Source: Hornefia butyriciproducens
GTDB taxonomy: Bacteria > Bacillota > Clostridia > Peptostreptococcales > Anaerovoracaceae
Reading direction: 5' to 3'
NCBI RefSeq assembly: GCF_009695915.1
Contig: NZ_VUMZ01000007.1
Span: 62,001-126,000, forward strand
Length of the DNA: 64,000 nucleotides
Below are positions 1 through 64,000 of this stretch, one piece after another. The position numbers and the translations under genes were made by a program. Numbering within the stretch: the first letter of the stretch is position 1; each line of letters opens with the position of its first letter. A model generated the notes under the pieces. It did not search any database. It had not been told where the DNA came from and saw only the letters and a program-made list of their open reading frames with translations.

Positions 1-298
1 CGCTTCCGCCGCCCACAGCCAGAATCCCGTTCAGTTCTCGATCGCGAATCACACGAACCGCTTTCCGGATAAGTTCACTGTCCGCATTGGCCGTCACACC
101 TCCCTGGGGCACCACCGTGCATCCGGCCTCTTCCAGACGCGCTGTCAGGCGCTGCCCCAGTCCGGTACGAAAAATACGCTCGCTTCCATACAGTAGCAGA
201 ATCCGATCCGCATACCGCTTCATCTGCATCCCCGCCTGTTCTTCAGCACCCTCTCCGAAAATGATCTCCGTGGGAATGCTCATCGTAAAATTATACAT
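1..298 (-). CDS. Iron-containing alcohol dehydrogenase, N-terminal part (runs off the window)
   Basis: This is the first ~99 codons of an iron-containing alcohol dehydrogenase, which interconverts alcohols and aldehydes with NAD(P)H in fermentation. Reading the minus strand from 298 gives a protein opening MYNFTMSIPTEIIFGEGAE, the usual start of the butanol dehydrogenase/YqhD branch. It ends at the window edge in the nucleotide-binding stretch ILAVGGGS, which is the family's GGGS motif. An ATG at 307 is in frame, but the GGGAG ribosome site at 308-312 touches it and lies 9 nt before the ATG at 298, so I prefer 298. The metal-binding C-terminal half is outside the window. The family call is firm; the substrate cannot be told. 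Confidence 0.85.
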   Translation of the reverse strand, partial: MYNFTMSIPTEIIFGEGAEEQAGMQMKRYADRILLLYGSERIFRTGLGQRLTARLEEAGCTVVPQGGVTANADSELIRKAVRVIRDRELNGILAVGGGS

Positions 299-420
299 TC
301 TATTCATCTCCCGTTGTCTTGATTTCAGGTCCGCGTCCCGCAACAGAACGCACCCCCTTTGCTACTATTAATGCAAGGGTTATGCCATCCCTCAATTCCT
401 CCGCGATTTCACGAGGCACA

Positions 421-472
421 AAAACAAAAAGCGAGGCGAATCCGCCGTTCCATTCGGATGCGTCTCACCTCA
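421..472 (-). terminator. Rho-independent terminator after pncB
   Basis: On the minus strand the arms GAGGTGA and TCGCCTC plus inner ATCCG/CGGAT form a hairpin, followed by GCTTTTTGTTTTTG. It lies about 110 nt past the pncB stop and ends the uvr-pncB block before the alcohol dehydrogenase gene. The rest of 299-583 shows no gene. Confidence 0.7.
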
Positions 473-583
473 CAAGTCATTTGTTTCCATATATTCTCCG
501 GGAGATATTGCAGCGATGCCGCATACAGTGCTCCGCCGGAGGCCGCGCCCCATCAGAGACTGCACTCTGCCGAAGCCTATTCT

Positions 584-2017
584 CTATCGGATATTATGCT
601 CCTCGATCAGATCGTTCTTGATGTTCCAGAGTTTCTGGGAAAGATCCACGTAATATGTCTGCGGATTTTCAAAGCGCAGGGTCTCCTCCCACAGTGTCTC
701 CATCTGCTCCGCGCAGTAATTCCGCACAGTCTCAATATCAGGACAGTCATAGACCTTTTCGCCGTGCCTGAAGAGCTGTACCCGCAGATTGCGGACATAG
801 AAGTTGTTCAGAGTCTTCTTTTTCCAGATGGCGTTCGGATCAAAGATCACATATCCGTCCTGCTCGGGGATGGTCTCGCCGTCCACCGTCAGCACATCCG
901 CCAGAGCCTTGTCGCTGTCTCTGTCATAGAGACGGTACAATGTCTTGAATCCCGGGTTTGTGATCTTTTCCACGTTCTCTGAAATCTTGATTTTCGGGAT
1001 GATCTTCCCGTCCTTCTCCAGCGCCGCCAGCTTGTATACGCCGCCGAACACCGGTTCAGACTTGGCGGTGATCAGCCGCTCGCCGACTCCGAAGGAGTCG
1101 ATCTGCGCGCCCTCCAGAATCACGTCACGGATCAGATATTCATCCAGAGAATTGGAAATGGTAATCGTACAGTCCTGCAGTCCGGCCTCGTCCAGCATCT
1201 TCCGCGCCCGCTTTGTGAGGTAGGCGATGTCGCCGGAATCAATGCGGATCCCCATCTTTTTCGGTTTCATCCCGTGGAATGCCCGGATCGCTGCAGGAAC
1301 TCCGGATTTCAGCACATTATAGGTATCCACCAGCAGAATGCAGTTGTTCGGATAGATCTCCGCGTATTTGATAAAGGCATCATATTCAGTCGGAAACATC
1401 TGCACCCAGCTGTGCGCCATGGTTCCCAGTGCCGGGATATGATGATCCCGATCCGAGATAGTGCAGGCCGTACCGCTGCAGCCTCCGATATATGCCGCTC
1501 TGGCGCCCATGTCCGCCGCCGTTGCACCGTGCGCCCGGCGGGAACCGAATTCCATAACCGGCCGTCCCTGCGCAGCACGGACGATTCGACTCGCCTTCGT
1601 GGCAATCAGACTCTGATGATTAATGATCAGAAGAATCATTGTCTCCACGAACTGCGCCTGAATGACAGGCCCCCGAACCGTCACAATCGGCTCATGAGGG
1701 AAAATTGGCGTCCCCTCCGGAACCGCCCAGACGTCACACTCGAATTTAAAATTCTTCAGATAATCCAGAAATTCCTCGCAGAAAATTCCCTTCCCTCTGA
1801 TATACGCGATATCTTCCTCTGTAAATTTCAAATTGTCCAGATATTCCACCAGCTGTTCGATACCGGCCATGATGGCATATCCGCCCTCATCCGGCACTCT
1901 GCGGAAGAACATGTCAAAATATGCAATATCGTTCATCATACCTGACTTCAGATATCCGTTTGCCATCGTAATTTCATAGAAATCCGTGAGCATCGTCAGG
2001 TTTTTTTCTTTAACCAT
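584..2017 (-). CDS. pncB: Nicotinate phosphoribosyltransferase
   Basis: Converts nicotinate and PRPP to nicotinate mononucleotide in the Preiss-Handler NAD salvage route, in the cytosol. The 477-residue protein has the family N-terminus (MLTDFYEITMANGYL near residues 9-23), the FFRRVPDEGGYAIMAG segment, a GSRRAHG phosphate-binding stretch and the GTACTISDRDHHIPALGTMA region. The length suits the Firmicutes form. The start at 2017 follows AAGGAG with an 8-nt spacer. It lies 80 nt after uvrA on the same strand, probably read through from it, and is followed by a terminator hairpin at 421-472. All expected regions are present and intact. Confidence 0.95.
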   Translation of the reverse strand: MVKEKNLTMLTDFYEITMANGYLKSGMMNDIAYFDMFFRRVPDEGGYAIMAGIEQLVEYLDNLKFTEEDIAYIRGKGIFCEEFLDYLKNFKFECDVWAVPEGTPIFPHEPIVTVRGPVIQAQFVETMILLIINHQSLIATKASRIVRAAQGRPVMEFGSRRAHGATAADMGARAAYIGGCSGTACTISDRDHHIPALGTMAHSWVQMFPTEYDAFIKYAEIYPNNCILLVDTYNVLKSGVPAAIRAFHGMKPKKMGIRIDSGDIAYLTKRARKMLDEAGLQDCTITISNSLDEYLIRDVILEGAQIDSFGVGERLITAKSEPVFGGVYKLAALEKDGKIIPKIKISENVEKITNPGFKTLYRLYDRDSDKALADVLTVDGETIPEQDGYVIFDPNAIWKKKTLNNFYVRNLRVQLFRHGEKVYDCPDIETVRNYCAEQMETLWEETLRFENPQTYYVDLSQKLWNIKNDLIEEHNIR

Positions 2018-2096
2018 TTGGTTTCTCCTTTTGGTTACTTCGTGTTCAATGTATTCCCGGCGATCTTGTCATGCCGGCTCTGCCCACCATTATACT

Positions 2097-4928
2097 CTAC
2101 TTAAGCATTTTCTTCAAGAACTGTCCGGTATAGGACGTTTCACACGCCGCGACCTCCTCCGGCGTACCCGTCGCAACGATGGTCCCGCCGCGGTCTCCGC
2201 CGTCCGGCCCCAGATCGATAATGTGATCCGCCCGCTTGATCACGTCAAGATTATGCTCGATAACCACCACTGTATTTCCCGCGTCGGTCAGCTTGTCCAG
2301 CACGGCCAGGAGTTTATCCACATCCGCGAAGTGGAGCCCCGTCGTGGGCTCATCCAGGATGTACAAAGTCTTCCCGGTGCTGCGCTTCGACAGCTCTGTC
2401 GCCAGTTTGACTCTCTGTGCCTCTCCGCCGGACAACTGGGTAGAGGGCTGACCAAGCTTGATATAGTCCAGACCGACCTCGTTCAGCGTATCCAGCTGAC
2501 GTTTGACCGACGGAATATTCCTGAAAAAATCCAGTGCTTCCGCTACGCTCATATCCAGAACATCAAATATGCTTTTGTCCTTGTATTTCACCTCAAGGGT
2601 CTCCCGGTTATACCGCTTCCCGTGACATACCTCACAGGGCACATAAACATCCGGCAGGAAATGCATCTCAATCTTGATTATCCCGTCTCCGTTGCACGCC
2701 TCACACCGGCCGCCTTTGACATTGAAGCTGAAGCGTCCCTTCTCGAAGCCCCGCATCTTAGCTTCCGGGAGACTCGCGAACAGATCCCGGATATGAGTGA
2801 ACATTCCTGTATAGGTTGCCGGATTGGAACGGGGCGTGCGTCCGATAGGCGACTGGTCGATGTCGATTACCTTGTCGATATTCTCCAGCCCCAGAATCTC
2901 GTCGAATTTCCCGGCCTCCTGCTGAGACCGGTTGATAACGCGGGAAGCTCCCTTGTTCAGGATCTCGTTAATCAAACTGCTCTTTCCGGAGCCGGAAACG
3001 CCGGTCACACAGACGAATTTCCCCAGCGGGATCTCCACATCAATGTGCTTCAGATTATTCTCCGCCGCACCCCGGATGATAATTTTCTTTCCGTTTCCGG
3101 GCCGGCGCGCCAGGGGAACCGCGATTTTCCGTCTGCCCGACAGATACTGCCCCGTAATCGACTCTTCGCAGGCGCAGATGTCCTTCACCGTTCCCTGTGC
3201 CACCAGCCGTCCACCATAGATCCCCGCTCCGGGACCGATGTCGATAATATGATCCGCGGCATACATGGTATCCTCGTCGTGCTCCACCACGATCAGCGTG
3301 TTTCCCAGATCAGTAAGGTGTCGCAGCGTCGCAAGGAGTTTATCGTTGTCCTTCTGATGAAGGCCGATGGAAGGCTCATCCAGGATGTACAAAACCCCGG
3401 TCAGACCGGAGCCGATCTGCGTTGCCAGGCGGATGCGCTGCGCCTCGCCGCCGGACAGTGTTCCTGCCGCACGGCTCAGAGTCAGATAATCCAGTCCCAC
3501 ATTGACAAGGAAATGCAGCCGTTCATGGATTTCCTTCAGAATCTGACGTCCGATCATCCGATCCTTATCCGACAGTTCCATGTTATCCACAAAATCCAGC
3601 GCCCGGCGTACTGACATATCCGACAGCTCCGCAATGTTGCAGCCGCCCACGGTGACTGCCAGCACCTCCGGTTTCAGCCTCTGTCCCTTACAATCAGGAC
3701 ACTGCTTTGTTACCATGAATTTACTCATCCGCTCCTTGAAGAAATCCGATCCCGTCTCCCTGTAACGGCGTTCCACATTGCTGATCAGACCTTCAAACGG
3801 ATGGTTACGTTTCTGCGTCTTACCGGTGCTGCTCACATAGGTATATTTGACATTGCGGTTTCCGGTGCCGTAAAGAATCTCCCGACGGAATTTCTCTGGA
3901 AGCTCCCGGAATGGAACGCTGAGATCCACGCCTTCCTGCTCTGCAAGCACCCGTACGATATTTTTGTAGAAGCCGCTGAATTCCATGGTGGCATAGATGC
4001 GCTTCAGCGCTCCCCTCAGGATGCTTTTGTCCATATCGATCATGGTTTCCGGCACGATTTTCTCTGTGAAACCCAGTCCGCTGCAGGTCTCACATGCGCC
4101 GAAGGGACTGTTGAAGGAAAACATCCTCGGTTCCAGCTCTTCAATGCTGGCTCCGTGCTCCGGGCATGCGAGCTTGGTGGAAAAAGTCTGTTCCTTTTCA
4201 TAATCCTGATGTCTGAGCCAGGCGTTCACCAGCCCCTCGCCCTCCTTCATGGCCAGCTCCACAGCCTCTGAAATGCGGCCCTCCTGACCGGGCTTCACCA
4301 CCACACGGTCGATGACGATTTCAATCGTATGGCGGAATTTTTTATCCAGCCGGATCTCATCCTCATCCACCGAAAGCGTTTCTCCGTCCACCCGGACGCG
4401 GGTATAGCCCTCTCTGCGGATGCGGTCCAGAATCCGGACGTGCTCCCCCTTCCTCTGGCGTACAACCGGCGCCATAATCATGACACGGGTTCCCTCCGGC
4501 CAGGACATGATGGCGTCGACGATCTGATCCACAGTCTGAGAAGAAATCGGCCGTCCGCATACCGGGCAGTGAGGCTTCCCGATCCGTGCGTAGAGAAGAC
4601 GGAGATAATCGTGGATTTCCGTTACCGTACCGACTGTGGAGCGCGGATTCTTGCTGGTTGTCTTCTGGTCAATAGAGATGGCCGGTGACAGACCACTGAT
4701 AAACTCCACATCCGGTTTGTCCATCTGGCCCAGAAACTGTCGGGCGTAAGAGGACAGACTTTCCACATATCTCCGCTGTCCCTCAGCGTAGATCGTGTCA
4801 AACGCAAGGGAGGACTTCCCGGAACCGGAAAGCCCTGTCATCACCACCAGCTTATTTTTCGGTATTGTCACGTCAAGGTGCTGCAGATTGTTTTCATTGG
4901 CACCCTTGACGATGATTTCATTTTCCAT
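2097..4928 (-). CDS. uvrA: Excinuclease ABC subunit A
   Basis: DNA-damage recognition ATPase of nucleotide excision repair; it works as a dimer with UvrB. The 943-residue product has two ABC ATPase modules. The first Walker A is GLSGSGKSS at 32-40 and the second is GVSGSGKSS in the C-terminal half. There are two LSGGEAQR signatures. CxxC zinc motifs are seen in CPVCGR, CETCSG, CPDCKG and the pair CEACNG/CEVCHG. The start at 4928 has an AAGGGGAATTAA ribosome site. It begins 25 nt after the uvrB stop, so the two are cotranscribed. No LexA-type box was recognised upstream of the pair. Confidence 0.98.
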
Positions 4929-4952
4929 TTAATTCCCCTTTTCCACCGGCTT

Positions 4953-6923
4953 TCACAGCCTGCTTGACTTATATTCAAAAATTCGGTCGCGGAGTTCGGC
5001 CGCTCTCTCAAACTGCAGATCGTCTGCGGCCTGTCGCATCTCCTTCTCCATCTCCTCCAGGTATTTTCTGAGTTCCCGGGTCGTCAGTTCTTCAGGCTTC
5101 TTTCCTTTGTAGCCCTTTTCCTCCGCGGGACGCGTAGCCTCAATCACAGCCCGGACGGATTTCTCGATGCTCCGCGGCGTGATCCCGTGCTCCTCATTGT
5201 ATCTCTGTTGTATGCTCCGGCGCCGTTCTGTCTCATCAATGGCGGCCCGCATTGCCTTACTGATGGAATCCCCGTACATGACGACATGTCCGTTCACGTT
5301 TCTGGCCGCACGTCCGATGGTCTGAATCAGCGAGGTCTCCGTCCTCAGGAATCCTTCCTTGTCCGCGTCGAGGATAGCCACCAGCGTCACCTCGGGAATA
5401 TCCAGACCCTCTCTCAGCAGGTTGATCCCCACCAGAACGTCGAATTCCCCCAGACGCAGATCGCGAATGATTTCCAGCCGTTCCAGCGTATCGACCTCCG
5501 AATGCAGATAGCGGGTGCGAATCCCCGCATTCACCAGATAATCCGTCAGGCTTTCCGCCATCTTCTTTGTCAGCGTAGTCACAAAGGCCTTTCCGCCTCC
5601 GGCAATCGTTGTGTTCAGCTCACTGATCAGATCGTCAATCTGCCCCTCCGTTGGACGGACGTCGATCTCCGGATCCAGCAGCCCCGTAGGCCGGATCACC
5701 TGCTCCGCGGTAATACCGTCGGAATGCTCCCGCTCATAGGCTGCGGGCGTGGCGCTGACGAACAAAATCTGGTTCACCAGAGTCTCCCACTCCTCGAATT
5801 TCAGCGGACGGTTGTCCAGCGCCGAAGGCAGCCGGAAACCGAAATCTACCAACGACTGTTTCCTGGAACGATCGCCCGCATACATGGCTCGCAGCTGCGG
5901 GAGCATGACATGAGACTCATCAATCATCACGATAAAGTCCTCCGGAAAGTAATCCATCAGCGTATAGGGGCGGGAGCCGGGCGGCAGTCCGTTCAGATGC
6001 CGGGAATAGTTTTCAATGCCCTTGCAGGTGCCGATCTCCCGGAGCATCTCCATGTCATACCGTGTTCTCTGCTCGATGCGCTGCGCCTCCAGCAGTTTTC
6101 CCCTGTCTTTAAAGTAGCGGATCCGTTCCTCCAGTTCTTCCTCGATGGTTCCCATGGCGCGTTCCATATTTTCCGGCGAGGTCACATAGTGGGTTGCCGG
6201 ATAAATTGCCACATGGTTCCGCAGACCGACAATTTCACCGGTTACAGGATTAAGCTCCTTGATGGTCTCAATCTCATCGCCGAACAGCTCGATGCGCACC
6301 GCATTGTTCGCACCCGCTGGGAAGACATCCAGAATATCTCCTCTGGCGCGAAAGCTGCCGCGCTCCAGCACCATATCGTTTCTCGTATACTGGATATCCA
6401 CCAGTTTCCGCAGAATCTCGTCCCGGGACTTCTCCATTCCGGGGCGCAGAGAAATCATCTGGTTCTCATAGTCGAACGGACTTCCCAGTCCGTAAATGCA
6501 GGAAACGCTGGCAACGATGATCACATCCCGGCGCTCAAAAAGAGCCGCGGTGGCACTGTGCCTCAGCTTTTCGATTTCATCGTTAATCTCCGAGTCTTTC
6601 TCAATATACGTGTCGGTGGACGGCACGTAAGCCTCCGGCTGATAATAGTCATAATAGCTGACAAAGTATTCTACGGCGTTTTCCGGAAAAAACTCCCTGA
6701 ATTCGCCGTGCAGCTGCGCCGCCAGCGTCTTGTTATGAGAAATGATCAGAGTCGGACGCTGCATCTGTTCGATGACGTTCGCCATCGTAAAGGTTTTGCC
6801 GGAGCCGGTGACTCCCAGCAGCGTCTGACATCTTTTTCCCGACCGGAATCCCTCCACCAGCTTTTCGATTGCCTGAGGCTGATCGCCGGTGGGTCTGTAA
6901 TCCGAATGAATTCTGAAATCCAA
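4953..6923 (-). CDS. uvrB: Excinuclease ABC subunit B
   Basis: Damage-verifying helicase-like subunit of nucleotide excision repair that receives DNA from UvrA and recruits UvrC. It carries Walker [13 protein letters not shown], the beta-hairpin segment [15 protein letters not shown], helicase motifs ([13 protein letters not shown]) and a C-terminal UVR domain ending [14 protein letters not shown] place the start at the TTG at 6923 ([17 protein letters not shown], 656 aa). It follows AAAGGAAACAGG and gives the normal family N-terminus, whereas a longer reading to 6989 would add residues inside folD. It lies 31 nt after folD and 24 nt before uvrA. UvrC is not in the window. Confidence 0.97.
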
Positions 6924-6954
6924 CCTGTTTCCTTTCTTACTGCGCTGCGGTTCG

Positions 6955-7809
6955 CTACTTCGCCAGTATCTGCGCGGCACGCACAACATGGGCGGCCAGC
7001 ACAGATGTCGTCACTCCTCCGACACCGCCCGGCACCGGGCTGATGGCGGCCGCTTTTTTTGAAACTCCCGAAAAATCCACATCTCCACAGAGTTTGCCCG
7101 CTTCGTTCACATTAATTCCGACGTCCGCTACAACCGCTCCTTCGGAGACCATATCCGCGGTTATCATGCCGGCCCGCCCCGCAGCTGCGGCAATCACCTC
7201 TGCCTGTCGGCAGGCGCCGGGCAGATCCTTTGTACGAGTGTGGCACATCGTCACCGTCGCGTTCTTCTTCAGGAGCATCATGGCCAGCGGCTTCCCCACC
7301 ACCATGCTGCGCCCCACCACGGTGACACGCTTTCCACTCAGCTCTATCCCGTAAAAATCAAGCATTTCCATCACGGCTTCCGCAGTGCACGGCGCATGTC
7401 CGTCTGAATCTCCGCCGAACACCTTGGCGATATTGACCGGACTCATACAGTCCACGTCCTTGATCGGGTTAATCATTCCGGCAATCTCCTCTTCATCCAG
7501 AGTGGGAGGGAGCGGCCGGAAGAGCATAATTCCGTGAACGTCCGGATTATCATTGACACTGCGGAAAGCATCCGCGAAATCCTTCTGACTGATGTCCTCC
7601 GGAAGTTCGGTGACATCCATACGGATTCCGACGCTCTCCATTCTCTTGCGTGCACCCCGTTCATACGCCAGATCGTCCGGACGTGCGCCGACCCGGATAA
7701 TATTAATCACCGGTTCTATACCCTGAGTTTTCAGTTCTGTAACATCCTGAAGTATTTTTTCTTTCATGGCGGCAATTACCTCCGCCCCTTTCATTATCAT
7801 TCCTGCCAT
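6955..7809 (-). CDS. folD: Bifunctional methylenetetrahydrofolate dehydrogenase/cyclohydrolase, divergent FolD
   Basis: Member of the FolD family, which oxidises 5,10-methylene-THF and hydrolyses the methenyl form in one-carbon metabolism. The start at 7809 ([11 protein letters not shown], 284 aa) has an AGGAGGAGACAA ribosome site; an ATG at 7830 lacks one. The nucleotide-binding part ([19 protein letters not shown]) is clear. Three usually conserved spots differ from textbook FolD. YxxxK reads Y49-ERG-A53, with the nearest lysine at K55; QLPLP is FRPLPP; and PGGVGPMT is PGGVGGVTT. This resembles a divergent clostridial subgroup rather than decay, since the frame is intact. Whether both activities remain is uncertain. 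It precedes uvrB by 31 nt. Confidence 0.92.
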
Positions 7810-7938
7810 TTGTCTCCTCCTGCCTGACATTCGGTTTCATATGTTTATTAACGGTTTCTCCCGTCGCTCTCCTGCCCGCGGTTTTTAACCAACTTACTGA
7901 CAGCGTGTCTGCCGCAACGTCTTGACGCTGGCAGCGCC

Positions 7939-8835
7939 TCACTCCCGCGGTCTCGAATAGAAATGTCCGGCCAGACGTTCTGTTTTCAGCACATTGATGA
8001 ATGCATGGGGATCCACTTCGTGAATCTCCCGGATCAGCATCGGTGCCTGATCTGCACCGATAACCGAGTATATCATGTGCTTTGTGGTTTCCCGGAAAAA
8101 GCCTTCGCCCCGGAACAGCGTCGCATCATGGTGCGTAAGAATGCTGATCTTATCATAGACAGACTCCGGCATATCGGTAATCACGATGAGAGTCAACTGG
8201 TTATATCGCTTGAACAGATTCTGAATGACCTGTGTCGTAACGAACTGGAAAATTATGGAATACAGGGCTTTGTCCCACCCGAAAAAGATACCCGCGAGGC
8301 TCAGAATCACAACGTTGCCGGCCAGTATATAATTCCATGCATTGATTCCCTTCCGTTCCAGCAGAACAATGGAAATGAAGTCCGTTCCACCGCCGCTGGC
8401 GTCCATCCAGAGACACAGAACGATGGTCATTCCGTTGATGAGACCGCCGAAGATACAGATCAGAAGCACATCATAGGTGATGGGAATCGCCGGAATCGCA
8501 TCGGTCAGTACACTGGACAATATTGTAAAGTACATTGAGTAAAATGTGAACTTTTTTCCGAGGTACCGCAGCCCCAGATAAATCGGAAAGATATTCAGTG
8601 GCAGAAAAACCGCAGAATATGCCAGCTTCAGACCCAAATATTTGTCGGTCAGCCGTATGATCAGCAGCGCCGCGCCGGAAAAACCTCCGGGAAACAGATC
8701 CGCCGTATCGACGAAACTGTTCAGATTGAAGGCCGATAAAAGTGCCGCAGCAGAGATGACCAGAATCCGCAGAACCTCCCGGCGGAGCTTCTGTTTTCTC
8801 GTCAGCGGTTCCCTGGGTGTCCTATGGGAAAACAT
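7939..8835 (-). CDS. YitT family membrane protein with C-terminal DUF2179 domain
   Basis: Integral membrane protein of unproven function. Residues about 20-200 hold a run of hydrophobic segments (for example LVISAAALLSAFNLNSFV and VLLICIFGGLINGMTIVL). They include the family stretch DASGGGTDFISIVLLERKGI. Residues about 215-298 form a soluble domain, LTLIVITDMPESVYDKI to VLKTERLAGHFYSR, matching DUF2179. The 298-residue length is normal for YitT proteins. The start ATG overlaps the stop of the upstream YbaK gene (TAATG), so the two are translationally coupled. Some relatives have been proposed as transporters, but nothing here indicates a substrate. Confidence 0.9.
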   Translation of the reverse strand: MFSHRTPREPLTRKQKLRREVLRILVISAAALLSAFNLNSFVDTADLFPGGFSGAALLIIRLTDKYLGLKLAYSAVFLPLNIFPIYLGLRYLGKKFTFYSMYFTILSSVLTDAIPAIPITYDVLLICIFGGLINGMTIVLCLWMDASGGGTDFISIVLLERKGINAWNYILAGNVVILSLAGIFFGWDKALYSIIFQFVTTQVIQNLFKRYNQLTLIVITDMPESVYDKISILTHHDATLFRGEGFFRETTKHMIYSVIGADQAPMLIREIHEVDPHAFINVLKTERLAGHFYSRPRE

Positions 8836-9323
8836 TACTGAACCTCCGGTAATTTACTGACGTCGATCCATTCCAGCGCCCGGGAATACCGGAACAGTTC
8901 GTCCGGGCTGAGTTCTATCGCGCTGTTCGAACTGCCGCAGGCCGGGAAAACTGTGTCGAAGCGTTTCAGGGATTCGTCACAGTAAATACGGACGTCCGGA
9001 TTGTCCACCGCAAAGGCGCAGACTCCGCCGACAGCGTGCCCTGTCAGCTCCAGCACCTTCTCTGCGCTCAGCATCTTCGCCTTGTGTCCGAAGGTCTGTT
9101 TGAACTTCTGATTGCTGACACGCGCGTCTCCCGCAAACTGAATCAGAATGCAGGCATCCTCCTGGTCAGGAACCTGAAACGACAGCGTCTTACAGATGCG
9201 GGCTCCCTCGACTCCCACCGCCTGCGCCGCGAGCTCCACGGTCGCGCTGGAAACGTCGAACTCCCGGATGCGGTCCTCTAGACCGAACTGACGGAAATAT
9301 TCTTTTACCTTATCGATTGCCAT
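8835..9323 (-). CDS. YbaK/EbsC family aminoacyl-tRNA deacylase
   Basis: Small cytosolic editing-domain protein of the YbaK/ProX superfamily, which hydrolyses mischarged aminoacyl-tRNAs such as Cys-tRNA(Pro). The start at 9323 (MAIDKVKEYFRQFGLEDRI, 162 aa) follows GGGAGGCAGTT; an upstream in-frame ATG has no ribosome site. Family features are the early lysine-containing strand ICKTLSFQV, the FKQTFGHKAKMLSAEKV helix and the GHAVGGVCAF glycine-rich turn. It overlaps the YitT gene by the TAATG junction. The exact tRNA substrate (EbsC-like rather than canonical YbaK) cannot be set from the sequence. Confidence 0.9.
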   Translation of the reverse strand: MAIDKVKEYFRQFGLEDRIREFDVSSATVELAAQAVGVEGARICKTLSFQVPDQEDACILIQFAGDARVSNQKFKQTFGHKAKMLSAEKVLELTGHAVGGVCAFAVDNPDVRIYCDESLKRFDTVFPACGSSNSAIELSPDELFRYSRALEWIDVSKLPEVQ

Positions 9324-9414
9324 AACTGCCTCCCGTATGAACAATGCCTGTGCATCAAACACGATTATTATATCACAGTCCTCCTGATTATTCATCGGCA
9401 AAAGACAATATTCG

Positions 9415-9443
9415 TTGACACATTTTATTCAGACAATTATAAT
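9415..9443 (+). promoter_or_regulatory. Consensus sigma-A promoter abutting structured repeat A
   Basis: TTGACA at 9415-9420 and TATAAT at 9438-9443 are separated by exactly 17 bp, a perfect housekeeping promoter pointing at the symporter gene. The expected start point near 9450 lies inside the left arm of the repeat. The mRNA leader would therefore contain almost the whole structured element. Confidence 0.85.
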
Positions 9444-9591
9444 TAGTGCATGCTTATTAAGTCCCCGTCGGACTTAACCGGCGCTGATAGCGGTTCGTCC
9501 GCAGCGCCCCGGCGCACAATCCGCGGCAAACTGTATGGCGTGCTGTGCGCCGGCATGCACTAATTGATGCATACTTTTTAAACGAGCATTA
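9441..9591 (+). repeat. Structured repeat element, copy A (first cloverleaf module plus a remnant of the second)
   Basis: Perfect 13-bp outer arms AATTAGTGCATGC (9441-9453) and GCATGCACTAATT (9553-9565) enclose three hairpins. These are TTAAGTCC/GGACTTAA, GGCGCT/AGCGCC and GGCGCACA/TGTGCGCC. Sequence after 9565 (TTGATGC to GAGCATTA) looks like the collapsed outer stem of the second module found in full copies. The outer arms differ from copy B (TAGTGTCTGCC) by paired changes that keep pairing. The element lies 27 bp before the symporter start. The region 9324-9440 otherwise holds only the promoter. Confidence 0.8.
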
Positions 9592-9618
9592 CTTTGAAAA
9601 ACGGAGGAGTTTATTATT

Positions 9619-11040
9619 ATGTCTGATTCTGGAAAGGGTGGATTCAAATCCAACTTTGGTTTTCTGATGTCGGCGGTCGGCGTCGCCATCGGTCTGGGCA
9701 ACATCTGGAGTTTCCCGTATAAAATGGGAGCGAACGGCGGATTTGCCTTTTTGCTTGTCTATATTCTCATGGCAGTCTTTGTGGGCTATCCGCTGCTCTT
9801 GGCAGAATTTTCCCTAGGCCGCAAAAGCGGAAAGGGCGCTGTGGAAGCATTCCGTGAAGCCAACCCGCGTTTTGCATTCACAGGCGTGTTTGAAACCGCC
9901 GTCCCGTTCCTGCTGCTGTGCTTCTACTGTCTGCTAGGCGGAATGGTCATGCGCTACGCCGTCGTCAACTTCGGTGACGTCATCGGCGCATCCTTCGGAC
10001 TTCACGGTATGGCGAGCAGCGATTTCTTCGGAAGTTTTGTCTCCGATTTCAAGGTGCTGGCGATCTTCACACTGATCTTTCTCGGGATGACCTCTTATGT
10101 CGTGTACCGCGGCATCGAACAGGGAATCGAGAAATTCTGCTCTGTCGGAATGCCCATTCTGTTTGTGATGCTGGTCATCACAGTCATTCGCTGCTGCACG
10201 CTGCCAAACGGAATGGAGGGTCTGCGTTTCATGTTCAAGCCGGACTTCTCTGTATTCGCAGGAACCGGCTGGTTCAAGGTGTTTGCGACGGCGGGAAGTC
10301 AGATGTTCTTCTCGATTTCTCTGGGCTCCGGCGCACTGATCGCCTACGGCTCCTATATGAGAAAGGAAGACAACCTGGAGAAAAGCGCACTGATCGTTCC
10401 TGTCATGGATACCGCCGCGGCGCTTCTGGCAGGCATGGCTGTTTTCCCGGCAGTATTCTCGGAAGGACTTGAGCCCTCTGCCGGACCCGGACTTCTGTTC
10501 GTATCTCTTCAGACTGTTTTCGACGCGATGGGAAAGGCCGGCCCTCTCTTCGGATTCATCTTCTACGTCCTGGTCTTCGTGGCGGCATTTTCTTCATCTA
10601 TCGGTATGATGGAAGGCGGCATCTCCGCACTGATGGATCACCGCATACGCAAAGGAAAACCGGCCGGCCGCGGCCATGTAACGATTCTGATCACCCTGAC
10701 CACACTTCTCGGAAGCATCCTGGTCGCGCTGGATCAGCTGGGTGGAAATCCCTCTGTCTGGAAGCCCTTCGGTCTGGGCAGCTGGCTGGACGTGTTTGAC
10801 CTGGGTGCGGAGGGCATCCTGATGCCCCTTGGCGGATTCCTCACTGCGATTCTTCTGGGCTGGTCCAGACGCGGATTCATCGATGACGAAGTCCGGCTGA
10901 GTTCCGATTATCGCAGCCGTCCCTTCGTCGATTTCTGTCTGCGGTATGTCAGTCCGATTTTCATGGCGATCGTCATCTTTGTGCAATTCAGCAGCTTTTT
11001 CTTCTCCGGCACAGGATGGTATAAGGCGCTGATGGGATAA
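9619..11040 (+). CDS. Neurotransmitter:sodium symporter (NSS) family transporter
   Basis: Na+-coupled amino-acid symporter of the LeuT/MhsT fold in the cytoplasmic membrane. The 473-residue protein starts with the characteristic first helix, AVGVAIGLGNIWSFPYKMGANGG at about residues 15-37. This holds the unwound GLGNIWSFP substrate/Na+ site. About 11 hydrophobic segments follow, including SQMFFSISLGSGALIAYGSY (TM6 region) and FAAFSSSIG-like TM8 residues. Eleven helices are usual for many bacterial members. The start has GGAGGAG upstream. It is monocistronic: a promoter at 9415 and repeat A lie upstream, and a terminator lies at 11112. The substrate is likely an amino acid such as tyrosine, tryptophan or a branched-chain one, but is not resolved. 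Confidence 0.93.
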   Translation: MSDSGKGGFKSNFGFLMSAVGVAIGLGNIWSFPYKMGANGGFAFLLVYILMAVFVGYPLLLAEFSLGRKSGKGAVEAFREANPRFAFTGVFETAVPFLLLCFYCLLGGMVMRYAVVNFGDVIGASFGLHGMASSDFFGSFVSDFKVLAIFTLIFLGMTSYVVYRGIEQGIEKFCSVGMPILFVMLVITVIRCCTLPNGMEGLRFMFKPDFSVFAGTGWFKVFATAGSQMFFSISLGSGALIAYGSYMRKEDNLEKSALIVPVMDTAAALLAGMAVFPAVFSEGLEPSAGPGLLFVSLQTVFDAMGKAGPLFGFIFYVLVFVAAFSSSIGMMEGGISALMDHRIRKGKPAGRGHVTILITLTTLLGSILVALDQLGGNPSVWKPFGLGSWLDVFDLGAEGILMPLGGFLTAILLGWSRRGFIDDEVRLSSDYRSRPFVDFCLRYVSPIFMAIVIFVQFSSFFFSGTGWYKALMG

Positions 11041-11111
11041 CAAAGCGAAGTCCGGAGAAGCCACAGGCTTCCCCCGGCGGAGCGGAAGAGTTTACTGTAC
11101 ACTAACAAAAT

Positions 11112-11155
11112 ACGGGTCCGGGCGGCTGACAGCCGCTTCTGGATACCCGTTTTTT
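11112..11155 (+). terminator. Terminator of the NSS symporter gene
   Basis: Arms ACGGGT (11112-11117) and ACCCGT (11145-11150), with inner GCGGCT/AGCCGC, form a stem followed directly by TTTTTAT. It may also slow convergent transcription from recR. Confidence 0.85.
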
Positions 11156-11168
11156 ATGTTCTTCACTT

Positions 11169-11774
11169 TTACAGATCGGTGCGCCCTTCGATCGCCTTCA
11201 GCAGCGTCACCTCGTCCGCATATTCCAGATCTCCGCCTACCGGCAGCCCGTGAGCGATTCGCGTCACGCGGATACCGGACGGCTTCAGAAGACGCGCAAT
11301 ATACATGGCGGTCGCCTCTCCTTCGATGTTGGGATTCGTCGCAAGAATGACCTCCTTCACCTCTTCATGCTGCTGAAGCCTCAGAATCAGCTGCTTCAGG
11401 TTGATGTCCCCCGGGCCGATCCCCTCCATCGGAGAAATCACACCGTTCAGAACATGATAGCGCCCGTTGTATTCACGGATGCGCTCCATGGCCATTACAT
11501 CCTGAGGACTTTCCACTACACAGAGGATATCGTCCCGCCTGCTTTTGTCGCTGCATATCCGGCAGGGATCCTGATCCGTCAGGTTTCCGCAGACGGAACA
11601 GTAACGCATGGTTTTCTTCGCCTCACGAATGGATACAGAGAGTGACTCTGCCTCAGCGTCCGGCAGGGACAGAATATGGAACGCAAGTCGCTGGGCGGTC
11701 TTATTGCCGATACCCGGCAGGCGGGCCAGCTCACTAATCAGGCGCGCCAGTGGTTTCGGATACTGCTGTGCCAT
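11169..11774 (-). CDS. recR: Recombination mediator RecR
   Basis: Toroidal DNA-binding protein that, with RecO and RecF, loads RecA at gaps during recombinational repair. The 201-residue protein has an N-terminal helix-hairpin-helix ([17 protein letters not shown], 17-33). A four-cysteine zinc site follows (C59, C62, C71, C74), then a Toprim domain ([17 protein letters not shown]) and the C-terminal [23 protein letters not shown] motif with the conserved Walker-B-like region. It is the last gene of the SRP RNA-dnaX-ybaB-recR set, 8 nt after ybaB. This order is shared with Bacillus and Clostridium. Confidence 0.97.
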
Positions 11775-11781
11775 AAATCGC

Positions 11782-12147
11782 CTACATTCCGGGGATATTC
11801 AGACCGCCTGTCAGCTTGCCGTATTCATCGTTCGTCAGCTCGTCAATCTGCCTCATTCCCTCATTCACCGCAGCGATTACAAGATCCTGCAGAGTCTCTG
11901 CATCATCCGGATCAATGACCTCCGGCTGAATCGTCAGAGATATCAGTTCCTTCTTCCCGCTGACGACCGCCGTCACGACGCCGCCCCCCGCAGTCGCGGT
12001 AACTTCTTTTTCCTCCAGCTCGGCCTGCATCTGCTCCATCTGCCTCTGCATAGCCTGCATCTGCTGAATCTGAGCCATCTGACCTTTTTTTCCACCCCTG
12101 GCTCCGCCCGTTTTGGGGCGCTTTCCTGCTTTCATTCCTTTGCCCAT
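11782..12147 (-). CDS. YbaB/EbfC family nucleoid-associated protein
   Basis: Small DNA-binding dimer of the YbaB/EbfC family. The 121-residue protein has a basic N-terminal extension ([17 protein letters not shown]) and a Gln/Met-rich helix ([20 protein letters not shown]). The conserved beta core follows ([22 protein letters not shown]), then an acidic/helical tail ending [10 protein letters not shown]. The last segment matches the family's usual GGLNxPG ending. It sits 12 nt after dnaX and 8 nt before recR in one operon. The Met/Gln repeats at the start may be flexible. Confidence 0.95.
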
Positions 12148-12159
12148 GAAAAACCTCCG

Positions 12160-13851
12160 TTATCTTATATCTACTTTTGTTCCCAGAATATCTGCGGCCT
12201 CGCTGGCCACCTGCTGCAAACGTTCATCCTTCGACCGGTTTCCCTCCTGCTTCATCTCCCGGACGACCATTTTCCTCCGCCGCCCGGTTCGCTGTTCCAT
12301 CAGGTCGCAGATCTGCTCTGAATTCCGTTCAAGCATACGACGCGCCATATCTCCGCTGACGATGAGCTTGAATTCACTGTCATTCATCGACGCCAGCCGT
12401 GCGTTGCGCATAGTGGCGCCTGCGCTGTTCTGACTCAGCCCGTCCGCCTCGCACACATCCCGCCAGATTTCGTCCAGCCTGTCAGAGCTGTCGGCAGGTG
12501 CCCTCGCAGCAGGTTCCGTTCCGGCATTCTGTTCCGCCGCCGGCGCTTCCGCAGACTTAGGCAACCTGCTGTTGTTCGACGCCGGCATTTCCTGCCGCGG
12601 CGCCCGGGGAGACGCGGAGCGGCCCGGCGAACCGGCCTTTGTTCTCCGCGAACTCACATCATGACCTGCAGCAGCGCCGCCGGAAGTCCGTCCGGTTTCT
12701 GCTGCTCTTCTCGGCTGCGCAGTTGCTCCTCCCGTCTGTGTCTCTGCCCGGCCGGCATATTCCATATCCTCGGCAATGGTTACAATTGCAACCTCCATCA
12801 GGATTCTGGCCTGAGTCGAATAGCGGGCGTCACTGATGGTGTGTGCCAGCGTGACAATATTACGATTCAGCGCCTCCAGCCTAATATGCCCCGCCTGCTC
12901 CTTCAGCAGGTCGATATTCTCCAGAGACATGTTCAACATATCCTGCGGCTCCTTCACGAACTTGGCAATGAGCAGACTCCGGTAATACTCCATCCAGCCG
13001 TGCATCAGCTGCCGGATGTCCTTTCCCTCCTGCAGCGCTTCCTCCAGAAGCAGCAGCGCTCCGGCAACATCGTGTTCCAGCGTCCGTTCCGTCAGATCAG
13101 CATAGAACTCCACAGATGCAGCTCCCAGAAATTCCAGGATCACATCACGATCCAGCAGCGGTTCTCCGGAGCTCATGCACTGCTCCAGCAGGCTCAGCGA
13201 ATCTCTCACCGACCCGTCTGCATTCATCGCCAGCAGAGCGAGAGCGTCCTCCGTGATCTCCACCCCGTGCGCGGCGCAGATCCTCCGCATGTTCTCCCGA
13301 ATCTCCCGGCCGGATACACGCTTGAAATCCAGGCGCATGCACCGGGAAAGGACGGTCGGCGGAAGCTTCTCCGGATCCGTGGTTGCCAGGATGAAAATAA
13401 CGTCTGCCGGCGGTTCCTCCAGCGTTTTCAGAAACGCGTTGAACGCGTTGGTGGTCATCATATGAACCTCGTCGATGATGTAAACCTTCTTCCGGCCGAC
13501 AACCGGCGGATAATTCACGCTCTCGCGGAGATCACGCACATCCTCCACACCGTTGTTGGATGCCGCATCGATCTCAACCACATCGACGTATCTACCCGCC
13601 GCAATGTCCCGGCAGGTGTCGCATACTCCGCAGGGCTTCTCTCCGGACTCACCGGTGCAGTTCACCGCCTTGGCCAGAATCCGCGCCATAGTCGTCTTCC
13701 CGGTGCCCCTCGTCCCGCAGAACAGGTACGCGTGTGCCACTGTATCCGTGGCGATCTGATGCCTCAGAATTTTGACAATGTGCTCCTGCCCGAGAACCTG
13801 CGAAAATGTTTCCGGGCGGTTTTCTCTGTACAAAGCCAGGTATTGCTTCAT
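12160..13851 (-). CDS. dnaX: DNA polymerase III subunit gamma/tau
   Basis: Clamp-loader ATPase that builds the replisome and loads the beta clamp. The true start is the ATG at 13851 (MKQYLALYRENRPETFSQVLG, 563 aa) behind AAGGAG; reading further upstream gives a non-family arginine-rich leader. Walker A GTRGTGKTT is at 46-54, the zinc site is C65/C74/C77/C80, and the sensor region reads IDEVHMMTTNAFNAF. The domain III helices end near residue 370. An Ala/Arg/Ser-rich linker follows, then a tau C-terminal domain (SDRLDEIWRDVCEADG). No slippery A-run like that of E. coli was noted. First protein gene after the SRP RNA, followed by ybaB. Confidence 0.96.
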   Translation of the reverse strand: MKQYLALYRENRPETFSQVLGQEHIVKILRHQIATDTVAHAYLFCGTRGTGKTTMARILAKAVNCTGESGEKPCGVCDTCRDIAAGRYVDVVEIDAASNNGVEDVRDLRESVNYPPVVGRKKVYIIDEVHMMTTNAFNAFLKTLEEPPADVIFILATTDPEKLPPTVLSRCMRLDFKRVSGREIRENMRRICAAHGVEITEDALALLAMNADGSVRDSLSLLEQCMSSGEPLLDRDVILEFLGAASVEFYADLTERTLEHDVAGALLLLEEALQEGKDIRQLMHGWMEYYRSLLIAKFVKEPQDMLNMSLENIDLLKEQAGHIRLEALNRNIVTLAHTISDARYSTQARILMEVAIVTIAEDMEYAGRAETQTGGATAQPRRAAETGRTSGGAAAGHDVSSRRTKAGSPGRSASPRAPRQEMPASNNSRLPKSAEAPAAEQNAGTEPAARAPADSSDRLDEIWRDVCEADGLSQNSAGATMRNARLASMNDSEFKLIVSGDMARRMLERNSEQICDLMEQRTGRRRKMVVREMKQEGNRSKDERLQQVASEAADILGTKVDIR

Positions 13852-14028
13852 GACTCCTTCTTTCTTTTCGCTGCACAAAAATACGATCCGGCGCGCTCGC
13901 CCCGATGTCCGCAGGCTCCCGCATTTTCGCCGGAAGGCCAACCCCGGGATTTCGCTCCGGCGCCGGATATCCGCAGCAGGGAGGACCCCTCTGCGCTGAC
14001 GCACTGTCGTACAGACGCCGAAAAATCA

Positions 14029-14195
14029 AAATTGCCCTTTAGTAGCTCCGCATGACGTAGGAAAAGGCTTATCTGCGGCACATAAGAACTTCCGCTTATT
14101 GCTGCTTCCTTCCGGACCTGACAAGGTTCACGGCATCCTATTGCGCAGGACCCAGACCATATCAGGCGAAGCTAATAAAAGGCAATTTCTGCACT
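14029..14195 (-). ncRNA. ffs: Signal recognition particle RNA (4.5S type, extended stem)
   Basis: The minus strand contains the SRP helix-8 signature GTCAGGTCCGGAAGGAAGCA (near 14107-14126), with the GGAA tetraloop and the asymmetric loop that Ffh binds. The ends pair over about 20 bp: ATTGCCTTTTATTAGCTTCG near 14186 against the 3' segment at 14031-14050, with only a few G-U or mismatched positions. A T-rich tail (TTTTGATTTTT) after the 3' arm suggests it doubles as a terminator. A consensus promoter lies just upstream. There is no room for a full Alu domain, so this looks like a small bacterial form of about 165 nt. It sits upstream of dnaX, as in other Firmicutes. Confidence 0.93.
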
Positions 14196-14201
14196 CAGTC
14201 T

Positions 14202-14230
14202 ATTATATTGTTTTTGGAAGGCAGTGTCAA
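14202..14230 (-). promoter_or_regulatory. Consensus sigma-A promoter of the SRP RNA
   Basis: On the minus strand TTGACA (14230-14225) and TATAAT (14207-14202) are 17 bp apart, a perfect consensus pair. This places transcription start near 14195. Strength fits an abundant structural RNA. Confidence 0.92.
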
Positions 14231-14302
14231 CCGGTTTCCCAGCCATGAGAGCGTCCGGTTTCCCAACCATGTCGGTATCCGGTTCCCGCATAGTCTCCGT
14301 AT
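14231..14302. repeat. Three 24-bp imperfect tandem repeats upstream of the SRP promoter
   Basis: Units at 14231-14254, 14255-14278 and 14279-14302 each begin CCGGTT(T)CCC. The first two share CCGGTTTCCCARCCATG. They lie immediately upstream of the -35 box of the SRP RNA promoter. The third unit is more degenerate. Confidence 0.6.
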
Positions 14303-14357
14303 AAGCCGGCGGCCTGCCCCACCGTTCTTCCTGTCGGGGCATCCGGCACGATGTCTC

Positions 14358-15164
14358 TTATACGATTGCCTTTATCTCCACATCCACTCGCACGACGTTA
14401 AAGGCGGTCATGTACTCGATCTGCTCCGCCAGCGCTTTCTGGAAACCAAGTGCCGCATCCCAGAACCGGGCGTTCGAGTCCACTGCGATTTTTACATCCA
14501 CATCCAGCGCGTCCGGCGCAGTGTTTTCATAAACCTTCATCACCTTTGCAATGCCCGGCGACTCGTTCCCGACGCACACGGCAATATCAGTAATAACCGA
14601 GTCCGAAATAAAAAAATCACCCATATAGCTGAAGGTAGGTCTCACAACCGTCCGCTCCGACTGCCGGTCACCTCCGAACAGTCCGCCCCGGAATATTCTC
14701 AGCGGATCCATGAAATACCCCGCAAAATCCCGTTTCAGCTGGAGCGTCGGCACCGGGATCACGTGTTTTCCCTGGCCGATTCTCTGCTTTTCGGCAGTCT
14801 CCCGTTCCTCCTCCGTCGTAATATCCTCAATGTGGATCCGACGGCTGACGGGCGGAAGTCCCAGACGCGCGACAATCTTATCTGCCATCCGGTCCGAGGT
14901 TCCGATAATCAGAATGCTGTCCGGTGACAGTTCCCGGATCCGGGAGGCCACGTCCTGCTGATGCGCATCCTGGGTGAACAAAGCCGTTTTGATTGCGCCC
15001 ACATGCGTCTTCTGGCGCTTGGCAGAAATACCGGCCTCCACCCTGCTGTGATAGATAAAAAGCCCGTCGTCGATGATGCTTTCTATGTTCTCCTCATTGC
15101 AGAGATTCATGGCCTGATAGCTTTTCCCGGTGCCACTTTTACCTGTCAGAGAATAAACTTTCAC
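14358..15164 (-). CDS. P-loop ATP-binding protein with C-terminal Asp23/Gls24-like domain
   Basis: I do not know a defined function for this 268-residue protein. The N-terminus has a Walker A motif, LTGKSGTGKSYQA at residues 6-18. It is followed by a small kinase-like core (IIDDGLFIYHSR; SILIIGTSDRMADKI), suggesting nucleotide binding. Residues about 180-268 read like an Asp23/Gls24 domain, with ITDIAVCVGNESPGIAKV, a DVDVKIAVDSNARF strand, then ALGFQKALAEQIEYMTAFNVVRVDVEIKAI. That domain is otherwise tied to envelope stress and membrane-associated scaffolds. The start is GTG with a weak ribosome site. It is divergent from ferredoxin and shares a 75-bp promoter region with it. It may be a regulator or chaperone, but that is inference. 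Confidence 0.75.
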   Translation of the reverse strand: MKVYSLTGKSGTGKSYQAMNLCNEENIESIIDDGLFIYHSRVEAGISAKRQKTHVGAIKTALFTQDAHQQDVASRIRELSPDSILIIGTSDRMADKIVARLGLPPVSRRIHIEDITTEEERETAEKQRIGQGKHVIPVPTLQLKRDFAGYFMDPLRIFRGGLFGGDRQSERTVVRPTFSYMGDFFISDSVITDIAVCVGNESPGIAKVMKVYENTAPDALDVDVKIAVDSNARFWDAALGFQKALAEQIEYMTAFNVVRVDVEIKAIV

Positions 15165-15165
15165 C

Positions 15166-15194
15166 TTTACTAACCTGCTTCTTTCTGCTATAAT
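15166..15194 (+). promoter_or_regulatory. Sigma-A promoter of the ferredoxin gene
   Basis: TTTACT (15166-15171) and TATAAT (15189-15194) are 17 bp apart on the plus strand. The -10 is a perfect match. The leader is about 38 nt and carries AAAGGAGG before the ferredoxin start. Confidence 0.75.
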
Positions 15195-15199
15195 AATAA

Positions 15200-15409
<210 letters not shown>

Positions 15410-15425
15410 GCGACATCGATCAGAC

Positions 15426-15462
15426 AATAACCGTTCCGCGAAAGCGAAACGGTTATTTTTTA
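15426..15462 (+). terminator. Terminator of the ferredoxin gene
   Basis: AATAACCGTT and AACGGTTATT flank a CCGC-GAAA-GCG inner stem-loop, followed by TTTTTTAT. It separates ferredoxin from the convergent rex gene. Confidence 0.9.
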
Positions 15463-15490
15463 TGTCCTGTCTCTTTCACCGTCTCACGCT

Positions 15491-16177
15491 TCAGTCCCTC
15501 GCACTCTTGTCGCTCCTGCGAAGCTCCTCTGCGGCAGCCTCCTTCTTCTGAATATCATTCATATGATATGCCAGCGAATGCAGACTGTCCGACAGATGCA
15601 CAACCTCCAGCGCCACATGACTCGGAACCTCGATGTCCGTGGGGGCAAAATTCCAGATACCCTTGACGCCTGCGAAGGAAAGCTTGTCCGCAACCTCCTG
15701 CGCGTTGTCGCGGTTCACGCAGATGATGCCGATATCTATTTCCTCTTCCTCCACATATTCCACAATATTTTCATAGTCCAAGATCTCGATTCCGTCCAGA
15801 TCCTTCCCAATCAGATTCGGATTGATATCGAAGGCTGCGCACACCTTGAAACCCTGCTTGTGAAAATGAGTGTATTTGGCGATCGCCTGTCCCAGATTGC
15901 CGGCGCCGACAATTACCATGCGGTATTCTTTGTCCAGCCCGAGAATCGCGCTGATCTCCTTATAAAGACCGTCCACACTGTATCCGTATCCCTGCTGCCC
16001 GAAGCCTCCGAAATTGTTCAGGTCCTGCCGGATCTGCGATGCCGTGTATCCGATCAGATTGCTGAATTCCTTGGAGGAAATCTTCTCCACGCCTTTCTTC
16101 TTCAGCTCGATCAGATATCTCCTGTACCTCGGGAGCCTCTTGATTACCGCGTTTGAGATTTTCGCATTTTTCGCCAT
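15491..16177 (-). CDS. rex: Redox-sensing transcriptional repressor Rex
   Basis: Dimeric repressor that reads the NADH/NAD+ ratio and controls fermentation and energy genes. The start at 16177 (MAKNAKISNAVIKRLPRYRRYL, 228 aa) follows GAGGTGGAATGT. Residues 10-75 form the winged helix, with the DNA-contact segment ASQIRQDLNNFG at 46-57. Residues 88-100 are the Rossmann NAD site VIVGAGNLGQAIA (GxGxxG). The C-terminal dimer-swap helix (HLSDSLHSLAYHMNDIQK) is present. It lies after acpP on the same strand. Possible targets nearby include pflBA and hcp, but I found no full 18-bp Rex site in the window. Confidence 0.97.
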   Translation of the reverse strand: MAKNAKISNAVIKRLPRYRRYLIELKKKGVEKISSKEFSNLIGYTASQIRQDLNNFGGFGQQGYGYSVDGLYKEISAILGLDKEYRMVIVGAGNLGQAIAKYTHFHKQGFKVCAAFDINPNLIGKDLDGIEILDYENIVEYVEEEEIDIGIICVNRDNAQEVADKLSFAGVKGIWNFAPTDIEVPSHVALEVVHLSDSLHSLAYHMNDIQKKEAAAEELRRSDKSARD

Positions 16178-16275
16178 ACATTCCACCTCTCTTTGTGTTA
16201 GAAATCGCATCCGATCCGCTCTGTACCGGGAATATTTTGTGTATCAGAAATCATATCCGATATGTCTTTCGACAA

Positions 16276-16299
16276 GAAAAACCCGCCGCGGCGGGTTTT
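16276..16299 (-). terminator. Terminator of acpP (works in both directions)
   Basis: AAAACCCGCC and GGCGGGTTTT form a GC-rich hairpin with T runs on either strand, 2 nt past the acpP stop. It makes rex partly independent of acpP. Confidence 0.88.
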
Positions 16300-16301
16300 C
16301 A

Positions 16302-16535
16302 TCAATCGTTCAGATTGTCGTCCACATATTTCACAAGATCGCCGACCAGCTGGAATTTCTCTGCTTCCTCGTCCGGAATCTCGATGTCGAATTCCTCTTC
16401 AATCGCCATGATAATCTCAACCGCATCGAGAGAATCCGCTTCCAGATCTTTCATCAGATTTGTATCCATAGTTACCATTGATTCGTCAACACTGAGCTGC
16501 TCCACAATGATGTCCCTAATCTTTTCAAATGTCAT
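16302..16535 (-). CDS. acpP: Acyl carrier protein
   Basis: Carrier of growing acyl chains in fatty-acid synthesis. The product has 77 residues, is strongly acidic and has the DSLD phosphopantetheine site, with S35 as the modified serine ([18 protein letters not shown]). The ribosome site CAGGAGG is strong. It stands outside a fab cluster, between the ABC-F gene and rex. It has its own promoter at 16571-16599 and a terminator at 16276-16299. A solitary acpP could serve a specialised pathway, but the sequence is that of a housekeeping ACP. Confidence 0.96.
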
Positions 16536-16570
16536 AATAAACCTCCTGAATCCGTGTAATCACAAAACTA

Positions 16571-16599
16571 ATTATAGAATAGTCATTTCCGTATTGCAA
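16571..16599 (-). promoter_or_regulatory. Sigma-A promoter of acpP
   Basis: On the minus strand TTGCAA (16599-16594) and TATAAT (16576-16571) are separated by 17 bp, giving a leader of about 30 nt ahead of acpP. Confidence 0.75.
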
Positions 16600-16607
16600 G
16601 CAATTTT

Positions 16608-18623
16608 TTACGACAGTTCAGCCCATGTGTCGTACACATACTCCAGTTCTTCCTGACAGGCTTTCAGTTTCTCGTCCAGTTCCGCAAGTTTCACCGGATC
16701 CGAAAGGTGCTCCGGAAGGCACATCTGTTCCTGCAGTTCAAGAATCTCCGCCTCCAGACTCTCGATCTCCTCCTCAAGCCGTTTCTGCTCCCGCTCTCTG
16801 CGTCTTTCCTCCGCCTGAAGTTTCTTTTTCAGAGCGCGCTCCTCCGCAGCGGTAAGATGCTTCCCGTCTTCGCCCCTGACAATCATCCCCGCAGCCTTCT
16901 GTGCGCTGTGGAGTCCTTCCAGCAGCTGATCGTTCCGTCCGGCCTCCTCTTTGAGTTCGTTCAGATATTTCCGGCCGGAGGCGACAGACGCTTTTTTCTC
17001 CTCGTAATAATCGTATCCGCCGACGTATTCCGTAATCCCGTCCGCATTCAGTTCATAGATGCGCGTTGCCACCTGATTTAGAAAATAACGGTCATGAGAT
17101 ACTGCGATTACCGTTCCCGGGAATTCCCGCAGCGCCTCCTCGAACACTTCCTTTGAGTTGATGTCCAGGTGGTTTGTAGGCTCGTCAAGCACCAGTGTAT
17201 TCGCTCCGGAGAGCATCAGCTTTAACAAAACAAGTCTCGCCCGTTCCCCGCCGCTCAGATCATCGACACGCAGAAACACCTGCTCCGAGGTGAACAGAAA
17301 ACGGCCCAGCAGTCCCCGGATCTCGCTGTCCCGGTACAGCCGGTACGCATCGTGAACCTCGTCCATAACGGTTTTGTTCCCGTCCAGCATTTCCTGCTGC
17401 TGATCGTAATATGCGAAAGTCACCTGGTGTCCCCGCTTCAGATATCCCTCTGCAGGTTCAATCTCGCCCATCATGATCTTCAGCAGCGTAGTCTTTCCGA
17501 TTCCGTTGGGCCCGACAATGCAGATGCGCTCCCCGCGCTTGATGTCGAAATCCACATTCCGGAAAAGCTCCCGGCGGTCTCTGCCGATTCCGAAGGACTT
17601 GCTCAGCCCTTCTCCGATAAGCACATCGTTTCCGCTCTGGAAATCCTGATGGAAACGAATCTTCACCTTCCCGGTCTCCTGCTCCGGACGATCGATCCTC
17701 TCTATGTGAGCCAATCTCTTTTCCCGGGAAGCCGCCCGTTTCGCGAGATGCTCCGTCCCGCGCTCCTTGAAGCGCCGGATGATGTCCTCCTGCCGTCGAA
17801 TCTCCTCCTGCTGCTTTTCATAAGCGCGGAGATCCACCTCTCTCTGCTGCCTTTTCTTTTCCGCGAACGCGGTATAGTTTCCGTTGTAGGCCTTCAGCCG
17901 GTGATGCTCGATCTCAAAGATTCTGGTACACATCTGATCCAGGAAATACCGGTCGTGGGAAACCAGCATAACGGTACCTTTGTAGTTCCGCAGGAACTGC
18001 TCCAGCCATTTCAGCATACCGATATCAAGGTGATTAGTGGGCTCGTCCAGCAAAAGGAGGTCTGGCTTTCCCATCAGCAGGCACGCCAGCGCAAGACGGG
18101 TCCGCTCTCCGCCGGAGAATGTGGAGATTTCTTTGTCGTAATATTCCTCTCCGAATGCCATGCTGGTAAGGATCCCCTTCATCTCACTTCTCCAGGAAAA
18201 CCCTCCCTCGCTTCGGAAGCGGTCCTGCAGCAGCCCCAGGCGCTCCATTGTCCGGCTGTATTCCGGCGTTTCCGCATTCCCTTCCGCCGCCATTTCCGCG
18301 ATACGGTCCGACAGACGATGAATCTCCGCCTCCATTTCGTCAAACTTCCCGTAAATGCGATGAACCTCCTCCATCAGAGTCCCGTCAGGAGAGAAATCAT
18401 CCTTCTGGCTCAGGTACCCGACAGTGGTGTCACCGGACACGAAAAAATCGCCGGAATCCGCATGATCGCGTCCGGTCAGTATGTTGAGAAGGGTGGTCTT
18501 GCCGGCGCCGTTCGCGCCGACGATCCCGATCCGGTCTCCTTCGTTCACATGAAAGGAAACGCGATCCAGAATGATATCTACCCCGTATGCTTTTGTCAAC
18601 TCAGTCGCCGATAATATGATCAT
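16608..18623 (-). CDS. ABC-F family ATP-binding protein (ribosome-associated type)
   Basis: Soluble twin-ATPase protein without membrane domains; ABC-F proteins act on the ribosome in translation or antibiotic protection. The 671-residue product has Walker A motifs GANGAGKTT (about 37-45) and GPNGIGKTT. Signatures are FSGGERTRL and LSGGERARL, and two LDEPTNHLD Walker B motifs are present. A charged linker lies between the modules and a long C-terminal coiled coil (EEERALKKKLQAEERRREREQ) follows. It looks closest to the YdiF/Uup-like group. The ATG is 2 nt after the tsaD stop and has no clear ribosome site, so translation is probably coupled. It is the last gene of the pepV-to-tsaD operon. Confidence 0.93.
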   Translation of the reverse strand: MIILSATELTKAYGVDIILDRVSFHVNEGDRIGIVGANGAGKTTLLNILTGRDHADSGDFFVSGDTTVGYLSQKDDFSPDGTLMEEVHRIYGKFDEMEAEIHRLSDRIAEMAAEGNAETPEYSRTMERLGLLQDRFRSEGGFSWRSEMKGILTSMAFGEEYYDKEISTFSGGERTRLALACLLMGKPDLLLLDEPTNHLDIGMLKWLEQFLRNYKGTVMLVSHDRYFLDQMCTRIFEIEHHRLKAYNGNYTAFAEKKRQQREVDLRAYEKQQEEIRRQEDIIRRFKERGTEHLAKRAASREKRLAHIERIDRPEQETGKVKIRFHQDFQSGNDVLIGEGLSKSFGIGRDRRELFRNVDFDIKRGERICIVGPNGIGKTTLLKIMMGEIEPAEGYLKRGHQVTFAYYDQQQEMLDGNKTVMDEVHDAYRLYRDSEIRGLLGRFLFTSEQVFLRVDDLSGGERARLVLLKLMLSGANTLVLDEPTNHLDINSKEVFEEALREFPGTVIAVSHDRYFLNQVATRIYELNADGITEYVGGYDYYEEKKASVASGRKYLNELKEEAGRNDQLLEGLHSAQKAAGMIVRGEDGKHLTAAEERALKKKLQAEERRREREQKRLEEEIESLEAEILELQEQMCLPEHLSDPVKLAELDEKLKACQEELEYVYDTWAELS

Positions 18624-18625
18624 AT

Positions 18626-19642
18626 TTATAATGGTAAGTTCGCATAGGCGTCCAGACTCAGGTCGTCCGGCCCCTGCATCCTGTATTTGTAGTAAGCTGC
18701 CGCGGCGATCATGGCGCCGTTATCCGTACAAAGCACCGGCTCCGGCATATAGAGCCGGATTCCTCTGGCGCCGCAGGCCTCTGCGAGCATCTGCCGAAGG
18801 CGGGAATTGGCAGCGACTCCGCCGGCCGTCACCAGCCGGTCTGCCCGGGTCTGCTCCGCCGCCAGCATGGTTTTGTCCACGAGCACGTCCAGCATCGCCT
18901 GCTGAAAACTCGCCGACAGATCCGCCACGTTCACCTCACGCCCCGCCATCCTCTCGCGGTTGATGTAATTCAGCACCTGCGTTTTCAGTCCGCTGAAACT
19001 GAAGTCCAGACTGCCGTTTTCCAGATACACCCGCTTGAACCGGATCGCGTCCGGATCTCCGTCCTTCGCCGCCCGATCCACCTTGGGACCTCCGGGATAG
19101 CCGAGTCCGACGACCCGCGCCACCTTGTCATAGGCTTCTCCCACCGCATCGTCCCGCGTTCCGCCCAGAACCGTGCACCGGTTGTAATCGGTCACCTCAA
19201 CGATGTTGGTGTGCCCTCCTGATACGATTAATGCCAGGAACGGCGGCTCCAGTTCAGGATATTGCAGATAGCTGGCGCTCACATGACCATGCATGTGATT
19301 GACTCCCACCAGGGGGATTCCCGCGGCAAGGGACAGCGCCTTCGCAGTCGCCACGCCGATGACCACTGCACCGATCAGACCGGGGCCGTTGGTCACGCCG
19401 ATCAGATCCACATCCGCCAGAGAAACCCCTGCCTCCGACAGCGCCTGATCCAGCACGCCGTTGATGTTCTGAAGATGATGCCTCGATGCGATTTCCGGCA
19501 CCACTCCGCCGAACTTCGTATGCACCGCAATCTGTGAACTGATTATATCAGACAATACTTCTCTCCCCTCCGCCGTCACCGCGATGGAGGTCTCGTCACA
19601 GCTGGTTTCGATTCCGAGGGTAATAAATTTTCCGTCTTTCAT
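18626..19642 (-). CDS. tsaD: tRNA N6-adenosine threonylcarbamoyltransferase TsaD
   Basis: Transfers threonylcarbamoyl to A37 of ANN-decoding tRNAs, forming t6A with TsaB and TsaE. The 338-residue protein begins LGIETSCDETSIAV. It has the metal-binding HMHGH (in GVNHMHGHVSAS), the ASKH-fold phosphate loop LIVSGGHTN and the late segment VTAGGVAANSRLR, ending in CTDNGAMIAAAAYYK. The length is standard. Its start overlaps the rimI stop (TGAATG) with AGAGGAG upstream. It is grouped with tsaE, tsaB and rimI in one operon. Confidence 0.98.
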   Translation of the reverse strand: MKDGKFITLGIETSCDETSIAVTAEGREVLSDIISSQIAVHTKFGGVVPEIASRHHLQNINGVLDQALSEAGVSLADVDLIGVTNGPGLIGAVVIGVATAKALSLAAGIPLVGVNHMHGHVSASYLQYPELEPPFLALIVSGGHTNIVEVTDYNRCTVLGGTRDDAVGEAYDKVARVVGLGYPGGPKVDRAAKDGDPDAIRFKRVYLENGSLDFSFSGLKTQVLNYINRERMAGREVNVADLSASFQQAMLDVLVDKTMLAAEQTRADRLVTAGGVAANSRLRQMLAEACGARGIRLYMPEPVLCTDNGAMIAAAAYYKYRMQGPDDLSLDAYANLPL

Positions 19643-20116
19643 TCAGGACTCCTCTTCTCTCTGCTCAGGATCGCCGATGCGCCACATGATGACCGCATCC
19701 TCTCCATCGTCTTCGTAATAATTCGGCCGGGTTCCCACAGAGCGGAAGCCGAACTTTTCATAGAGATGCTGCGCCGCCACATTCCCGGCCCGCACCTCCA
19801 GCGTATGACTTTTGACGCCTGAATCCTCCGTCACACGAATCAGCGCACTCATCAACAGAGAAGCCACATGCTTTCCCTGATACTCCGGGAGCACCGCCAC
19901 ATTGTTGATATGACCTTCCTCCCGGATATTCCAGACACTCACATATCCGATCAGGCAGCCGTCCTTCTCCGCCACAATATACAGAGCCTTTGGATTCTCT
20001 TCCAGATCCCGGCGGAGGGAATCGAGGCTCCAGGGCACGCTGAAACAGGCCTGCTCAATGCGTTCCAGACCTTCTGCATCTGCCGGTTCTCCTTTTCGTA
20101 TGATCAGCTGTATCAT
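19643..20116 (-). CDS. rimI: Ribosomal-protein-alanine N-acetyltransferase RimI
   Basis: GNAT acetyltransferase of the RimI type, acting on protein N-termini (classically ribosomal protein S18). The 157-residue protein has the substrate strand ACFSVPWSLDSL. The acetyl-CoA loop is NNVAVLPEYQGKHVASLLM (QGKHVA as the Q/RxxGxG/A motif), and the C-terminal part reads TLEVRAGNVAAQHLYEKFGFRSVGTRPNYY. The ribosome site AGGAGCAGG lies inside the end of tsaB and the start codon directly follows the tsaB stop. The tsaB-rimI-tsaD order is common in Firmicutes. Confidence 0.95.
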   Translation of the reverse strand: MIQLIIRKGEPADAEGLERIEQACFSVPWSLDSLRRDLEENPKALYIVAEKDGCLIGYVSVWNIREEGHINNVAVLPEYQGKHVASLLMSALIRVTEDSGVKSHTLEVRAGNVAAQHLYEKFGFRSVGTRPNYYEDDGEDAVIMWRIGDPEQREEES

Positions 20117-20836
20117 TTACCTGCTCCTGAATTTCGCCATTTTTGCTTCCCTCAGCCTAGCCAGGGTCCCGTCGCGCAGCTTCTGCTCCGCCTCGGTCTC
20201 CCTCATATACCGGGGAAGCAGTTCCTGATAGCTCACGATTTCGCCGGCCTCCAGCTTCTCCGCCGCCATCCGCACAGTAAGCGCCGCCGTCGGATACCGT
20301 TCTTCCTTGTCCGCGAGATCGAACCCTGTCAGCAGTTCACGGCCCGCGTCGATTCCGTCTCCGTAGAACAAAGGCCTCACCGACTCCTCACGGATCCTGT
20401 CCAGAACCTCTGTCAGCATATACGGACCCGGCTTCAGAATATCTTCTCCGTTCGCATCGAAAACAGCCCCGTAGACCTGTCCCCGACGGGCGTTGAAAAT
20501 CACCGCGACAGGCCTGGTCCCGTCACAGCAGAGGCGAAACTGGTCCAGCGCTCCCACCGCCACAGCAGGAATTGACAGCGCCTGCGCCATCGCCCGCGCC
20601 GTGGAAACGCCGATTCGTATGCCGGTATACGAGCCCGGTCCTACAGAAGCCGCGACCGCCCGTAGCTCCCGGGGTGATATTCCATTCTCCGTGAGCAGCT
20701 CCTGCGCCATCTCTGCCAGCCTTCGCAGATGCCCCATCGGCTCCTCCATCCGCTTCATCGACAGCTGTCCGGTCTGCGGATCATACAGCGCCACCGAGCC
20801 GACCGGTCCGGTGGTTTCGATTCCTAAAATGTACAT
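20117..20836 (-). CDS. tsaB: tRNA threonylcarbamoyladenosine biosynthesis protein TsaB
   Basis: Inactive TsaD paralogue that scaffolds the TsaD-TsaB-TsaE complex. The 239-residue protein starts MYILGIETTGPVGSVALYD. It contains the family motif SVGPGSYTGIRIGVSTARAMA (about 66-86), but lacks the metal-binding histidines of TsaD, as expected. The 5' end overlaps tsaE by 13 nt and the 3' end touches rimI. The last ~40 residues are basic (LRDGTLARLREAKMAKFRSR), normal for Firmicutes forms. Confidence 0.96.
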   Translation of the reverse strand: MYILGIETTGPVGSVALYDPQTGQLSMKRMEEPMGHLRRLAEMAQELLTENGISPRELRAVAASVGPGSYTGIRIGVSTARAMAQALSIPAVAVGALDQFRLCCDGTRPVAVIFNARRGQVYGAVFDANGEDILKPGPYMLTEVLDRIREESVRPLFYGDGIDAGRELLTGFDLADKEERYPTAALTVRMAAEKLEAGEIVSYQELLPRYMRETEAEQKLRDGTLARLREAKMAKFRSR

Positions 20837-21243
20837 TGACAGATCCGCTCTCCTTCCTGTTCTCCGTAGCTTATGAAGATTACCTTTGTCTCATCGGGCA
20901 GAAGTTCCGCAATCTGATCCGCCCACTCTATGACGCAGACCCCGCCGGCATCGAAATATTCCTGCGCACCGGTCTCCAGCAGTTCTTCGCCGTCCTTCAG
21001 CCGATACACATCGAAATGAAACAGCGGGATCCGTCCGCTGCGGTATTCCTTCACGATTGTAAAAGTAGGGCTGGTGACAGGTTCAGTAACCCCCAACCCC
21101 CGGGCAATCGCACGGGTCAGCGTCGTTTTCCCCGTTCCCAGATCACCCACCAGCGCTACAATATCTCCGGGATTCAGCTGTTCAGCCAGCTGCCTCCCGA
21201 ACTCTCCGGTCTCCCGTTCGTTTCTGATCCGGACAGTTCTCAT
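20824..21243 (-). CDS. tsaE: tRNA threonylcarbamoyladenosine biosynthesis ATPase TsaE
   Basis: Small P-loop ATPase required for turnover of the t6A complex. The 139-residue protein has Walker A LVGDLGTGKTTLTRAIA (about 31-47), the switch segment TSPTFTIVKEY and HFDVYRL, and the Walker-B-like VCVIEWADQIAELLP. The start overlaps the stop of the ECF S-component gene (ATGA) and the end overlaps tsaB. It is intact and standard in length. Confidence 0.97.
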   Translation of the reverse strand: MRTVRIRNERETGEFGRQLAEQLNPGDIVALVGDLGTGKTTLTRAIARGLGVTEPVTSPTFTIVKEYRSGRIPLFHFDVYRLKDGEELLETGAQEYFDAGGVCVIEWADQIAELLPDETKVIFISYGEQEGERICQCTF

Positions 21244-21797
21244 CGGGCTCCGTCCTCCGCCCTGTGTATCACGTTGGATATTTTTTTGTACACAAAGAAT
21301 GTTACGACCGCGTTTATCCCCGCCTTGGAGAGGTTAAAGGGAATGATGGCCGGCAGCATAAGCGCCACCACCGCCTGGCGCTGCATTCCGTAAAACAGCG
21401 GGTCGATGATGTAATTCATCAGCGCCATCACCGCTGTCATCGTCAGCGTTCCCAGAATCAGCGCAAGCACCGCACTCTTCTTTGTACGGTTCCTCCGGTA
21501 CAGAAGCCCCGCCACAACAGCGAAGCATCCCGTCGCCGCCACATGCATCAGAAACCCGACCCATGTGTCCTGCCCCAGGATAAACGCCTGAACAAAAGCC
21601 GCGAGCACCGTGACAAGCAGTCCGGCAAGCGGGCCGAAGGCAAAAGTCGCGATCAGAACCGGCACGTCCGCCAGCTCGTATTTGAACGCGGGGAACAGCG
21701 GAAAGGGGAAGGACAGAAAGACCAGCACGCAGGAAATTGCGGTCAGCATGGCCAGCGTCGTCATCTTCACCCGGTTATATCTTGAATTCATTCTCAT
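21240..21797 (-). CDS. ECF transporter S component, RibU-like (riboflavin)
   Basis: Substrate-binding membrane subunit of an energy-coupling-factor vitamin transporter. The 185-residue protein has about six hydrophobic segments. The RibU-type stretch FKYELADVPVLIATFAFGPLA (around residues 38-58), followed by a loop and AFVQAFI, favours riboflavin. ATPase (EcfA) and EcfT subunits are not in the window, which fits shared-module systems. It lies between pepV (21 nt upstream) and tsaE (4-nt overlap), with GGAGTAACCTGT before the start. There is no room for an FMN riboswitch directly upstream, so any control is at the pepV promoter. Riboflavin is likely but not proven. Confidence 0.82.
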   Translation of the reverse strand: MRMNSRYNRVKMTTLAMLTAISCVLVFLSFPFPLFPAFKYELADVPVLIATFAFGPLAGLLVTVLAAFVQAFILGQDTWVGFLMHVAATGCFAVVAGLLYRRNRTKKSAVLALILGTLTMTAVMALMNYIIDPLFYGMQRQAVVALMLPAIIPFNLSKAGINAVVTFFVYKKISNVIHRAEDGAR

Positions 21798-21817
21798 ACA
21801 GGTTACTCCGAAACAAA

Positions 21818-23254
21818 TTACTTCAGCGAGAAATCCTCACTGCTGAGACGATACAGCGTCTCAGTATAAATATCGATCATCTGGAAGAAACGGTCCGCTG
21901 CAATCTTCTCATTTCTCTGATGCATGATGTCCGGATCCCCCGGGAAAAGACCTCCGAAGGCCACCATATTGGGACACGCCTTCGCATAGGTTCCTCCGCC
22001 GATGACCATAGGGCCGTGCTCTGTATCCCCCGTCTTCGTCCGGTAAATATCCATCAGTGTTGTGATCAGCGGGCTGTCCGGCGGGAAGTAAAGCGGGTTC
22101 TGGTTCCCGTTCTTCACCAGCCCGAGATTGTACCTGTCCAGAATCGGCATGACAGCCTGATAGAGCTGCTCCACGTCCACAGTGACCGGGTAGCGAACGT
22201 TCAGTTCTATGGCGATGCTCTCCTGATCGTAGGTGACGATGCCGTTGTTCATGGTCAACTTTCCGGAGGCCTCGTCCTCGAATCCGATATTCATCCCCTC
22301 GCCGCTGCACTGAAAGCCGATGTGATGATTGTAGAATTCGATGAATTCGTTGATGTCGTCACTGGCGAAATTCAGCCTTCCCAGGAATCCGAACAGTACG
22401 GATATCGCGTTCAGTCCGTCCTGCGGGGATGCGCCGTGACAGGCCTTTCCCTCTGCGGTGATCTCCAGCGCCTGACCGACACCCTTCGCCTTCAGCCGGT
22501 ATCCGGTCTCCTCGCGGTATTCGGCCAGTTCGTTCCGGATATGGTCGTAGGTCTCTTTGAAATCACTTTTCACAACAGCTCTCGCGGCGTCCGGAACGAT
22601 GTTCCGTGCGGTGCCTCCTGACAGGCGGCTGAGCTGCAGACCCTTCGCAGGGCTCTTTGGAAGCTTCTTTGCAATTTCCAGATCACAAAGCCCTTTTTCG
22701 CCGTTGATTACCGGGAAATCCCCGTCCGGCGTGATTCCGAAGTCAGGCGCCTTGACACGTTCCAGGTAATAATCCATTCCCTTCCAGTTGGTCTCCTCAT
22801 CCAGACCCAGAATCAGGCGGATCCGCCGCTTCGGTTCGTACCCCGCGTCCTTCAGCGCCTTCATAGCGTAGAACGCCGCTACCACGGGGCCTTTGTCGTC
22901 CGTCGTGCCTCTGCCTGTAATAAATCCGTCTTTTTCTTCTCCGCCGTAGGGATCGAAATCCCACTCGCCGAGGGCCGGCACCACATCCAGGTGTCCGACC
23001 ACGCCAAGGGTCTCCTCACCTTCGCCGAAATCGATGTGCCCGCCGTAATGATCGATGTCCTCTGTCCGGAATCCATACTCTTCTGCCTTCGAAAGCATAT
23101 ACGCAAAAGCATCCTGTACGCCCTGCCCGAATGGAAAAAATTCCCCGGACGCAGACGTGACAGGATCCCCCGCATCGCTTTTGATTCTGATCAGTTCCTT
23201 CAGAGTACGGACCGCCGGGCCTTTCTGCTGTTCCACATACTGCGCCAGGTTCAT
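21818..23254 (-). CDS. pepV: Dipeptidase PepV (M20 metallopeptidase)
   Basis: Zinc dipeptidase of the PepV/Sapep group that releases amino acids from dipeptides in the cytosol. The start is the ATG at 23254 (MNLAQYVEQQKGPAVRTL, 478 aa), 5 nt after AAGGAG; a GTG two codons earlier has poorer spacing. Metal ligands appear in HLDVVPALGEW and GTTDDKGP, the catalytic glutamates in LDEETNWKGMDYY, and a late histidine in IMHQRNEKI. The lid domain sits between about residues 190 and 390. It is the first gene of the long operon through tsaE, tsaB, rimI, tsaD and ABC-F. Confidence 0.93.
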   Translation of the reverse strand: MNLAQYVEQQKGPAVRTLKELIRIKSDAGDPVTSASGEFFPFGQGVQDAFAYMLSKAEEYGFRTEDIDHYGGHIDFGEGEETLGVVGHLDVVPALGEWDFDPYGGEEKDGFITGRGTTDDKGPVVAAFYAMKALKDAGYEPKRRIRLILGLDEETNWKGMDYYLERVKAPDFGITPDGDFPVINGEKGLCDLEIAKKLPKSPAKGLQLSRLSGGTARNIVPDAARAVVKSDFKETYDHIRNELAEYREETGYRLKAKGVGQALEITAEGKACHGASPQDGLNAISVLFGFLGRLNFASDDINEFIEFYNHHIGFQCSGEGMNIGFEDEASGKLTMNNGIVTYDQESIAIELNVRYPVTVDVEQLYQAVMPILDRYNLGLVKNGNQNPLYFPPDSPLITTLMDIYRTKTGDTEHGPMVIGGGTYAKACPNMVAFGGLFPGDPDIMHQRNEKIAADRFFQMIDIYTETLYRLSSEDFSLK

Positions 23255-23363
23255 GTCCACTCCTTCCGATTCACGATTCTGCCGTTTCCTGTTTTCCTTT
23301 CGCTCCGTCAGCGCTCTCCCGCGGTTTCACCGCCGTGACGCGCATCCCTGAAGCGGCGCGGAA

Positions 23364-23588
23364 TCAATCAACAGCCTCTACACCTTTAATTTCAGGAACT
23401 GCCTCCTGCAGGATCTGCTCCACGATTCCCTTCAGCGTCATTCTGGCGCCCGGGCATCCCGCGCAGTGTCCCATCAGTCTGACCCTGGCGATATTGTCGC
23501 CGGTAACCTCGACCAGCTCGATATCTCCGCCGTCTCTGGCAAGCACCTGTTTTACATCGGCCAATGCCGCATTGATTTTCTCTTCCAT
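23364..23588 (-). CDS. NifU C-terminal-like iron-sulfur scaffold protein
   Basis: Single-domain protein of 74 residues with the NifU C-terminal fold, used to assemble or carry Fe-S clusters. The cluster cysteines are C42 and C45 in GHCAGCPGARMTL, preceded by the family strand DGGDIELVEVTGDNIARV. It is a complete stand-alone Nfu, not a fragment. A promoter (TTTACA-17-TATAAT) lies at 23710-23738. It sits 110 nt before pepV on the same strand. Confidence 0.93.
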   Translation of the reverse strand: MEEKINAALADVKQVLARDGGDIELVEVTGDNIARVRLMGHCAGCPGARMTLKGIVEQILQEAVPEIKGVEAVD

Positions 23589-23709
23589 ATTATATATCCT
23601 CCATTTTTCAGTCTGTGATTTTCGCTTATGTAATGTCTATACCCACAACCCGCTCTCCGCAAACACAAAGTATTTCCCGTTCCGCCGGCGCGGGCTTCAA
23701 CACTCATTC

Positions 23710-23738
23710 ATTATACTAATCCCGGCGAGGAATGTAAA
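23710..23738 (-). promoter_or_regulatory. Sigma-A promoter of the NifU-like gene
   Basis: Minus strand TTTACA (23738-23733) and TATAAT (23715-23710) are 17 bp apart. The leader is about 115 nt, long for this window, and no clear structure was seen in it. Confidence 0.75.
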
Positions 23739-23769
23739 CCCTGTTGAAACCGTTTTTAATCTTTTCACC

Positions 23770-23810
23770 CAAAAAACCGCGGCAATATTTTTCATCCGAA
23801 AAGCCGCGGC
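23770..23810 (-). terminator. Terminator of the small secreted-protein operon
   Basis: On the minus strand CCGCGGC and GCCGCGG enclose an AT-rich loop and are followed by TTTTTTGGG. It ends the 25170-to-23857 transcription unit. Confidence 0.8.
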
Positions 23811-23856
23811 AATAACAACGTCTCTCTCCGAATCCCATTCTGAAGGCGCCTTAATT

Positions 23857-24144
23857 TTATCCTTCGCCGTAATACTTCACAAATTTCAAAGGTCCGAAGT
23901 GATATACAATCCAGGTTGTCAGTGTCCCCTGCGTGGCCTTTTCAACCGGCGCATTCTTTGTAATAACATACAGATCTCTGTCGCGGGTCGCTGCGTCAGA
24001 CGCTTTATACTGCATCGTAACTGCACTCGCAGGCGAATGCGTAAACACCGCGGCCCTGAACATGAATCCTGTAGAGCAGACTGCAGATACAGCAAGAATC
24101 AAAACAACACCCAGAATCACAACAGTTTTTTCCTTTTTTGTCAT
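23857..24144 (-). CDS. Small membrane-anchored or secreted protein, unknown function
   Basis: I do not recognise this 95-residue protein. The start at 24144 (MTKKEKTVVILGVVLILAV) follows GGGGGTGAAAGTT; a longer reading to 24198 lacks a ribosome site. Residues 5-28 are a hydrophobic helix ending SAVCSTGF, either a signal peptide or a membrane anchor. The outside part contains a DRDLYVITKNAPVEKATQG segment and ends WIVYHFGPLKFVKYYGEG. It starts 20 nt after the amidase gene and ends at a terminator, so it is the last gene of that operon. Confidence 0.65.
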   Translation of the reverse strand: MTKKEKTVVILGVVLILAVSAVCSTGFMFRAAVFTHSPASAVTMQYKASDAATRDRDLYVITKNAPVEKATQGTLTTWIVYHFGPLKFVKYYGEG

Positions 24145-24163
24145 AACTTTCACCCCCTGTTGA

Positions 24164-24793
24164 TTAGAACTTAAGAGCCCTATATGAAACTGCACCACTT
24201 ATATTTTTTACCGGTTCATCCAATCTGTCCTTACTATGCCCACAGTACTTTCTTGCTCCTTTAGAACCTCCTGTAATAATAATCGAATGGAACCATTTCC
24301 CATCACCATTTTTTAATTGAACTACGTCGCCTATTTTTGCGCCATTATGAAGCTTCGCCTTGCTCGAATAGCTCGCAGTTGCTATACCCTTATTTTTCCA
24401 GTATGTATAAAAATCACTTACACGAATAAATGATGTACTTTCCTTCCACCTATATATGTAATGATTTGTATGCCATTCTTCATAACGCACACTATACCAG
24501 TACTTTGTAGTGTCTTTCACTCCCACCGGAATTGAAGACGGTTTACTCATAGATTTGCCGCCCGCTTTTACACACTGTGAAACAAAGTTCGTGCAATCAG
24601 CGCTATGAGACTTATATTTAGAATTCCTTGATTTTGCCCATTTCTTGGCATATTTTACCGCATCCGAGTCATTATATCCATTTGGTTCTATGGATTCATT
24701 AAGAACATTATCATACTTTTCTTCTGCGGCCATTTCCTCACGAGCCTCTTCTTTGATTAAATCAATAGTTTTATCTTGCTCGTCTTTATTCAA
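24164..24793 (-). pseudogene. Secreted amidase, C-terminal catalytic part (separated by a frameshift)
   Basis: This frame encodes about 209 residues with the 'putative amidase' (Amidase_6) layout. It contains YAKKWAKSRN, the catalytic-looking cysteine in SADCTNFVSQCV, WHTNHYIYRW, and a histidine in GDGKWFHSIIITGG. The only start is a TTG within a T7 run with no ribosome site. Adding one T in that run (24792-24798) fuses it to the signal-peptide fragment upstream, giving a secreted protein of about 336 residues. It is therefore a broken gene, a phase-variable gene or a sequencing error. Codons are more AT-rich than in the flanking housekeeping genes, suggesting later acquisition. Confidence 0.8.
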
Positions 24794-25170
24794 AAAAACT
24801 TTTTATCTTTTTCAACAACTGCTTCTTGAACATTCAAATTGCTCAGATACTCACTCGCATAAATCTTAATATCTTCATATTGAGGTAATTCCTTCAGGTT
24901 TTTATCATCTTCAAACATCAATAAGTCTGTCAAGTAGTCTACATACTCAATACTACCAATTTCAATTTTTACATTATTTTTTTTAAAAAACAGTTCAATA
25001 AATTTTTCAGCATCTGAAACCCTATTTACTTTAAATGTGGTTAGCCGAGTACTCCCGTTTAAATTCTCTTCAGTATCATCTGCAAAGGAAACTATACTCA
25101 TCGCAAAAATAACTAGTAAACAGGACACAACACAAATAACTGAATATCTTTTAATACGATTTATTTTCAT
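24790..25170 (-). pseudogene. Secreted amidase, N-terminal part with signal peptide (frameshifted)
   Basis: This 126-residue frame opens MKINRIKRYSVICVVSCLLV, a signal peptide with likely cleavage after SFA (about residue 30). A charged domain follows (FIELFFKKNNVKIEIGSIEYVDY), and the frame stops at KKFF right at the T7 run. The start at 25170 lies 5 nt after AGGAG; an ATG directly before it is a possible alternative. A promoter TTGAGT-17-TAGAAT lies upstream. Without the frameshift it would continue into the amidase domain (24164-24793). As it stands it would release a short secreted protein of no known activity. Confidence 0.78.
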
Positions 25171-25192
25171 CATCGCTCCTCTCTGATATTGT

Positions 25193-25221
25193 ATTCTATA
25201 ACGCATAATATATCAACTCAA
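25193..25221 (-). promoter_or_regulatory. Promoter of the amidase unit
   Basis: TTGAGT (25221-25216) and TAGAAT (25198-25193) on the minus strand are 17 bp apart, about 20 nt before the start codon. Confidence 0.65.
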
Positions 25222-25349
25222 ACTGCAGCCGTCTCCTAAGTCATCGTCCTCACCTCCCGCTTATAATAAAAACATTGCAGCTATATCCTTCTTTTCCAAA
25301 TACACCCTTGCTATGTTTCTAACAGGCACACGGTATACATACACAACAT

Positions 25350-25784
25350 TCAATGTTTCTTAGTTTTGCTGTAAATCTTTATAGTTTCGCTATCATCTCC
25401 GGTATATGTTATGACTTTTGTATATACGCGATATAGCCCGCCGGACACCGTCTTTGTTTTCTCTATGTACGTGACCCTGCTCGAACTGTTCTTCCCCCAG
25501 CTTTTGACAGTATTCCATTCATTGTCTTTTTTTTGCTGAAGATTCATCGTGATTTTCACTCTATCTGCACTGGATTTACGAGTTATTTTAGCTGATGCTG
25601 TCGCCATGTCCCCTGAAATCGACAAATTCGTTGAGGCTGAGCTGATATATTCATATTCATCTATTATTTTCTCCCCAGCCTGATGTTCAACATCTACCGC
25701 ATAAACAGCCACAGTCCCCGATAAAACAACCACCAGCATAAAGCAAATAGCGAATAATGCTCCTCTGCTTACATTCTTTTTCAT
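25350..25784 (-). CDS. Small secreted protein, DUF6147-like
   Basis: A 144-residue protein with a signal peptide (MKKNVSRGALFAICFMLVVV, cleavage near VYA). A beta-rich mature part follows, of the pattern EYISSASTNLSISGDMATAS, KITMNLQQKKDNEWNTVKSW and GGLYRVYTKVITYTGDDSET. This pattern of an immunoglobulin-like strand set in short clostridial secreted proteins recalls DUF6147, though I cannot confirm the match. The gene follows the anti-sigma gene with its own possible ECF-type promoter at 25832-25860. Its role is unknown; it may be an output of the ECF sigma factor. Confidence 0.7.
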   Translation of the reverse strand: MKKNVSRGALFAICFMLVVVLSGTVAVYAVDVEHQAGEKIIDEYEYISSASTNLSISGDMATASAKITRKSSADRVKITMNLQQKKDNEWNTVKSWGKNSSSRVTYIEKTKTVSGGLYRVYTKVITYTGDDSETIKIYSKTKKH

Positions 25785-25831
25785 AATGCAAAACCCTCCT
25801 CGCTGTATTCTGAAATAACATTTCTATACAT

Positions 25832-25860
25832 AATAACGAGGAGAGTCTCTGAAACGTGAC
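25832..25860 (-). promoter_or_regulatory. Candidate ECF-sigma promoter of the secreted protein gene
   Basis: The minus strand reads GTCACGTTTC (25860-25851) and CGTTATT (25838-25832). The AC and CGT elements are about 17 bp apart, as in AAC...CGT-type ECF promoters. No good sigma-A pair fits better. It lies downstream of an ECF sigma/anti-sigma pair, so it may be a target. Confidence 0.45.
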
Positions 25861-25886
25861 ATCTTATTTTATTTTTTTTAATTTTT

Positions 25887-26534
25887 TCACTCTATCACCC
25901 GAATCAGCTCATCATAACTCACGTTGCCTGTCAAATCATAGACATACTTTCCATCATCCCAAACGATTACCCAGGTATCTTCATCATGTATTGCAATTGC
26001 ATCATGCCCATCAACTTTGAAGGTCTTACGTTCGTCGCTCTCAGCATTCAGATACATCTTTGTATCATCTGCCACAGACTGCTGGAGCGCAATGAATTTA
26101 CCGTCATGGTTCTCATAATTTACATAATAACCGCTGTCGTGCCTGCTCTCTTCCTTCACCGTGAACCCGTCGGGAATTTTCAGTTTTCGGATCTTAAATC
26201 CGCCAGTTTCACTGTCCGTATTCTCCCGATGGAATTCTATTATCCATTCTACAGCCTTTTTTTGAATGTTCCAGATAACAGACGGCTTTACGATTGCGAT
26301 TGAGACCACTGCCGAGGTCATCACAAGCGCTGCAATCACAGCGATAACCGCGGCTTTTCTTATTCTGAAATGCGGCACAGGGACATAGTGTCGCTCGGAG
26401 AACCTCACATAAGACAAAATTTTTTCTTCAAATTCCTCAGTGAAACTGTGTTCCGGCGAATTGACGGAGTCCTTTTCAATTGTGTTGATTTCTTCATCAT
26501 ATATCAATACAAGTGCTTCCCTTATTCTTTCCAT
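25887..26534 (-). CDS. Anti-sigma factor-like membrane protein (DUF4367)
   Basis: A 215-residue protein with a cytoplasmic N-terminal part (about 1-58) and one membrane helix (KAAVIAVIAALVMTSAVVSIAIV, about 60-82). The extracytoplasmic domain has the DUF4367 pattern, including FKIRKLKIPDGFTVKEE, GYYVNYENHDGKFIALQQS and a final VIVWDDGKYVYDLTGN with the ELIRVIE end. The N-terminal part is the likely sigma-binding region. It starts 1 nt after the sigma gene, so the pair forms a sigma/anti-sigma operon. The inducing signal is unknown. Confidence 0.85.
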   Translation of the reverse strand: MERIREALVLIYDEEINTIEKDSVNSPEHSFTEEFEEKILSYVRFSERHYVPVPHFRIRKAAVIAVIAALVMTSAVVSIAIVKPSVIWNIQKKAVEWIIEFHRENTDSETGGFKIRKLKIPDGFTVKEESRHDSGYYVNYENHDGKFIALQQSVADDTKMYLNAESDERKTFKVDGHDAIAIHDEDTWVIVWDDGKYVYDLTGNVSYDELIRVIE

Positions 26535-26535
26535 C

Positions 26536-27060
26536 TTATTCTCCCAACCGTTTTTTCAGCATTTCCCGTCCTCGATGCAGACGTTTGCGAATTGTTTCCG
26601 GACTCACTCCGAGGAAAGCTGCTATTTCGACAGCGCGATATCCTGCCACCGCATTCAGCCACAAAACATCTCTGTATTTTGCCGGCATTTCCTTCAAAAC
26701 ATCAACAACATCTCTCAGTTTTTCTGGCGTATTTTCGTCCGTCCCTGCATAACCTCTGACCGGCTGTTCTTCATTTAACTCACCTGTAAAAGCCTTTCTT
26801 TTACGAAGCAAATCAATTGAAATGTTCTTAATAATAATAACGAGAAAATTTCTAGTTTCGTGACATTCAATCTCACCGATTTTTGAAAAATTCTTTGCCA
26901 CGCGAAAAAAGGTTTCATTTACAGCATCTTCAGCATCTTCATAGTCTTCAAGGGCATTATACGCAACGTAAAACAACAGATTCTTATATCTGTGATACAG
27001 TTTCTCAAATTTTGTCTGTTCCTCAGGCGTATCTACAATCTGTAAGAAAATAGCGAGCAT
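26536..27060 (-). CDS. ECF-type RNA polymerase sigma factor
   Basis: Group IV sigma-70 factor of 174 residues. Region 2 spans about 18-90 (YHRYKNLLFYVAYNALEDYEDAED, ETRNFLVIIIKNISIDLLRKR). Region 4 spans about 115-172 (LPAKYRD-like MPAKYRDVLWLNAVAGYRAVEIA, GVSPETIRKRLHRGREMLKKR). The start follows GAGAGGGATGACAG. It is promoted by TTGCAT-17-TATAAT at 27128-27156 and followed directly by the anti-sigma gene. It may control the secreted-protein gene at 25350. Confidence 0.92.
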   Translation of the reverse strand: MLAIFLQIVDTPEEQTKFEKLYHRYKNLLFYVAYNALEDYEDAEDAVNETFFRVAKNFSKIGEIECHETRNFLVIIIKNISIDLLRKRKAFTGELNEEQPVRGYAGTDENTPEKLRDVVDVLKEMPAKYRDVLWLNAVAGYRAVEIAAFLGVSPETIRKRLHRGREMLKKRLGE

Positions 27061-27127
27061 CTGTCATCCCTCTCATGTTGCTGTCAAGGCTGCACAATAT
27101 CGACAAAAAAGAAAATTTCTTCCTTTT

Positions 27128-27156
27128 ATTATAATTCTGCAGCAAAATAAATGCAA
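27128..27156 (-). promoter_or_regulatory. Sigma-A promoter of the ECF sigma gene
   Basis: TTGCAT (27156-27151) and TATAAT (27133-27128) lie 17 bp apart on the minus strand, giving a leader of about 60 nt. The 327-nt gap 27061-27386 otherwise holds the rubrerythrin control region and no gene. Confidence 0.72.
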
Positions 27157-27275
27157 TATTTCCCCATATCACATAACTGCGTCGATAAGTTCTTTTTTCA
27201 GCTTTACCGCCGTCTTTAACCTGTTTCCCCCGCATCATTTTCCTCGCTTCTGTAATTTATTTGTAAAAAAATAAA

Positions 27276-27311
27276 ATTAGACTGTTTCTAATCCTGATTC
27301 TGTGGTAGAAT
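27276..27311 (+). promoter_or_regulatory. PerR-box-like operator and -10 of rubrerythrin
   Basis: ATTAGA-CTGTT-TCTAAT (27276-27292) is a perfect 17-bp inverted repeat. Read as TTAGACT-G-TTTCTAA it follows the 7-1-7 PerR/Fur box plan and agrees with TTATAAT-N-ATTATAA at 10 or 11 of 14 arm positions. A TAGAAT box at 27306-27311 could be the -10, which puts the operator over the -35 region. Control by PerR is inferred; no perR gene is in the window. Confidence 0.55.
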
Positions 27312-27386
27312 AAAAGTGTTACAGCAAATGATTGTGACAAACCGACATAAAAGTTTATATATTTTCAACCAAGGAGGTACATGATT

Positions 27387-27929
27387 ATGAAATGGGTATG
27401 TTCAGTTTGCGGATACGTTTATGAAGGACCGGAACCCCCGGCACAGTGCCCGGTATGCAAGGTTCCTGCAGATAAGTTTGTGAAGCAGGAGGACGAGGTT
27501 TCCTGGGCGGACCAGCATGTGGTCGGCGTTGCCAAGGGCGTAGATCAGGAGATCGTAGACGGTCTGAAGGCGAACTTTGAGGGCGAGTGCTCCGAAGTCG
27601 GAATGTATCTTGCGATGGCGAGAGTAGCGCACAGAGAAGGTTATCCGGAAGTCGGCCTGTACTACGAAAAGGCCGCTTACGAGGAGGCTGAGCACGCAGC
27701 GAAATTTGCAGAGCTGCTGGGCGAAGTCCTGACGGATTCCACCGAAAAGAACCTGTCCATGAGAGTGGATGCGGAAGCAGGTGCCTGCAAGGGCAAGAAG
27801 GATCTGGCGACCAGAGCCAAGGAGCTTGGTCTTGACGCGATCCATGACACCGTCCACGAAATGTGCAAGGACGAGGCGAGACACGGTGCGGCCTTCAAGG
27901 GACTGCTTGACAGATACTTCGGCAAATAA
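27387..27929 (+). CDS. Reverse-type rubrerythrin (N-terminal rubredoxin, C-terminal di-iron domain)
   Basis: Peroxide/oxygen-detoxifying NADH-dependent peroxidase component of anaerobes. The rubredoxin-like iron site comes first (CSVCGY and CPVCKV within residues 4-26). The ferritin-like four-helix bundle comes second, with glutamate/histidine ligands in [22 protein letters not shown] and [11 protein letters not shown]. This reversed order is typical of clostridial revRbr. AAGGAGG is 9 nt before the ATG at 27387; an in-frame ATG at 27381 is too close to it. A PerR-like box precedes it and a strong terminator follows at 28017. About 180 residues. Confidence 0.95.
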
Positions 27930-28016
27930 AAATATACAGAGAAGGATGAAATTCCTGTCAGTCGCTCGTCCGCAGGCGAGCCCGGGACAGGTACCATCCC
28001 CGAGCTCATAAAAGGA

Positions 28017-28059
28017 GCCGCTGCATCAGACGGTTTAGCGATGATGCAGCGGCTTTTTA
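28017..28059 (+). terminator. Terminator of rubrerythrin
   Basis: GCCGCTGCATCA and TGATGCAGCGGC form a 12-bp stem followed by TTTTT. Confidence 0.93.
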
Positions 28060-28173
28060 CGTCCTTATATTATCTTGTCTTGTGTCTTTTCTTCTCTCTT
28101 CGGTGCCTGCGGGGCTGCAGCCGTTATGGGTTCAGTCTCAAGCGCTCAGCGAATTCGCAGACAAAGCCTGGCG

Positions 28174-29178
28174 CTAAAGTCCTTTGATGATCCTTCGCAG
28201 CTCGTCCACATCCGTAATCTGGTTCACCTGCCGGCGAAAGGCTGCGCTTCCCGGAATTCCGCGGATATACCATCCGCAGATCTTGCGCATCTCCCGAACC
28301 GCCGTGTAGTCGCCCTTCCAGCCGGTCAGGTCATCCAGATGGCGCAGCAGCATTTCCCGGATCTCCTGAAGCGATGGCGGCGGAACAGGCGGAAGTCCCT
28401 GCCAGTCGCGGCTGAGATCGCGGAAAAGCCATGGATTTCCCAGCGCACCCCGGCCGATCATCACCAGGTCGCAGCCCGTCTGTTCCATCATCGCGCGGGC
28501 AGAGGAAACATCGGTCACATCGCCGTTTCCGATGACCGGAATCTTTACCGCCTGCTTAACTGCCGCAATCGCGTCCCAATCCGCCTTTCCGGTATATAAC
28601 TGTGCACGGGTCCTTCCGTGAACCGCTACCGCGGCTCCGCCGCCGGCTTCAATCGCCTTGGCCGTTTCCACTGCGTTATTCTCGCCTGCACCGTAGCCGA
28701 TCCGGATCTTCGCCGTAACAGGCTTTGTCGTATGCGCCACCGCCGTAGCAACGATCCTCTCAATCCTGACGGGATCCTTCAGCAGCGCGGAACCGTCACC
28801 GTTGCGCACCACCTTCGGCATGGGACAGCCCATATTGATATCCAGCAGAGCGTGGCCGTACTGCTCCAGTTTCTCCGCCGCGAAGGCGATGACCTCCGGT
28901 TCGCTGCCGAAAATCTGACAGGCGGTCGGGCCCTCGTCATCATACAGCGCCAGAAGCTTTTCCGTCTTCCGGTCGCCGTAATACATTCCCTTGGCGCTGA
29001 CCATTTCCGAATACGTCAAAGACGCCCCCATCTGCCGGCAGATGCGCCGCATGGGAGCGTCGGTAATTCCCGCCAGAGGTGCGAGGACAAAGGGATTCTC
29101 CAGCTTCAGTTTCCCGATGGATACACATTCCCCTGCCTTCGCTTCTCTCGTTCCGATGTCTGTTTCGTTATGATTCAT
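28174..29178 (-). CDS. dusB: tRNA-dihydrouridine synthase DusB
   Basis: FMN enzyme that reduces uridines in the tRNA D-arm. The 334-residue protein has the TIM-barrel start FVLAPLAGITDAPMRRICR, the substrate loop YSEMVSAKGMYYGDRKT, the active-site cysteine motif NMGCPMPKV (Cys at about 104), the FMN-phosphate site VIGNGDVTD and MIGRGALGNPWLF. It overlaps coaX by 4 nt (ATGA). It closes the tilS-ftsH-pucR-coaX-dusB operon. The coaX-dusB pairing also occurs in Bacillus-group genomes. Confidence 0.96.
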   Translation of the reverse strand: MNHNETDIGTREAKAGECVSIGKLKLENPFVLAPLAGITDAPMRRICRQMGASLTYSEMVSAKGMYYGDRKTEKLLALYDDEGPTACQIFGSEPEVIAFAAEKLEQYGHALLDINMGCPMPKVVRNGDGSALLKDPVRIERIVATAVAHTTKPVTAKIRIGYGAGENNAVETAKAIEAGGGAAVAVHGRTRAQLYTGKADWDAIAAVKQAVKIPVIGNGDVTDVSSARAMMEQTGCDLVMIGRGALGNPWLFRDLSRDWQGLPPVPPPSLQEIREMLLRHLDDLTGWKGDYTAVREMRKICGWYIRGIPGSAAFRRQVNQITDVDELRRIIKGL

Positions 29179-30014
29179 CGCGTCTCTTTATCACAATCAC
29201 ATTTCATTTTATCTTTGTGGATATGGCGGCTGCGGCGGTTCTTGCGGTAAATGATCTCCAGACCCTCGAGAGTCAGAAGCTTGTCCACATAATCGATGCA
29301 TCCGACGCCGCTTTCAATCATGGAGGCCAGACCGCCGGTGGCGACCACCTTGACCGGCCTGTCTGTATCGGTCAGTTCCTCCAGTTCCTTCTTCATCTTA
29401 CGCACCATGAATTCCACCATACCCATGTGTCCGTATATCAGTCCCGACTGCATACTCTGAATAGTGTTTCTGCAGATGGCCGTTCCCGGCTCCTCCAGTT
29501 CCACCTTCGGAAGCATCGCAGTCTTCTGGAAAAGCGCCTCCGAGGAAATTTTCAGTCCCGGCGCGATAGTTCCGCCGAGATATTCCGCCTTGTCGGTAAT
29601 CGCGCAGAACGTGGTCGCGGTGCCGAAATCGATGATGATCAGAGGCCCGCCGTACTTGTTATATGCGGCGACGGCGTTCACGATCCGGTCCGCCCCCACC
29701 TGCTTGGGATTGTCATACTTCACAATCAGCCCGGTCTTGACACCGGACTCCACCACGATGGCTCTCCTGTTGAAATACTTCTGCGACATGTGCTGTACCG
29801 TAAACAGCACTGACGGGACGACGGTGGAAATAATCACATCCCGGACCTCGCTCATCACCAGTCCTTCATAATCAAAGAGCTGGCGGACAAGCATGCCGTA
29901 TTCGTCCGCGCTTTTGTTGGGATCCGTCTCGATCCTCCAGTTCGTCACCAGCTTTCCGTCTTTGAACACTCCAAGTACGGTATTGCTGTTTCCAATGTCA
30001 AAGGCTAATAACAT
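29175..30014 (-). CDS. coaX: Type III pantothenate kinase
   Basis: Phosphorylates pantothenate, the first committed step of coenzyme A synthesis, and is not feedback-inhibited by CoA in this type. The 279-residue protein has the ASKHA phosphate-1 motif LLAFDIGNSNTVLGVF (2-17), the substrate segment GADRIVNAVAAYNKYG, phosphate-2 IIIDFGTATTFC and the adenosine site VVATGGLASMI. The C-terminal 20 residues are unusually rich in Lys, Arg and Cys (KNRRSRHIHKDKMKCDCDKE), which is not typical. GGATAAGGAGAAG precedes the start. It overlaps dusB. Confidence 0.96.
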   Translation of the reverse strand: MLLAFDIGNSNTVLGVFKDGKLVTNWRIETDPNKSADEYGMLVRQLFDYEGLVMSEVRDVIISTVVPSVLFTVQHMSQKYFNRRAIVVESGVKTGLIVKYDNPKQVGADRIVNAVAAYNKYGGPLIIIDFGTATTFCAITDKAEYLGGTIAPGLKISSEALFQKTAMLPKVELEEPGTAICRNTIQSMQSGLIYGHMGMVEFMVRKMKKELEELTDTDRPVKVVATGGLASMIESGVGCIDYVDKLLTLEGLEIIYRKNRRSRHIHKDKMKCDCDKETR

Positions 30015-30032
30015 CTTCTCCTTATCCTTCAG

Positions 30033-31613
30033 TTATTTAACGACTCTCTCCAGTCTTTTCAGCGCCAGGGCCATCGTGAGACCCGGGATAACACGATTCC
30101 CGGTAATCTCCGCGCCCAGAATCTCATTAATTCTCTTCAGTCTGTACTGAACTGTATTCGTATGGATTCCCATAAACACACTGGTCTTGCTGCTGTTCAT
30201 GCCCGCATCGAGCACAAAGGTCTCCAGCGTTTCCAGAAGCTGTCGCGCTTTATTCTCTCCGACCTCACGCCTGAACGGCTCCAGAAGATCCATATAGTTT
30301 TTCTTCAGGTAACCTCCCTGTACCTGCAGGTTGATGCAGTTGGAAACCAGCGCCAGCTCATATTTTGTAAACACCCTCTTGTACGGGAAGACGCTCTCCA
30401 CGAAGGTCCAGGTCTCACCGATCAGACGGAACGCATCCGCCGCACCCTCGATACCGTCGATTCCGGTGGCGTGGAAAATCCGCACTGTCTTGTTGCCCTC
30501 CTTCAGGCGGTCAAACAGATGAAGAACGCCCATTTTCTGTGTGGTTTCGCTGTCCTCCGGTTTGTTCCCGTTTTTCAGGATCACGCCGTAGGTTTCCTCA
30601 CCCTCCGCGATACACATGACTTCGAGATTTTCCTCCCGCTCGCAGGCCGCTATGATTTCATGCCCCTCAGGAGTCTCGATCCCTTTCGCATAGAACACGC
30701 CGAGGATGTTCTCACTCACGATTTCCATCTCGTCCTTGAGCGAGTAGGCAAGACTTTTGTTGGAGCGGATCAGCGCCTTGATAAATTCCGCCCTCACATC
30801 CCGCTCCGGCGTGTACTTCCACATACCCATGGCCAGCTCGATGATTTCCGCCAGTTTAGTGATCTCTCCGGCAGAATAATTGTCGTCGTTATCCACGATG
30901 AACAAAAAATATTTCTCACTGTTTATGGTAATCGGGCCCCAGTAGGTGAGCACACCGTTGACATCGATAAAGGTGTAGATGCCCGACTTCTCCACGTCTC
31001 GTTCTTTTCCGGCGCGTATGGCGTCAGCGATGGTTGTCCTCTGCCGCGTCTCCACCGTCAGAATCGGGTTGAAATCTCTGGACAGGAGCACCACCTGAAA
31101 TTCATTGCTGACCGCCGCCTCCTTCAATGCTGCCTGGAAACTGTTATGCTTTTCAAAATCCAGCAGATGGTAGATCGTGTTGTTAATCAGCCCGTTCTTG
31201 AAATTATCGCCGTAGAGCAGCTTGTCCATCACCTGCTCGATCGCTTCGGAATACACCGCTTTGTTATCCGGCGGAATCACGATAAGCGGAAGCCCGGACT
31301 CCTCAGCCGCCGCCACAACGGCTTTGTTCAAAGAGTCCGCTCCCTGAGGCAGATGAAACACCGCCAGCGCGGCGACGCCGGCTTTCCCCAGCGCCTGAAC
31401 GATCCTCGTCTTCTCCTCGTCCGTGGGCACGCCGCGGAAAGAGGTGAGCAGAAGCTGCTCCCTGACGCCGTTCTCCGCTGCTGCTGCATCAGCATTGTCA
31501 GCGTCAAGAAAGGAAATGGACCGCACTCTGTTGTCAATATTCCTTTTGCCTGCCAGCAATACGCCCGGTGTAAACGCTTCCAGCTCCAGGCAATCCTTTA
31601 CAGTAACTTTCAC
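30033..31613 (-). CDS. PucR family transcriptional regulator
   Basis: Regulator with an N-terminal PucR sensing domain (about 1-125, with TSFRGVPTDEEKTRIVQALGKA). A degenerate GGDEF-like CdaR middle region spans about 290-400. The C-terminal HTH_30 spans about 455-524 (LLETLETFVLDAGMNSSKTSVFMGIHTNTVQYRLKRI with N at the turn). The 526-residue length is standard. The start is a GTG that overlaps the ftsH stop (GTGA). Relatives control purine or amino-acid catabolism, but being inside the ftsH-coaX operon suggests another or a global role. The ligand is unknown. Confidence 0.9.
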   Translation of the reverse strand: MKVTVKDCLELEAFTPGVLLAGKRNIDNRVRSISFLDADNADAAAAENGVREQLLLTSFRGVPTDEEKTRIVQALGKAGVAALAVFHLPQGADSLNKAVVAAAEESGLPLIVIPPDNKAVYSEAIEQVMDKLLYGDNFKNGLINNTIYHLLDFEKHNSFQAALKEAAVSNEFQVVLLSRDFNPILTVETRQRTTIADAIRAGKERDVEKSGIYTFIDVNGVLTYWGPITINSEKYFLFIVDNDDNYSAGEITKLAEIIELAMGMWKYTPERDVRAEFIKALIRSNKSLAYSLKDEMEIVSENILGVFYAKGIETPEGHEIIAACEREENLEVMCIAEGEETYGVILKNGNKPEDSETTQKMGVLHLFDRLKEGNKTVRIFHATGIDGIEGAADAFRLIGETWTFVESVFPYKRVFTKYELALVSNCINLQVQGGYLKKNYMDLLEPFRREVGENKARQLLETLETFVLDAGMNSSKTSVFMGIHTNTVQYRLKRINEILGAEITGNRVIPGLTMALALKRLERVVK

Positions 31614-33751
31614 AGCCGTTCGCCTTCTTTCTCATCCGCAGAATTCTCCCCCTCCGGGTTATTCTCCTCTGTCCGGCGCGGTGCATCCTGAGCCTCCGGT
31701 GCATCCTGCTCCGGGCTCTCTGCCTCCGGCTCCGGCTCACTCTGTGCCGGAGTGCTCTGTACCTCCGGTTCGTCCGGTTCGTCGTCATCGTTCAGGTAAT
31801 CGGTGTCGTATCTGGCAAGTTCCGCTGCCAGGCGCGCCTCCTCTTCCCTGCGCAGACGCTCTGACTCTTCCGCCTCCCGGGCATTCTGCCGACGGATCTC
31901 AGCCTCTTTTTCCATGACCTGCTGCTCCAGTTCCTCCGCGGTCACCTTCCCCGTGTACAGAGCCTCAAACTGCTCACCGTCCAGGGTTTCGACACGCATC
32001 AGAGCCTGTGCAACACGTTCCAGCTTGTCCATATTCTCCTGCAGGATTTTTTCCGTCATGCTGTACGCTTCCTCAATAATCCTGCGCACCTCGGTATCGA
32101 TCTCCATCGCGACGCCCTCTGAATAGGACTTTGTCTTAGAATAGTCCCGTCCGAGGAAGACATCGCTGGAATCACTGTAATTCACCGGTCCGATCTTGGA
32201 GCTGAACCCGTACTTGGTAACCATGTCGCGGGCCGTCTCCGTCGCCCTCTGAATATCGTTGCTCGCTCCGGTGCTGATATCATCCAGCGTCAGCGCTTCT
32301 GCCACTCGGCCGCCCAGAAGGTGCTGGATCTCATGCTCCATGTCCTTCTTGGTTCCATAAGAGCGATCCTCCGTAGGCAAAGACATCGTGAAACCTCCGG
32401 CCTGCCCTCTGGGGATGATGGTGATCTGATGAACCGGATCGGAACCCGGAATACTCCGCATCACAATCGCGTGGCCCGCCTCGTGATACGCCGTCAGTCT
32501 CTTTTCTTTTTCGCTGATCACACGGCTCTTCTTGGCGGGGCCGGCGATCACCTTGGTCGTCGCCTCCTCGATTTCCGCCATGCGGATTCTCCTGCCGTTT
32601 CTTCTGGCCGTAATCAGCGCCGCCTCGTTCAGCAGATTCTCCAGGTCCGCCGGCGTGAAGCCCGGAGTTCTTCTGGCCAGGATCTCCGGCGAAACCTCCT
32701 CTGACAGCGGTTTGTCCTTGGAGTGAACACGGATTATCTCCTCTCTGCCCTTAACGTCCGGAATGCCGATGACAATCTGACGGTCAAAGCGTCCCGGTCT
32801 CAGCAGAGCCGGATCCAGAACGTCCGGACGGTTTGTCGCGGCCAGAATGATGATACCGGAATTCTCTCCGAATCCGTCCATCTCAACCAGCAGCTGATTC
32901 AGCGTCTGCTCCCGCTCGTCGTTGCCGCCGCCCAGTCCGGCGCCTCTCTGACGTCCCACCGCGTCGATCTCGTCGATAAACACGATGCAGGGCGCATTTT
33001 TCTTGGCCTGCTCGAACAGGTCTCTGACACGGGACGCACCGACGCCGACAAACATTTCAACAAAGTCGGAGCCGCTGATCGTAAAGAACGGCACTCCCGC
33101 TTCGCCCGCTGTCGCCCGCGACACGTAGGTTTTTCCTGTTCCCGGAGGGCCGACCAGCAGGATTCCCTTGGGGATTCGCGCGCCGACCTCCTGATATTTC
33201 CTCGGATCCTTGAGGAAGTCCACGACCTCTTCAAGTTCCTCCTTCTCCTCTTTCAGACCCGCGACATCCGCGAAGGTAATCACCTTCCCGTCGCCCTTAT
33301 ACAGTCTGGCCTTGCTCTTTCCGAACTGGAACGCCTTGCCGTTGCCTCCCTGATTCATCATCAGATAGAACAGGAAGCCGAGGGCGATCACCATAATAAT
33401 GGTGGGCAGTATCTGCAGAATCGCACTGCCTGAGCTCGGCGGCTTGCTGTAATAGGAAATTTTGCCGCTGCTGATTCCCTTGGTGATATATTTCTGGAAC
33501 AGCCACTGCTCATCCACGATGTTGTTGCAGTAGGCGTACACATATTCCTTGTCGCCGATCTTTCCCGTAACCTTATAGTCCGAGCCGATGCTGATTTCGG
33601 TAATCTTTCCCTGCTCCAGGTACTGCACCAGCGTGGAATATCTTACCTTCTTGTTGCTGGCGCCGGCGCCGCCCTTGTACAGAACTGCCGCACCGAGAAC
33701 CAGTCCGAATATCACGAGATATATGACGATGTTCTTCGCAAATCGTTTCAA
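31610..33751 (-). CDS. ftsH: ATP-dependent zinc metalloprotease FtsH
   Basis: Membrane AAA+ protease that degrades short-lived and misassembled proteins. It has two membrane helices ([41 protein letters not shown]), Walker A GPPGTGKT, Walker [12 protein letters not shown], the SRH stretch RPGRFDRQI and the zinc site HEAGH. The start is unclear. A TTG at 33751 (leading to [12 protein letters not shown], 713 aa) has GGAGGG 10 nt upstream, whereas the longer TTG at 33808 has none. The last ~90 residues are a Glu/Pro/Asp-rich tail longer than usual. Adjacent tilS and downstream pucR are on the same strand. Confidence 0.95.
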
Positions 33752-33826
33752 TTTTCTGTTTCCCTCCGCTGTATTCTCTTTGAGTTTTAATTTGTTTTTT
33801 TCTAACAAATTAACTCATTAATTTTA

Positions 33827-35227
33827 TCATACTATACCAATTATTTCAACCGTAATCACTCTTTTTGTATCCGGAGACAAAGCATAATTCGCACTGTACC
33901 GCGGCCGCGACGGACCGCAGTCTCCCCGGGGAATGAACAGAACCTCCCTGCCGATGGCGACAAGCGGGATCCGATCTCGTTTTTCCTTCGGAATCTTCTC
34001 GTCCACAAAGAGATCCTGGATTTTCTTCCGACCCCCGCGGATTCCCAGAAAATCTCCGCTCCCACGCGTCCGCAGCGTGATTTTTGTAACAAAATCCGAT
34101 CCGTATGCGTCTTCAAGCGCATCCGCGTCAAACACCGCGGCCCCCGGCGGAAAATCCGCTTCCTCTGCAGGAAGAACGGTCAGCGCAAGCCTGACATGCG
34201 CCGGTTCCGCTTCCGCGGCCCGTGACGGCGCACGCAGCACCAGCCGGCCGTATTCCATACAGGCCCGATAGCCGTGAGGCAGATCTGCCGAGGCAGATGG
34301 TGACCCGCTTCGGAGAATTGCTTCAATCCCACTGTAATGGGCAGATGTCATATCCTGAAACAGTCCCAGCGTTCCCAGCGCCTTCCCGATTATATGCTTC
34401 CGCAGCGCAGGATGCAGCTCCGCCAGATCTTTGCGGAAGCACAGTCCGGTCTCGCCCCGACGCTCCATTCCCTCTTTCATGTATGCCGCCGCCATCGTGT
34501 CCAGATAATCTCTGGTCTCTGCCGCCGATCGTCCCAGCCTCAGAATCGCCTCCCGTATATGGGGGTTGTACTGCCTGAGCGCCGGCATCAGCTCCAGCCG
34601 GATCCGGTTTCTGGCGTACTCGGTCGACGCGTTGGTCCGGTCTGTCCGGGGCTGCAGGTCGTGTTCTCTGCAATACTCCAGTATCCGGGATTTGGGGATC
34701 TCCAGCAGAGGACGGATGATCCGGAAACCGGCCTCGTCCTCCCGTTCTGCCGCCATCCCCGAGAGGCCGCCGACTCCCGTGCCCCGCATCAGGCGGAACA
34801 TAATCGTTTCTGCCTGATCGTCCGCATTATGAGCCAGAGCGACGGCGATATCCTTCCGATCTACGCCCTGTTCGCAGAGAGCCTCTGCCCTGGCGCGGAA
34901 GGCTTCATAACGCATCCATCTTCCGGTTTCCTCTGTCGTTTCACCCCGGGCCTCCGCCGCGGCGCGGCAGTCAAACTCCACTGAATAGCAGTCCAGCCCG
35001 CTCTCCCGGCAGAGCCGTTCTACAAAGGCCTGGTCTGCCTCCGCCTCTCCCGGGCGGATTTTGTGATTGACGTGAACCGGATACAGCTTCAGGTCCAGCT
35101 CTGCGGAAAGATTTTTCAACACACTAAAAAGGCACATAGAATCCGGACCTCCTGAAAGTCCGATCACAATGTGCTGGTGTTCTCTTATCAGGCTGCTGTT
35201 TCTGACAGCGTCTACTACGGTATTCAT
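33827..35227 (-). CDS. tilS: tRNA(Ile)-lysidine synthase TilS
   Basis: Modifies C34 of tRNA(Ile2) to lysidine, switching it to isoleucine decoding. The 466-residue protein has the PP-loop SGGPDSMCLF (about 25-34), the conserved HVNHKIRPGEAEADQAFV, ALAHNADDQAETIMFRLMRG and RPLLEIPKSRILEYC. A C-terminal substrate-binding part contains SGDFLGIRGGRKKIQDLF. The predicted promoter (TTGAAT-16-TATAAT) would start RNA exactly at the ATG and there is no ribosome site, so this may be a leaderless message. tilS-ftsH order is conserved in Firmicutes. Confidence 0.95.
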   Translation of the reverse strand: MNTVVDAVRNSSLIREHQHIVIGLSGGPDSMCLFSVLKNLSAELDLKLYPVHVNHKIRPGEAEADQAFVERLCRESGLDCYSVEFDCRAAAEARGETTEETGRWMRYEAFRARAEALCEQGVDRKDIAVALAHNADDQAETIMFRLMRGTGVGGLSGMAAEREDEAGFRIIRPLLEIPKSRILEYCREHDLQPRTDRTNASTEYARNRIRLELMPALRQYNPHIREAILRLGRSAAETRDYLDTMAAAYMKEGMERRGETGLCFRKDLAELHPALRKHIIGKALGTLGLFQDMTSAHYSGIEAILRSGSPSASADLPHGYRACMEYGRLVLRAPSRAAEAEPAHVRLALTVLPAEEADFPPGAAVFDADALEDAYGSDFVTKITLRTRGSGDFLGIRGGRKKIQDLFVDEKIPKEKRDRIPLVAIGREVLFIPRGDCGPSRPRYSANYALSPDTKRVITVEIIGIV

Positions 35228-35233
35228 GGTTGT

Positions 35234-35261
35234 ATTATACCATTCCGGCGGGCAGATTCAA
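35234..35261 (-). promoter_or_regulatory. Promoter giving a predicted leaderless tilS transcript
   Basis: Minus strand TTGAAT (35261-35256) and TATAAT (35239-35234) are 16 bp apart. Counting 7 nt past the -10 puts +1 at 35227, the A of the tilS ATG. Confidence 0.65.
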
Positions 35262-35338
35262 ACAGAAAATCGGTTTCAGCCGGAACATTTCACAGTACCT
35301 TCACATCCTGTCTCCGCCTGTCACATCCGGGAAGAAAA

Positions 35339-35560
35339 TCACTTCTCTTCTGCAGCATCATCGTCCGGAATATACTTCACGATTCCTTCGATAGGACATT
35401 GATAAATATTGCAGAGATCGTTCAGCGTCGTCGTGTTCACCGGTTTGTTATGCCGCAACCGGTCGATTGTGGACGAGCTGAAATGATACTCGTTGATCAG
35501 AGCATACGTAGTGATTCCCGATTCTTTTGTCCGTTCCCAGAATGGTTCATAACTGATCAT
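35339..35560 (-). CDS. Small XRE-type helix-turn-helix protein
   Basis: A 73-residue protein made almost only of one HTH domain of the Cro/CI HTH_26 kind. The segments are MISYEPFWERTKESGITTYA, then HFSSSTIDRLRHNKPVNTT as the recognition helix, then LNDLCNIYQCPIEGIVKYIPD. I place the start at 35560; the upstream in-frame codons do not fit the family. It lies 112 nt before tilS on the same strand. A TATAAT box sits upstream with a poor -35. Targets are unknown. Proteins of this size usually autoregulate or act as small antirepressors. Confidence 0.85.
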   Translation of the reverse strand: MISYEPFWERTKESGITTYALINEYHFSSSTIDRLRHNKPVNTTTLNDLCNIYQCPIEGIVKYIPDDDAAEEK

Positions 35561-35682
35561 ACAACCTGCACCGTCCCGGAACAATTATAAAAGGTCAGTC
35601 GGCAGGTTGACTATGCTCTATAAAACGACTATACTGTAAAGTACAGGTAACTCGCGGTTCTCTTCCGCGCAGTCGCTCTGTC

Positions 35683-35735
35683 TAAAAATCGAAAGAAGCC
35701 GTTGCCCCGCCTGTGCGGGGGGACGGCTTCTTTCG
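35683..35735 (-). terminator. Terminator of the metG-tatD operon
   Basis: GAAAGAAGCCGT and ACGGCTTCTTTC enclose an inner CCCCGC/GCGGGG stem, followed on the minus strand by ATTTTTAG. Confidence 0.92.
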
Positions 35736-35736
35736 T

Positions 35737-36579
35737 TCAGATCCCGTAAAATCGTTTTGCATTTTCGCAGGTGATCGCTGCGATATCCTCGTAGCTCATC
35801 CCTTTCAATACTGCGACCCGGCGGGCCACATATTCCACATATGGAGGCATGTTCGGTCTCCCGCGTTTCGGTTCCGGTGCCAGATACGGCGAATCTGTCT
35901 CAACCGTCAGAAACTCGGGCGGAATCGTCTGTGCGACCTCGACGGTTCTGCGGTTGTTCCGGAAGGTGACCGGACCGCAGATCGAAATCGTCGCACCCAG
36001 CTTCACATACTGCTCTGCGGTCTCCCGGCTTCCGGAGAAGCAGTGAATCAGCACCCTGCTGTCCGGCAGTTCATCCCCGTCCGGCCCCTTTCTGGTCGGA
36101 AAGGCCGACTGCCGTTCCCGGCTGAACGCGCCCTCCTCCTTCAGAATCTCCATCGTCTCCTGTTCCGCATCTCTGGAATGGATCACGATGGGCAGGGACA
36201 GCTCATTGGCCATGCGGATCTGCTCCCGGAACCACTTCCGCTGCACGTCCCGTTCAGAATTATCATAGTAGAAATCCAGTCCGATCTCACCGATCCCCTT
36301 CACCTTCGGATGTTCCGCAAGACTCCGTATTTCCTCCAGCGTGGCGGCGCCGCTCTCTAGATCCTTTGCATCGTGAGGATGTACGCCGACAACGGCGTAG
36401 CACCACTCCCAGGTATCCGCGTCTCTGACCGCCTGCCGGGAAGTCGCGATGTTTGAGCCTCCGTCCATAACATAAGCTACCGGCGAAGCCTCGATAGCCT
36501 CCGCCAGCTTTTTCCGATCCTCCTCTGAAAAGGATTCCTCGTTGATATGCGCATGCGCGTCAAATAATATTTTGTCCAT
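35737..36579 (-). CDS. tatD: TatD family metal-dependent hydrolase
   Basis: Cytosolic TIM-barrel hydrolase with DNase or D-aminoacyl-tRNA-like repair activity in the family. The metal ligands are visible in FDAHAHIN (about 6-13), GEIGLDFYYD, VIHSRDAE, LIHCFSGS and TVETDSPYLAPEP. The 280-residue length is standard; a loop of about 20 residues (FSRERQSAFPTRKGPDGDEL) before the HCFSGS strand is longer than in E. coli. It begins 10 nt after metG and ends in a strong terminator. The metG-tatD pairing is frequent in Firmicutes. Confidence 0.94.
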   Translation of the reverse strand: MDKILFDAHAHINEESFSEEDRKKLAEAIEASPVAYVMDGGSNIATSRQAVRDADTWEWCYAVVGVHPHDAKDLESGAATLEEIRSLAEHPKVKGIGEIGLDFYYDNSERDVQRKWFREQIRMANELSLPIVIHSRDAEQETMEILKEEGAFSRERQSAFPTRKGPDGDELPDSRVLIHCFSGSRETAEQYVKLGATISICGPVTFRNNRRTVEVAQTIPPEFLTVETDSPYLAPEPKRGRPNMPPYVEYVARRVAVLKGMSYEDIAAITCENAKRFYGI

Positions 36580-36589
36580 GGAAATGCCT

Positions 36590-38533
36590 CTAATTCACCG
36601 CGTTCCCGTCGGGAGCCTCTGTGGTCACCAGCTTCACATGCTTTCCGTCCTCTGCGAACAGAATCATTCCCTTCGACTCCATGCCCCGGAACATACGCGG
36701 CTTCAGGTTCGCCACAACGATGACCTTCTTTCCGACCATCTCCTCCGGACTGAAGTCCTTCGCGACGCCGGAAATAATCTGGCGTTTTTCCGTTCCCATC
36801 TGCACCTGGAATACAAGCAGGCGATCTGCATCCGGATGCTTCTCTGCGGACAGAATCGTTCCCACGCGGAAGTCCATTTTGTCGAAATCTCCATATTCGA
36901 TTTCCGGCTTCAGCTTCAGCGGAACGTTCTCTCCGGCTCCGTCCTTCGCCGCTGCCTGCTGTTTTTTCAACTCGTCCAGCTCCTTCAGCTCTTTTTCGAT
37001 GTCAAGGCGCGGGAAGATAGCCTCACCGCGGCACACTTTGTTCCCCTCCAGCAGGTCAAAGACGAAGGTGTCTTCCCACCGGATCTCCCCGGTGATTCCG
37101 AGCTGCTCCCGGATCTTCTCTGTGGTGGTGTGCATATACGGATAGATCAGAATGGAAATAATCCGCAGCGACTCCGCCAGGTTATGCATACATGTGTCCA
37201 GCTCCGCCTTCCGGCTCTCGTCCTTCGCAAGAATCCACGGCGTCTTCTCATCGATATATTTGTTGGCGCGGCGTACCAGCACCCAGATATTCTCCAGCGC
37301 GCTGTTGAAGGCAAACCGGTCCATGTCTTTCTCCACTTCAGGCGCGACACTGACCGCCAGGCTCTTCAGTTCACGGTCGATCTCATCCTCAGTCTCCGCC
37401 TTCGGGATAACGCCTCCGCAGTATTTCTCGATCATGGCTGTGGTTCTGGACACCAGATTCCCCAGGTCGTTGGCCAGATCGAAGTTCATCCTCTTCAGCA
37501 TCACTTCATTGGTAAATACGCCGTCCTGCCCAAAGGTATATTCCCGCAGCAGGAAATATTTCAGCGCATCGATGCCGTAGCGGTCGATCAGGACCACCGG
37601 ATCCACAACGTTCCCCTTGGACTTGCTCATTTTGCCGCCGTCGATGAGCAGCCAGCCGTGCCCCAGCACCTGTTTCGGAAGCGGAAGGTCCAGCGACATC
37701 AGCATCGCGGGCCAGATGATGGAGTGGAAACGGACGATTTCCTTCCCCACCAGATGAACATCCGCCGGCCAATATTTGTTATACAGCTCCGGGTCGTCGG
37801 GATAGCCCAGCGCCGTAATATAATTCGTGAGCGCATCCAGCCAGACATAGATAACGTGCTCCGGATCGCCGGGCACCGGAATCCCCCACTTAAAGGTCGA
37901 ACGGGAGATGCAGAGGTCCTCCAGGCCCTGTCTGACGAACTCCTCCATCTCATGTCTTCTGGTATCCGGCTTCAGGAAATCCGGATTTTTCTCAAAAAGC
38001 TCCAGAATCCGGTCCTGGTATTTGGAAAGACGGAAGAAATACGCCTTCTCATGGGCTTTTTCCACCGGTCTTCCGCAGTCCGGGCAGCAGCCGTTCACCA
38101 GCTGGCTCTCCGTCCAGAAGGATTCACAGGGCGTACAGTACCAGCCCTCGTACTCGCCTTTGTAAATATCTCCCTTCTCGTTCATTTTGTTGAAGATCGC
38201 CTGCACGCGGCGGACGTGCCGCGGCTCCGTCGTGCGGATAAAGTCATCGTAGGAAATCTCCATGGTAGCCCAGAGTTTTTTCACTCCGGCAACGATCTCA
38301 TCTACATATTCCTGAGGCGTAACGCCCTTCTCCTCCGCGATTTTCTGGATCTTCAGACCGTGCTCGTCCGTTCCCGTCAGAAAATGTACATCATAGCCGG
38401 ACAGGCGCTTGAATCTGGCAACCGCATCCGCCATGACGGTGCAGTAGGTATGGCCTATATGCAGATTCGAACTCGGATAATAGATCGGGGTTGAGATGTA
38501 ATATGTCCCCTTGCTAGCTTTGTTTTCAGACAT
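36590..38533 (-). CDS. metG: Methionyl-tRNA synthetase
   Basis: Charges tRNA(Met). The 647-residue protein has the HIGH motif (SNLHIGHTY), the KMSKS loop (GGKMSKSKGN) and a Cys4 zinc insert (CTPCESF and CCPDC). An anticodon-binding alpha-helical domain follows, then a C-terminal tRNA-binding domain (DKMDFRVGTILSAEKHPDADR) typical of the longer bacterial type. The ATG at 38533 is used; a TTG one codon before it is in frame. AAAGGAATGATTTG gives the ribosome site. A small hairpin lies in the leader, but no T-box sequence was found. Confidence 0.97.
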   Translation of the reverse strand: MSENKASKGTYYISTPIYYPSSNLHIGHTYCTVMADAVARFKRLSGYDVHFLTGTDEHGLKIQKIAEEKGVTPQEYVDEIVAGVKKLWATMEISYDDFIRTTEPRHVRRVQAIFNKMNEKGDIYKGEYEGWYCTPCESFWTESQLVNGCCPDCGRPVEKAHEKAYFFRLSKYQDRILELFEKNPDFLKPDTRRHEMEEFVRQGLEDLCISRSTFKWGIPVPGDPEHVIYVWLDALTNYITALGYPDDPELYNKYWPADVHLVGKEIVRFHSIIWPAMLMSLDLPLPKQVLGHGWLLIDGGKMSKSKGNVVDPVVLIDRYGIDALKYFLLREYTFGQDGVFTNEVMLKRMNFDLANDLGNLVSRTTAMIEKYCGGVIPKAETEDEIDRELKSLAVSVAPEVEKDMDRFAFNSALENIWVLVRRANKYIDEKTPWILAKDESRKAELDTCMHNLAESLRIISILIYPYMHTTTEKIREQLGITGEIRWEDTFVFDLLEGNKVCRGEAIFPRLDIEKELKELDELKKQQAAAKDGAGENVPLKLKPEIEYGDFDKMDFRVGTILSAEKHPDADRLLVFQVQMGTEKRQIISGVAKDFSPEEMVGKKVIVVANLKPRMFRGMESKGMILFAEDGKHVKLVTTEAPDGNAVN

Positions 38534-38552
38534 CAAATCATTCCTTTCTTCT

Positions 38553-38572
38553 CCCCGTCGAATGGGACGGGG
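38553..38572 (-). other. Short hairpin in the metG leader
   Basis: CCCCGTC and GACGGGG form a 7-bp stem 10-20 nt before the metG ribosome site. No T run follows, so it is not a plain terminator. It could modulate access to the site. Confidence 0.45.
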
Positions 38573-38687
38573 GCATTGACACTATTAGGATAGCACACGG
38601 AGAAACAAAATTCAATTCCGACCGTCGCAGATCAATGAGCAATTGAACCGGAAACCCGCACATGTTATTATGATATGTATGTTTTTT

Positions 38688-38702
38688 TAATGCGTGCTCA
38701 GC
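38688..38702 (-). repeat. Relic of the structured repeat (right-end arm only)
   Basis: TAATGCGTGCTCAGC is identical to the reverse complement of the right end of the full-length repeat (GCTGAGCACGCATTA). No more of the element is recognisable next to it. It lies between divergent metG and the DUF4317 gene, 33 nt before the latter's start. Confidence 0.55.
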
Positions 38703-38735
38703 AAGTACTGTATTTTGTTCCACAGGAGGCATAAC

Positions 38736-39902
38736 ATGAATCAGAAAGAGCTCAATGAAATCCGCCGGCGTTTCAAGCCGGATCACAATGCCATCAGCAG
38801 GATCTACGGCTGCTATGTCAACGGCAACAAAGAACCGATTACATATATTGACACTTCCCTGGGGCTAATGCCGGAGGAAGAGCAGGATATGTACCTGGGA
38901 CTTCTGAAGAAGTCTCTGTCCGGTGCGCTCGGACGGAATCTGATCGATATTGAATTCTCCACTGCGCAGGTGGAGGACAGTGAGGAGCATCGCCTGCTTC
39001 AGACTGTGCGCCAGTCAGGTCTGGAGAACAAAGACGCCCGTGAAGAGCTTTGCCGCCGCATCATTGACGCCATGGATCCGAGAGACACAAACTACCTCAT
39101 CCTCCTGGCTTCAGACACTTATGACGTACCCTTCCGCGGCAGCGACGGTGCGGTCATGGATGACGCCTCTGAGTCGGTCTACCAGTATTTTGTCTGCAGT
39201 GTCTGTCCGGTGAAGGATCCGAAGCTGGAACTGATCTACAACAGTCAGGAGCACTCGTTCCGCAGCACATCCACAGGTCATATCGCTCTCGCACCGGAGC
39301 TGGGATTTCTGTTCCCCGCCTTCGACGACCGTTCGGCGAATATATACAACGCTCTTTTTTACAGCAAAAATCCCGACGAGGTACACCAGAACATCATTGA
39401 CGCACTGTTTCACGTAGACCCGCCCATGTCTGCCGAGGAACAGAAGATTCTGTTCGACGATGCTCTGAGCAGTGCGCTGCAGGAGGACTGCTGCTACGAC
39501 GTCGTACAATCCGTTCACGAGCAGGTGCGCTGCCGCATCGCGGAGCACAAAGAGAGCAAAGATCCTGAGCCTCTCGTCCTGTCCATTCCCGAAGTCGGCG
39601 ATGTCCTGAGACACAGCGGAGTTCCTGCCGAAAAGGCCGAAGCGTTCCAGCAGGAGTGCCGCGAACGCTATGGAGAATTTGCGGAGCTGAACCCGCGTAA
39701 TATCATCGAAAGCGGGAAATTCCGGATCGAGACGCCCGACGTAAAGATTTCCGTGGCACCGGAGTACAGCAGCATGATCGAGACCCGCATCATAGACGGA
39801 AGTTCCTATATTCTGATTCCGGCCGGCGACGGCGTGGAGATCAACGGCATTCCGGTAAATGTTTCCGGCGTTTCCGGCGAGACAGAAGACAGCGGAGAGT
39901 AG
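38736..39902 (+). CDS. DUF4317 family protein, unknown function
   Basis: A soluble 388-residue protein of a family seen mainly in Clostridia, function not known. It starts MNQKELNEIRRRFKPDHNAI at 38736 behind CACAGGAGGCATAAC; an in-frame ATG at 38694 lacks a ribosome site. Visible blocks are IYGCYVNGNKEPITYIDTSLG, DTNYLILLASDTYDVPFRG, VYQYFVCSVCPVKDPKLEL and LGFLFPAFDDRSANIYNALFY. No membrane segment or known catalytic motif is seen. It is a single gene ending at a two-way terminator at 39947. Confidence 0.85.
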   Translation: MNQKELNEIRRRFKPDHNAISRIYGCYVNGNKEPITYIDTSLGLMPEEEQDMYLGLLKKSLSGALGRNLIDIEFSTAQVEDSEEHRLLQTVRQSGLENKDAREELCRRIIDAMDPRDTNYLILLASDTYDVPFRGSDGAVMDDASESVYQYFVCSVCPVKDPKLELIYNSQEHSFRSTSTGHIALAPELGFLFPAFDDRSANIYNALFYSKNPDEVHQNIIDALFHVDPPMSAEEQKILFDDALSSALQEDCCYDVVQSVHEQVRCRIAEHKESKDPEPLVLSIPEVGDVLRHSGVPAEKAEAFQQECRERYGEFAELNPRNIIESGKFRIETPDVKISVAPEYSSMIETRIIDGSSYILIPAGDGVEINGIPVNVSGVSGETEDSGE

Positions 39903-39946
39903 TTGTCTCCGCCGTCCATCGTCTTCCTCCGCACGCATATCCCCAC

Positions 39947-39982
39947 GAAAGAAGGGTCGCAGTTTCCCGCGACCCTTCTTTC
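39947..39982 (+). terminator. Bidirectional terminator between DUF4317 gene and pflA
   Basis: GAAAGAAGGGTCGC and GCGACCCTTCTTTC form a 14-bp perfect stem with an 8-nt loop, serving both converging genes. Confidence 0.93.
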
Positions 39983-40009
39983 TGTTAAAGAATATATAGA
40001 TAAGATGAT

Positions 40010-40720
40010 TTACACGATTTGTGTCAGACTGCTGAGCTGCTGCAGTCTGTTCCGGTTCATGGGTCTGACTCCCTGAAGACGGTAGCGCAGCCCCATCCTG
40101 TCATATTTGTTCTCCGCCATGTTATGATACCCCAGCAGCTCGATCTTCTTCACGGAACGGATCTTCCTGAGGAACTCGTTCAGACTGTAAATATACTGCT
40201 CGTCATCGTTAAAGCCGGGAACGATCACCTGACGGATCCAGATCGGCTTGTCCAGACGGTTGATCACCTCGATCAGACGAAACAGAGGACTCTGCTCCCG
40301 GCCGGTCAGCTCCCGGAACTTTTTCGGATCAATATGCTTGATGTCAAGCAGCAGCATATCTGCCGCATCGATGACCTTCTCCGACATATCGTCAAAATAC
40401 GTTCCGCTGGTGTCAATCGCCGAGGAGATTCCTTCTCTCTTCAGCGCACGTACCGCTTCCAGAACGAATTCGCCCTGCAGCAGCGGTTCGCCGCCGGAAA
40501 ATGTAACGCCGCCGTTGGCGCCGTAATACGGTCTTCCCCGTTTTGCGCGGCGCACGACCTCTTCCACGGTGATTTCCTGTCCGCCTGCCGGATTCCACGT
40601 GTCCGGATTATGGCAATAGGCGCACCGGGCAGGGCAGCCCTGCAGAAAGAATACGGTACGGATTCCCGGACCGTCAACCGCTCCGAACGTCTCTATTGAG
40701 TGTAATCTACCTGTCGCCAT
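40010..40720 (-). CDS. pflA: Pyruvate formate-lyase activating enzyme
   Basis: Radical SAM enzyme that installs the glycyl radical on PFL. The 236-residue protein has the CX3CX2C cluster motif (C29, C33, C36 in GCPARCAYCHNP), the SAM-binding GGVTFSGGEPLLQ, and VIVPGFNDDEQYIYSLNEF. GAGGAGCAGGTTGACAC precedes the ATG. It follows pflB after 131 nt that hold a relic of the structured repeat, which may set the pflB:pflA ratio. It ends at the two-way terminator. Confidence 0.97.
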   Translation of the reverse strand: MATGRLHSIETFGAVDGPGIRTVFFLQGCPARCAYCHNPDTWNPAGGQEITVEEVVRRAKRGRPYYGANGGVTFSGGEPLLQGEFVLEAVRALKREGISSAIDTSGTYFDDMSEKVIDAADMLLLDIKHIDPKKFRELTGREQSPLFRLIEVINRLDKPIWIRQVIVPGFNDDEQYIYSLNEFLRKIRSVKKIELLGYHNMAENKYDRMGLRYRLQGVRPMNRNRLQQLSSLTQIV

Positions 40721-40772
40721 GTGTCAACCTGCTCCTCTGAATTCAAAATACTTTGCAAATACTCTTTCTTCT

Positions 40773-40833
40773 GCCGCGGCGCTGCCGACAGACTGCCGTC
40801 AGCACCCGCAGAACCCGCGCGGAGTTCTGCGGG
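40773..40833 (-). repeat. Relic of the structured repeat in the pflB-pflA gap
   Basis: On the minus strand CCCGCAGAAC/GTTCTGCGGG (40833-40805) forms a 10-bp hairpin in the place of hairpin 1. It is followed by a segment matching hairpin 2 of the repeat at about 32 of 35 positions (GTGCTGACGGCAG, then GTCGGCAGCGCC). The changes become G-U or compensated pairs, so the fold is kept. Either fold may slow transcription between pflB and pflA. Confidence 0.6.
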
Positions 40834-40851
40834 AGGACATTATCCGATATC

Positions 40852-43083
40852 TTAAATCGCCTCGTGGAAGGTTCTCTCGATGACTTCCTTCTGATGAGCC
40901 TTGGACAGTGCGTTGAAGCGCACCGCGTATCCGGAAACGCGAACGGTCAGGCTCGGATACTTATCCGGATTATTGTACGCATCAATCAGCGTCTCGCGAT
41001 TCAGCACATTCACATTGAGATGGTGCGCACCCTGATTGAAGTACCCGCTCAGCAGCGTAACCAGATTGTCTGTCCTCTGCTCCTTGTCCTTGCCAAGGGA
41101 GTCCGGTGTGATGCTGAAGGTGTTGGAGATTCCATCCTGGCAGGTGTTCCAGTCGATTTTGGCCACCGAGTTCAGCGACGCAACCGCTCCGTGGGTATCA
41201 CGCTGGTGCATCGGGTTGGCTCCCGGTGCGAACGGCGTCGTCGCCCGGCGTCCGTCCGGTGTGTTTCCGGTCTTCTTTCCGTACATTACATTGGATGTGA
41301 TCGTAAGCACCGACAGCGTGGTGACCGCGTTTCTGTAGGCAGGATGCTTTCTCAGTTCCGCGATGGACTTTTCCGAAATCGCGACCGCGATATCGTCTAC
41401 TCTGTCGTCGTCATTGCCGTACTTGGGGAAGTCGCCCTCGGTTTTGTAGTCCACGATAATGCCTCTCTCATCGCGGATCGGCGTAACCTTCGCGTATTTG
41501 ATCGCGGACAGGGAATCCGCCGCTACCGAGAATCCCGCAACGCCGAACGCCATCAGCCTCTTCACCTCGGAATCCAGGAACGCCATCTGCGATCTCTCAT
41601 AATCATATTTGTCGTGCATGAAGTGGATGATGTTCATGATGCGTGCATATACGCCCATGAGCCACTCCAGATAAATGTTATATCTTCTCCATACCTCATC
41701 GAAGTCCAGCGGGCCGTCGCCCATGGGCTCCATCTGCGGTCCGATACGTTCACCTGTACGCTCGTCAATTCCGCCGTTGATAGCCAGCAGCAGGCACTTG
41801 GCGAGGTTGCACCGCGCGCCGAAGAACTGCATCTGTTCTCCCATCTGAATCGCAGAAACACAGCAGGCGATGGAATAATCGTCTCCGTAATTCGGTCTCA
41901 TTTTATCGTCATTCTCGTACTGGATCGAATCCGTGTCGATGGAGACCTGCGCACAGAATCTCTTGAACGGCTCCGGCAGCTTCTCCGACCAGAGAACTGT
42001 CAGATTCGGTTCCGGCGCGGGCCCCAGATTGTACAAAGTATTCAGGTAGCGGTAGGTCATCTTGGTGACTCTGTGTCTGCCGTCTGCACCGATACCGCCC
42101 AGACCCTCTGTGATCCACATGGGGTCGCCGCCGAACAGCTCGTTATATTCATTGGTTCTCAGATGTCTCGCCACTCTGAGTTTGAGGATGAAGTCGTCAA
42201 CGAATTCCTGAATCTGCTCTTCAGTGTATCTTCCTGACGCAAGGTCTCTCTCCGCATAGACATCCAGGAAGGTGGCGGTTCTTCCCAGCGACATCGCCGC
42301 TCCGTTCTCCTCCTTGATACCCGCAAGATATGCGAAGTACACCCACTGAATCGCTTCCTTCACATCCTGAGCCGGACGGGAGATATCAAAGCCGTAGCTC
42401 TCCGCCATCTTCTTGATCTCCTTCAGCGCGGCAATCTGGTTCCAGACCTCTTCAGCCAGCCGCACATTCTCCTCCGTCATCTCCTCGCGGGAACTGATTT
42501 CATCGTGATCCTTCTGCTTCTGCTCAATCAGATAATCCAGACCGTAAAGCGCGGCTCTTCTGTAATCGCCGATGATTCTTCCGCGTCCGTAGGCGTCCGG
42601 AAGACCGGTAATGAATCCAAGGTGTCTCGCCTTTCTCATTTCAGGAGAGTAGGCCTTGAACACGCCGTCATTGTGGGAAGTCATATAGTTGAACAGGAAC
42701 TGAATGTTCTCGGGAAGTTCTTCACCGTACTCCGCAACCTCTTCCCGAACCATTTTGATTCCGCCAAAGGGGCAGATTCCTCTTTTCAGCGGTTCATCCG
42801 TCTGCAGTCCCACGATGATGTCTTTGTCCTTGTCAATGTACCCGGGCTCAAACGCGTTGATCCGCATGATTCTGCTGGCGTCCACCTTCAGTGTTCCACC
42901 GTTCTTCCTCTCTCTGACCAGGAGATCCTTCACCTTTTCATTGACCTCGGCCGTCCTTTCCGTGGGTCCCGCCAGGAAGCTGCTGTCGCCGTTGTACTGG
43001 GTGAAATTCAGATTGATGAAATCATCCACAAAGATCTGATCCTGCCAGAGGCCTCCTTTGAACCCTTCCCATTCTTTTCTCAT
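40852..43083 (-). CDS. pflB: Formate C-acetyltransferase (pyruvate formate-lyase)
   Basis: Cleaves pyruvate with CoA to acetyl-CoA and formate in anaerobic fermentation. The 743-residue protein has the two adjacent active cysteines in [17 protein letters not shown] and the glycyl-radical site [16 protein letters not shown] near residue 716. It is full length, with no sign of a diol dehydratase-type variant. AAGGAG lies 7 nt upstream. The promoter TTGACG-18-TAATAT starts inside the palindrome CTTGTATACAAG, a likely operator. pflA follows on the same strand. Confidence 0.98.
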
Positions 43084-43124
43084 ACGATTACTCCTTTCAG
43101 CTGTCTATGTCAAATGCTTTCTAT

Positions 43125-43150
43125 CAGCCGCGAAATGCGCCGCGCGGCTG
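43125..43150 (-). other. Hairpin in the pflB 5' leader
   Basis: CAGCCGCG and CGCGGCTG form an 8-bp stem about 40-65 nt before the pflB start, downstream of the putative operator. No T run follows. Confidence 0.45.
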
Positions 43151-43157
43151 CCTGTAT

Positions 43158-43202
43158 CTTGTATACAAGAGCATATTAACATCTTGCCAGTATTCTCGTC
43201 AA
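43158..43202 (-). promoter_or_regulatory. pflB promoter with palindromic operator at the start point
   Basis: Minus strand TTGACG (43202-43197) and TAATAT (43178-43173) are 18 bp apart, predicting +1 near 43166. The perfect 12-bp palindrome CTTGTATACAAG (43158-43169) covers that start point. The regulator is unknown. The rest of 43203-43454 shows no gene. Confidence 0.6.
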
Positions 43203-43454
43203 CCCCCTTTATCAGAATAAAATCATGTATTTTTATCCATACATTGAAAGTTTCCCCTATCCCCGCAGTTGGAACGGTTATAGGCGTTTTGACGGTTATT
43301 TTTCCGGGTATGTTTTTGCTTTGGGAAGAATCCGTACCGGATTTTCTTTGTTATCCGGTTTTTATACAGTTTTTCCCATTAAAAGTATTTTTATCCCATT
43401 TTGCATTTCCGCAGCGGCCGCAGTATAATAGTATCAGCAAAGGGAGGGTCTGTT

Positions 43455-44162
43455 ATGTTTGCAGTTATCATCAATACTATAGCGATCGTCATCGGCACGA
43501 GTCTCGGGCTGATATTCAAAAAAGGGATTCCGGAGCGCGTTTCAGACATCATGATGAAGGTGATGGGACTGTGCGTCGTTATCATCGGCCTGCAGGGCTG
43601 TATACAGGAGAAAAACGCACTGATTCTCATCCTTTCCTGTGTGGCCGGTGCCGCTGTCGGCGAACTCTGCGATCTGGACGGCCGGATCAGCCGCGGAACA
43701 GAACGGCTCACGAAACGTTTCGAGACAAAAGAAGCAGAAGACGGACGAATCACAGCAGCGGAGGCCTTTATCAATTCCTGCCTGATCATGAGCGTCGGTG
43801 CCATGATGATCGTCGGTTCTCTGGACGCGGGCCTGAAGGGCAACTATACGATGCTTTACACAAAATCTCTGCTGGATCTCATCACCGGCGTCATGCTGGG
43901 CGCCACGATGGGCGCGGGCGTCTACGGATCCGCGCTCTTCACACTGATCGCACAGGGCGCCATCGTGCTGCTGTCTTCGTCCCTCGCGCCGTTTCTGTCA
44001 GACGCTCTGATCCTGGAACTTTCCTGCAGCGGAAGCCTGATGATCGTCGCCATCGGCACCAACATGCTTGAACTCACCAGTCTGAAGGTCATCAACCTTC
44101 TGCCCGCATTCCTCGCAGTGCCATTCGCTCTTCAGCTGATGCAGGCACTGGGGCTGTACTGA
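43455..44162 (+). CDS. DUF554 family membrane protein
   Basis: Multi-spanning membrane protein (235 aa, about seven hydrophobic segments) of the DUF554/YdfK-like family, proposed as a transporter but untested. It starts MFAVIINTIAIVIGTSLGLI at 43455 behind AAAGGGAGGG; the frame upstream to 43401 is non-family. Family stretches are MMKVMGLCVVIIGLQGCIQ, TAAEAFINSCLIMSVGAMMIVGSLDAGL-type sequence, LLDLITGVMLGATMGAGV and MIVAIGTNMLEL. It ends 15 nt before the converging YeiH gene. No operon partner. Confidence 0.9.
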   Translation: MFAVIINTIAIVIGTSLGLIFKKGIPERVSDIMMKVMGLCVVIIGLQGCIQEKNALILILSCVAGAAVGELCDLDGRISRGTERLTKRFETKEAEDGRITAAEAFINSCLIMSVGAMMIVGSLDAGLKGNYTMLYTKSLLDLITGVMLGATMGAGVYGSALFTLIAQGAIVLLSSSLAPFLSDALILELSCSGSLMIVAIGTNMLELTSLKVINLLPAFLAVPFALQLMQALGLY

Positions 44163-44177
44163 CGCGGCGGACGGGCA

Positions 44178-45218
44178 TTACCAGATACCCATCACCCGCT
44201 GAAGCACCAGACTCACCACCGTAATTCCGCTCCAGCAGCAGAGTCCCATGAGAATCGGTTTGCCTCCTTTCTTCACCAGTTCCACAACGTTCGTATTCAG
44301 TCCGATTGCCGCCATCGCCATGATGATGAAAATCTTGCTGAGTTCCTTCAGCGGCGTGAATATGTCCGCAGGAACGCCGGCGCCTGTCGCGGCCGTCGTG
44401 ATGACAGATGCGAGGATAAAATAGAGAATGAACATCGGGAAAACACTGAGAACCGAAACGTTTTTACCTTCCGCGCGTTCCCTGACATCCTCCTTCCGCG
44501 TCTGCATGAATGCGATCGCCATCGTAATCGGAATAATCGCCAGAGTCCTGGTCAGTTTGACCGTAACCGCCTTGTCCAGTGTCGCCGTTCCGAGATTCCA
44601 CATGCTGTCCCAGGTCGCCGCTGTCGCAGTCACCGACGACGTATCGTTCACCGCCGTTCCGGCGAAAACGCCAAACGCCTCTCCGCTGGCGGTATCAAAG
44701 CCAAGCAGATGTCCGAGAGGCGGAAACAGAACCGCAGCCAGAACGTTGAAGAAGAAAATCACTGAAATCGCCTGGGCGATATCCTCGTCTTTCGCATCAA
44801 TTACACTTGCCGTTGCCGCCACTGCTGAACCCCCGCAGATGGACGATCCCACCCCGATCAGCATGGAAATCTGCCCCGGCGTGCCGGTCGCTTTATGAAA
44901 AAGCCAGGCGATGACCAGGGACGTGGTAATCGTACAAATGATGATCGGCAGCGACTGTTTCCCTGTCTGCGCGATAACGCCGAGATTCAGACCGAATCCC
45001 AGTAATACCACGGCCGCCTGCAGAATCTTCTTTGAGGTAAAAGCAATTCCCGCACGGTACACCTCTTTGTCACGCAAAGCCAGACAGAGTGCCATCCCGA
45101 TCAGAATCCCGAAAATCGGTCCTCCCACAACAGGAAACGCCCTCCCCAGCAGCCATGCCGGCGCGGCGATTCCGATACAGAGCAGAATTCCTCTTCCATT
45201 CGTTTTCATAAATTCCAT
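44178..45218 (-). CDS. YeiH family putative sulfate exporter
   Basis: Integral membrane protein of the UPF0324/YeiH family, about ten helices, proposed to export sulfate or sulfonate-type anions. Family segments are AVVLLGFGLNLGVIAQTGKQ, MLIGVGSSICGGSAVAATASVI and FAGTAVNDTSSVTATAATW. The start is uncertain: an ATG at 45218 is used here, a GTG at 45239 and an ATG at 45209 are also in frame, and none has a strong ribosome site. It is divergent from a LysR regulator, the usual partner, with repeat B in between. The natural substrate is not known. Confidence 0.88.
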   Translation of the reverse strand: MEFMKTNGRGILLCIGIAAPAWLLGRAFPVVGGPIFGILIGMALCLALRDKEVYRAGIAFTSKKILQAAVVLLGFGLNLGVIAQTGKQSLPIIICTITTSLVIAWLFHKATGTPGQISMLIGVGSSICGGSAVAATASVIDAKDEDIAQAISVIFFFNVLAAVLFPPLGHLLGFDTASGEAFGVFAGTAVNDTSSVTATAATWDSMWNLGTATLDKAVTVKLTRTLAIIPITMAIAFMQTRKEDVRERAEGKNVSVLSVFPMFILYFILASVITTAATGAGVPADIFTPLKELSKIFIIMAMAAIGLNTNVVELVKKGGKPILMGLCCWSGITVVSLVLQRVMGIW

Positions 45219-45351
45219 TCTCTTTTTCTGTTTCCTCACTTTCTCAGTTTATCCGCCTTCAGCGGACTTCTCACATCATACCTTCTTTCAGCTATAATGT
45301 AAAATCATATTTTTTCATATATCCATACGGAAATTTTATGATACAATAATA

Positions 45352-45610
45352 TAGTGTCTGCCCATTAAGTCCCCGCCGGACTTAATGGGCGCTGACGGCA
45401 GTTTATCAGCAGCGCCGCGGCGCACCATCTAATGGAAGAAGGCGCCGGCAGACACTAATTGATGCCTGTGCTCAGGGATTCGGCCGTTTCCGAATCCCAC
45501 TGCCGCAGGGTTTTCGGATGAAACGCTTGAAAACCTTGCGGCAGGCTACCGAATATGCTCTTTGTATTATTGATATTTCAAGCATATTCGGTGGCTGAGC
45601 ACGCATTAAT
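45352..45610 (+). repeat. Structured repeat element, copy B (full two-module copy)
   Basis: A 259-bp element in the divergent yeiH-lysR gap. Module 1 has outer arms TAGTGTCTGCC (45352-45362) and GGCAGACACTA (45447-45457) closing hairpins ATTAAGTCC/GGACTTAAT, GGCGCT/AGCGCC and GGCGC/GCGCC. Module 2 has outer arms around GTGCTCAG and CTGAGCAC. They close GGGATTCGG/CCGAATCCC, CTGCCGCA/TGCGGCAG and ACCGAATATGC/GCATATTCGGT. A TACAAT box ends 4 nt before it. The right end lies 55 nt before lysR, so the lysR leader may include the element. Confidence 0.85.
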
Positions 45611-45664
45611 ATATGTATTGTCGGCATTTCGGGCACACGCCCCCTGAGGAGGAATTTCAGCATC

Positions 45665-46543
45665 ATGTTAGATTATCGGCTGCAGACCTTTCTTACGGTC
45701 TGCGAAACCCTGAACTACACCCGTGCGGCGAAAGAACTCGGACTTACGCAGCCGGCGGTGTCCCGACACATCAGGAGCCTGGAAGTGGAATACGGCGTAC
45801 CGCTCTTTGTGCACAAAAATAAACGCATCTCGCTTTCCCCTGCGGGGACTCTGCTGATGCGACACGCCCGGACGATCCGCAGCGACGGTGAACTCCTGCG
45901 TCAGCAGCTGAAGGACACGAATGCTCAGGTTCGGGAACTTCATATGGGCACCACCAAAACCATCGCCGACTTTGTCATCGGCCGCCCGATAGTTCGTTTT
46001 CTGCGCGAAAATCCCGATCTCAGACTTCATCTGTCCGTCTCCAACACAACAGAACTGCTGGAACGGATCCGTCAGGGCACGCTGGATGTGGCACTGGTCG
46101 AAGGGCACTTTGACTCCGGGGAATTCGATTTCTGCCGGTACAGCACTGAGGAATTTATTGCGGTAGCGTCAGCGAAGCATGCTTTTGCACACGAACCGCT
46201 GAATCTCCGTGAGGTTCTGAATGAACCTCTGCTGATCCGGGAACCGGGCTCGGGCACGAGGGATATTCTTGAGAAAAACCTCGCCGCAGCGGAGCTGAAC
46301 ATCGGCGATTTCAGGCGGTGCGTTGAAATCGGAAGTATGCACATCATCCTGCAGCTGCTGGAGGCGGATATGGGAATCTCCTTTATGTACCGCGCGGCCG
46401 CAGCAGAGGCACTGTCACGGGGAAGTCTGCGACAGCTCCGACTGTGCGATTTCCGGGTGAAGCATGATTTCAGTTTCGTATGGAACAAAGGAAGCCTTTT
46501 CGCGGATACGTTTCGCAAAATCTGCCGGGAACTGCGAGAGTAG
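45665..46543 (+). CDS. LysR family transcriptional regulator
   Basis: A 292-residue regulator with an N-terminal winged HTH (MLDYRLQTFLTVCETLNYTR, then QPAVSRHIRSLEVEYGVPLF) and a periplasmic-binding-like effector domain from about residue 90. The start follows GAGGAGGAATTTCAGCATC. It is divergent from the YeiH exporter, and LysR partners of YeiH usually activate it. The effector is unknown. Its leader contains the complete structured repeat B, so an RNA element may add control. A two-way terminator follows at 46570. Confidence 0.94.
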   Translation: MLDYRLQTFLTVCETLNYTRAAKELGLTQPAVSRHIRSLEVEYGVPLFVHKNKRISLSPAGTLLMRHARTIRSDGELLRQQLKDTNAQVRELHMGTTKTIADFVIGRPIVRFLRENPDLRLHLSVSNTTELLERIRQGTLDVALVEGHFDSGEFDFCRYSTEEFIAVASAKHAFAHEPLNLREVLNEPLLIREPGSGTRDILEKNLAAAELNIGDFRRCVEIGSMHIILQLLEADMGISFMYRAAAAEALSRGSLRQLRLCDFRVKHDFSFVWNKGSLFADTFRKICRELRE

Positions 46544-46569
46544 TCCACCCGACCGCCCGCACCGCATCA

Positions 46570-46622
46570 GACAGAAAGCCGCCGCACCTGCGCCTCTCAG
46601 CGCCCGGTACGGCGGCTTTCCC
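46570..46622. terminator. Bidirectional terminator after lysR
   Basis: GAAAGCCGCC (46574-46583) and GGCGGCTTTC (46611-46620) pair around a GC-rich loop. Downstream T content is low, so efficiency is uncertain. Confidence 0.65.
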
Positions 46623-46659
46623 GTCTTCCGACATATCATTTCTGTCTGCTTTCGCAGAC

Positions 46660-46875
46660 TTAATCCTCCAGATCCTCGCCGGCCCAGTCGTCGCTGGACC
46701 ATTCCTCGTCCGGCCAGTCCTCGTTGACGAAAATACGTTTCATGACCTGATCCATTCCGATAACCAGAGTCACCCCGGTGACTACTCCGACGCCAATGAC
46801 AGCCAGCATCACCTTCGCGGCTTTGGACGTGGTCTTTCTGCCCTGATCCGCTTTATTCGCGCTCATTTTGTTCAT
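46660..46875 (-). CDS. Small acidic-tailed membrane protein, unknown function
   Basis: A 71-residue protein I cannot assign. A basic N-terminus (NKADQGRKTTSKAAK) precedes one membrane helix (VMLAVIGVGVVTGVTLVIGM, about 22-41). A highly acidic tail follows, with aromatic residues in a repeating D/E-W pattern (EDWPDEEWSSDDWAGEDLED). GAAGGAGGTAGAAC is a strong ribosome site, which supports a real gene. It follows the cytidylate-kinase-like gene on the same strand after a 17-nt gap, likely one operon. The tail could bind cations or a basic partner. Confidence 0.75.
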   Translation of the reverse strand: MNKMSANKADQGRKTTSKAAKVMLAVIGVGVVTGVTLVIGMDQVMKRIFVNEDWPDEEWSSDDWAGEDLED

Positions 46876-46892
46876 GTTCTACCTCCTTCAGA

Positions 46893-47507
46893 TCACCTGT
46901 ACGTTCTTGTCTTAACAAAGTCAACTACCAGATCCGCAGCCGCTTCTTCGGAGATATAGCTGCTGTTAATGCTGAGATTGTAGTTTTCATACGCTCCCCA
47001 TTTCTGGCAGGTGTGATAATTATAGTAATTCGCCCGGGCTTTGTCGTAGGTCGTGATCTTTTTTCTGACCTCCTCCGGGTCGTCCCCGTATACCTCCACA
47101 CAGCGTTTGACCCGATCCGGAAGCTCCGCATAGATGAAGACATTAGTCACATTCGGAATATTCTTCAGAATGTAATCCGCGCAGCGTCCGACAATGACGC
47201 CCTCGCCGAGCTCGCCGATCTGCTCGATGATATCGAACTGTGTCAGAAAGAGTTTCTCGTTCATGGAAATCGGTTCGCGGTAGATATTATCGCCGAACAC
47301 CATCGCGGATGACAGCGTGTAAGTAAACGCACTCTTCGCTCTCAGTTCTGCCGATTCAATCACCTCGCGGGAAAGACCGCTTTTCTTGACAGCGATGTCG
47401 ATGATTTCCTTATCATAACACGGGACGCCCAGCTTCTCCGCAATCATGGCGCTGATCTGTCTGCCGCCGCTTCCATATTCTCTGCTTACTGTGACTAGTT
47501 TCTTCAT
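46893..47507 (-). CDS. Cytidylate kinase-like family protein
   Basis: A 204-residue P-loop kinase of the Cytidylate_kin2 type, common in Clostridia and separate from true Cmk. The start at 47507 (MKKLVTVSREYGSGGRQISA) follows AAGGGGTGAGGC. The nucleotide loop is REYGSGGRQIS rather than a strict GxxGxGKS. Other blocks are VPCYDKEIIDIAVKKSGL, GVIVGRCADYILKN (the lid/ligand region) and YYNYHTCQKWGAYENYNLSIN. The true substrate is not known. A TATAAT box with a weak -35 lies upstream; the gap 47508-47725 holds nothing else clear. Confidence 0.88.
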   Translation of the reverse strand: MKKLVTVSREYGSGGRQISAMIAEKLGVPCYDKEIIDIAVKKSGLSREVIESAELRAKSAFTYTLSSAMVFGDNIYREPISMNEKLFLTQFDIIEQIGELGEGVIVGRCADYILKNIPNVTNVFIYAELPDRVKRCVEVYGDDPEEVRKKITTYDKARANYYNYHTCQKWGAYENYNLSINSSYISEEAAADLVVDFVKTRTYR

Positions 47508-47725
47508 TTGCCTCACCCCTTCTTTGTATATCATCATTATATACTAAATGCGGCGGAAAAGAAACAGCATTTTTCAGACAATATTTTCGCAGGGCACGGG
47601 CGCGGGCACTCGACCGTCTTTGATTCCGCCGTCGTCATGCGGATGACGCAGATGCGAGACCGGCTGGCCTCGCATTCACAGATATCAAGCGGTACAGAGC
47701 TCGCCCGGCCGCGCCGCCGTTGTCC

Positions 47726-49597
47726 TCAGGACACCTTTTCGAACTGGGAATTGTAGAGTTCCGCGTAGAATCCGTTTTGTGCCAGAAGCTCCTCATGAGT
47801 CCCCTGTTCAATGATATCGCCGTGGTTCATGACCAGAATCAGATCCGCGTTCCGTATCGTGGAAAGGCGATGAGCGATGACAAAGCTGGTCCGCCCCTCC
47901 ATCAGAGTGTCCATGGCGGTCTGGATCTGCTCCTCTGTACGGGTATCCACCGATGAGGTGGCCTCGTCCAGAATCAGCACACGATTATCCGCCAGAATCG
48001 CGCGGGCGATAGTGAGCAGCTGCTTCTGCCCTTGTGAGACATTGGTGGCGTCCTCGTTCAGCTCCATATCGTAACCTCCCGGAAGAGTCCGGATGAAGTG
48101 ATCAGCGTGAGCCGCCTTCGCCGCAGCGACGACCTCCTCATCCGTCGCATCCAGACGCCCGTAACGGATATTTTCCATAATCGTTCCGGAAAACAACCAT
48201 GTGTCCTGCAACACCATACCGAAGTTCTCCCGCAGCTCGTGACGATCGAACCGGCGTATATCCACGCCGTCCAGCGTGATACTTCCGGCATTCACATCGT
48301 AGAAGCGCATCAGCAGCTTGACCATCGTGGTCTTGCCGGCGCCGGTCGGGCCGACAATGGCGATTTTCTGGCCGGGCTCGGCCACCGCGCTGAAGTCGTT
48401 GATGACAATCTGATCCTCACTGTATCCAAACCGGACATGGTCAAACCGGACGCGTCCCTCAACCTTCTCCAGATGAACCGGATCCGGAGGCGTCAGCTCC
48501 TCCTCTTCCTCTGCGAGGAATTCAAAGACACGTTCCGAGGCCGCCGTCATAGACTGCACCTGATTCATGACCTGTGCGATCTGGGCGATGGGCTGCGTCA
48601 GATTCTTGACGTACTGGATAAACGCCTGAATATCTCCGATTCCGATGGTTCCGCGTATCGCCAGGAATCCCCCGGAAATAGCGACACCTGCGTATCCCAG
48701 ATTTCCGACAAACATCATCAGAGGCTGCATGATTCCCGAAAGGCACTGCGACTTCCAGGCAGAATCATAGAGCACGTCGTTGGTCTGCCCGAAAGTTTCA
48801 ATCACATCGTCCTCTTTGCTGAACGCTTTGATAACCTGCTGCCCGGCGAAATTCTCCTCTACCTGTCCGTTGATGTGGCCCAGATAATTCTGCTGTGTCT
48901 TGAAATATTTCTGCGAGAAGCGGATCAGAAGAGTCATCAGCACCGCAGAAACCGGAATGACGACAAGTGCGATCAAAGTCATCAGCGGAGAGATGGTCAG
49001 CATCATCACGATCACGCCGATGATGGTCGCCACAGATGTGATAATCTGCGTAATGCTCTGATTCAGTCCGGTTCCAAGTGTATCGACATCATTGGTGATG
49101 CGGGAGAGAACCTCGCCGTAGGTTCTGCTCTCAAAGTATTTCATGGGCATGCGGTCAATTTTCTCTGCAATCTCCCGGCGCATGCGATAGCAGATTTTCT
49201 GGGTGATTCCCGTCATGATCCAGCCCTGCAGAAACGCGAACACCGCGCTTGCGATATACAGACTCAGCGTTATCAGGAGAATACGGGCGATCGTTCCGAA
49301 ATCAATTCCTCCGGTTCCGCTGATCTTCCGCATGAGCCCCTCGGCAATCTCCGTGGTGGCGTTTCCCATGATTTTCGGTCCCATCACGTTGAACACCGTG
49401 GATGCAGCCGCGAATATCATCACGAAAAACACGCCGATTCTGTATCTTCCCATATACCGGAGCAAGTCCCCGAAGGACTTCCGGAAATGCTTCGGTTTTT
49501 CACCGGGGATCATCCCCGCGGGTCCGCCGTGGCCTCCGGGTCCCCCCGGCCCGGGATGTCTGCGGGGCGCCGTTTTCATCGAACTGTCTTCCTTCAT
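47726..49597 (-). CDS. ABC exporter, ATP-binding/permease subunit (canonical site)
   Basis: One half of a heterodimeric multidrug-type ABC exporter. The 623-residue protein has a Gly/Pro-rich cytosolic start (HPGPGGPGGHGGPAG), six membrane helices and an ATPase domain with Walker A GPTGAGKTT, signature VSQGQKQ, Walker B LILDEATSS and an H-loop histidine (VIAHRLSTIR). The catalytic glutamate is present. GGAGGGGATATAG, inside the end of the preceding gene, gives translational coupling. Its partner (49598-51907) lacks the glutamate. The exported substrate is unknown. Confidence 0.93.
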   Translation of the reverse strand: MKEDSSMKTAPRRHPGPGGPGGHGGPAGMIPGEKPKHFRKSFGDLLRYMGRYRIGVFFVMIFAAASTVFNVMGPKIMGNATTEIAEGLMRKISGTGGIDFGTIARILLITLSLYIASAVFAFLQGWIMTGITQKICYRMRREIAEKIDRMPMKYFESRTYGEVLSRITNDVDTLGTGLNQSITQIITSVATIIGVIVMMLTISPLMTLIALVVIPVSAVLMTLLIRFSQKYFKTQQNYLGHINGQVEENFAGQQVIKAFSKEDDVIETFGQTNDVLYDSAWKSQCLSGIMQPLMMFVGNLGYAGVAISGGFLAIRGTIGIGDIQAFIQYVKNLTQPIAQIAQVMNQVQSMTAASERVFEFLAEEEEELTPPDPVHLEKVEGRVRFDHVRFGYSEDQIVINDFSAVAEPGQKIAIVGPTGAGKTTMVKLLMRFYDVNAGSITLDGVDIRRFDRHELRENFGMVLQDTWLFSGTIMENIRYGRLDATDEEVVAAAKAAHADHFIRTLPGGYDMELNEDATNVSQGQKQLLTIARAILADNRVLILDEATSSVDTRTEEQIQTAMDTLMEGRTSFVIAHRLSTIRNADLILVMNHGDIIEQGTHEELLAQNGFYAELYNSQFEKVS

Positions 49598-51907
49598 CTA
49601 TATCCCCTCCAATTCTGTACTGGAAAGCTGCGATTCCGCGATCTGGCGATACACTTCACAGTTCTCCATCAGCTCCTGATGGGTTCCCTTTCCCACCATA
49701 TGTCCTTCGTCCAGCACCAGGATCTGATCCGCGTTCAGGATCGTGCTTATCCGCTGTGCCACAACAATCGTCGTCGCATCCTTTACCTTCTCAGACAGCT
49801 TTTTCCGCAGCTTCGCATCTGTCTTCATGTCAAGCGCCGAAAAGCTGTCGTCGAAAATCAGTATCCTCGGCCGCCGGGCGATGGCTCTGGCAATGGCAAG
49901 CCGCTGCTTCTGTCCGCCGGACACGTTGCTTCCTCCCTGTGACACATCACTTTCAAAGCCCATATTTTTCTCTTCAATGAAGTCTGCCGCCTGGGCGATC
50001 TCTGCGGCCTCCCGCATTTCCTCGTCGGATGCGTCTTTGTTCCCGAAACGTATGTTGGAGGCGATGGTTCCGGAGAACAGCACTCCCTTCTGAGGAACAA
50101 AGCCTATTTCACCGCGCAGAGCGCGCAGGCTCAGATCCCGGATCTCCACACCGTCCACCTTCAGCCTTCCTCCGGTAATATCGTAGAAGCGGGGAATCAG
50201 ATTCACCAGAGTACTTTTTCCGGAACCCGTGCTCCCGATAATGGCAGTAGTCTTTCCCGGCTCCGCCGTAAAGGTGATATCCGTCAGCACATTATGCTCC
50301 GCGTCCGGATAACGGAAGTCCACATGCTCGAATTCCACAACACCCTTCGGCGCGCTGATTTCCCGGGGATGCTCCGGGTCCTGAATCGAAGATCCGGTCC
50401 GGATGACCTCATCGATCCGTTCCGCTGCAACACCTGCTCTGGGAAGTATGATGGACATGACCGTGATGATTAAGAAGGACATGACGATCATCATCGAATA
50501 TGTGATGAATGCGGTCATCGCGCCCACCTGAAGTGTCCCGTCGTCAATGCGGTGTGCCGATACCCAGGTTATCAGCACGATCAGCGCGAACATAAACATC
50601 TGCATGGATGGCTGCATCAGTGTCATGACGCGGTTGGTAAACAGCTGCGTCCTCTTCAGCCTCTCGTTGGCGACATCAAATCGCTTCTCTTCCTCCTTCT
50701 CTCTCCCGAAGGCGCGGATTACCGAAAGTCCGGTGAGGATCTCCCGCGAGACCCGGTTCAGACCGTCCACAAGCTTCTGCATGATCCGGAACTTCGGAAG
50801 CGTGACTGCGAAAAGAACGCCCACAAACGCAATGATCATCAGAATCGCCAGAGCGATGATATATCCCATATGAGCGCCGGTCTGTGCCACCTTGATAATG
50901 CCCCAGATTCCCATAATCGGTGCATACATGACCATGCGCAGCATCATGGTCGTCACCATCTGTATCTGCTGCACGTCGTTGGTACAGCGTGTAATCAGCG
51001 ACGCAGAGGAAAATCTGCCGATTTCCGCATTGGAAAAGCTCATCACGTTCCGGAACAGCTTTCCTCTCAGATCACGTCCCACAGAAGCTCCGATCCGCGC
51101 CGCGAAGAAAGAAGCCACCGCCGCGGCGATAAACATCATCAGCGCCATCAGAAACATCCTGCCGCCTTCTCTCCATAGATACTGTTTCTGGATCCGGTTT
51201 ACGTTCATCCCCGCCGCTTTGTCACATCCGGCCGCATAGGCGATTCCCATGGATTTCAAAGTCTGTGTCCCCACTGAATCGATGGTCTTCTCCATCTGTT
51301 TCTTCGCATTCGTCACCGCCGAATCCGACATAACTCCGGAATCGATCATGCTCTGCATCATCGAACGCATATCCACATATGTCTTCACTTTTCCGTTCTC
51401 GTCCTCCGCCCGGAAGGTGTCGATGTCATAATGAAGAAGTTCTCCGATTTCCTTTACCGACATATCGTCAATACGCGATGCGACAGCCCTGCTCTGAGAA
51501 TTCTTCTGCTGCAGCAGAAAAGAACGGATGATTTTTCTGAACTGGGATACACTGGTATGTCCCATCTCGTAGGTGAGTACGATCGGAGTCAGAAGTTCCT
51601 GATCTAGTTCGTCCAGCCTGTCTCCATCCGTGACGTTCAGAACATACCGGCTCCCCTGTCTGGTGTAGATGCTATTCCACGTCTTTTTCTCCGTCTTTGT
51701 CATGAAGATTCCCGCGGCTTTATACTCCTCCGCCGTTACCTTCTCCGGCACGATATGCTCAATGCCCTTGTTCTGAATCCCCACATCGATGATATCCTGT
51801 GTGTACTCCGGCAGCGCCAGGTCACAGTAGGCCTGAATGCAGAGCATCAGCGCCAGAATTATAACGGTAACTCGGTAGGGCTTCAGATTCCCTATTATTT
51901 TCCTCAT
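49598..51907 (-). CDS. ABC exporter, ATP-binding/permease subunit with large external insert
   Basis: The other half of the exporter. The 769-residue protein has a first helix (YRVTVIILALMLCIQAYC) and then an unusually long segment of about 200 residues before the next helix, probably outside the membrane. The usual helices and ATPase domain follow. Walker A is GSTGSGKST and the signature is VSGGQKQ, but Walker B reads ILIFDDSFSALD, with Asp in place of the catalytic Glu. This is the usual mark of the degenerate site in heterodimers. The start overlaps the MarR stop by 4 nt. Confidence 0.92.
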   Translation of the reverse strand: MRKIIGNLKPYRVTVIILALMLCIQAYCDLALPEYTQDIIDVGIQNKGIEHIVPEKVTAEEYKAAGIFMTKTEKKTWNSIYTRQGSRYVLNVTDGDRLDELDQELLTPIVLTYEMGHTSVSQFRKIIRSFLLQQKNSQSRAVASRIDDMSVKEIGELLHYDIDTFRAEDENGKVKTYVDMRSMMQSMIDSGVMSDSAVTNAKKQMEKTIDSVGTQTLKSMGIAYAAGCDKAAGMNVNRIQKQYLWREGGRMFLMALMMFIAAAVASFFAARIGASVGRDLRGKLFRNVMSFSNAEIGRFSSASLITRCTNDVQQIQMVTTMMLRMVMYAPIMGIWGIIKVAQTGAHMGYIIALAILMIIAFVGVLFAVTLPKFRIMQKLVDGLNRVSREILTGLSVIRAFGREKEEEKRFDVANERLKRTQLFTNRVMTLMQPSMQMFMFALIVLITWVSAHRIDDGTLQVGAMTAFITYSMMIVMSFLIITVMSIILPRAGVAAERIDEVIRTGSSIQDPEHPREISAPKGVVEFEHVDFRYPDAEHNVLTDITFTAEPGKTTAIIGSTGSGKSTLVNLIPRFYDITGGRLKVDGVEIRDLSLRALRGEIGFVPQKGVLFSGTIASNIRFGNKDASDEEMREAAEIAQAADFIEEKNMGFESDVSQGGSNVSGGQKQRLAIARAIARRPRILIFDDSFSALDMKTDAKLRKKLSEKVKDATTIVVAQRISTILNADQILVLDEGHMVGKGTHQELMENCEVYRQIAESQLSSTELEGI

Positions 51908-52410
51908 ATATTTTCATCTCCCTTCCCTTTATCGCAGCACTCTGCTTTCTCCGCCTCCGCGGCGTCCATCAGCTGCGCCAGAGAATCCAGCAGCGTTCTG
52001 ACATTCTCCTGTCCCATCCGGAGAAAAATACCCCGAAAGAACCGGTCCATCTGCGACCTGCACTGTCCGCATTTTTCCCAGCCTTTTTCAGTAAGGCGCA
52101 CCAGCGTATTTCTCCGGTCACCGGGATCCGCAGATCTCTGGGTATATCCCTTCAGCTCGAGATTCCGGAGACTCCGTGAAACGGCCGGAGGCGGCACCGG
52201 TAGTGCCTGCACGATATCCGATACTCTGACGAAATCTCTGTCTCTCATCTCATGGCCGATAGCGATCATGGTATGCAGATCCCCCTGATTCAGATCACAG
52301 TCCTTTATCTGCGGATGGAGCCGTTTGATGCGTCCGATCAGATGAATCAGTTCCCGCTGGTCTTCGCGAATCCGTTCACTTTCTTCATTTTCTGCCTTCT
52401 TTCTTTCCAT
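51904..52410 (-). CDS. MarR family transcriptional regulator
   Basis: A 168-residue winged-helix repressor. The charged N-terminus (RKKAENEESERIREDQR) is followed by an HTH with the typical VSDIVQALPVPPPAVSRSLRNLELKGYTQR and wing DPGDRRNTLVRLTEKG. The DxRxxxLxLT motif is DRRNTLVRLTE. Strong ribosome site AAGGAG. It heads the operon with the two exporter genes, overlapping the first by 4 nt. A palindromic operator over the promoter start (52462-52484) suggests autorepression, relieved by a drug-like ligand. Confidence 0.93.
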   Translation of the reverse strand: MERKKAENEESERIREDQRELIHLIGRIKRLHPQIKDCDLNQGDLHTMIAIGHEMRDRDFVRVSDIVQALPVPPPAVSRSLRNLELKGYTQRSADPGDRRNTLVRLTEKGWEKCGQCRSQMDRFFRGIFLRMGQENVRTLLDSLAQLMDAAEAEKAECCDKGKGDENI

Positions 52411-52461
52411 ACGTTCTCCTTCCGCGCCGCTCTGACTGCCCGCGTCTGCATATCATTATCT

Positions 52462-52515
52462 TTGTTAATAATTAACAATGTTAACGATTCTAGCACTGTG
52501 CCTTCACCGTGTCAA
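52462..52515 (-). promoter_or_regulatory. Promoter and candidate MarR operator of the exporter operon
   Basis: Minus strand TTGACA (52515-52510), 17 bp, TAGAAT (52492-52487) predicts +1 near 52480. The palindrome TTAAC-AAT-GTTAA (52472-52484) spans the start, with an overlapping near-palindrome TTGTTAATAATTAACAA at 52462-52478. The position fits repression by the MarR protein of the operon. Confidence 0.72.
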
Positions 52516-52563
52516 GAAAAAACTCGCAAAGATCACATAAACTTTTATAAAAAAATCCGCTGC

Positions 52564-52605
52564 GTAACATTTGTTACCGTCATTTTCCCGCTGACGTGAT
52601 ATTAT
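52564..52605 (+). promoter_or_regulatory. Candidate CRP/FNR-type (HcpR-like) activator site and hcp promoter
   Basis: GTAAC-ATTT-GTTAC (52564-52577) is a perfect inverted repeat. A TATTAT -10 lies at 52600-52605 with no good -35. The palindrome centre falls at -41.5 from the predicted start (about 52612), the classic class II activator position. GTAACNNNNGTTAC-like sites have been described for HcpR in clostridia, from memory. Confidence 0.6.
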
Positions 52606-52714
52606 GCAGACAACATACGAAATCGATACGCAGTGACGGCGCCCCGGGATCCGGCTTTTCCGAGCCTCTCAGAGCGCACGCTCAGCAAACGCCATGAAAA
52701 CGGAGGTAATCAAT

Positions 52715-54349
52715 ATGGAAAACAAAATGTTCTGCTATCAGTGTCAGGAAACCGCCGGCTGCACGGGCTGCACCGTGTCCGGAGTATGCGGCAAGAAGCC
52801 GGAGGTCGCTGCGATGCAGGATCTTCTGATTTATGTCACAAAGGGACTTTCCGCGGTCGCCTGCCGGCTCCGTCAGGAGGGAACCGCAGTCAGCAAGGAT
52901 GTCAATCATCTGGTGACTCTCAACCTGTTTACTACAATCACAAATGCAAACTTCGACAAGGACGCCATCGTGGCCAGAGTCAAGGAAACACTGGCAGTCA
53001 AGCAGCAGCTTCTGGATCAGGTCCGCAACAACAACGACCTGCCTCCGGCTGCGCTGTGGAACGGAAGCGAGGACGAGTATGCGGCTAAAGCCGCCGCCAA
53101 CGGAGTTTTGTCCACCAAAGACGAGGATGTGCGCTCCCTGCGCGAACTGATCACCTACGGTCTCAAGGGGCTCTCTGCCTATACAAAGCATGCGAATGCA
53201 CTGCTGGAGGATGACGCCGACGTCGATGTGTTCATCCAGGAGACGCTGGCAAAGACTCTGGACGATTCGCTGTCCGTGGACGACCTGGTCGCACTGACAC
53301 TGGAAACCGGAAAATACGGCGTACAGGGCATGGCGCTGCTGGACAAGGCCAACACCGGCGCTTACGGAAATCCGGAAATCACCACGGTGAATCTGGGTGT
53401 CCGCAGCAACCCGGGAATTCTGGTCTCCGGTCACGACCTGAAGGATCTGGAGATGCTTCTGGAGCAGACAAAGGGAACCGGCGTGGACGTCTACACTCAC
53501 TCCGAGATGCTGCCGGCCCACTACTATCCGTTCTTCAAGAAATATGACAACTTCGTAGGCAACTACGGAAATGCCTGGTGGCAGCAGAAGGACGAGTTCG
53601 AGAAATTCAACGGACCGATCCTGATGACAACCAACTGCATCGTCCCGCCGAAAGACAGTTACAAAGACCGTCTTTGGACCACCGGCGCCGCCGGATATCC
53701 GGGATGCAGGCACATCGACGCGGCCTACGGCGAGGTAAAGGACTTCTCGCCCATCATCGAGCAGGCGAAGAGCTGTTCCGCTCCCACAGAACTGGAGCAG
53801 GGTGAGATTGTCGGCGGATTCGCGCACGAGCAGGTGTTCGCGCTGGCCGATCAGGTGGTGGACGCCGTCAAGTCCGGTGCGATCAGGAAGTTCGTCGTAA
53901 TGGCAGGCTGCGACGGCCGTCAGAAGACGAGAAGCTACTATACGGACTTCGCGAAGGCTCTGCCGGAGGATGCGGTGATCCTGACCGCAGGATGCGCCAA
54001 GTACAAATATAACAAGCTGGGACTGGGCGACATCAACGGAATCCCCCGTGTTCTCGACGCCGGTCAGTGCAACGATTCCTATTCTCTGGCGCTGATCGCG
54101 CTGAAGCTGAAGGAAGTGTTCGGACTGGACGATGTCAACGATCTGCCGATCGTCTACAACATCGCGTGGTATGAGCAGAAGGCAGTCATCGTACTGCTGG
54201 CGCTCCTGTCCCTGGGCGTGAAGAACATCCACCTCGGACCGACCCTTCCGGCCTTCCTGTCGCCGAACGTGACCAACGTTCTGGTGGAGAACTTCGGAAT
54301 CGGCGGAATCGGCACAGTCGAGGACGACATTCAGAAATATTTCGGCTGA
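52715..54349 (+). CDS. hcp: Hydroxylamine reductase / hybrid-cluster protein
   Basis: Iron-sulfur-oxo enzyme linked to nitric oxide and nitrosative stress. The start at 52715 ([15 protein letters not shown], 544 aa) follows GGAGGTAATCAAT; an upstream ATG at 52694 has no site. The N-terminal cluster cysteines are C7, C10, C19 and C25. Hybrid-cluster ligands are in the regions [45 protein letters not shown] and [10 protein letters not shown]. The family's EQKA motif is seen in [20 protein letters not shown]. It stands alone, with an activator-type promoter upstream and a terminator at 54397. Electron donor protein (Hcr) is not adjacent. Confidence 0.97.
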
Positions 54350-54396
54350 TATTCAACAGCCCGGCGGCTTCCGCGGCCGCGGAAGCCGATACAGTC

Positions 54397-54438
54397 AAAA
54401 GCGCCCCGTGCGATACAGTTCGCCGGGGCGCTTTTTTT
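54397..54438. terminator. Bidirectional terminator between hcp and the toxin gene
   Basis: AAAAGCGCCCCG and CGGGGCGCTTTTTTT pair with T runs on both strands. A second perfect palindrome just upstream (54366-54387, GGCTTCCGCGG with its complement) may add to it. Confidence 0.9.
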
Positions 54439-54443
54439 AAGCA

Positions 54444-54743
54444 TTATTCGAAAATCCTCGTAATATCCTGATACCGATTGATTACTCGATAAATCTCAAC
54501 ATACTCTTTACTTGCCTTGTAGATAATCACATAATCTTCCCATATCGCATATTTATAATCTGTCCTGAAACTGACTCGTTTTGAAAGATCTGATCCCATT
54601 CCCGGAAGCATCTGGAGATTTTCAAATTTACCGTAAATTTCCTTTATAGTCTTTGCCGCATATTCCTCATTGTCTTCAGCAATATAATCCCGAATATTCT
54701 TCAGTTCCTTTGCAACAATCGGGTTAATCCGCAGTTTTAACAT
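54444..54743 (-). CDS. RelE/ParE family toxin
   Basis: Toxin of a type II toxin-antitoxin pair; RelE members cut ribosome-bound mRNA and ParE members inhibit gyrase. The start at 54743 (MLKLRINPIVAKELKNIRDY, 99 aa) follows GGGAGAATAAG. Typical features are the early INPIVAKELKNIRDYI helix, the GSDLSKRV stretch, and the C-terminal VIIYKASKEYVEIYRVINRYQD strand with its conserved Arg. The antitoxin stop lies just before it (TAAGATG), giving coupling. RelE or ParE mode cannot be told apart. Confidence 0.88.
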   Translation of the reverse strand: MLKLRINPIVAKELKNIRDYIAEDNEEYAAKTIKEIYGKFENLQMLPGMGSDLSKRVSFRTDYKYAIWEDYVIIYKASKEYVEIYRVINRYQDITRIFE

Positions 54744-54744
54744 C

Positions 54745-54993
54745 TTATTCTCCCACAAGTGCCTTCAATTCATCCAAATTCAGCCATCCTTCACCGTCTT
54801 TCACTGCTTCTTCGGCTTCCTGCAGCTTCATCAAAAGCTTTTTTTCTGCACGATCACGCTCATAATCTTCAAAATCCATAACCACAAAACGCCCTCTGCC
54901 GTTCTTGGTAAGATATACAGGTTCACCTTTGCGACAGTTTTTCAGGACTTCATTATAATTTCTCAAATCAGATACCGGTAAAATACTCGCCAT
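54745..54993 (-). CDS. Phd/YefM family antitoxin
   Basis: An 82-residue antitoxin. The Phd/YefM fold is at the N-terminus (ILPVSDLRNYNEVLKNCRKGEPVYLTKNGRGRFVVMD), with a variable toxin-binding tail (EEAVKDGEGWLNLDELKALVGE). AAGGAAGGAGCTG gives a good ribosome site. It precedes the toxin by 1-2 nt. Repeat F lies 43 bp upstream, so the element sits where antitoxin autoregulation would act. Confidence 0.9.
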   Translation of the reverse strand: MASILPVSDLRNYNEVLKNCRKGEPVYLTKNGRGRFVVMDFEDYERDRAEKKLLMKLQEAEEAVKDGEGWLNLDELKALVGE

Positions 54994-55035
54994 ATACTTT
55001 CAGCTCCTTCCTTGATTTTATCTTGTTTCTGCTAC

Positions 55036-55199
55036 TTGATGCGTGCTCAGCTACCGAATATGTTTGAAATATCAATAGTACAAAGAGCATATTTGGTAGC
55101 CTGCCGGCGCATCCTTCCATTGGATGGTCACCGCAGCGCTGTTGACAAACTGTCGTCAACGCTCGTTAAGTCCGACGAGGATTTAATGAGCAGACACTA
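55036..55199 (-). repeat. Structured repeat element, copy F (internal deletion)
   Basis: On the minus strand the element begins TAGTGTCTGC (55199) and ends GCTGAGCACGCATC (55036), pointing at the antitoxin. Module 1 keeps hairpins 1-3 in altered form, then jumps at a shared GGCAG to hairpin 6 of module 2; hairpins 4 and 5 are missing. Hairpin 2 has GTTGAC/GTCAAC and AGC/GCT where copy D has GCTGAC/GTCAGC and GGC/GCC, two compensated pairs. A TATAAT box lies just before the left end. Confidence 0.8.
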
Positions 55200-55213
55200 C
55201 TTATATTATACAC

Positions 55214-55252
55214 AAAAGCTGTAAAATTCAACGTGAATTTTTACAGCTTTTT
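55214..55252. terminator. Two-way terminator-like hairpin
   Basis: AAAAGCTGTAAAATTCA and TGAATTTTTACAGCTTTTT form a long AT-rich stem with a 3-nt loop, left of copy F. No gene ends close by on either strand, so its purpose is unclear. The remaining 55253-55502 holds no gene. Confidence 0.6.
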
Positions 55253-55502
55253 CAAGCGATAATTCAGTCTTTGTTGTTACAGAATTCCGAATCCGAATAA
55301 CGAATAAGATATCATTCTTTATTGAATATAAACTACATTTGCTATTAATATTCGTGCCAATCACTCTTATTACTTAAGCACCGCTCCGCGCAAAGATGTA
55401 TTGAATTATTCAGAAAAATACGTTTAGATGTTATTGTGCACTCTATCTGTTAAAAAAATCCGGATGTCTGCAACGCTTGATACAAATGTTAAATTACGTT
55501 GC

Positions 55503-55531
55503 TTGATTAGCAGGAAATCCGGTGACATAAT
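55503..55531 (+). promoter_or_regulatory. Promoter of the XRE regulator gene
   Basis: TTGATT (55503-55508) and CATAAT (55526-55531), 17 bp apart, lie about 60 nt before the start codon. Confidence 0.65.
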
Positions 55532-55593
55532 GGAAATAGAATACAGAGAAGCCGACTGCAAAACGGCAAAGACAAATAGGAAAGGCAGGATCT

Positions 55594-55977
55594 ATGACGC
55601 TCAGTGAAAATATAAAAAATTTGCGCAAACGAGCAGTAATGACTCAGGAACAACTTGCTGATAAGCTCGGCGTTACAAGACAGACCGTGTCAAAATGGGA
55701 AAATAACATGTCTGTTCCGGATGCAGATATATTGTCTGAGATGGCAGATGTTTTTGACGTTTCGGTAAGCGAACTTCTCGGATACGGCGCGAACAACGGT
55801 TCAACAAAAGACTATGCCAAAATTTTAGCCTCATTGAATGGAGAACTTGCAGAAAAGAGCCGATTCCGGAAATCAATCCTACGGATTATAAAAGCGGTGC
55901 TGATACTATTGGGTGTGGGGTTCGCAGCACTGATACTGTATATTTTATTTTGGATGTTCATTGCCGCAGGCATGTAA
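55594..55977 (+). CDS. XRE family regulator with membrane anchor
   Basis: A 127-residue protein with an N-terminal Cro/CI HTH (MTLSENIKNLRKRAVMTQEQ, then KLGVTRQTVSKWENNMSVPD, about 1-60). A short linker (YGANNGSTKDYAKILASLNG) precedes a C-terminal hydrophobic helix (AVLILLGVGFAALILYILFW) that probably anchors it in the membrane. Such membrane-tethered XRE proteins are often stress-linked, but their signals are unknown. The AT-rich codon use is close to the neighbouring toxin-antitoxin region and unlike the housekeeping genes. GGAAAGGCAGGATCT precedes the ATG. Confidence 0.85.
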   Translation: MTLSENIKNLRKRAVMTQEQLADKLGVTRQTVSKWENNMSVPDADILSEMADVFDVSVSELLGYGANNGSTKDYAKILASLNGELAEKSRFRKSILRIIKAVLILLGVGFAALILYILFWMFIAAGM

Positions 55978-56135
55978 TCAATGTACAAACATTGCCTGAA
56001 AAGCTCCGACAAAAGCTTACAAGGTTTTGTGCTCATGCAACGAGAGTACGAACCCTTTTTTGTGAACAGGTACAAATCAGAACAGTATTTTTTCCTCTGT
56101 CCGCTTGTTATCTTTCCGCGTCGTGCTATTATAAT

Positions 56136-56398
56136 TAGTATCTGCTCATTAAGTCCCCGTTGGACTTAATGGGCGCTGACGGCAGTTTATCAGCAGCGCC
56201 GCGGCGCACAATCTATCCAACGGTAGTGTGCGCCGGCAGACACTACTTGATGCCTGTGCTCAGGGATTCGGCCGTTTCCGAATCCCGCTGCCGCAGGAGT
56301 TTCGGATGAATCGCTTGAAAACCTTGCGGCAGGCTACCGAATATGCTCTTTGTATTATTGATATTTCAAGCATATTCGATAGCTGAGCACGCATTAAT
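56136..56398 (+). repeat. Structured repeat element, copy C (first of tandem array)
   Basis: Full 263-bp two-module copy, starting TAGTATCTGC. It follows TATAAT at 56130-56135. It differs from copy D at two positions only (CCGTTGG for CCGTCGG, and TTTATCAGC for TTTGTCAGC). The stretch 55978-56135 before it holds no gene. Confidence 0.85.
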
Positions 56399-56661
56399 TA
56401 GTATCTGCTCATTAAGTCCCCGTCGGACTTAATGGGCGCTGACGGCAGTTTGTCAGCAGCGCCGCGGCGCACAATCTATCCAACGGTAGTGTGCGCCGGC
56501 AGACACTACTTGATGCCTGTGCTCAGGGATTCGGCCGTTTCCGAATCCCGCTGCCGCAGGAGTTTCGGATGAATCGCTTGAAAACCTTGCGGCAGGCTAC
56601 CGAATATGCTCTTTGTATTATTGATATTTCAAGCATATTCGATAGCTGAGCACGCATTAAT
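56399..56661 (+). repeat. Structured repeat element, copy D (second of tandem array)
   Basis: Unit of 263 bp. Module 1 arms TAGTATCTGC (56399-56408) and GCAGACACTA (56499-56508) close three hairpins; one of ten arm pairs is A-C. Module 2 has hairpins GGGATTCGG/CCGAATCCC (56526-56549), CTGCCGCA/TGCGGCAG (56551-56595) and GCTACCGAATATGC/GCATATTCGATAGC (56596-56646), closed by GTGCTCAG/CTGAGCAC. The two modules follow each other like two cloverleaves. Confidence 0.85.
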
Positions 56662-56762
56662 TAGTATCTGCTCATTAAGTCCCCGTCGGACTTAATGGGC
56701 GCTGACGGCAGTTTGTCAGCAGCGCCGCGGCGCACGATCCGACGGCTGAACGCGCATTAATA
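56662..56762 (+). repeat. Structured repeat element, copy E (truncated third unit)
   Basis: Matches copy D for its first ~83 bases through hairpin 2 and the start of hairpin 3. It then jumps to a degenerate right end (GGCTGAACGCGCATTAAT). It lacks module 2 and ends 21 bp before the racemase start codon. Confidence 0.8.
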
Positions 56763-56782
56763 TATAAGGAGTGTGAATAAAT

Positions 56783-57499
56783 ATGAACAGGAAAATTGGC
56801 GTAATCGGCGGCATGGGACCCATGGCCAGTCAACTTTTTTATAAGATGGTCACGGAGAAAACGGTTGCGGACAGAGACCAGGATCACGTCCCGATGATGA
56901 TTCTGAGCGACCCCCAGATGCCGGACCGCACGCAGGCGATTCTCAGCGGGAAGACAGATGAGGTCACAGCGCGTCTCCTTGAGGACGCACGGACGCTGGA
57001 AAACTGCGGCTGCGACGCCATCGCGATCACCTGCAACACGGCTCATTACTTTGCGGACAAAATCGCCGGCGAACTGCGTATTCCGATCATCCATATGATC
57101 CGGGAGACTGCCGAAGAAACTGCAAAGGAGGCGGCAGCAACAGGAAACCGCAGGGTCGCCATACTTGCCACGGACGGAACCATCCGAACCGGACTTTACC
57201 AGAAGGCGCTGGAAGCGCAGGGACTTGAGCCTTTTGTTCCCGGCCCCGAAGGTCAGGCGCTGGTCATGCATGAGATTTACGACTGTGTCAAGGCGGGTCT
57301 TCCATACGATCGGGAGGCCTGGACGGACATCCACAGAGAACTGACCGGGCACGGATGCGGGCGGGCGCTTCTGGCCTGCACGGAGCTTTCCGTCATCGGC
57401 AGCGACAACGACCTTGGCGATATGTATAAAGACCCGCTGGAGGTTCTGGCGCGCCGCGTCATTGAATTTTCCGGTCACAAAGTAAAACCGGATCGGTAA
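56783..57499 (+). CDS. Aspartate/glutamate racemase family protein
   Basis: Cofactor-independent amino-acid racemase of the Asp/Glu/hydantoin family, 238 residues. The N-terminal loop is IGVIGGMGPMASQLFY (5-20). The two catalytic cysteines are in ITCNTAHYF (about 76) and LLACTELSVIG (about 196), as in aspartate racemases. TATAAGGAG precedes the start. It sits directly after the tandem structured repeats and before an amino-acid permease and a RocB-like peptidase, so a role in amino-acid turnover is likely. Substrate (Asp or Glu) is not resolved. Confidence 0.9.
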   Translation: MNRKIGVIGGMGPMASQLFYKMVTEKTVADRDQDHVPMMILSDPQMPDRTQAILSGKTDEVTARLLEDARTLENCGCDAIAITCNTAHYFADKIAGELRIPIIHMIRETAEETAKEAAATGNRRVAILATDGTIRTGLYQKALEAQGLEPFVPGPEGQALVMHEIYDCVKAGLPYDREAWTDIHRELTGHGCGRALLACTELSVIGSDNDLGDMYKDPLEVLARRVIEFSGHKVKPDR

Positions 57500-57555
57500 T
57501 GCCGATGTGACACCTGCTGATTTCGCCGCTCCGGCTCACCGGCGAGCTCGCGGAG

Positions 57556-57684
57556 CAGTCTGTGTACGACCGGCACGGCAGCCACGGTATGTCGGCGCGC
57601 TCGCGAGCCAGACCGGGCACAATAGACGCGGCATATCGGTGCGCTTGCGGAACAGTCTGTGTACGACCGGCACGGCAGCCACGG
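57556..57684. repeat. 32-bp direct repeat, 97 bp apart, between racemase and permease
   Basis: CAGTCTGTGTACGACCGGCA begins two identical 32-bp copies at 57556-57587 and 57653-57684, both preceded by GCGGA. The sequence between them is a diverged remainder, so a 97-bp duplication is likely. The gap 57500-57760 holds no gene. Confidence 0.75.
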
Positions 57685-57760
57685 CGCACCGGTGCGTTTA
57701 CATATTTTCATTTTTTATTTTGTTTTATGTTTTATGTTTTTCTTGCAGGAGGTAAGTTTT

Positions 57761-59170
57761 ATGAGTAAGAAAGTGCCATGCATTCAACATGTGATGGACA
57801 CCAGCCAGGGTCTGAACAGACACATGACGACCCGCGCCGCAGTCATGACCGGCGTCGGCGGCACCATCGGAACGGGACTGTTTCTGAGTTCCGGAGACGT
57901 TATTTCCACAGCCGGGCCGGGCGGAGCCATCGTGATGTACCTCATCGGCGGTCTGATCGTCTGGCTGATGACCACCTGCCTGGGCGAAATGTCTGCCGCC
58001 ATGCCGGTTTCCGGAAGCCTGCAGGCCTATTCCACAGAATTCGTAGGGCCGGCCATGGGCTTCACCATCGGCTGGGTCAACTGGATCGGCGGTGCTATGA
58101 CCATCACCGCACAGGTTGTGGCCTCCGCCATCATCATGCGGGACATCATCCCCAATTCCCCTACATGGCTTTGGATCGTTGTATTCTCCGCACTGCTGTT
58201 CGGCGTCAATATGCTGGACGTCAAGATTTTCGGAAACATCTCCTTCTGGGCCTCATCCATTAAACTGATCATGATCGTCGCCTTTGTCATCGTAGGCGCA
58301 GGAATGATGGGCGGTCTCGGAAGCGGAGACGCAGTAGGCTTTTCCAACTTCAGTGACGGTGCGTTCCCGACCGGTCTCGCCGGAATGGGAGCAGTCATTC
58401 TGACATCCTTCTACGCCTATGCCGGAACGGAGATCGTTGCGTCTACAGCCGGCGAGATTCAGGATGAGAACAAAATGGGCCGGGCCATCAACATCACTCT
58501 TCTGGTACTGATCGGCTCCGTCGTAATCAGCATCGCCATCGTCGCAGCTCTGCTCCCCTGGCAGCAGGCAAATGTTCTGGGCAGCCCCTTTGTCTACGTG
58601 TTCCGCAACGCCGGAATGCCCAGCGCAGCCCTGATCGTCAACATCGTCGTTCTGACCTCTGCGCTGACCTCAGGCAACTACTTCACCTTCGCCTGCGCGC
58701 GGTACCTGTGGTCCATGGCCAAGTTTGAGCAGGCGCCGAAGTATTTCGCAAAGACCAACAAAAACGGCGTGCCGGCAAGATCGCTGATCGTCTCCATGCT
58801 CTTCGCGATGATCGGCATCGTCGCTCAGTTCGTCGCAGAAGACACCGTATATCTGTTTATCGTTTACTTCATCGGAGGCGCCAACATCTTCATGTATTCC
58901 GTAATCTGCATCTCCCAGTACAGATTCAGAAAGCGTTATATCGCAGAGGGCGGTGATCTGAAGGATCTGAAATTCCGGGTCGCGAGTTATCCTCTGGTAC
59001 CGATTCTGGGCGTCCTGGCCTTCCTGGTCATGCTGGTCGTATCCCTTATTGACGCCTCACAGCGTACAGGAATCATCGTCAGCGCGATCTGCTACATCGG
59101 CATCTACATCCTTGCAACGCTTTACGTGAAGAAGCACGGCGACGCGAGAGCGAAGAATATCGATATGTAG
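57761..59170 (+). CDS. APC family amino acid permease
   Basis: Twelve-helix amino-acid transporter of the APC superfamily (469 aa). The start at 57761 (MSKKVPCIQHVMDTSQGLNR) follows CAGGAGGTAAG; the frame upstream is unrelated. Helix 1 has the family substrate motif GVGGTIGTGLFLSSGD (about 28-43). Later come the FYAYAGTEIVASTAGEI segment of helix 6 and the CARYLWSMAKFEQAPKYFAK loop after helix 8. It lies between a racemase and a RocB-like peptidase with no strong terminator between, so all may form one locus. The GABA/lysine-permease-like subgroup is suggested, but the substrate is not proven. Confidence 0.92.
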   Translation: MSKKVPCIQHVMDTSQGLNRHMTTRAAVMTGVGGTIGTGLFLSSGDVISTAGPGGAIVMYLIGGLIVWLMTTCLGEMSAAMPVSGSLQAYSTEFVGPAMGFTIGWVNWIGGAMTITAQVVASAIIMRDIIPNSPTWLWIVVFSALLFGVNMLDVKIFGNISFWASSIKLIMIVAFVIVGAGMMGGLGSGDAVGFSNFSDGAFPTGLAGMGAVILTSFYAYAGTEIVASTAGEIQDENKMGRAINITLLVLIGSVVISIAIVAALLPWQQANVLGSPFVYVFRNAGMPSAALIVNIVVLTSALTSGNYFTFACARYLWSMAKFEQAPKYFAKTNKNGVPARSLIVSMLFAMIGIVAQFVAEDTVYLFIVYFIGGANIFMYSVICISQYRFRKRYIAEGGDLKDLKFRVASYPLVPILGVLAFLVMLVVSLIDASQRTGIIVSAICYIGIYILATLYVKKHGDARAKNIDM

Positions 59171-59294
59171 TGAACAAAACCATGCGGCAACGCACGGCGC
59201 AGTTTACTGCCGTCACAAACATGACCCGTGTGCGGATTCTCTCCGCGCGCGGGACTTCTCTTATCTGATGATCTGACATGCAGGAGGTAATCAT

Positions 59295-60953
59295 ATGATT
59301 GAGAAAAACAGAATGTATGACAACATGAAAAGGCTCGTCGAGGTTCCCAGCGTTTCCGGCACAGAGGATGAGATTCTGGCCGCACGGAAGCTGGAGGAGC
59401 TGCTTTATGAGATTCCTTATTTCGCGGAGCACAAAGACAACGTCCGGCTGGTTCCCCTGGAAAACGATCCCTTCAACAGAGTCATCGTCACCGCTTATCT
59501 GGAATGCTGTCCGCAGAGCAAAAAGACCGTCATCCTGACCGGTCATTATGACGTGGTAGACGTCGAGGAGTTCGGCAGCCTCCAAAAGGATGCATACGAT
59601 ATCGAAAAAATCAGCCGCGAGATCAACCGGATCCCGCTGGATGACAGCGCCCGAGAGGATTTCGAGAGCGGTGAATGGTTCTTCGGCAGAGGTACCGCGG
59701 ATATGAAATTCGGCCACGCTTTGTGTCTGGAGCTCCTTCGCTATTATTCCGAAAACGGCGGTATCAACGGCAATCTTCTGTACACCGCGGTCTGCGGCGA
59801 AGAAACCAATTCGGAGGGAATGCTCCGGGCGGTTCCCTTCTTCAATCAGATGACCGATGAGAAGGGGCTGGACTACCAGGCCCTCCTGCTGACCGAATGC
59901 TATACTGTGGACGACAAATCCAAGGAGGACGTTCACTATGTCCACATGGGCGCTTCCGGGAAAATCATGCCCATGTTCTTCTTTGTCGGCGAATCCACCC
60001 ACGGCGAAGCACCCTTCATGGGCATTGACCCCAACCTCCTCTCCGCAGAGGTTTACAGGCGCATGAGCCTCAACGTCGATTTCTGTCAAACTGCGCGGGG
60101 CGAAGCGACGCCGGCTCCGGTATGCCTGAAAAGCATGGATCTGAAATCGACCTACTCCGTCTCAATCCCGATGTACGCAGCATCCTACTACAACATCATC
60201 AGCGTGGATCTGGATCCGGAGGTGGCGATGAGCAAGCTGAAGGAAATCGCCTTCGAGAGCTTCAATGCGGCGAATGAGCTGTACGACCGGAGAATCAGCG
60301 AATATGAGGCGCGCTTCGGTATCCGCTCTCAGCGTCATCGCCCGCAGCCCTGCGTCATGACCTTCCGAGAGGTGAACGACGCCGCAAGGTCGAACTACGA
60401 GCGGGACCGCAGCGCCGACGAACCGGACTACGATGCCTATATCGACCGGCTGATTCACGAATGGCAGGCCGAAAATCCGGAAATGCAGACCACAGCCATC
60501 CGGACCATGAAAAAAATCTATGAGATGTCCGGATTCAACAGGCCGATGATCATCATTTCCATTATTCCTCCATATTATCCGGATGTTTACCCCGATACCG
60601 GCGATCCGAAGGTGAAGAATCTGCTGGAATGCCTGGATCGAACCATTGAATACGCCCGGACAGAGTACGACACGACGCTTGAGGAGCGGGACTACTACAT
60701 GGGGCTGTCCGACCTGAGCTACACCGGGCTGGACTCGTCCAAGAACTTTGACCAGCTTTTCCAGAACGTAATCGGCGTGAACCACATGTATTCTCTGCCC
60801 GAGGAGGATCTCAAGCGTTTCTCGGTCCCCGGCATCGTGCTGGGCGGCTACGGCAAGGACTTCCACAAGAGCACCGAACGCCTTAACAAAAAATACAACT
60901 TCGAGGTGCTCCCGTATCTGTACATCAACCTGATTAACGATCTGCTGAAGTGA
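59295..60953 (+). CDS. M20 family peptidase, RocB-like
   Basis: A 552-residue cytosolic zinc hydrolase similar to RocB of arginine utilisation. Metal-binding and catalytic sites are VILTGHYDVVDVEEFG, FGRGTADMKFG and TAVCGEETNSEGM (about 83-180). The long C-terminal half (PPYYPDVYPDTGD, DRTIEYARTEYDTT) is the RocB type and far longer than in PepT. GCAGGAGGTAATCAT gives the start. It follows the permease by 124 nt and ends at a terminator at 60974. Its real substrate is unknown; RocB itself has not been assigned a firm reaction. Confidence 0.88.
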   Translation: MIEKNRMYDNMKRLVEVPSVSGTEDEILAARKLEELLYEIPYFAEHKDNVRLVPLENDPFNRVIVTAYLECCPQSKKTVILTGHYDVVDVEEFGSLQKDAYDIEKISREINRIPLDDSAREDFESGEWFFGRGTADMKFGHALCLELLRYYSENGGINGNLLYTAVCGEETNSEGMLRAVPFFNQMTDEKGLDYQALLLTECYTVDDKSKEDVHYVHMGASGKIMPMFFFVGESTHGEAPFMGIDPNLLSAEVYRRMSLNVDFCQTARGEATPAPVCLKSMDLKSTYSVSIPMYAASYYNIISVDLDPEVAMSKLKEIAFESFNAANELYDRRISEYEARFGIRSQRHRPQPCVMTFREVNDAARSNYERDRSADEPDYDAYIDRLIHEWQAENPEMQTTAIRTMKKIYEMSGFNRPMIIISIIPPYYPDVYPDTGDPKVKNLLECLDRTIEYARTEYDTTLEERDYYMGLSDLSYTGLDSSKNFDQLFQNVIGVNHMYSLPEEDLKRFSVPGIVLGGYGKDFHKSTERLNKKYNFEVLPYLYINLINDLLK

Positions 60954-60973
60954 TGGCAGACTCAATTACAAAC

Positions 60974-61019
60974 GCCGCACATGGACGACAGTTTCAGCCG
61001 TCCGTGTGCGGCTTTTTTT
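60974..61019 (+). terminator. Terminator after the RocB-like gene
   Basis: GCCGCACATGGACG and CGTCCGTGTGCGGC form a 14-bp stem (one G-U pair) followed by TTTTTTT. Confidence 0.95.
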
Positions 61020-61122
61020 CTTCATCCGCTCCCCTCTTGTCATTCCCGCGCAGATTTCGTATAATAACCGTAGCAACGCGCTGGCTCCGGCGCATTCTGA
61101 GTAAACGGAAGCGAGTTTATTT

Positions 61123-61887
61123 ATGAAATCTGATAACAATGTACAGTCTGTGGATCGAGCTCTGGACATCATTGAAGTTCTCTCCGAGGAAAGCGGCGGA
61201 TTGGGGATCACTGAAATCGCGAAACGCCTGAACATGAACAAAAGCACCGTACACCGCATTGCCGCGACTCTGCTGAATCGGGGATATCTGGCGAAGGATC
61301 GGGACGGCAGTTATAAAATCGGACTGGAGCTTATCCGTGCGGTCGGATGTTATATCAACAGTCTGGAGCTCCAGACGGAGGCCAGGCCCTATGTCGCCAA
61401 AATTACCGGCGAACTGGGACTGACCTGCCATCTCGGCGTACTCGACGGTGACGAGGTCGTATACATCGAAAAAATGGACGTCTTCTCCAATGTGCGGCTC
61501 TATTCCCAGATCGGCGTCCACGTTCACGCTTATTCCTGCTCTCTGGGGAAATGCCTTCTTTCCAACTATTCCGCAGAGGAGGTGCGACACATCATGTCGA
61601 ACTGCAGGTTCGTCCGGTTTACGGACAAAACGCTTTCCTCCATGGACGAACTGATCGCCGACCTGGACACCGTGCGACGCCGCGGCTGGGCCCTTGACGA
61701 TGAGGAGTCTGAAATCGGTCACCGCTGCCTGGGTGCTCCCATCTACGACTATCGGGGCGATATCATCGCCGCCATATCTGCGAGCGGACCCACCAGCGTC
61801 TTCACTGAAGACCGGATTGAGAGTGTCGCATCGTATCTGACCGCACAGGCGATGGAGATCTCCCGCACCATGGGGTATACCGGCTGA
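61123..61887 (+). CDS. IclR family transcriptional regulator
   Basis: A 254-residue regulator. The N-terminal winged HTH is VDRALDIIEVLSEESGGLGI, then TEIAKRLNMNKSTVHRIAATLLNRGYL. The C-terminal effector domain spans about 80-250, with YIEKMDVFSNVRLYSQIG, YSCSLGKCLL and ALDDEESEIGHRCLGAPIYD. The cysteines in the last domain are typical. GGAAGCGAG gives a weak ribosome site. It probably controls the amino-acid cluster upstream or the aldehyde dehydrogenase downstream. Its stop codon lies within the first of a set of short tandem repeats. Confidence 0.93.
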   Translation: MKSDNNVQSVDRALDIIEVLSEESGGLGITEIAKRLNMNKSTVHRIAATLLNRGYLAKDRDGSYKIGLELIRAVGCYINSLELQTEARPYVAKITGELGLTCHLGVLDGDEVVYIEKMDVFSNVRLYSQIGVHVHAYSCSLGKCLLSNYSAEEVRHIMSNCRFVRFTDKTLSSMDELIADLDTVRRRGWALDDEESEIGHRCLGAPIYDYRGDIIAAISASGPTSVFTEDRIESVASYLTAQAMEISRTMGYTG

Positions 61888-62012
61888 CTTCTCTCACAGG
61901 TACAAAGACCACTGCGCATAGCGTGGACGAAGAACGCTGAGCCTTCACAGCACAAAACGCGCTGAGCCTTCACAGCACAAAGCGCGCCGAACCTTCACGG
62001 TACAAAGGACGC
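61880..62012. repeat. Short tandem repeats after iclR (~25-bp unit)
   Basis: GCTGAGCCTTCACAGCACAA opens the units at 61936-61960 and 61961-61985. A degenerate unit lies at 61986-62012 (GCCGAACCTTCACGGTACAA). A poorer match overlaps the iclR stop (GGCTGACTTCTCTCACAGG). The gap 61888-62108 holds these and a terminator. Confidence 0.7.
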
Positions 62013-62033
62013 CGCGCTCGCCGGGCGCATCAC

Positions 62034-62090
62034 AAAAAAGCCCGCCGCCGGAGTCTGTGACACTGTCATCACAGACTCCGGCGGCGGTGT
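62034..62090 (-). terminator. Terminator of the aldehyde dehydrogenase gene
   Basis: CCGCCGCCGGAGTCTGTGA and its complement form a 19-bp perfect stem (62042-62087), followed on the minus strand by GGGCTTTTTTG. Confidence 0.95.
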
Positions 62091-62108
62091 TATGTTTTGA
62101 GTCGGAGA

Positions 62109-63539
62109 TCAGAAAATATTTTTCAGTACAATCGTCTTGCTGCGGGTCATCTCATTGAAGGTTGAGAATACGCCCTCGGTACCGATTCCGCTGTCTTTGT
62201 AGCCTCCGAACGGCTGCTCGAAGGCGCGGAAGAAGCTTGCCCCGTTGATGACTGCACCGCCGGCCTCCATTTTGGATGCAACGCGGAACGCCGTCTTCTG
62301 GTCACGGGTGAATACGCAGCTGGAAAGTCCGAATCTGGAGCGGTTCGCGATAGCAATCGCTTCTTCCTCGGTGTCGAATCCGATAATCGGAACGACCGGT
62401 CCGAAGATTTCCATATCGGACGCCACATCCGCGTCGGCCGGTACATCCACGATGACCGTCGGCTCATAAAATGCGCCGTCCCTGTGACCGCCGAGAATGA
62501 TCTTTCCGCCCTGCTCCACGGTTTTGTTCACCTGTGCCTCCACCTTGACGGCCGCCTTCTCACTGATCAGGCATCCGATCTCAGTGTCCGGATCATCCGG
62601 CTGCCCCACCTTCAGACGCTTAATCCGTGCGACGGCCTTCTCTGCGAATTCATCCTTCAGAGAGTTATGAATCAGGAACCGCTTGCTCGCGCAGCAGACC
62701 TGACCGGTATTGTACATTCTGCCCCAGACAAGTTCTTCGACAGCCAGATCCACATCGCCGTCCTCCATGACAATGAACGCATCGTTGCCGCCCAGCTCCA
62801 GAGCAGTATGGGTCAGATTGTCCGCGCAGAGCCTCGCGGTGGAAATTCCCACTTCTGTGCTGCCCGTCAAAGTTACCAGATGCACCCTGGGATCTGTAAT
62901 CGCAGCCTCCTTGACCGCGCCAGGCGCAGTCAGGCACTGAATCGCGCCGTTGGGAACGCCGGCCTCACAGAGCAGTCCGGTCAGCTTCAGCAGCGTCAGC
63001 GGATTGTCCGAGCTGGGAAGCACGATCGCCGCATTCCCCATCATCAGCGCCGGCGCCACCTTCTGATCAAACAGGTCGCAGGGGAAATTGAACGGAATGA
63101 CACAAGCCACGACGCCGATCGGTTCGCGGGTGATCAGCTGCAGATTCGTATCCTGCCCCTGCTCTGTGCCCTGCGGAATAATGCTCCCGTAATAATGCTT
63201 GGCGTGCTCCATGAATCCGCTGAACCCAATGGGAATATTTCCGATCTCCGCCTGCGCTTCACGAATCGGCTTCCCGTTCTCCGCGCAGAGCGTCTGCGCC
63301 AGGTCATCTTTGTTCACCTCTACCAGCTGAAGGAACTTCTTCAGTACCTCAGCGCGCTTCCAGACCGGAAACTCCGCCCAGATCTTCTGCCCTTCAACTG
63401 CGGCATCCACCGCAGATTTCACATCCGCTTCCGTCGCGCGGGGCACGGATTCAATAACCGCTCCCGTCGCCGGATTGATGACATCAAAGGTTTTTCCGCT
63501 TTCACTGTCTACATACTTTCCGTTTATTACCATTTTCAT
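62109..63539 (-). CDS. NAD(P)-dependent aldehyde dehydrogenase
   Basis: Oxidises an aldehyde to the acid; the family ranges from succinate-semialdehyde to lactaldehyde dehydrogenases. The 476-residue protein has the Rossmann part (PIGVVACVIPFNFPCDLFDQ, LTGSTEVGISTA). The general base Glu is in ALELGGNDAFIV (about 255) and the catalytic Cys in NTGQVCCASKRF (about 289). The final PFGGYKDSGIG is typical. CGGAGGTGATTTTG is the ribosome site. It ends in a strong terminator and follows a FIST-domain gene on the same strand. Substrate is not resolved. Confidence 0.93.
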   Translation of the reverse strand: MKMVINGKYVDSESGKTFDVINPATGAVIESVPRATEADVKSAVDAAVEGQKIWAEFPVWKRAEVLKKFLQLVEVNKDDLAQTLCAENGKPIREAQAEIGNIPIGFSGFMEHAKHYYGSIIPQGTEQGQDTNLQLITREPIGVVACVIPFNFPCDLFDQKVAPALMMGNAAIVLPSSDNPLTLLKLTGLLCEAGVPNGAIQCLTAPGAVKEAAITDPRVHLVTLTGSTEVGISTARLCADNLTHTALELGGNDAFIVMEDGDVDLAVEELVWGRMYNTGQVCCASKRFLIHNSLKDEFAEKAVARIKRLKVGQPDDPDTEIGCLISEKAAVKVEAQVNKTVEQGGKIILGGHRDGAFYEPTVIVDVPADADVASDMEIFGPVVPIIGFDTEEEAIAIANRSRFGLSSCVFTRDQKTAFRVASKMEAGGAVINGASFFRAFEQPFGGYKDSGIGTEGVFSTFNEMTRSKTIVLKNIF

Positions 63540-63578
63540 ACAAAATCACCTCCGTATGCTTCCGTCGTATGCTCTGTC

Positions 63579-64000
63579 CTATTTTTCAAATCCCGCAAAG
63601 GAAAGCATCAGCCCTCCACAGGTGTTTCTTCCATCGTCCTCATATCCGAACTCGCCGAAGGTGAACTCGGTAATGAACGGGACGCCGCCGGCAGCATCTT
63701 TCAGTGCTTTTGCCACCTCATCGATGCGATCGCCGATGCCCGCTCTTCTGCCGCCACAGTGAACCAGCATGTAGGCTCCGGGTTCTTTCCCGAGCTTTGT
63801 CTTCAGTTTCTCCAGCGTCTCACCGGTAGAGGAGATCAGCTGATCGACAGACCCTTCCATCAGAATCATCGCTGTACCGACCGCCGCGTTGTTGCCGATA
63901 TTGAAGGTCATGTCCTCGTTCGCACTCTGGGGATGCCGGATCGCAATCAGGTCGCCAAGCGGATCCTTCACTCCCACCGGAGCGGTAACCGAATATCCCA
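63579..64000 (-). CDS. FIST-domain protein, C-terminal part (runs off the window)
   Basis: The last 140 codons of a protein that enters from the right edge. The visible part (GVKDPLGDLIAIRHPQSANE, NIGNNAAVGTAMILMEGSVDQL, AYMLVHCGGRRAGIGDRIDEV, FITEFTFGEFGYEDDGRNTC) resembles a FIST_C sensory domain, with its central HCGGRR and late EFGY segments. FIST proteins sense small ligands such as amino acids. It precedes the aldehyde dehydrogenase by about 40 nt and may share its transcript. The N-terminal FIST_N part cannot be seen. Confidence 0.65.
   Translation of the reverse strand, partial: GYSVTAPVGVKDPLGDLIAIRHPQSANEDMTFNIGNNAAVGTAMILMEGSVDQLISSTGETLEKLKTKLGKEPGAYMLVHCGGRRAGIGDRIDEVAKALKDAAGGVPFITEFTFGEFGYEDDGRNTCGGLMLSFAGFEK

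Follow-up and report, generated by a model that had tools for sequence, protein, structure and literature searches.

What kind of sequence is the dispersed, hairpin-rich repeat at positions 45352–45610 of the window (the whole 64,000-nucleotide stretch that was analysed, part of the 2.44-Mb, 28-contig genome G000)? The first-pass annotation described it as two successive cloverleaf-like modules whose structure seemed to be under selection, and suggested that it may belong to a new class of structured RNA or be a mobile element of palindromic type. The window holds six clear copies and one decayed copy of the repeat, which lie among the following features.

9444–9562, plus strand: copy A, module 1 only, with TATAAT at 9438–9443.
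38687–38700 (G000:C26:100687–100700), minus strand: isolated right-end 14-mer, TGAGCACGCATTAA.
40725–40842, minus strand: decayed copy, a weak module-1 match of 41 bits.
45348–45352, plus strand: left flank AATAT of the copy in question, the left copy of its target duplication.
45353–45606 (overall 45352–45610), plus strand: full element, AGTG...GCAT, the copy in question; absent from the orthologous site in the sister genome G007.
~45352–45457 and ~45459–45609, plus strand: module 1 and module 2 of the copy in question.
45607–45612, plus strand: right flank TAATAT, the right copy of the target duplication; six letters match the left flank.
45665–46543, plus strand: LysR-type regulator gene, downstream of the copy in question and in the same orientation.
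~55036–55200, minus strand: short form, in which the module-1 hairpins run straight into the final hairpin of module 2.
56130–56135, plus strand: TATAAT adjoining the left end of a tandem array.
56136–56398, plus strand: full element, first head-to-tail tandem copy (263-bp unit).
56399–56661, plus strand: full element, second copy of the tandem, with 99% identity to its predecessor.
56662–56767, plus strand: module-1 remnant closing the tandem; in G007 the locus consists of a remnant of this kind alone.
56783–57499, plus strand: Asp/Glu racemase family gene, downstream of the tandem and in the same orientation.

In G000 and G007, the length of a full copy from AGTG to GCAT is mostly ~254–258 bp, with module 1 (TAGTG...CACTA, ~106 nt) followed by module 2 (TTGATGC...GCATTAA, ~151 nt). 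The element has no coding capacity and is too short for a transposase. Folding of the full copies gave two successive outer stems with three hairpins inside each, in agreement with the plan proposed earlier for 45352–45610 and both full tandem copies, and the partial copies were also as described (module 1 alone at 9444–9562, the tandem remnant and the short minus-strand copy). The paired changes reported in the first-pass annotation are present in the sequence: TAGTGCATGC/GCATGCACTA at 9444 versus TAGTGTCTGC/GCAGACACTA at 45352 in the outer stem, and GTTGAC/GTCAAC in the minus-strand copy versus GCTGAC/GTCAGC in the tandem copies in hairpin 2. For the copy in question, the RNA fold reaches −144.5 kcal/mol (z −14.3) and the DNA fold −82.5 kcal/mol (z −13.0), with 0 of 200 shuffles as good in either case. 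The existence of the repeat is confirmed, and so stable a fold is far from what chance would give. Near these copies, we also observed a ParE-family toxin-like gene at 54444–54758, which lies downstream of the minus-strand short copy at a distance of a few hundred bases, and a 56-base direct repeat of 88% identity at 57532–57684, with a spacing of 97 bases.

The repeat is restricted to a few related genomes. A covariance-model search of relatives, as had been suggested, located module 1 in 4 of the 17 genus genomes (59 matches in G000, 66 in G007, 2 in G005 and 5 in G012), with zero matches in the remaining 13. The module-2 model matched in 3 of 99 genomes, with at least 31 matches each in G000 and G007; these counts are lower bounds because as many matches were returned as candidates were scored. 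Of 296 family genomes, five contain the exact right-end 14-mer: G000, G007, G005, G201, which belongs to another genus and has it 15 times, and G327, which has it once, with the 320 bases shown there lacking a left end. In named genomes, a pattern scan found nine stretches in all, two in [Eubacterium] minutum ATCC 700079, a species assigned to Anaerovoracaceae by NCBI, and seven in the Clostridia MAG SRR1206671_bin.26. Plasmids and phages gave no element match by blastn, and viral contigs contained no element by one exact pattern. As the first-pass annotation had supposed, no named RNA family accounts for the repeat: in Rfam, only SRP RNA reached gathering level in the 64-kb window, and five element loci gave only one chance-level miRNA match (E 0.055). 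A bacterial small SRP RNA gene lies at 14058–14157 on the minus strand. Among the open-licence papers listed by our literature searches, we recognised neither this repeat family nor a MITE that targets −10 boxes.

Direct evidence for mobility comes from empty sites. At the locus in question, G007 reads GATACAATGGTATATG, whereas G000 reads GATACAATAATA, the element, and TAATATATG. Three more empty sites were found in the sister genome, with overlaps TAATTT (L006), TAATA (L004) and TAATT (L040), and a fourth further site (L003) is too diverged to read. The empty site of the G007 copy L040, which is L243 in G000 (C12, near 79146–79362), reads TAATTAGTGTCTTTTT and includes the initial heptamer of the element's left end, which may be chance or an excision trace. 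The left and right flanking 5-mers are identical in 14 of 32 loci (permutation mean 3.6, with 0 of 20,000 permutations as high), and the duplication is imperfect in the other 18. Lengths of 4, 5 and 6 bases each fit some copies, with L001 and L006 matching over 6, and the TAA next to the left end is conserved. A 5-base duplication as the sole model was rejected, as the 4 bases after T seen in relatives (below) fit most copies too. The two ends, left AGTGTCTGCTCA and right (reversed) ATGCGTGCTCA, are similar, imperfectly, over ~12 bases. In the flank of L031 (G007:C1, near 24172–24426), we noted that the element lies in the middle of a different palindrome, AACAGGTTTTGTGGGTTAATAATTAACC..., which for its part recurs at several places in G007 and G000.

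Orthologous loci further show how copies decay. The minus-strand short copy is full-length at its G007 counterpart and was shortened in G000 by ~95 bases between GGCAG repeats, and copy A lacks module 2 in G000, while its G007 counterpart still has it. Module 1 alone was considered as the ancestral unit and rejected, because the orthologous locus shows that module 2 was lost by deletion. Mini copies of ~26–48 bp also occur, and short and mini copies keep both ends. Together, these data support the conclusion that the element is mobile DNA. No autonomous element with both full modules emerged, as there was no left–right pair around a transposase among the matches listed. Between the right end at 38687 and the decayed match ending at 40842, the genes resemble a pyruvate formate-lyase activase.

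The element often lies at core promoters. After removal of orthologues from 90 readable loci, 78 left flanks remained, and a perfect TATAAT abuts the left end in 23 of them (ending from four bases before to one base after it), compared with 0.2% of the 624 windows that served as controls. In the sequence preceding the 23 boxes, TTG is in excess at −35 spacings of 17 and 18, with 5, 4 and 1 occurrences at 17, 18 and 16, and 0–2 at each other spacing; at 16–18 it accompanies 10 of the 23 element-bearing boxes versus 7 of 33 element-free TATAAT boxes in the window. Among all TAAT sites of the window, 37 of 344 are TATAAT. The sequence to the right looks coding on the element strand at 58 of 108 loci, a set that includes orthologues, on the other strand at 19, and is uncallable at 31. 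The element is therefore often found between a promoter and a gene, perhaps because it prefers the sequence, because insertion is coupled to open promoters, or because insertions there do no harm and survive. At the orthologous locus L157/L173, immediately after the module remnant, we observed TTAGCACTC...GAGTGCTAA, presumably a perfect-looking CIRCE operator.

Pairing is maintained between lineages. In G005, G201 and G012, module-1 hairpins 2 and 3 differ in sequence with the plan unchanged, as judged by separate folds alone, these hairpins being unalignable across lineages. In module 1, where the covariation set comprised the outer stem and hairpin 1 alone of 22 hand-picked sequences, pairing holds in 92.4% of cells versus 83.6% when shuffled and 24–36% when slid, and both sides have changed in 12 of 20 pairs; further pair types are not above shuffles (19 vs 18.3). 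In module 2 (15 hand-picked sequences), 86.3% of cells pair versus 79.7% when shuffled and 33–44% when slid, with both sides changed in 24 of 60 pairs; the pairing figures for either module are not probabilities, because the shuffles do not keep relatedness. The covariation supports structure being under selection between lineages, judging from these alignments, and template switching at palindromes can be another source of paired changes. Several G201 copies (L239, L233 and L237) share an extra stretch of ~90–100 bases inside module 2, which is perhaps a nested element.

Selection on the sense RNA would be expected to leave G-U more often than A-C after one-sided changes. In full G000 and G007 copies, we counted 20 G-U versus 35 A-C cells in module 1 (25 rows) and 18 versus 26 in module 2 (23 rows); both counts leave out pairs with a G-U consensus, which are included in the raw module-2 ratio of 67:21 (136:60 with the fuller structure). 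Across 22 G000/G007 orthologue pairs, there were 36 G-U, 60 A-C and 8 compensated changes. The opposite lean was seen in module-1 matches aligned to the model, with G-U:A-C ratios of 200:161 (108 sequences) and 128:96 (44 degenerate sequences), in an alignment fitted to the structure. Stems changed less than loops in the orthologue pairs (10.1% vs 18.4%), and L008 and L035 carry a reversed hairpin-1 core, which is consistent with a DNA-level event. Broken pairs in the sister genomes are not biased to G-U, and the resident copies show little sign of an RNA signature.

These comparisons bear on the proposal of a new structured RNA class, in which the cloverleaf would be a 5′-leader regulator, selected as RNA at each gene and spread by duplication. 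Such a regulator would suit the very stable fold, the covariation, the frequent position between a promoter and a co-oriented gene, the slower change of stems and the G-U lean of the model-fitted module-1 copies, but G-U is not above A-C in full copies or orthologue pairs, hairpins and whole modules are lost at orthologous loci, the flanks of most copies carry an insertion signature, the small number of downstream genes inspected in the window are functionally unrelated, and Rfam offers no match. We therefore regard an RNA class as very unlikely. The earlier claim that structure is under selection thus stands between lineages, where covariation favours it, but finds no support in the G-U:A-C ratios of the resident copies. 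Of the two identities proposed for the repeat, the mobile element is favoured by the empty sites, the target duplications and an insertion sequence with a common end, whereas a new working RNA is not.

This insertion sequence of 1,628 bp (G007:C1:862085–863712) was found via the left end AGTGNCTGCTCA and has AGTGTCTGCTCA at both ends. AGTGTCTGCTCA is the usual left end of the element, and the identity with the decayed insertion sequence extends over 12 bases. Its open transposase pieces match the IS5-family model NF033578 with 263.8 and 38.1 bits (whole-protein cut-off 275), and relatives of the transposase carry an IS5-family annotation. An additional DUF772 match in one piece led us to consider IS1182 as the partner, which was rejected, as the NCBIfam match is to IS5. 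The first 110–126 bases of the insertion sequence recur twice in G000 at ~85% identity, with TAAAT before each. No intact transposase with AGTGTCTGCTCA ends was seen. In G000 (L267:358–1950; C27, 73857–75449), an open 530-aa IS1634-family transposase adjoins a copy of the IS5-family insertion-sequence end.

The ends of relatives are AGTGTCTGCTGATTAAGT on both sides in L278, AGTGTCTGCT in L281, AGTGAATGCTCA and AGTGACTGCTCA in L279, AGTCTCTCCTCA in a Ruminococcus albus plasmid, AATGTCTACTGA and AATGTCTGCTGA in an Enterococcus lactis plasmid, and AATGCCTACTGA in a Tetragenococcus halophilus plasmid. In five of the seven insertion sequences compared, the duplication is 4 bases long (ACTT, ATTT, AATT, ATTT and ATTT) and follows a T; a target duplication is absent in L279 and in the broken G007 copy. 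The usual T-AATT to the left of the element and GCATT-AATT to its right fit this rule of 4 bases after T. The right end of the element resembles the end of the insertion sequence only in part. Classical IS5 makes a 4-bp duplication at the target YTAR, and the element agrees with it in length only. On the basis of the common end, the target and the relatives, an IS5-family transposase is the likely mover.

A MITE moved by some other DDE transposase, of Tn3 or IS1634 type, was weighed against the IS5-family enzyme. Tn3 is known for five-base duplications and TA-rich targets, which those of the element recall, and an IS1634-family transposase stands beside one insertion-sequence-end copy in G000; yet DDE_Tnp_Tn3 is present in 0 of the 17 genus genomes, which rejects the Tn3 transposase, and it is the IS5-family relatives that have related ends and the same target type, leaving another DDE mover quite improbable. 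Movement by a Y1 (HUH) transposase in single-stranded form, as for a REP/BIME-like element, is scarcely credible, for although the dispersed palindromes with kept pairing and the conserved TAA beside the left end recall such an element, Y1_Tnp numbers 0 in G000, G007 and G012, which rejects it as the mover, and 2 each in G005 and G010 among the 17 genus genomes, G010 has no element, and target duplications exist.

We thus consider it probable that the element is a non-autonomous, MITE-like transposon inserted at TA-rich targets by an IS5-family transposase acting in trans. The enzyme would act on the left end AGTGTCTGCTCATTAAG and the imperfect right end TGAGCACGCAT, and insertion, usually at TAANN, would produce the 4–5-bp (sometimes 6-bp) duplications observed. 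At about three in ten loci the apparent target is a perfect TATAAT, and a −35-like TTG stands at the proper distance from ~10 of these 23 boxes. The promoter to the left would thereby be preserved, and the element would form the hairpin-rich 5′ leader of the next gene, a position that is seen directly, with transcription presumed. The flanking TAATT would itself be a good target, which may give rise to head-to-tail arrays. Resident copies then decay by deletion of hairpins or whole modules, as at the two orthologous loci above, and the cloverleaf plan is kept in spreading lineages, where folded DNA may help transposition; alternatively, hairpin template switching may keep the palindromes perfect. 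A stronger version, which we judge rather unlikely, is that the DNA must fold as two cloverleaves to move and that the transposase targets promoters opened by RNA polymerase, placing insertions between promoter and gene; the kept pairing would then reflect selection on single-stranded or cruciform DNA, not on RNA.

Covariation is usually taken as proof of a functional RNA, and here it occurs in mobile DNA whose resident copies show little RNA-strand selection, which calls for caution in RNA discovery from covariation. Landing at −10 boxes would parallel, in bacteria, the way in which some yeast retrotransposons target promoter-proximal 'safe havens', and would give many mRNAs a strongly structured 5′ end simultaneously. 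The related copies in the culture-collection strain [Eubacterium] minutum ATCC 700079 make both points testable.

A MITE moved by an insertion sequence is an already known kind of element; what is unusual here is the two-cloverleaf plan, the replacement of hairpins with pairing kept, and the landing at −10 boxes. With IS5-family insertion sequences (NF033578), the element has in common the left end AGTGTCTGCTCA, T-ANTT targets and a short duplication, but it is gene-less and six times shorter, with another right end and a two-cloverleaf interior. REP, BIME and REPIN sequences are likewise dispersed extragenic palindromes with kept pairing; the element differs from them in that its main hosts are without a Y1 transposase and target duplications are present. 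Finally, bacterial MITEs such as Correia/NEMIS, ERIC and RUP, as described in the Delihas review (PMC2229807), resemble the element in being small, non-coding and intergenic, with target duplications and transcripts that would be highly base-paired, and the table in that review gives elements of ~100–200 bp with long stem-loops. Compared with the MITEs described there, the element is distinguished by two three-hairpin modules, by hairpins replaced between lineages, and by a left end that often lies at TATAAT.
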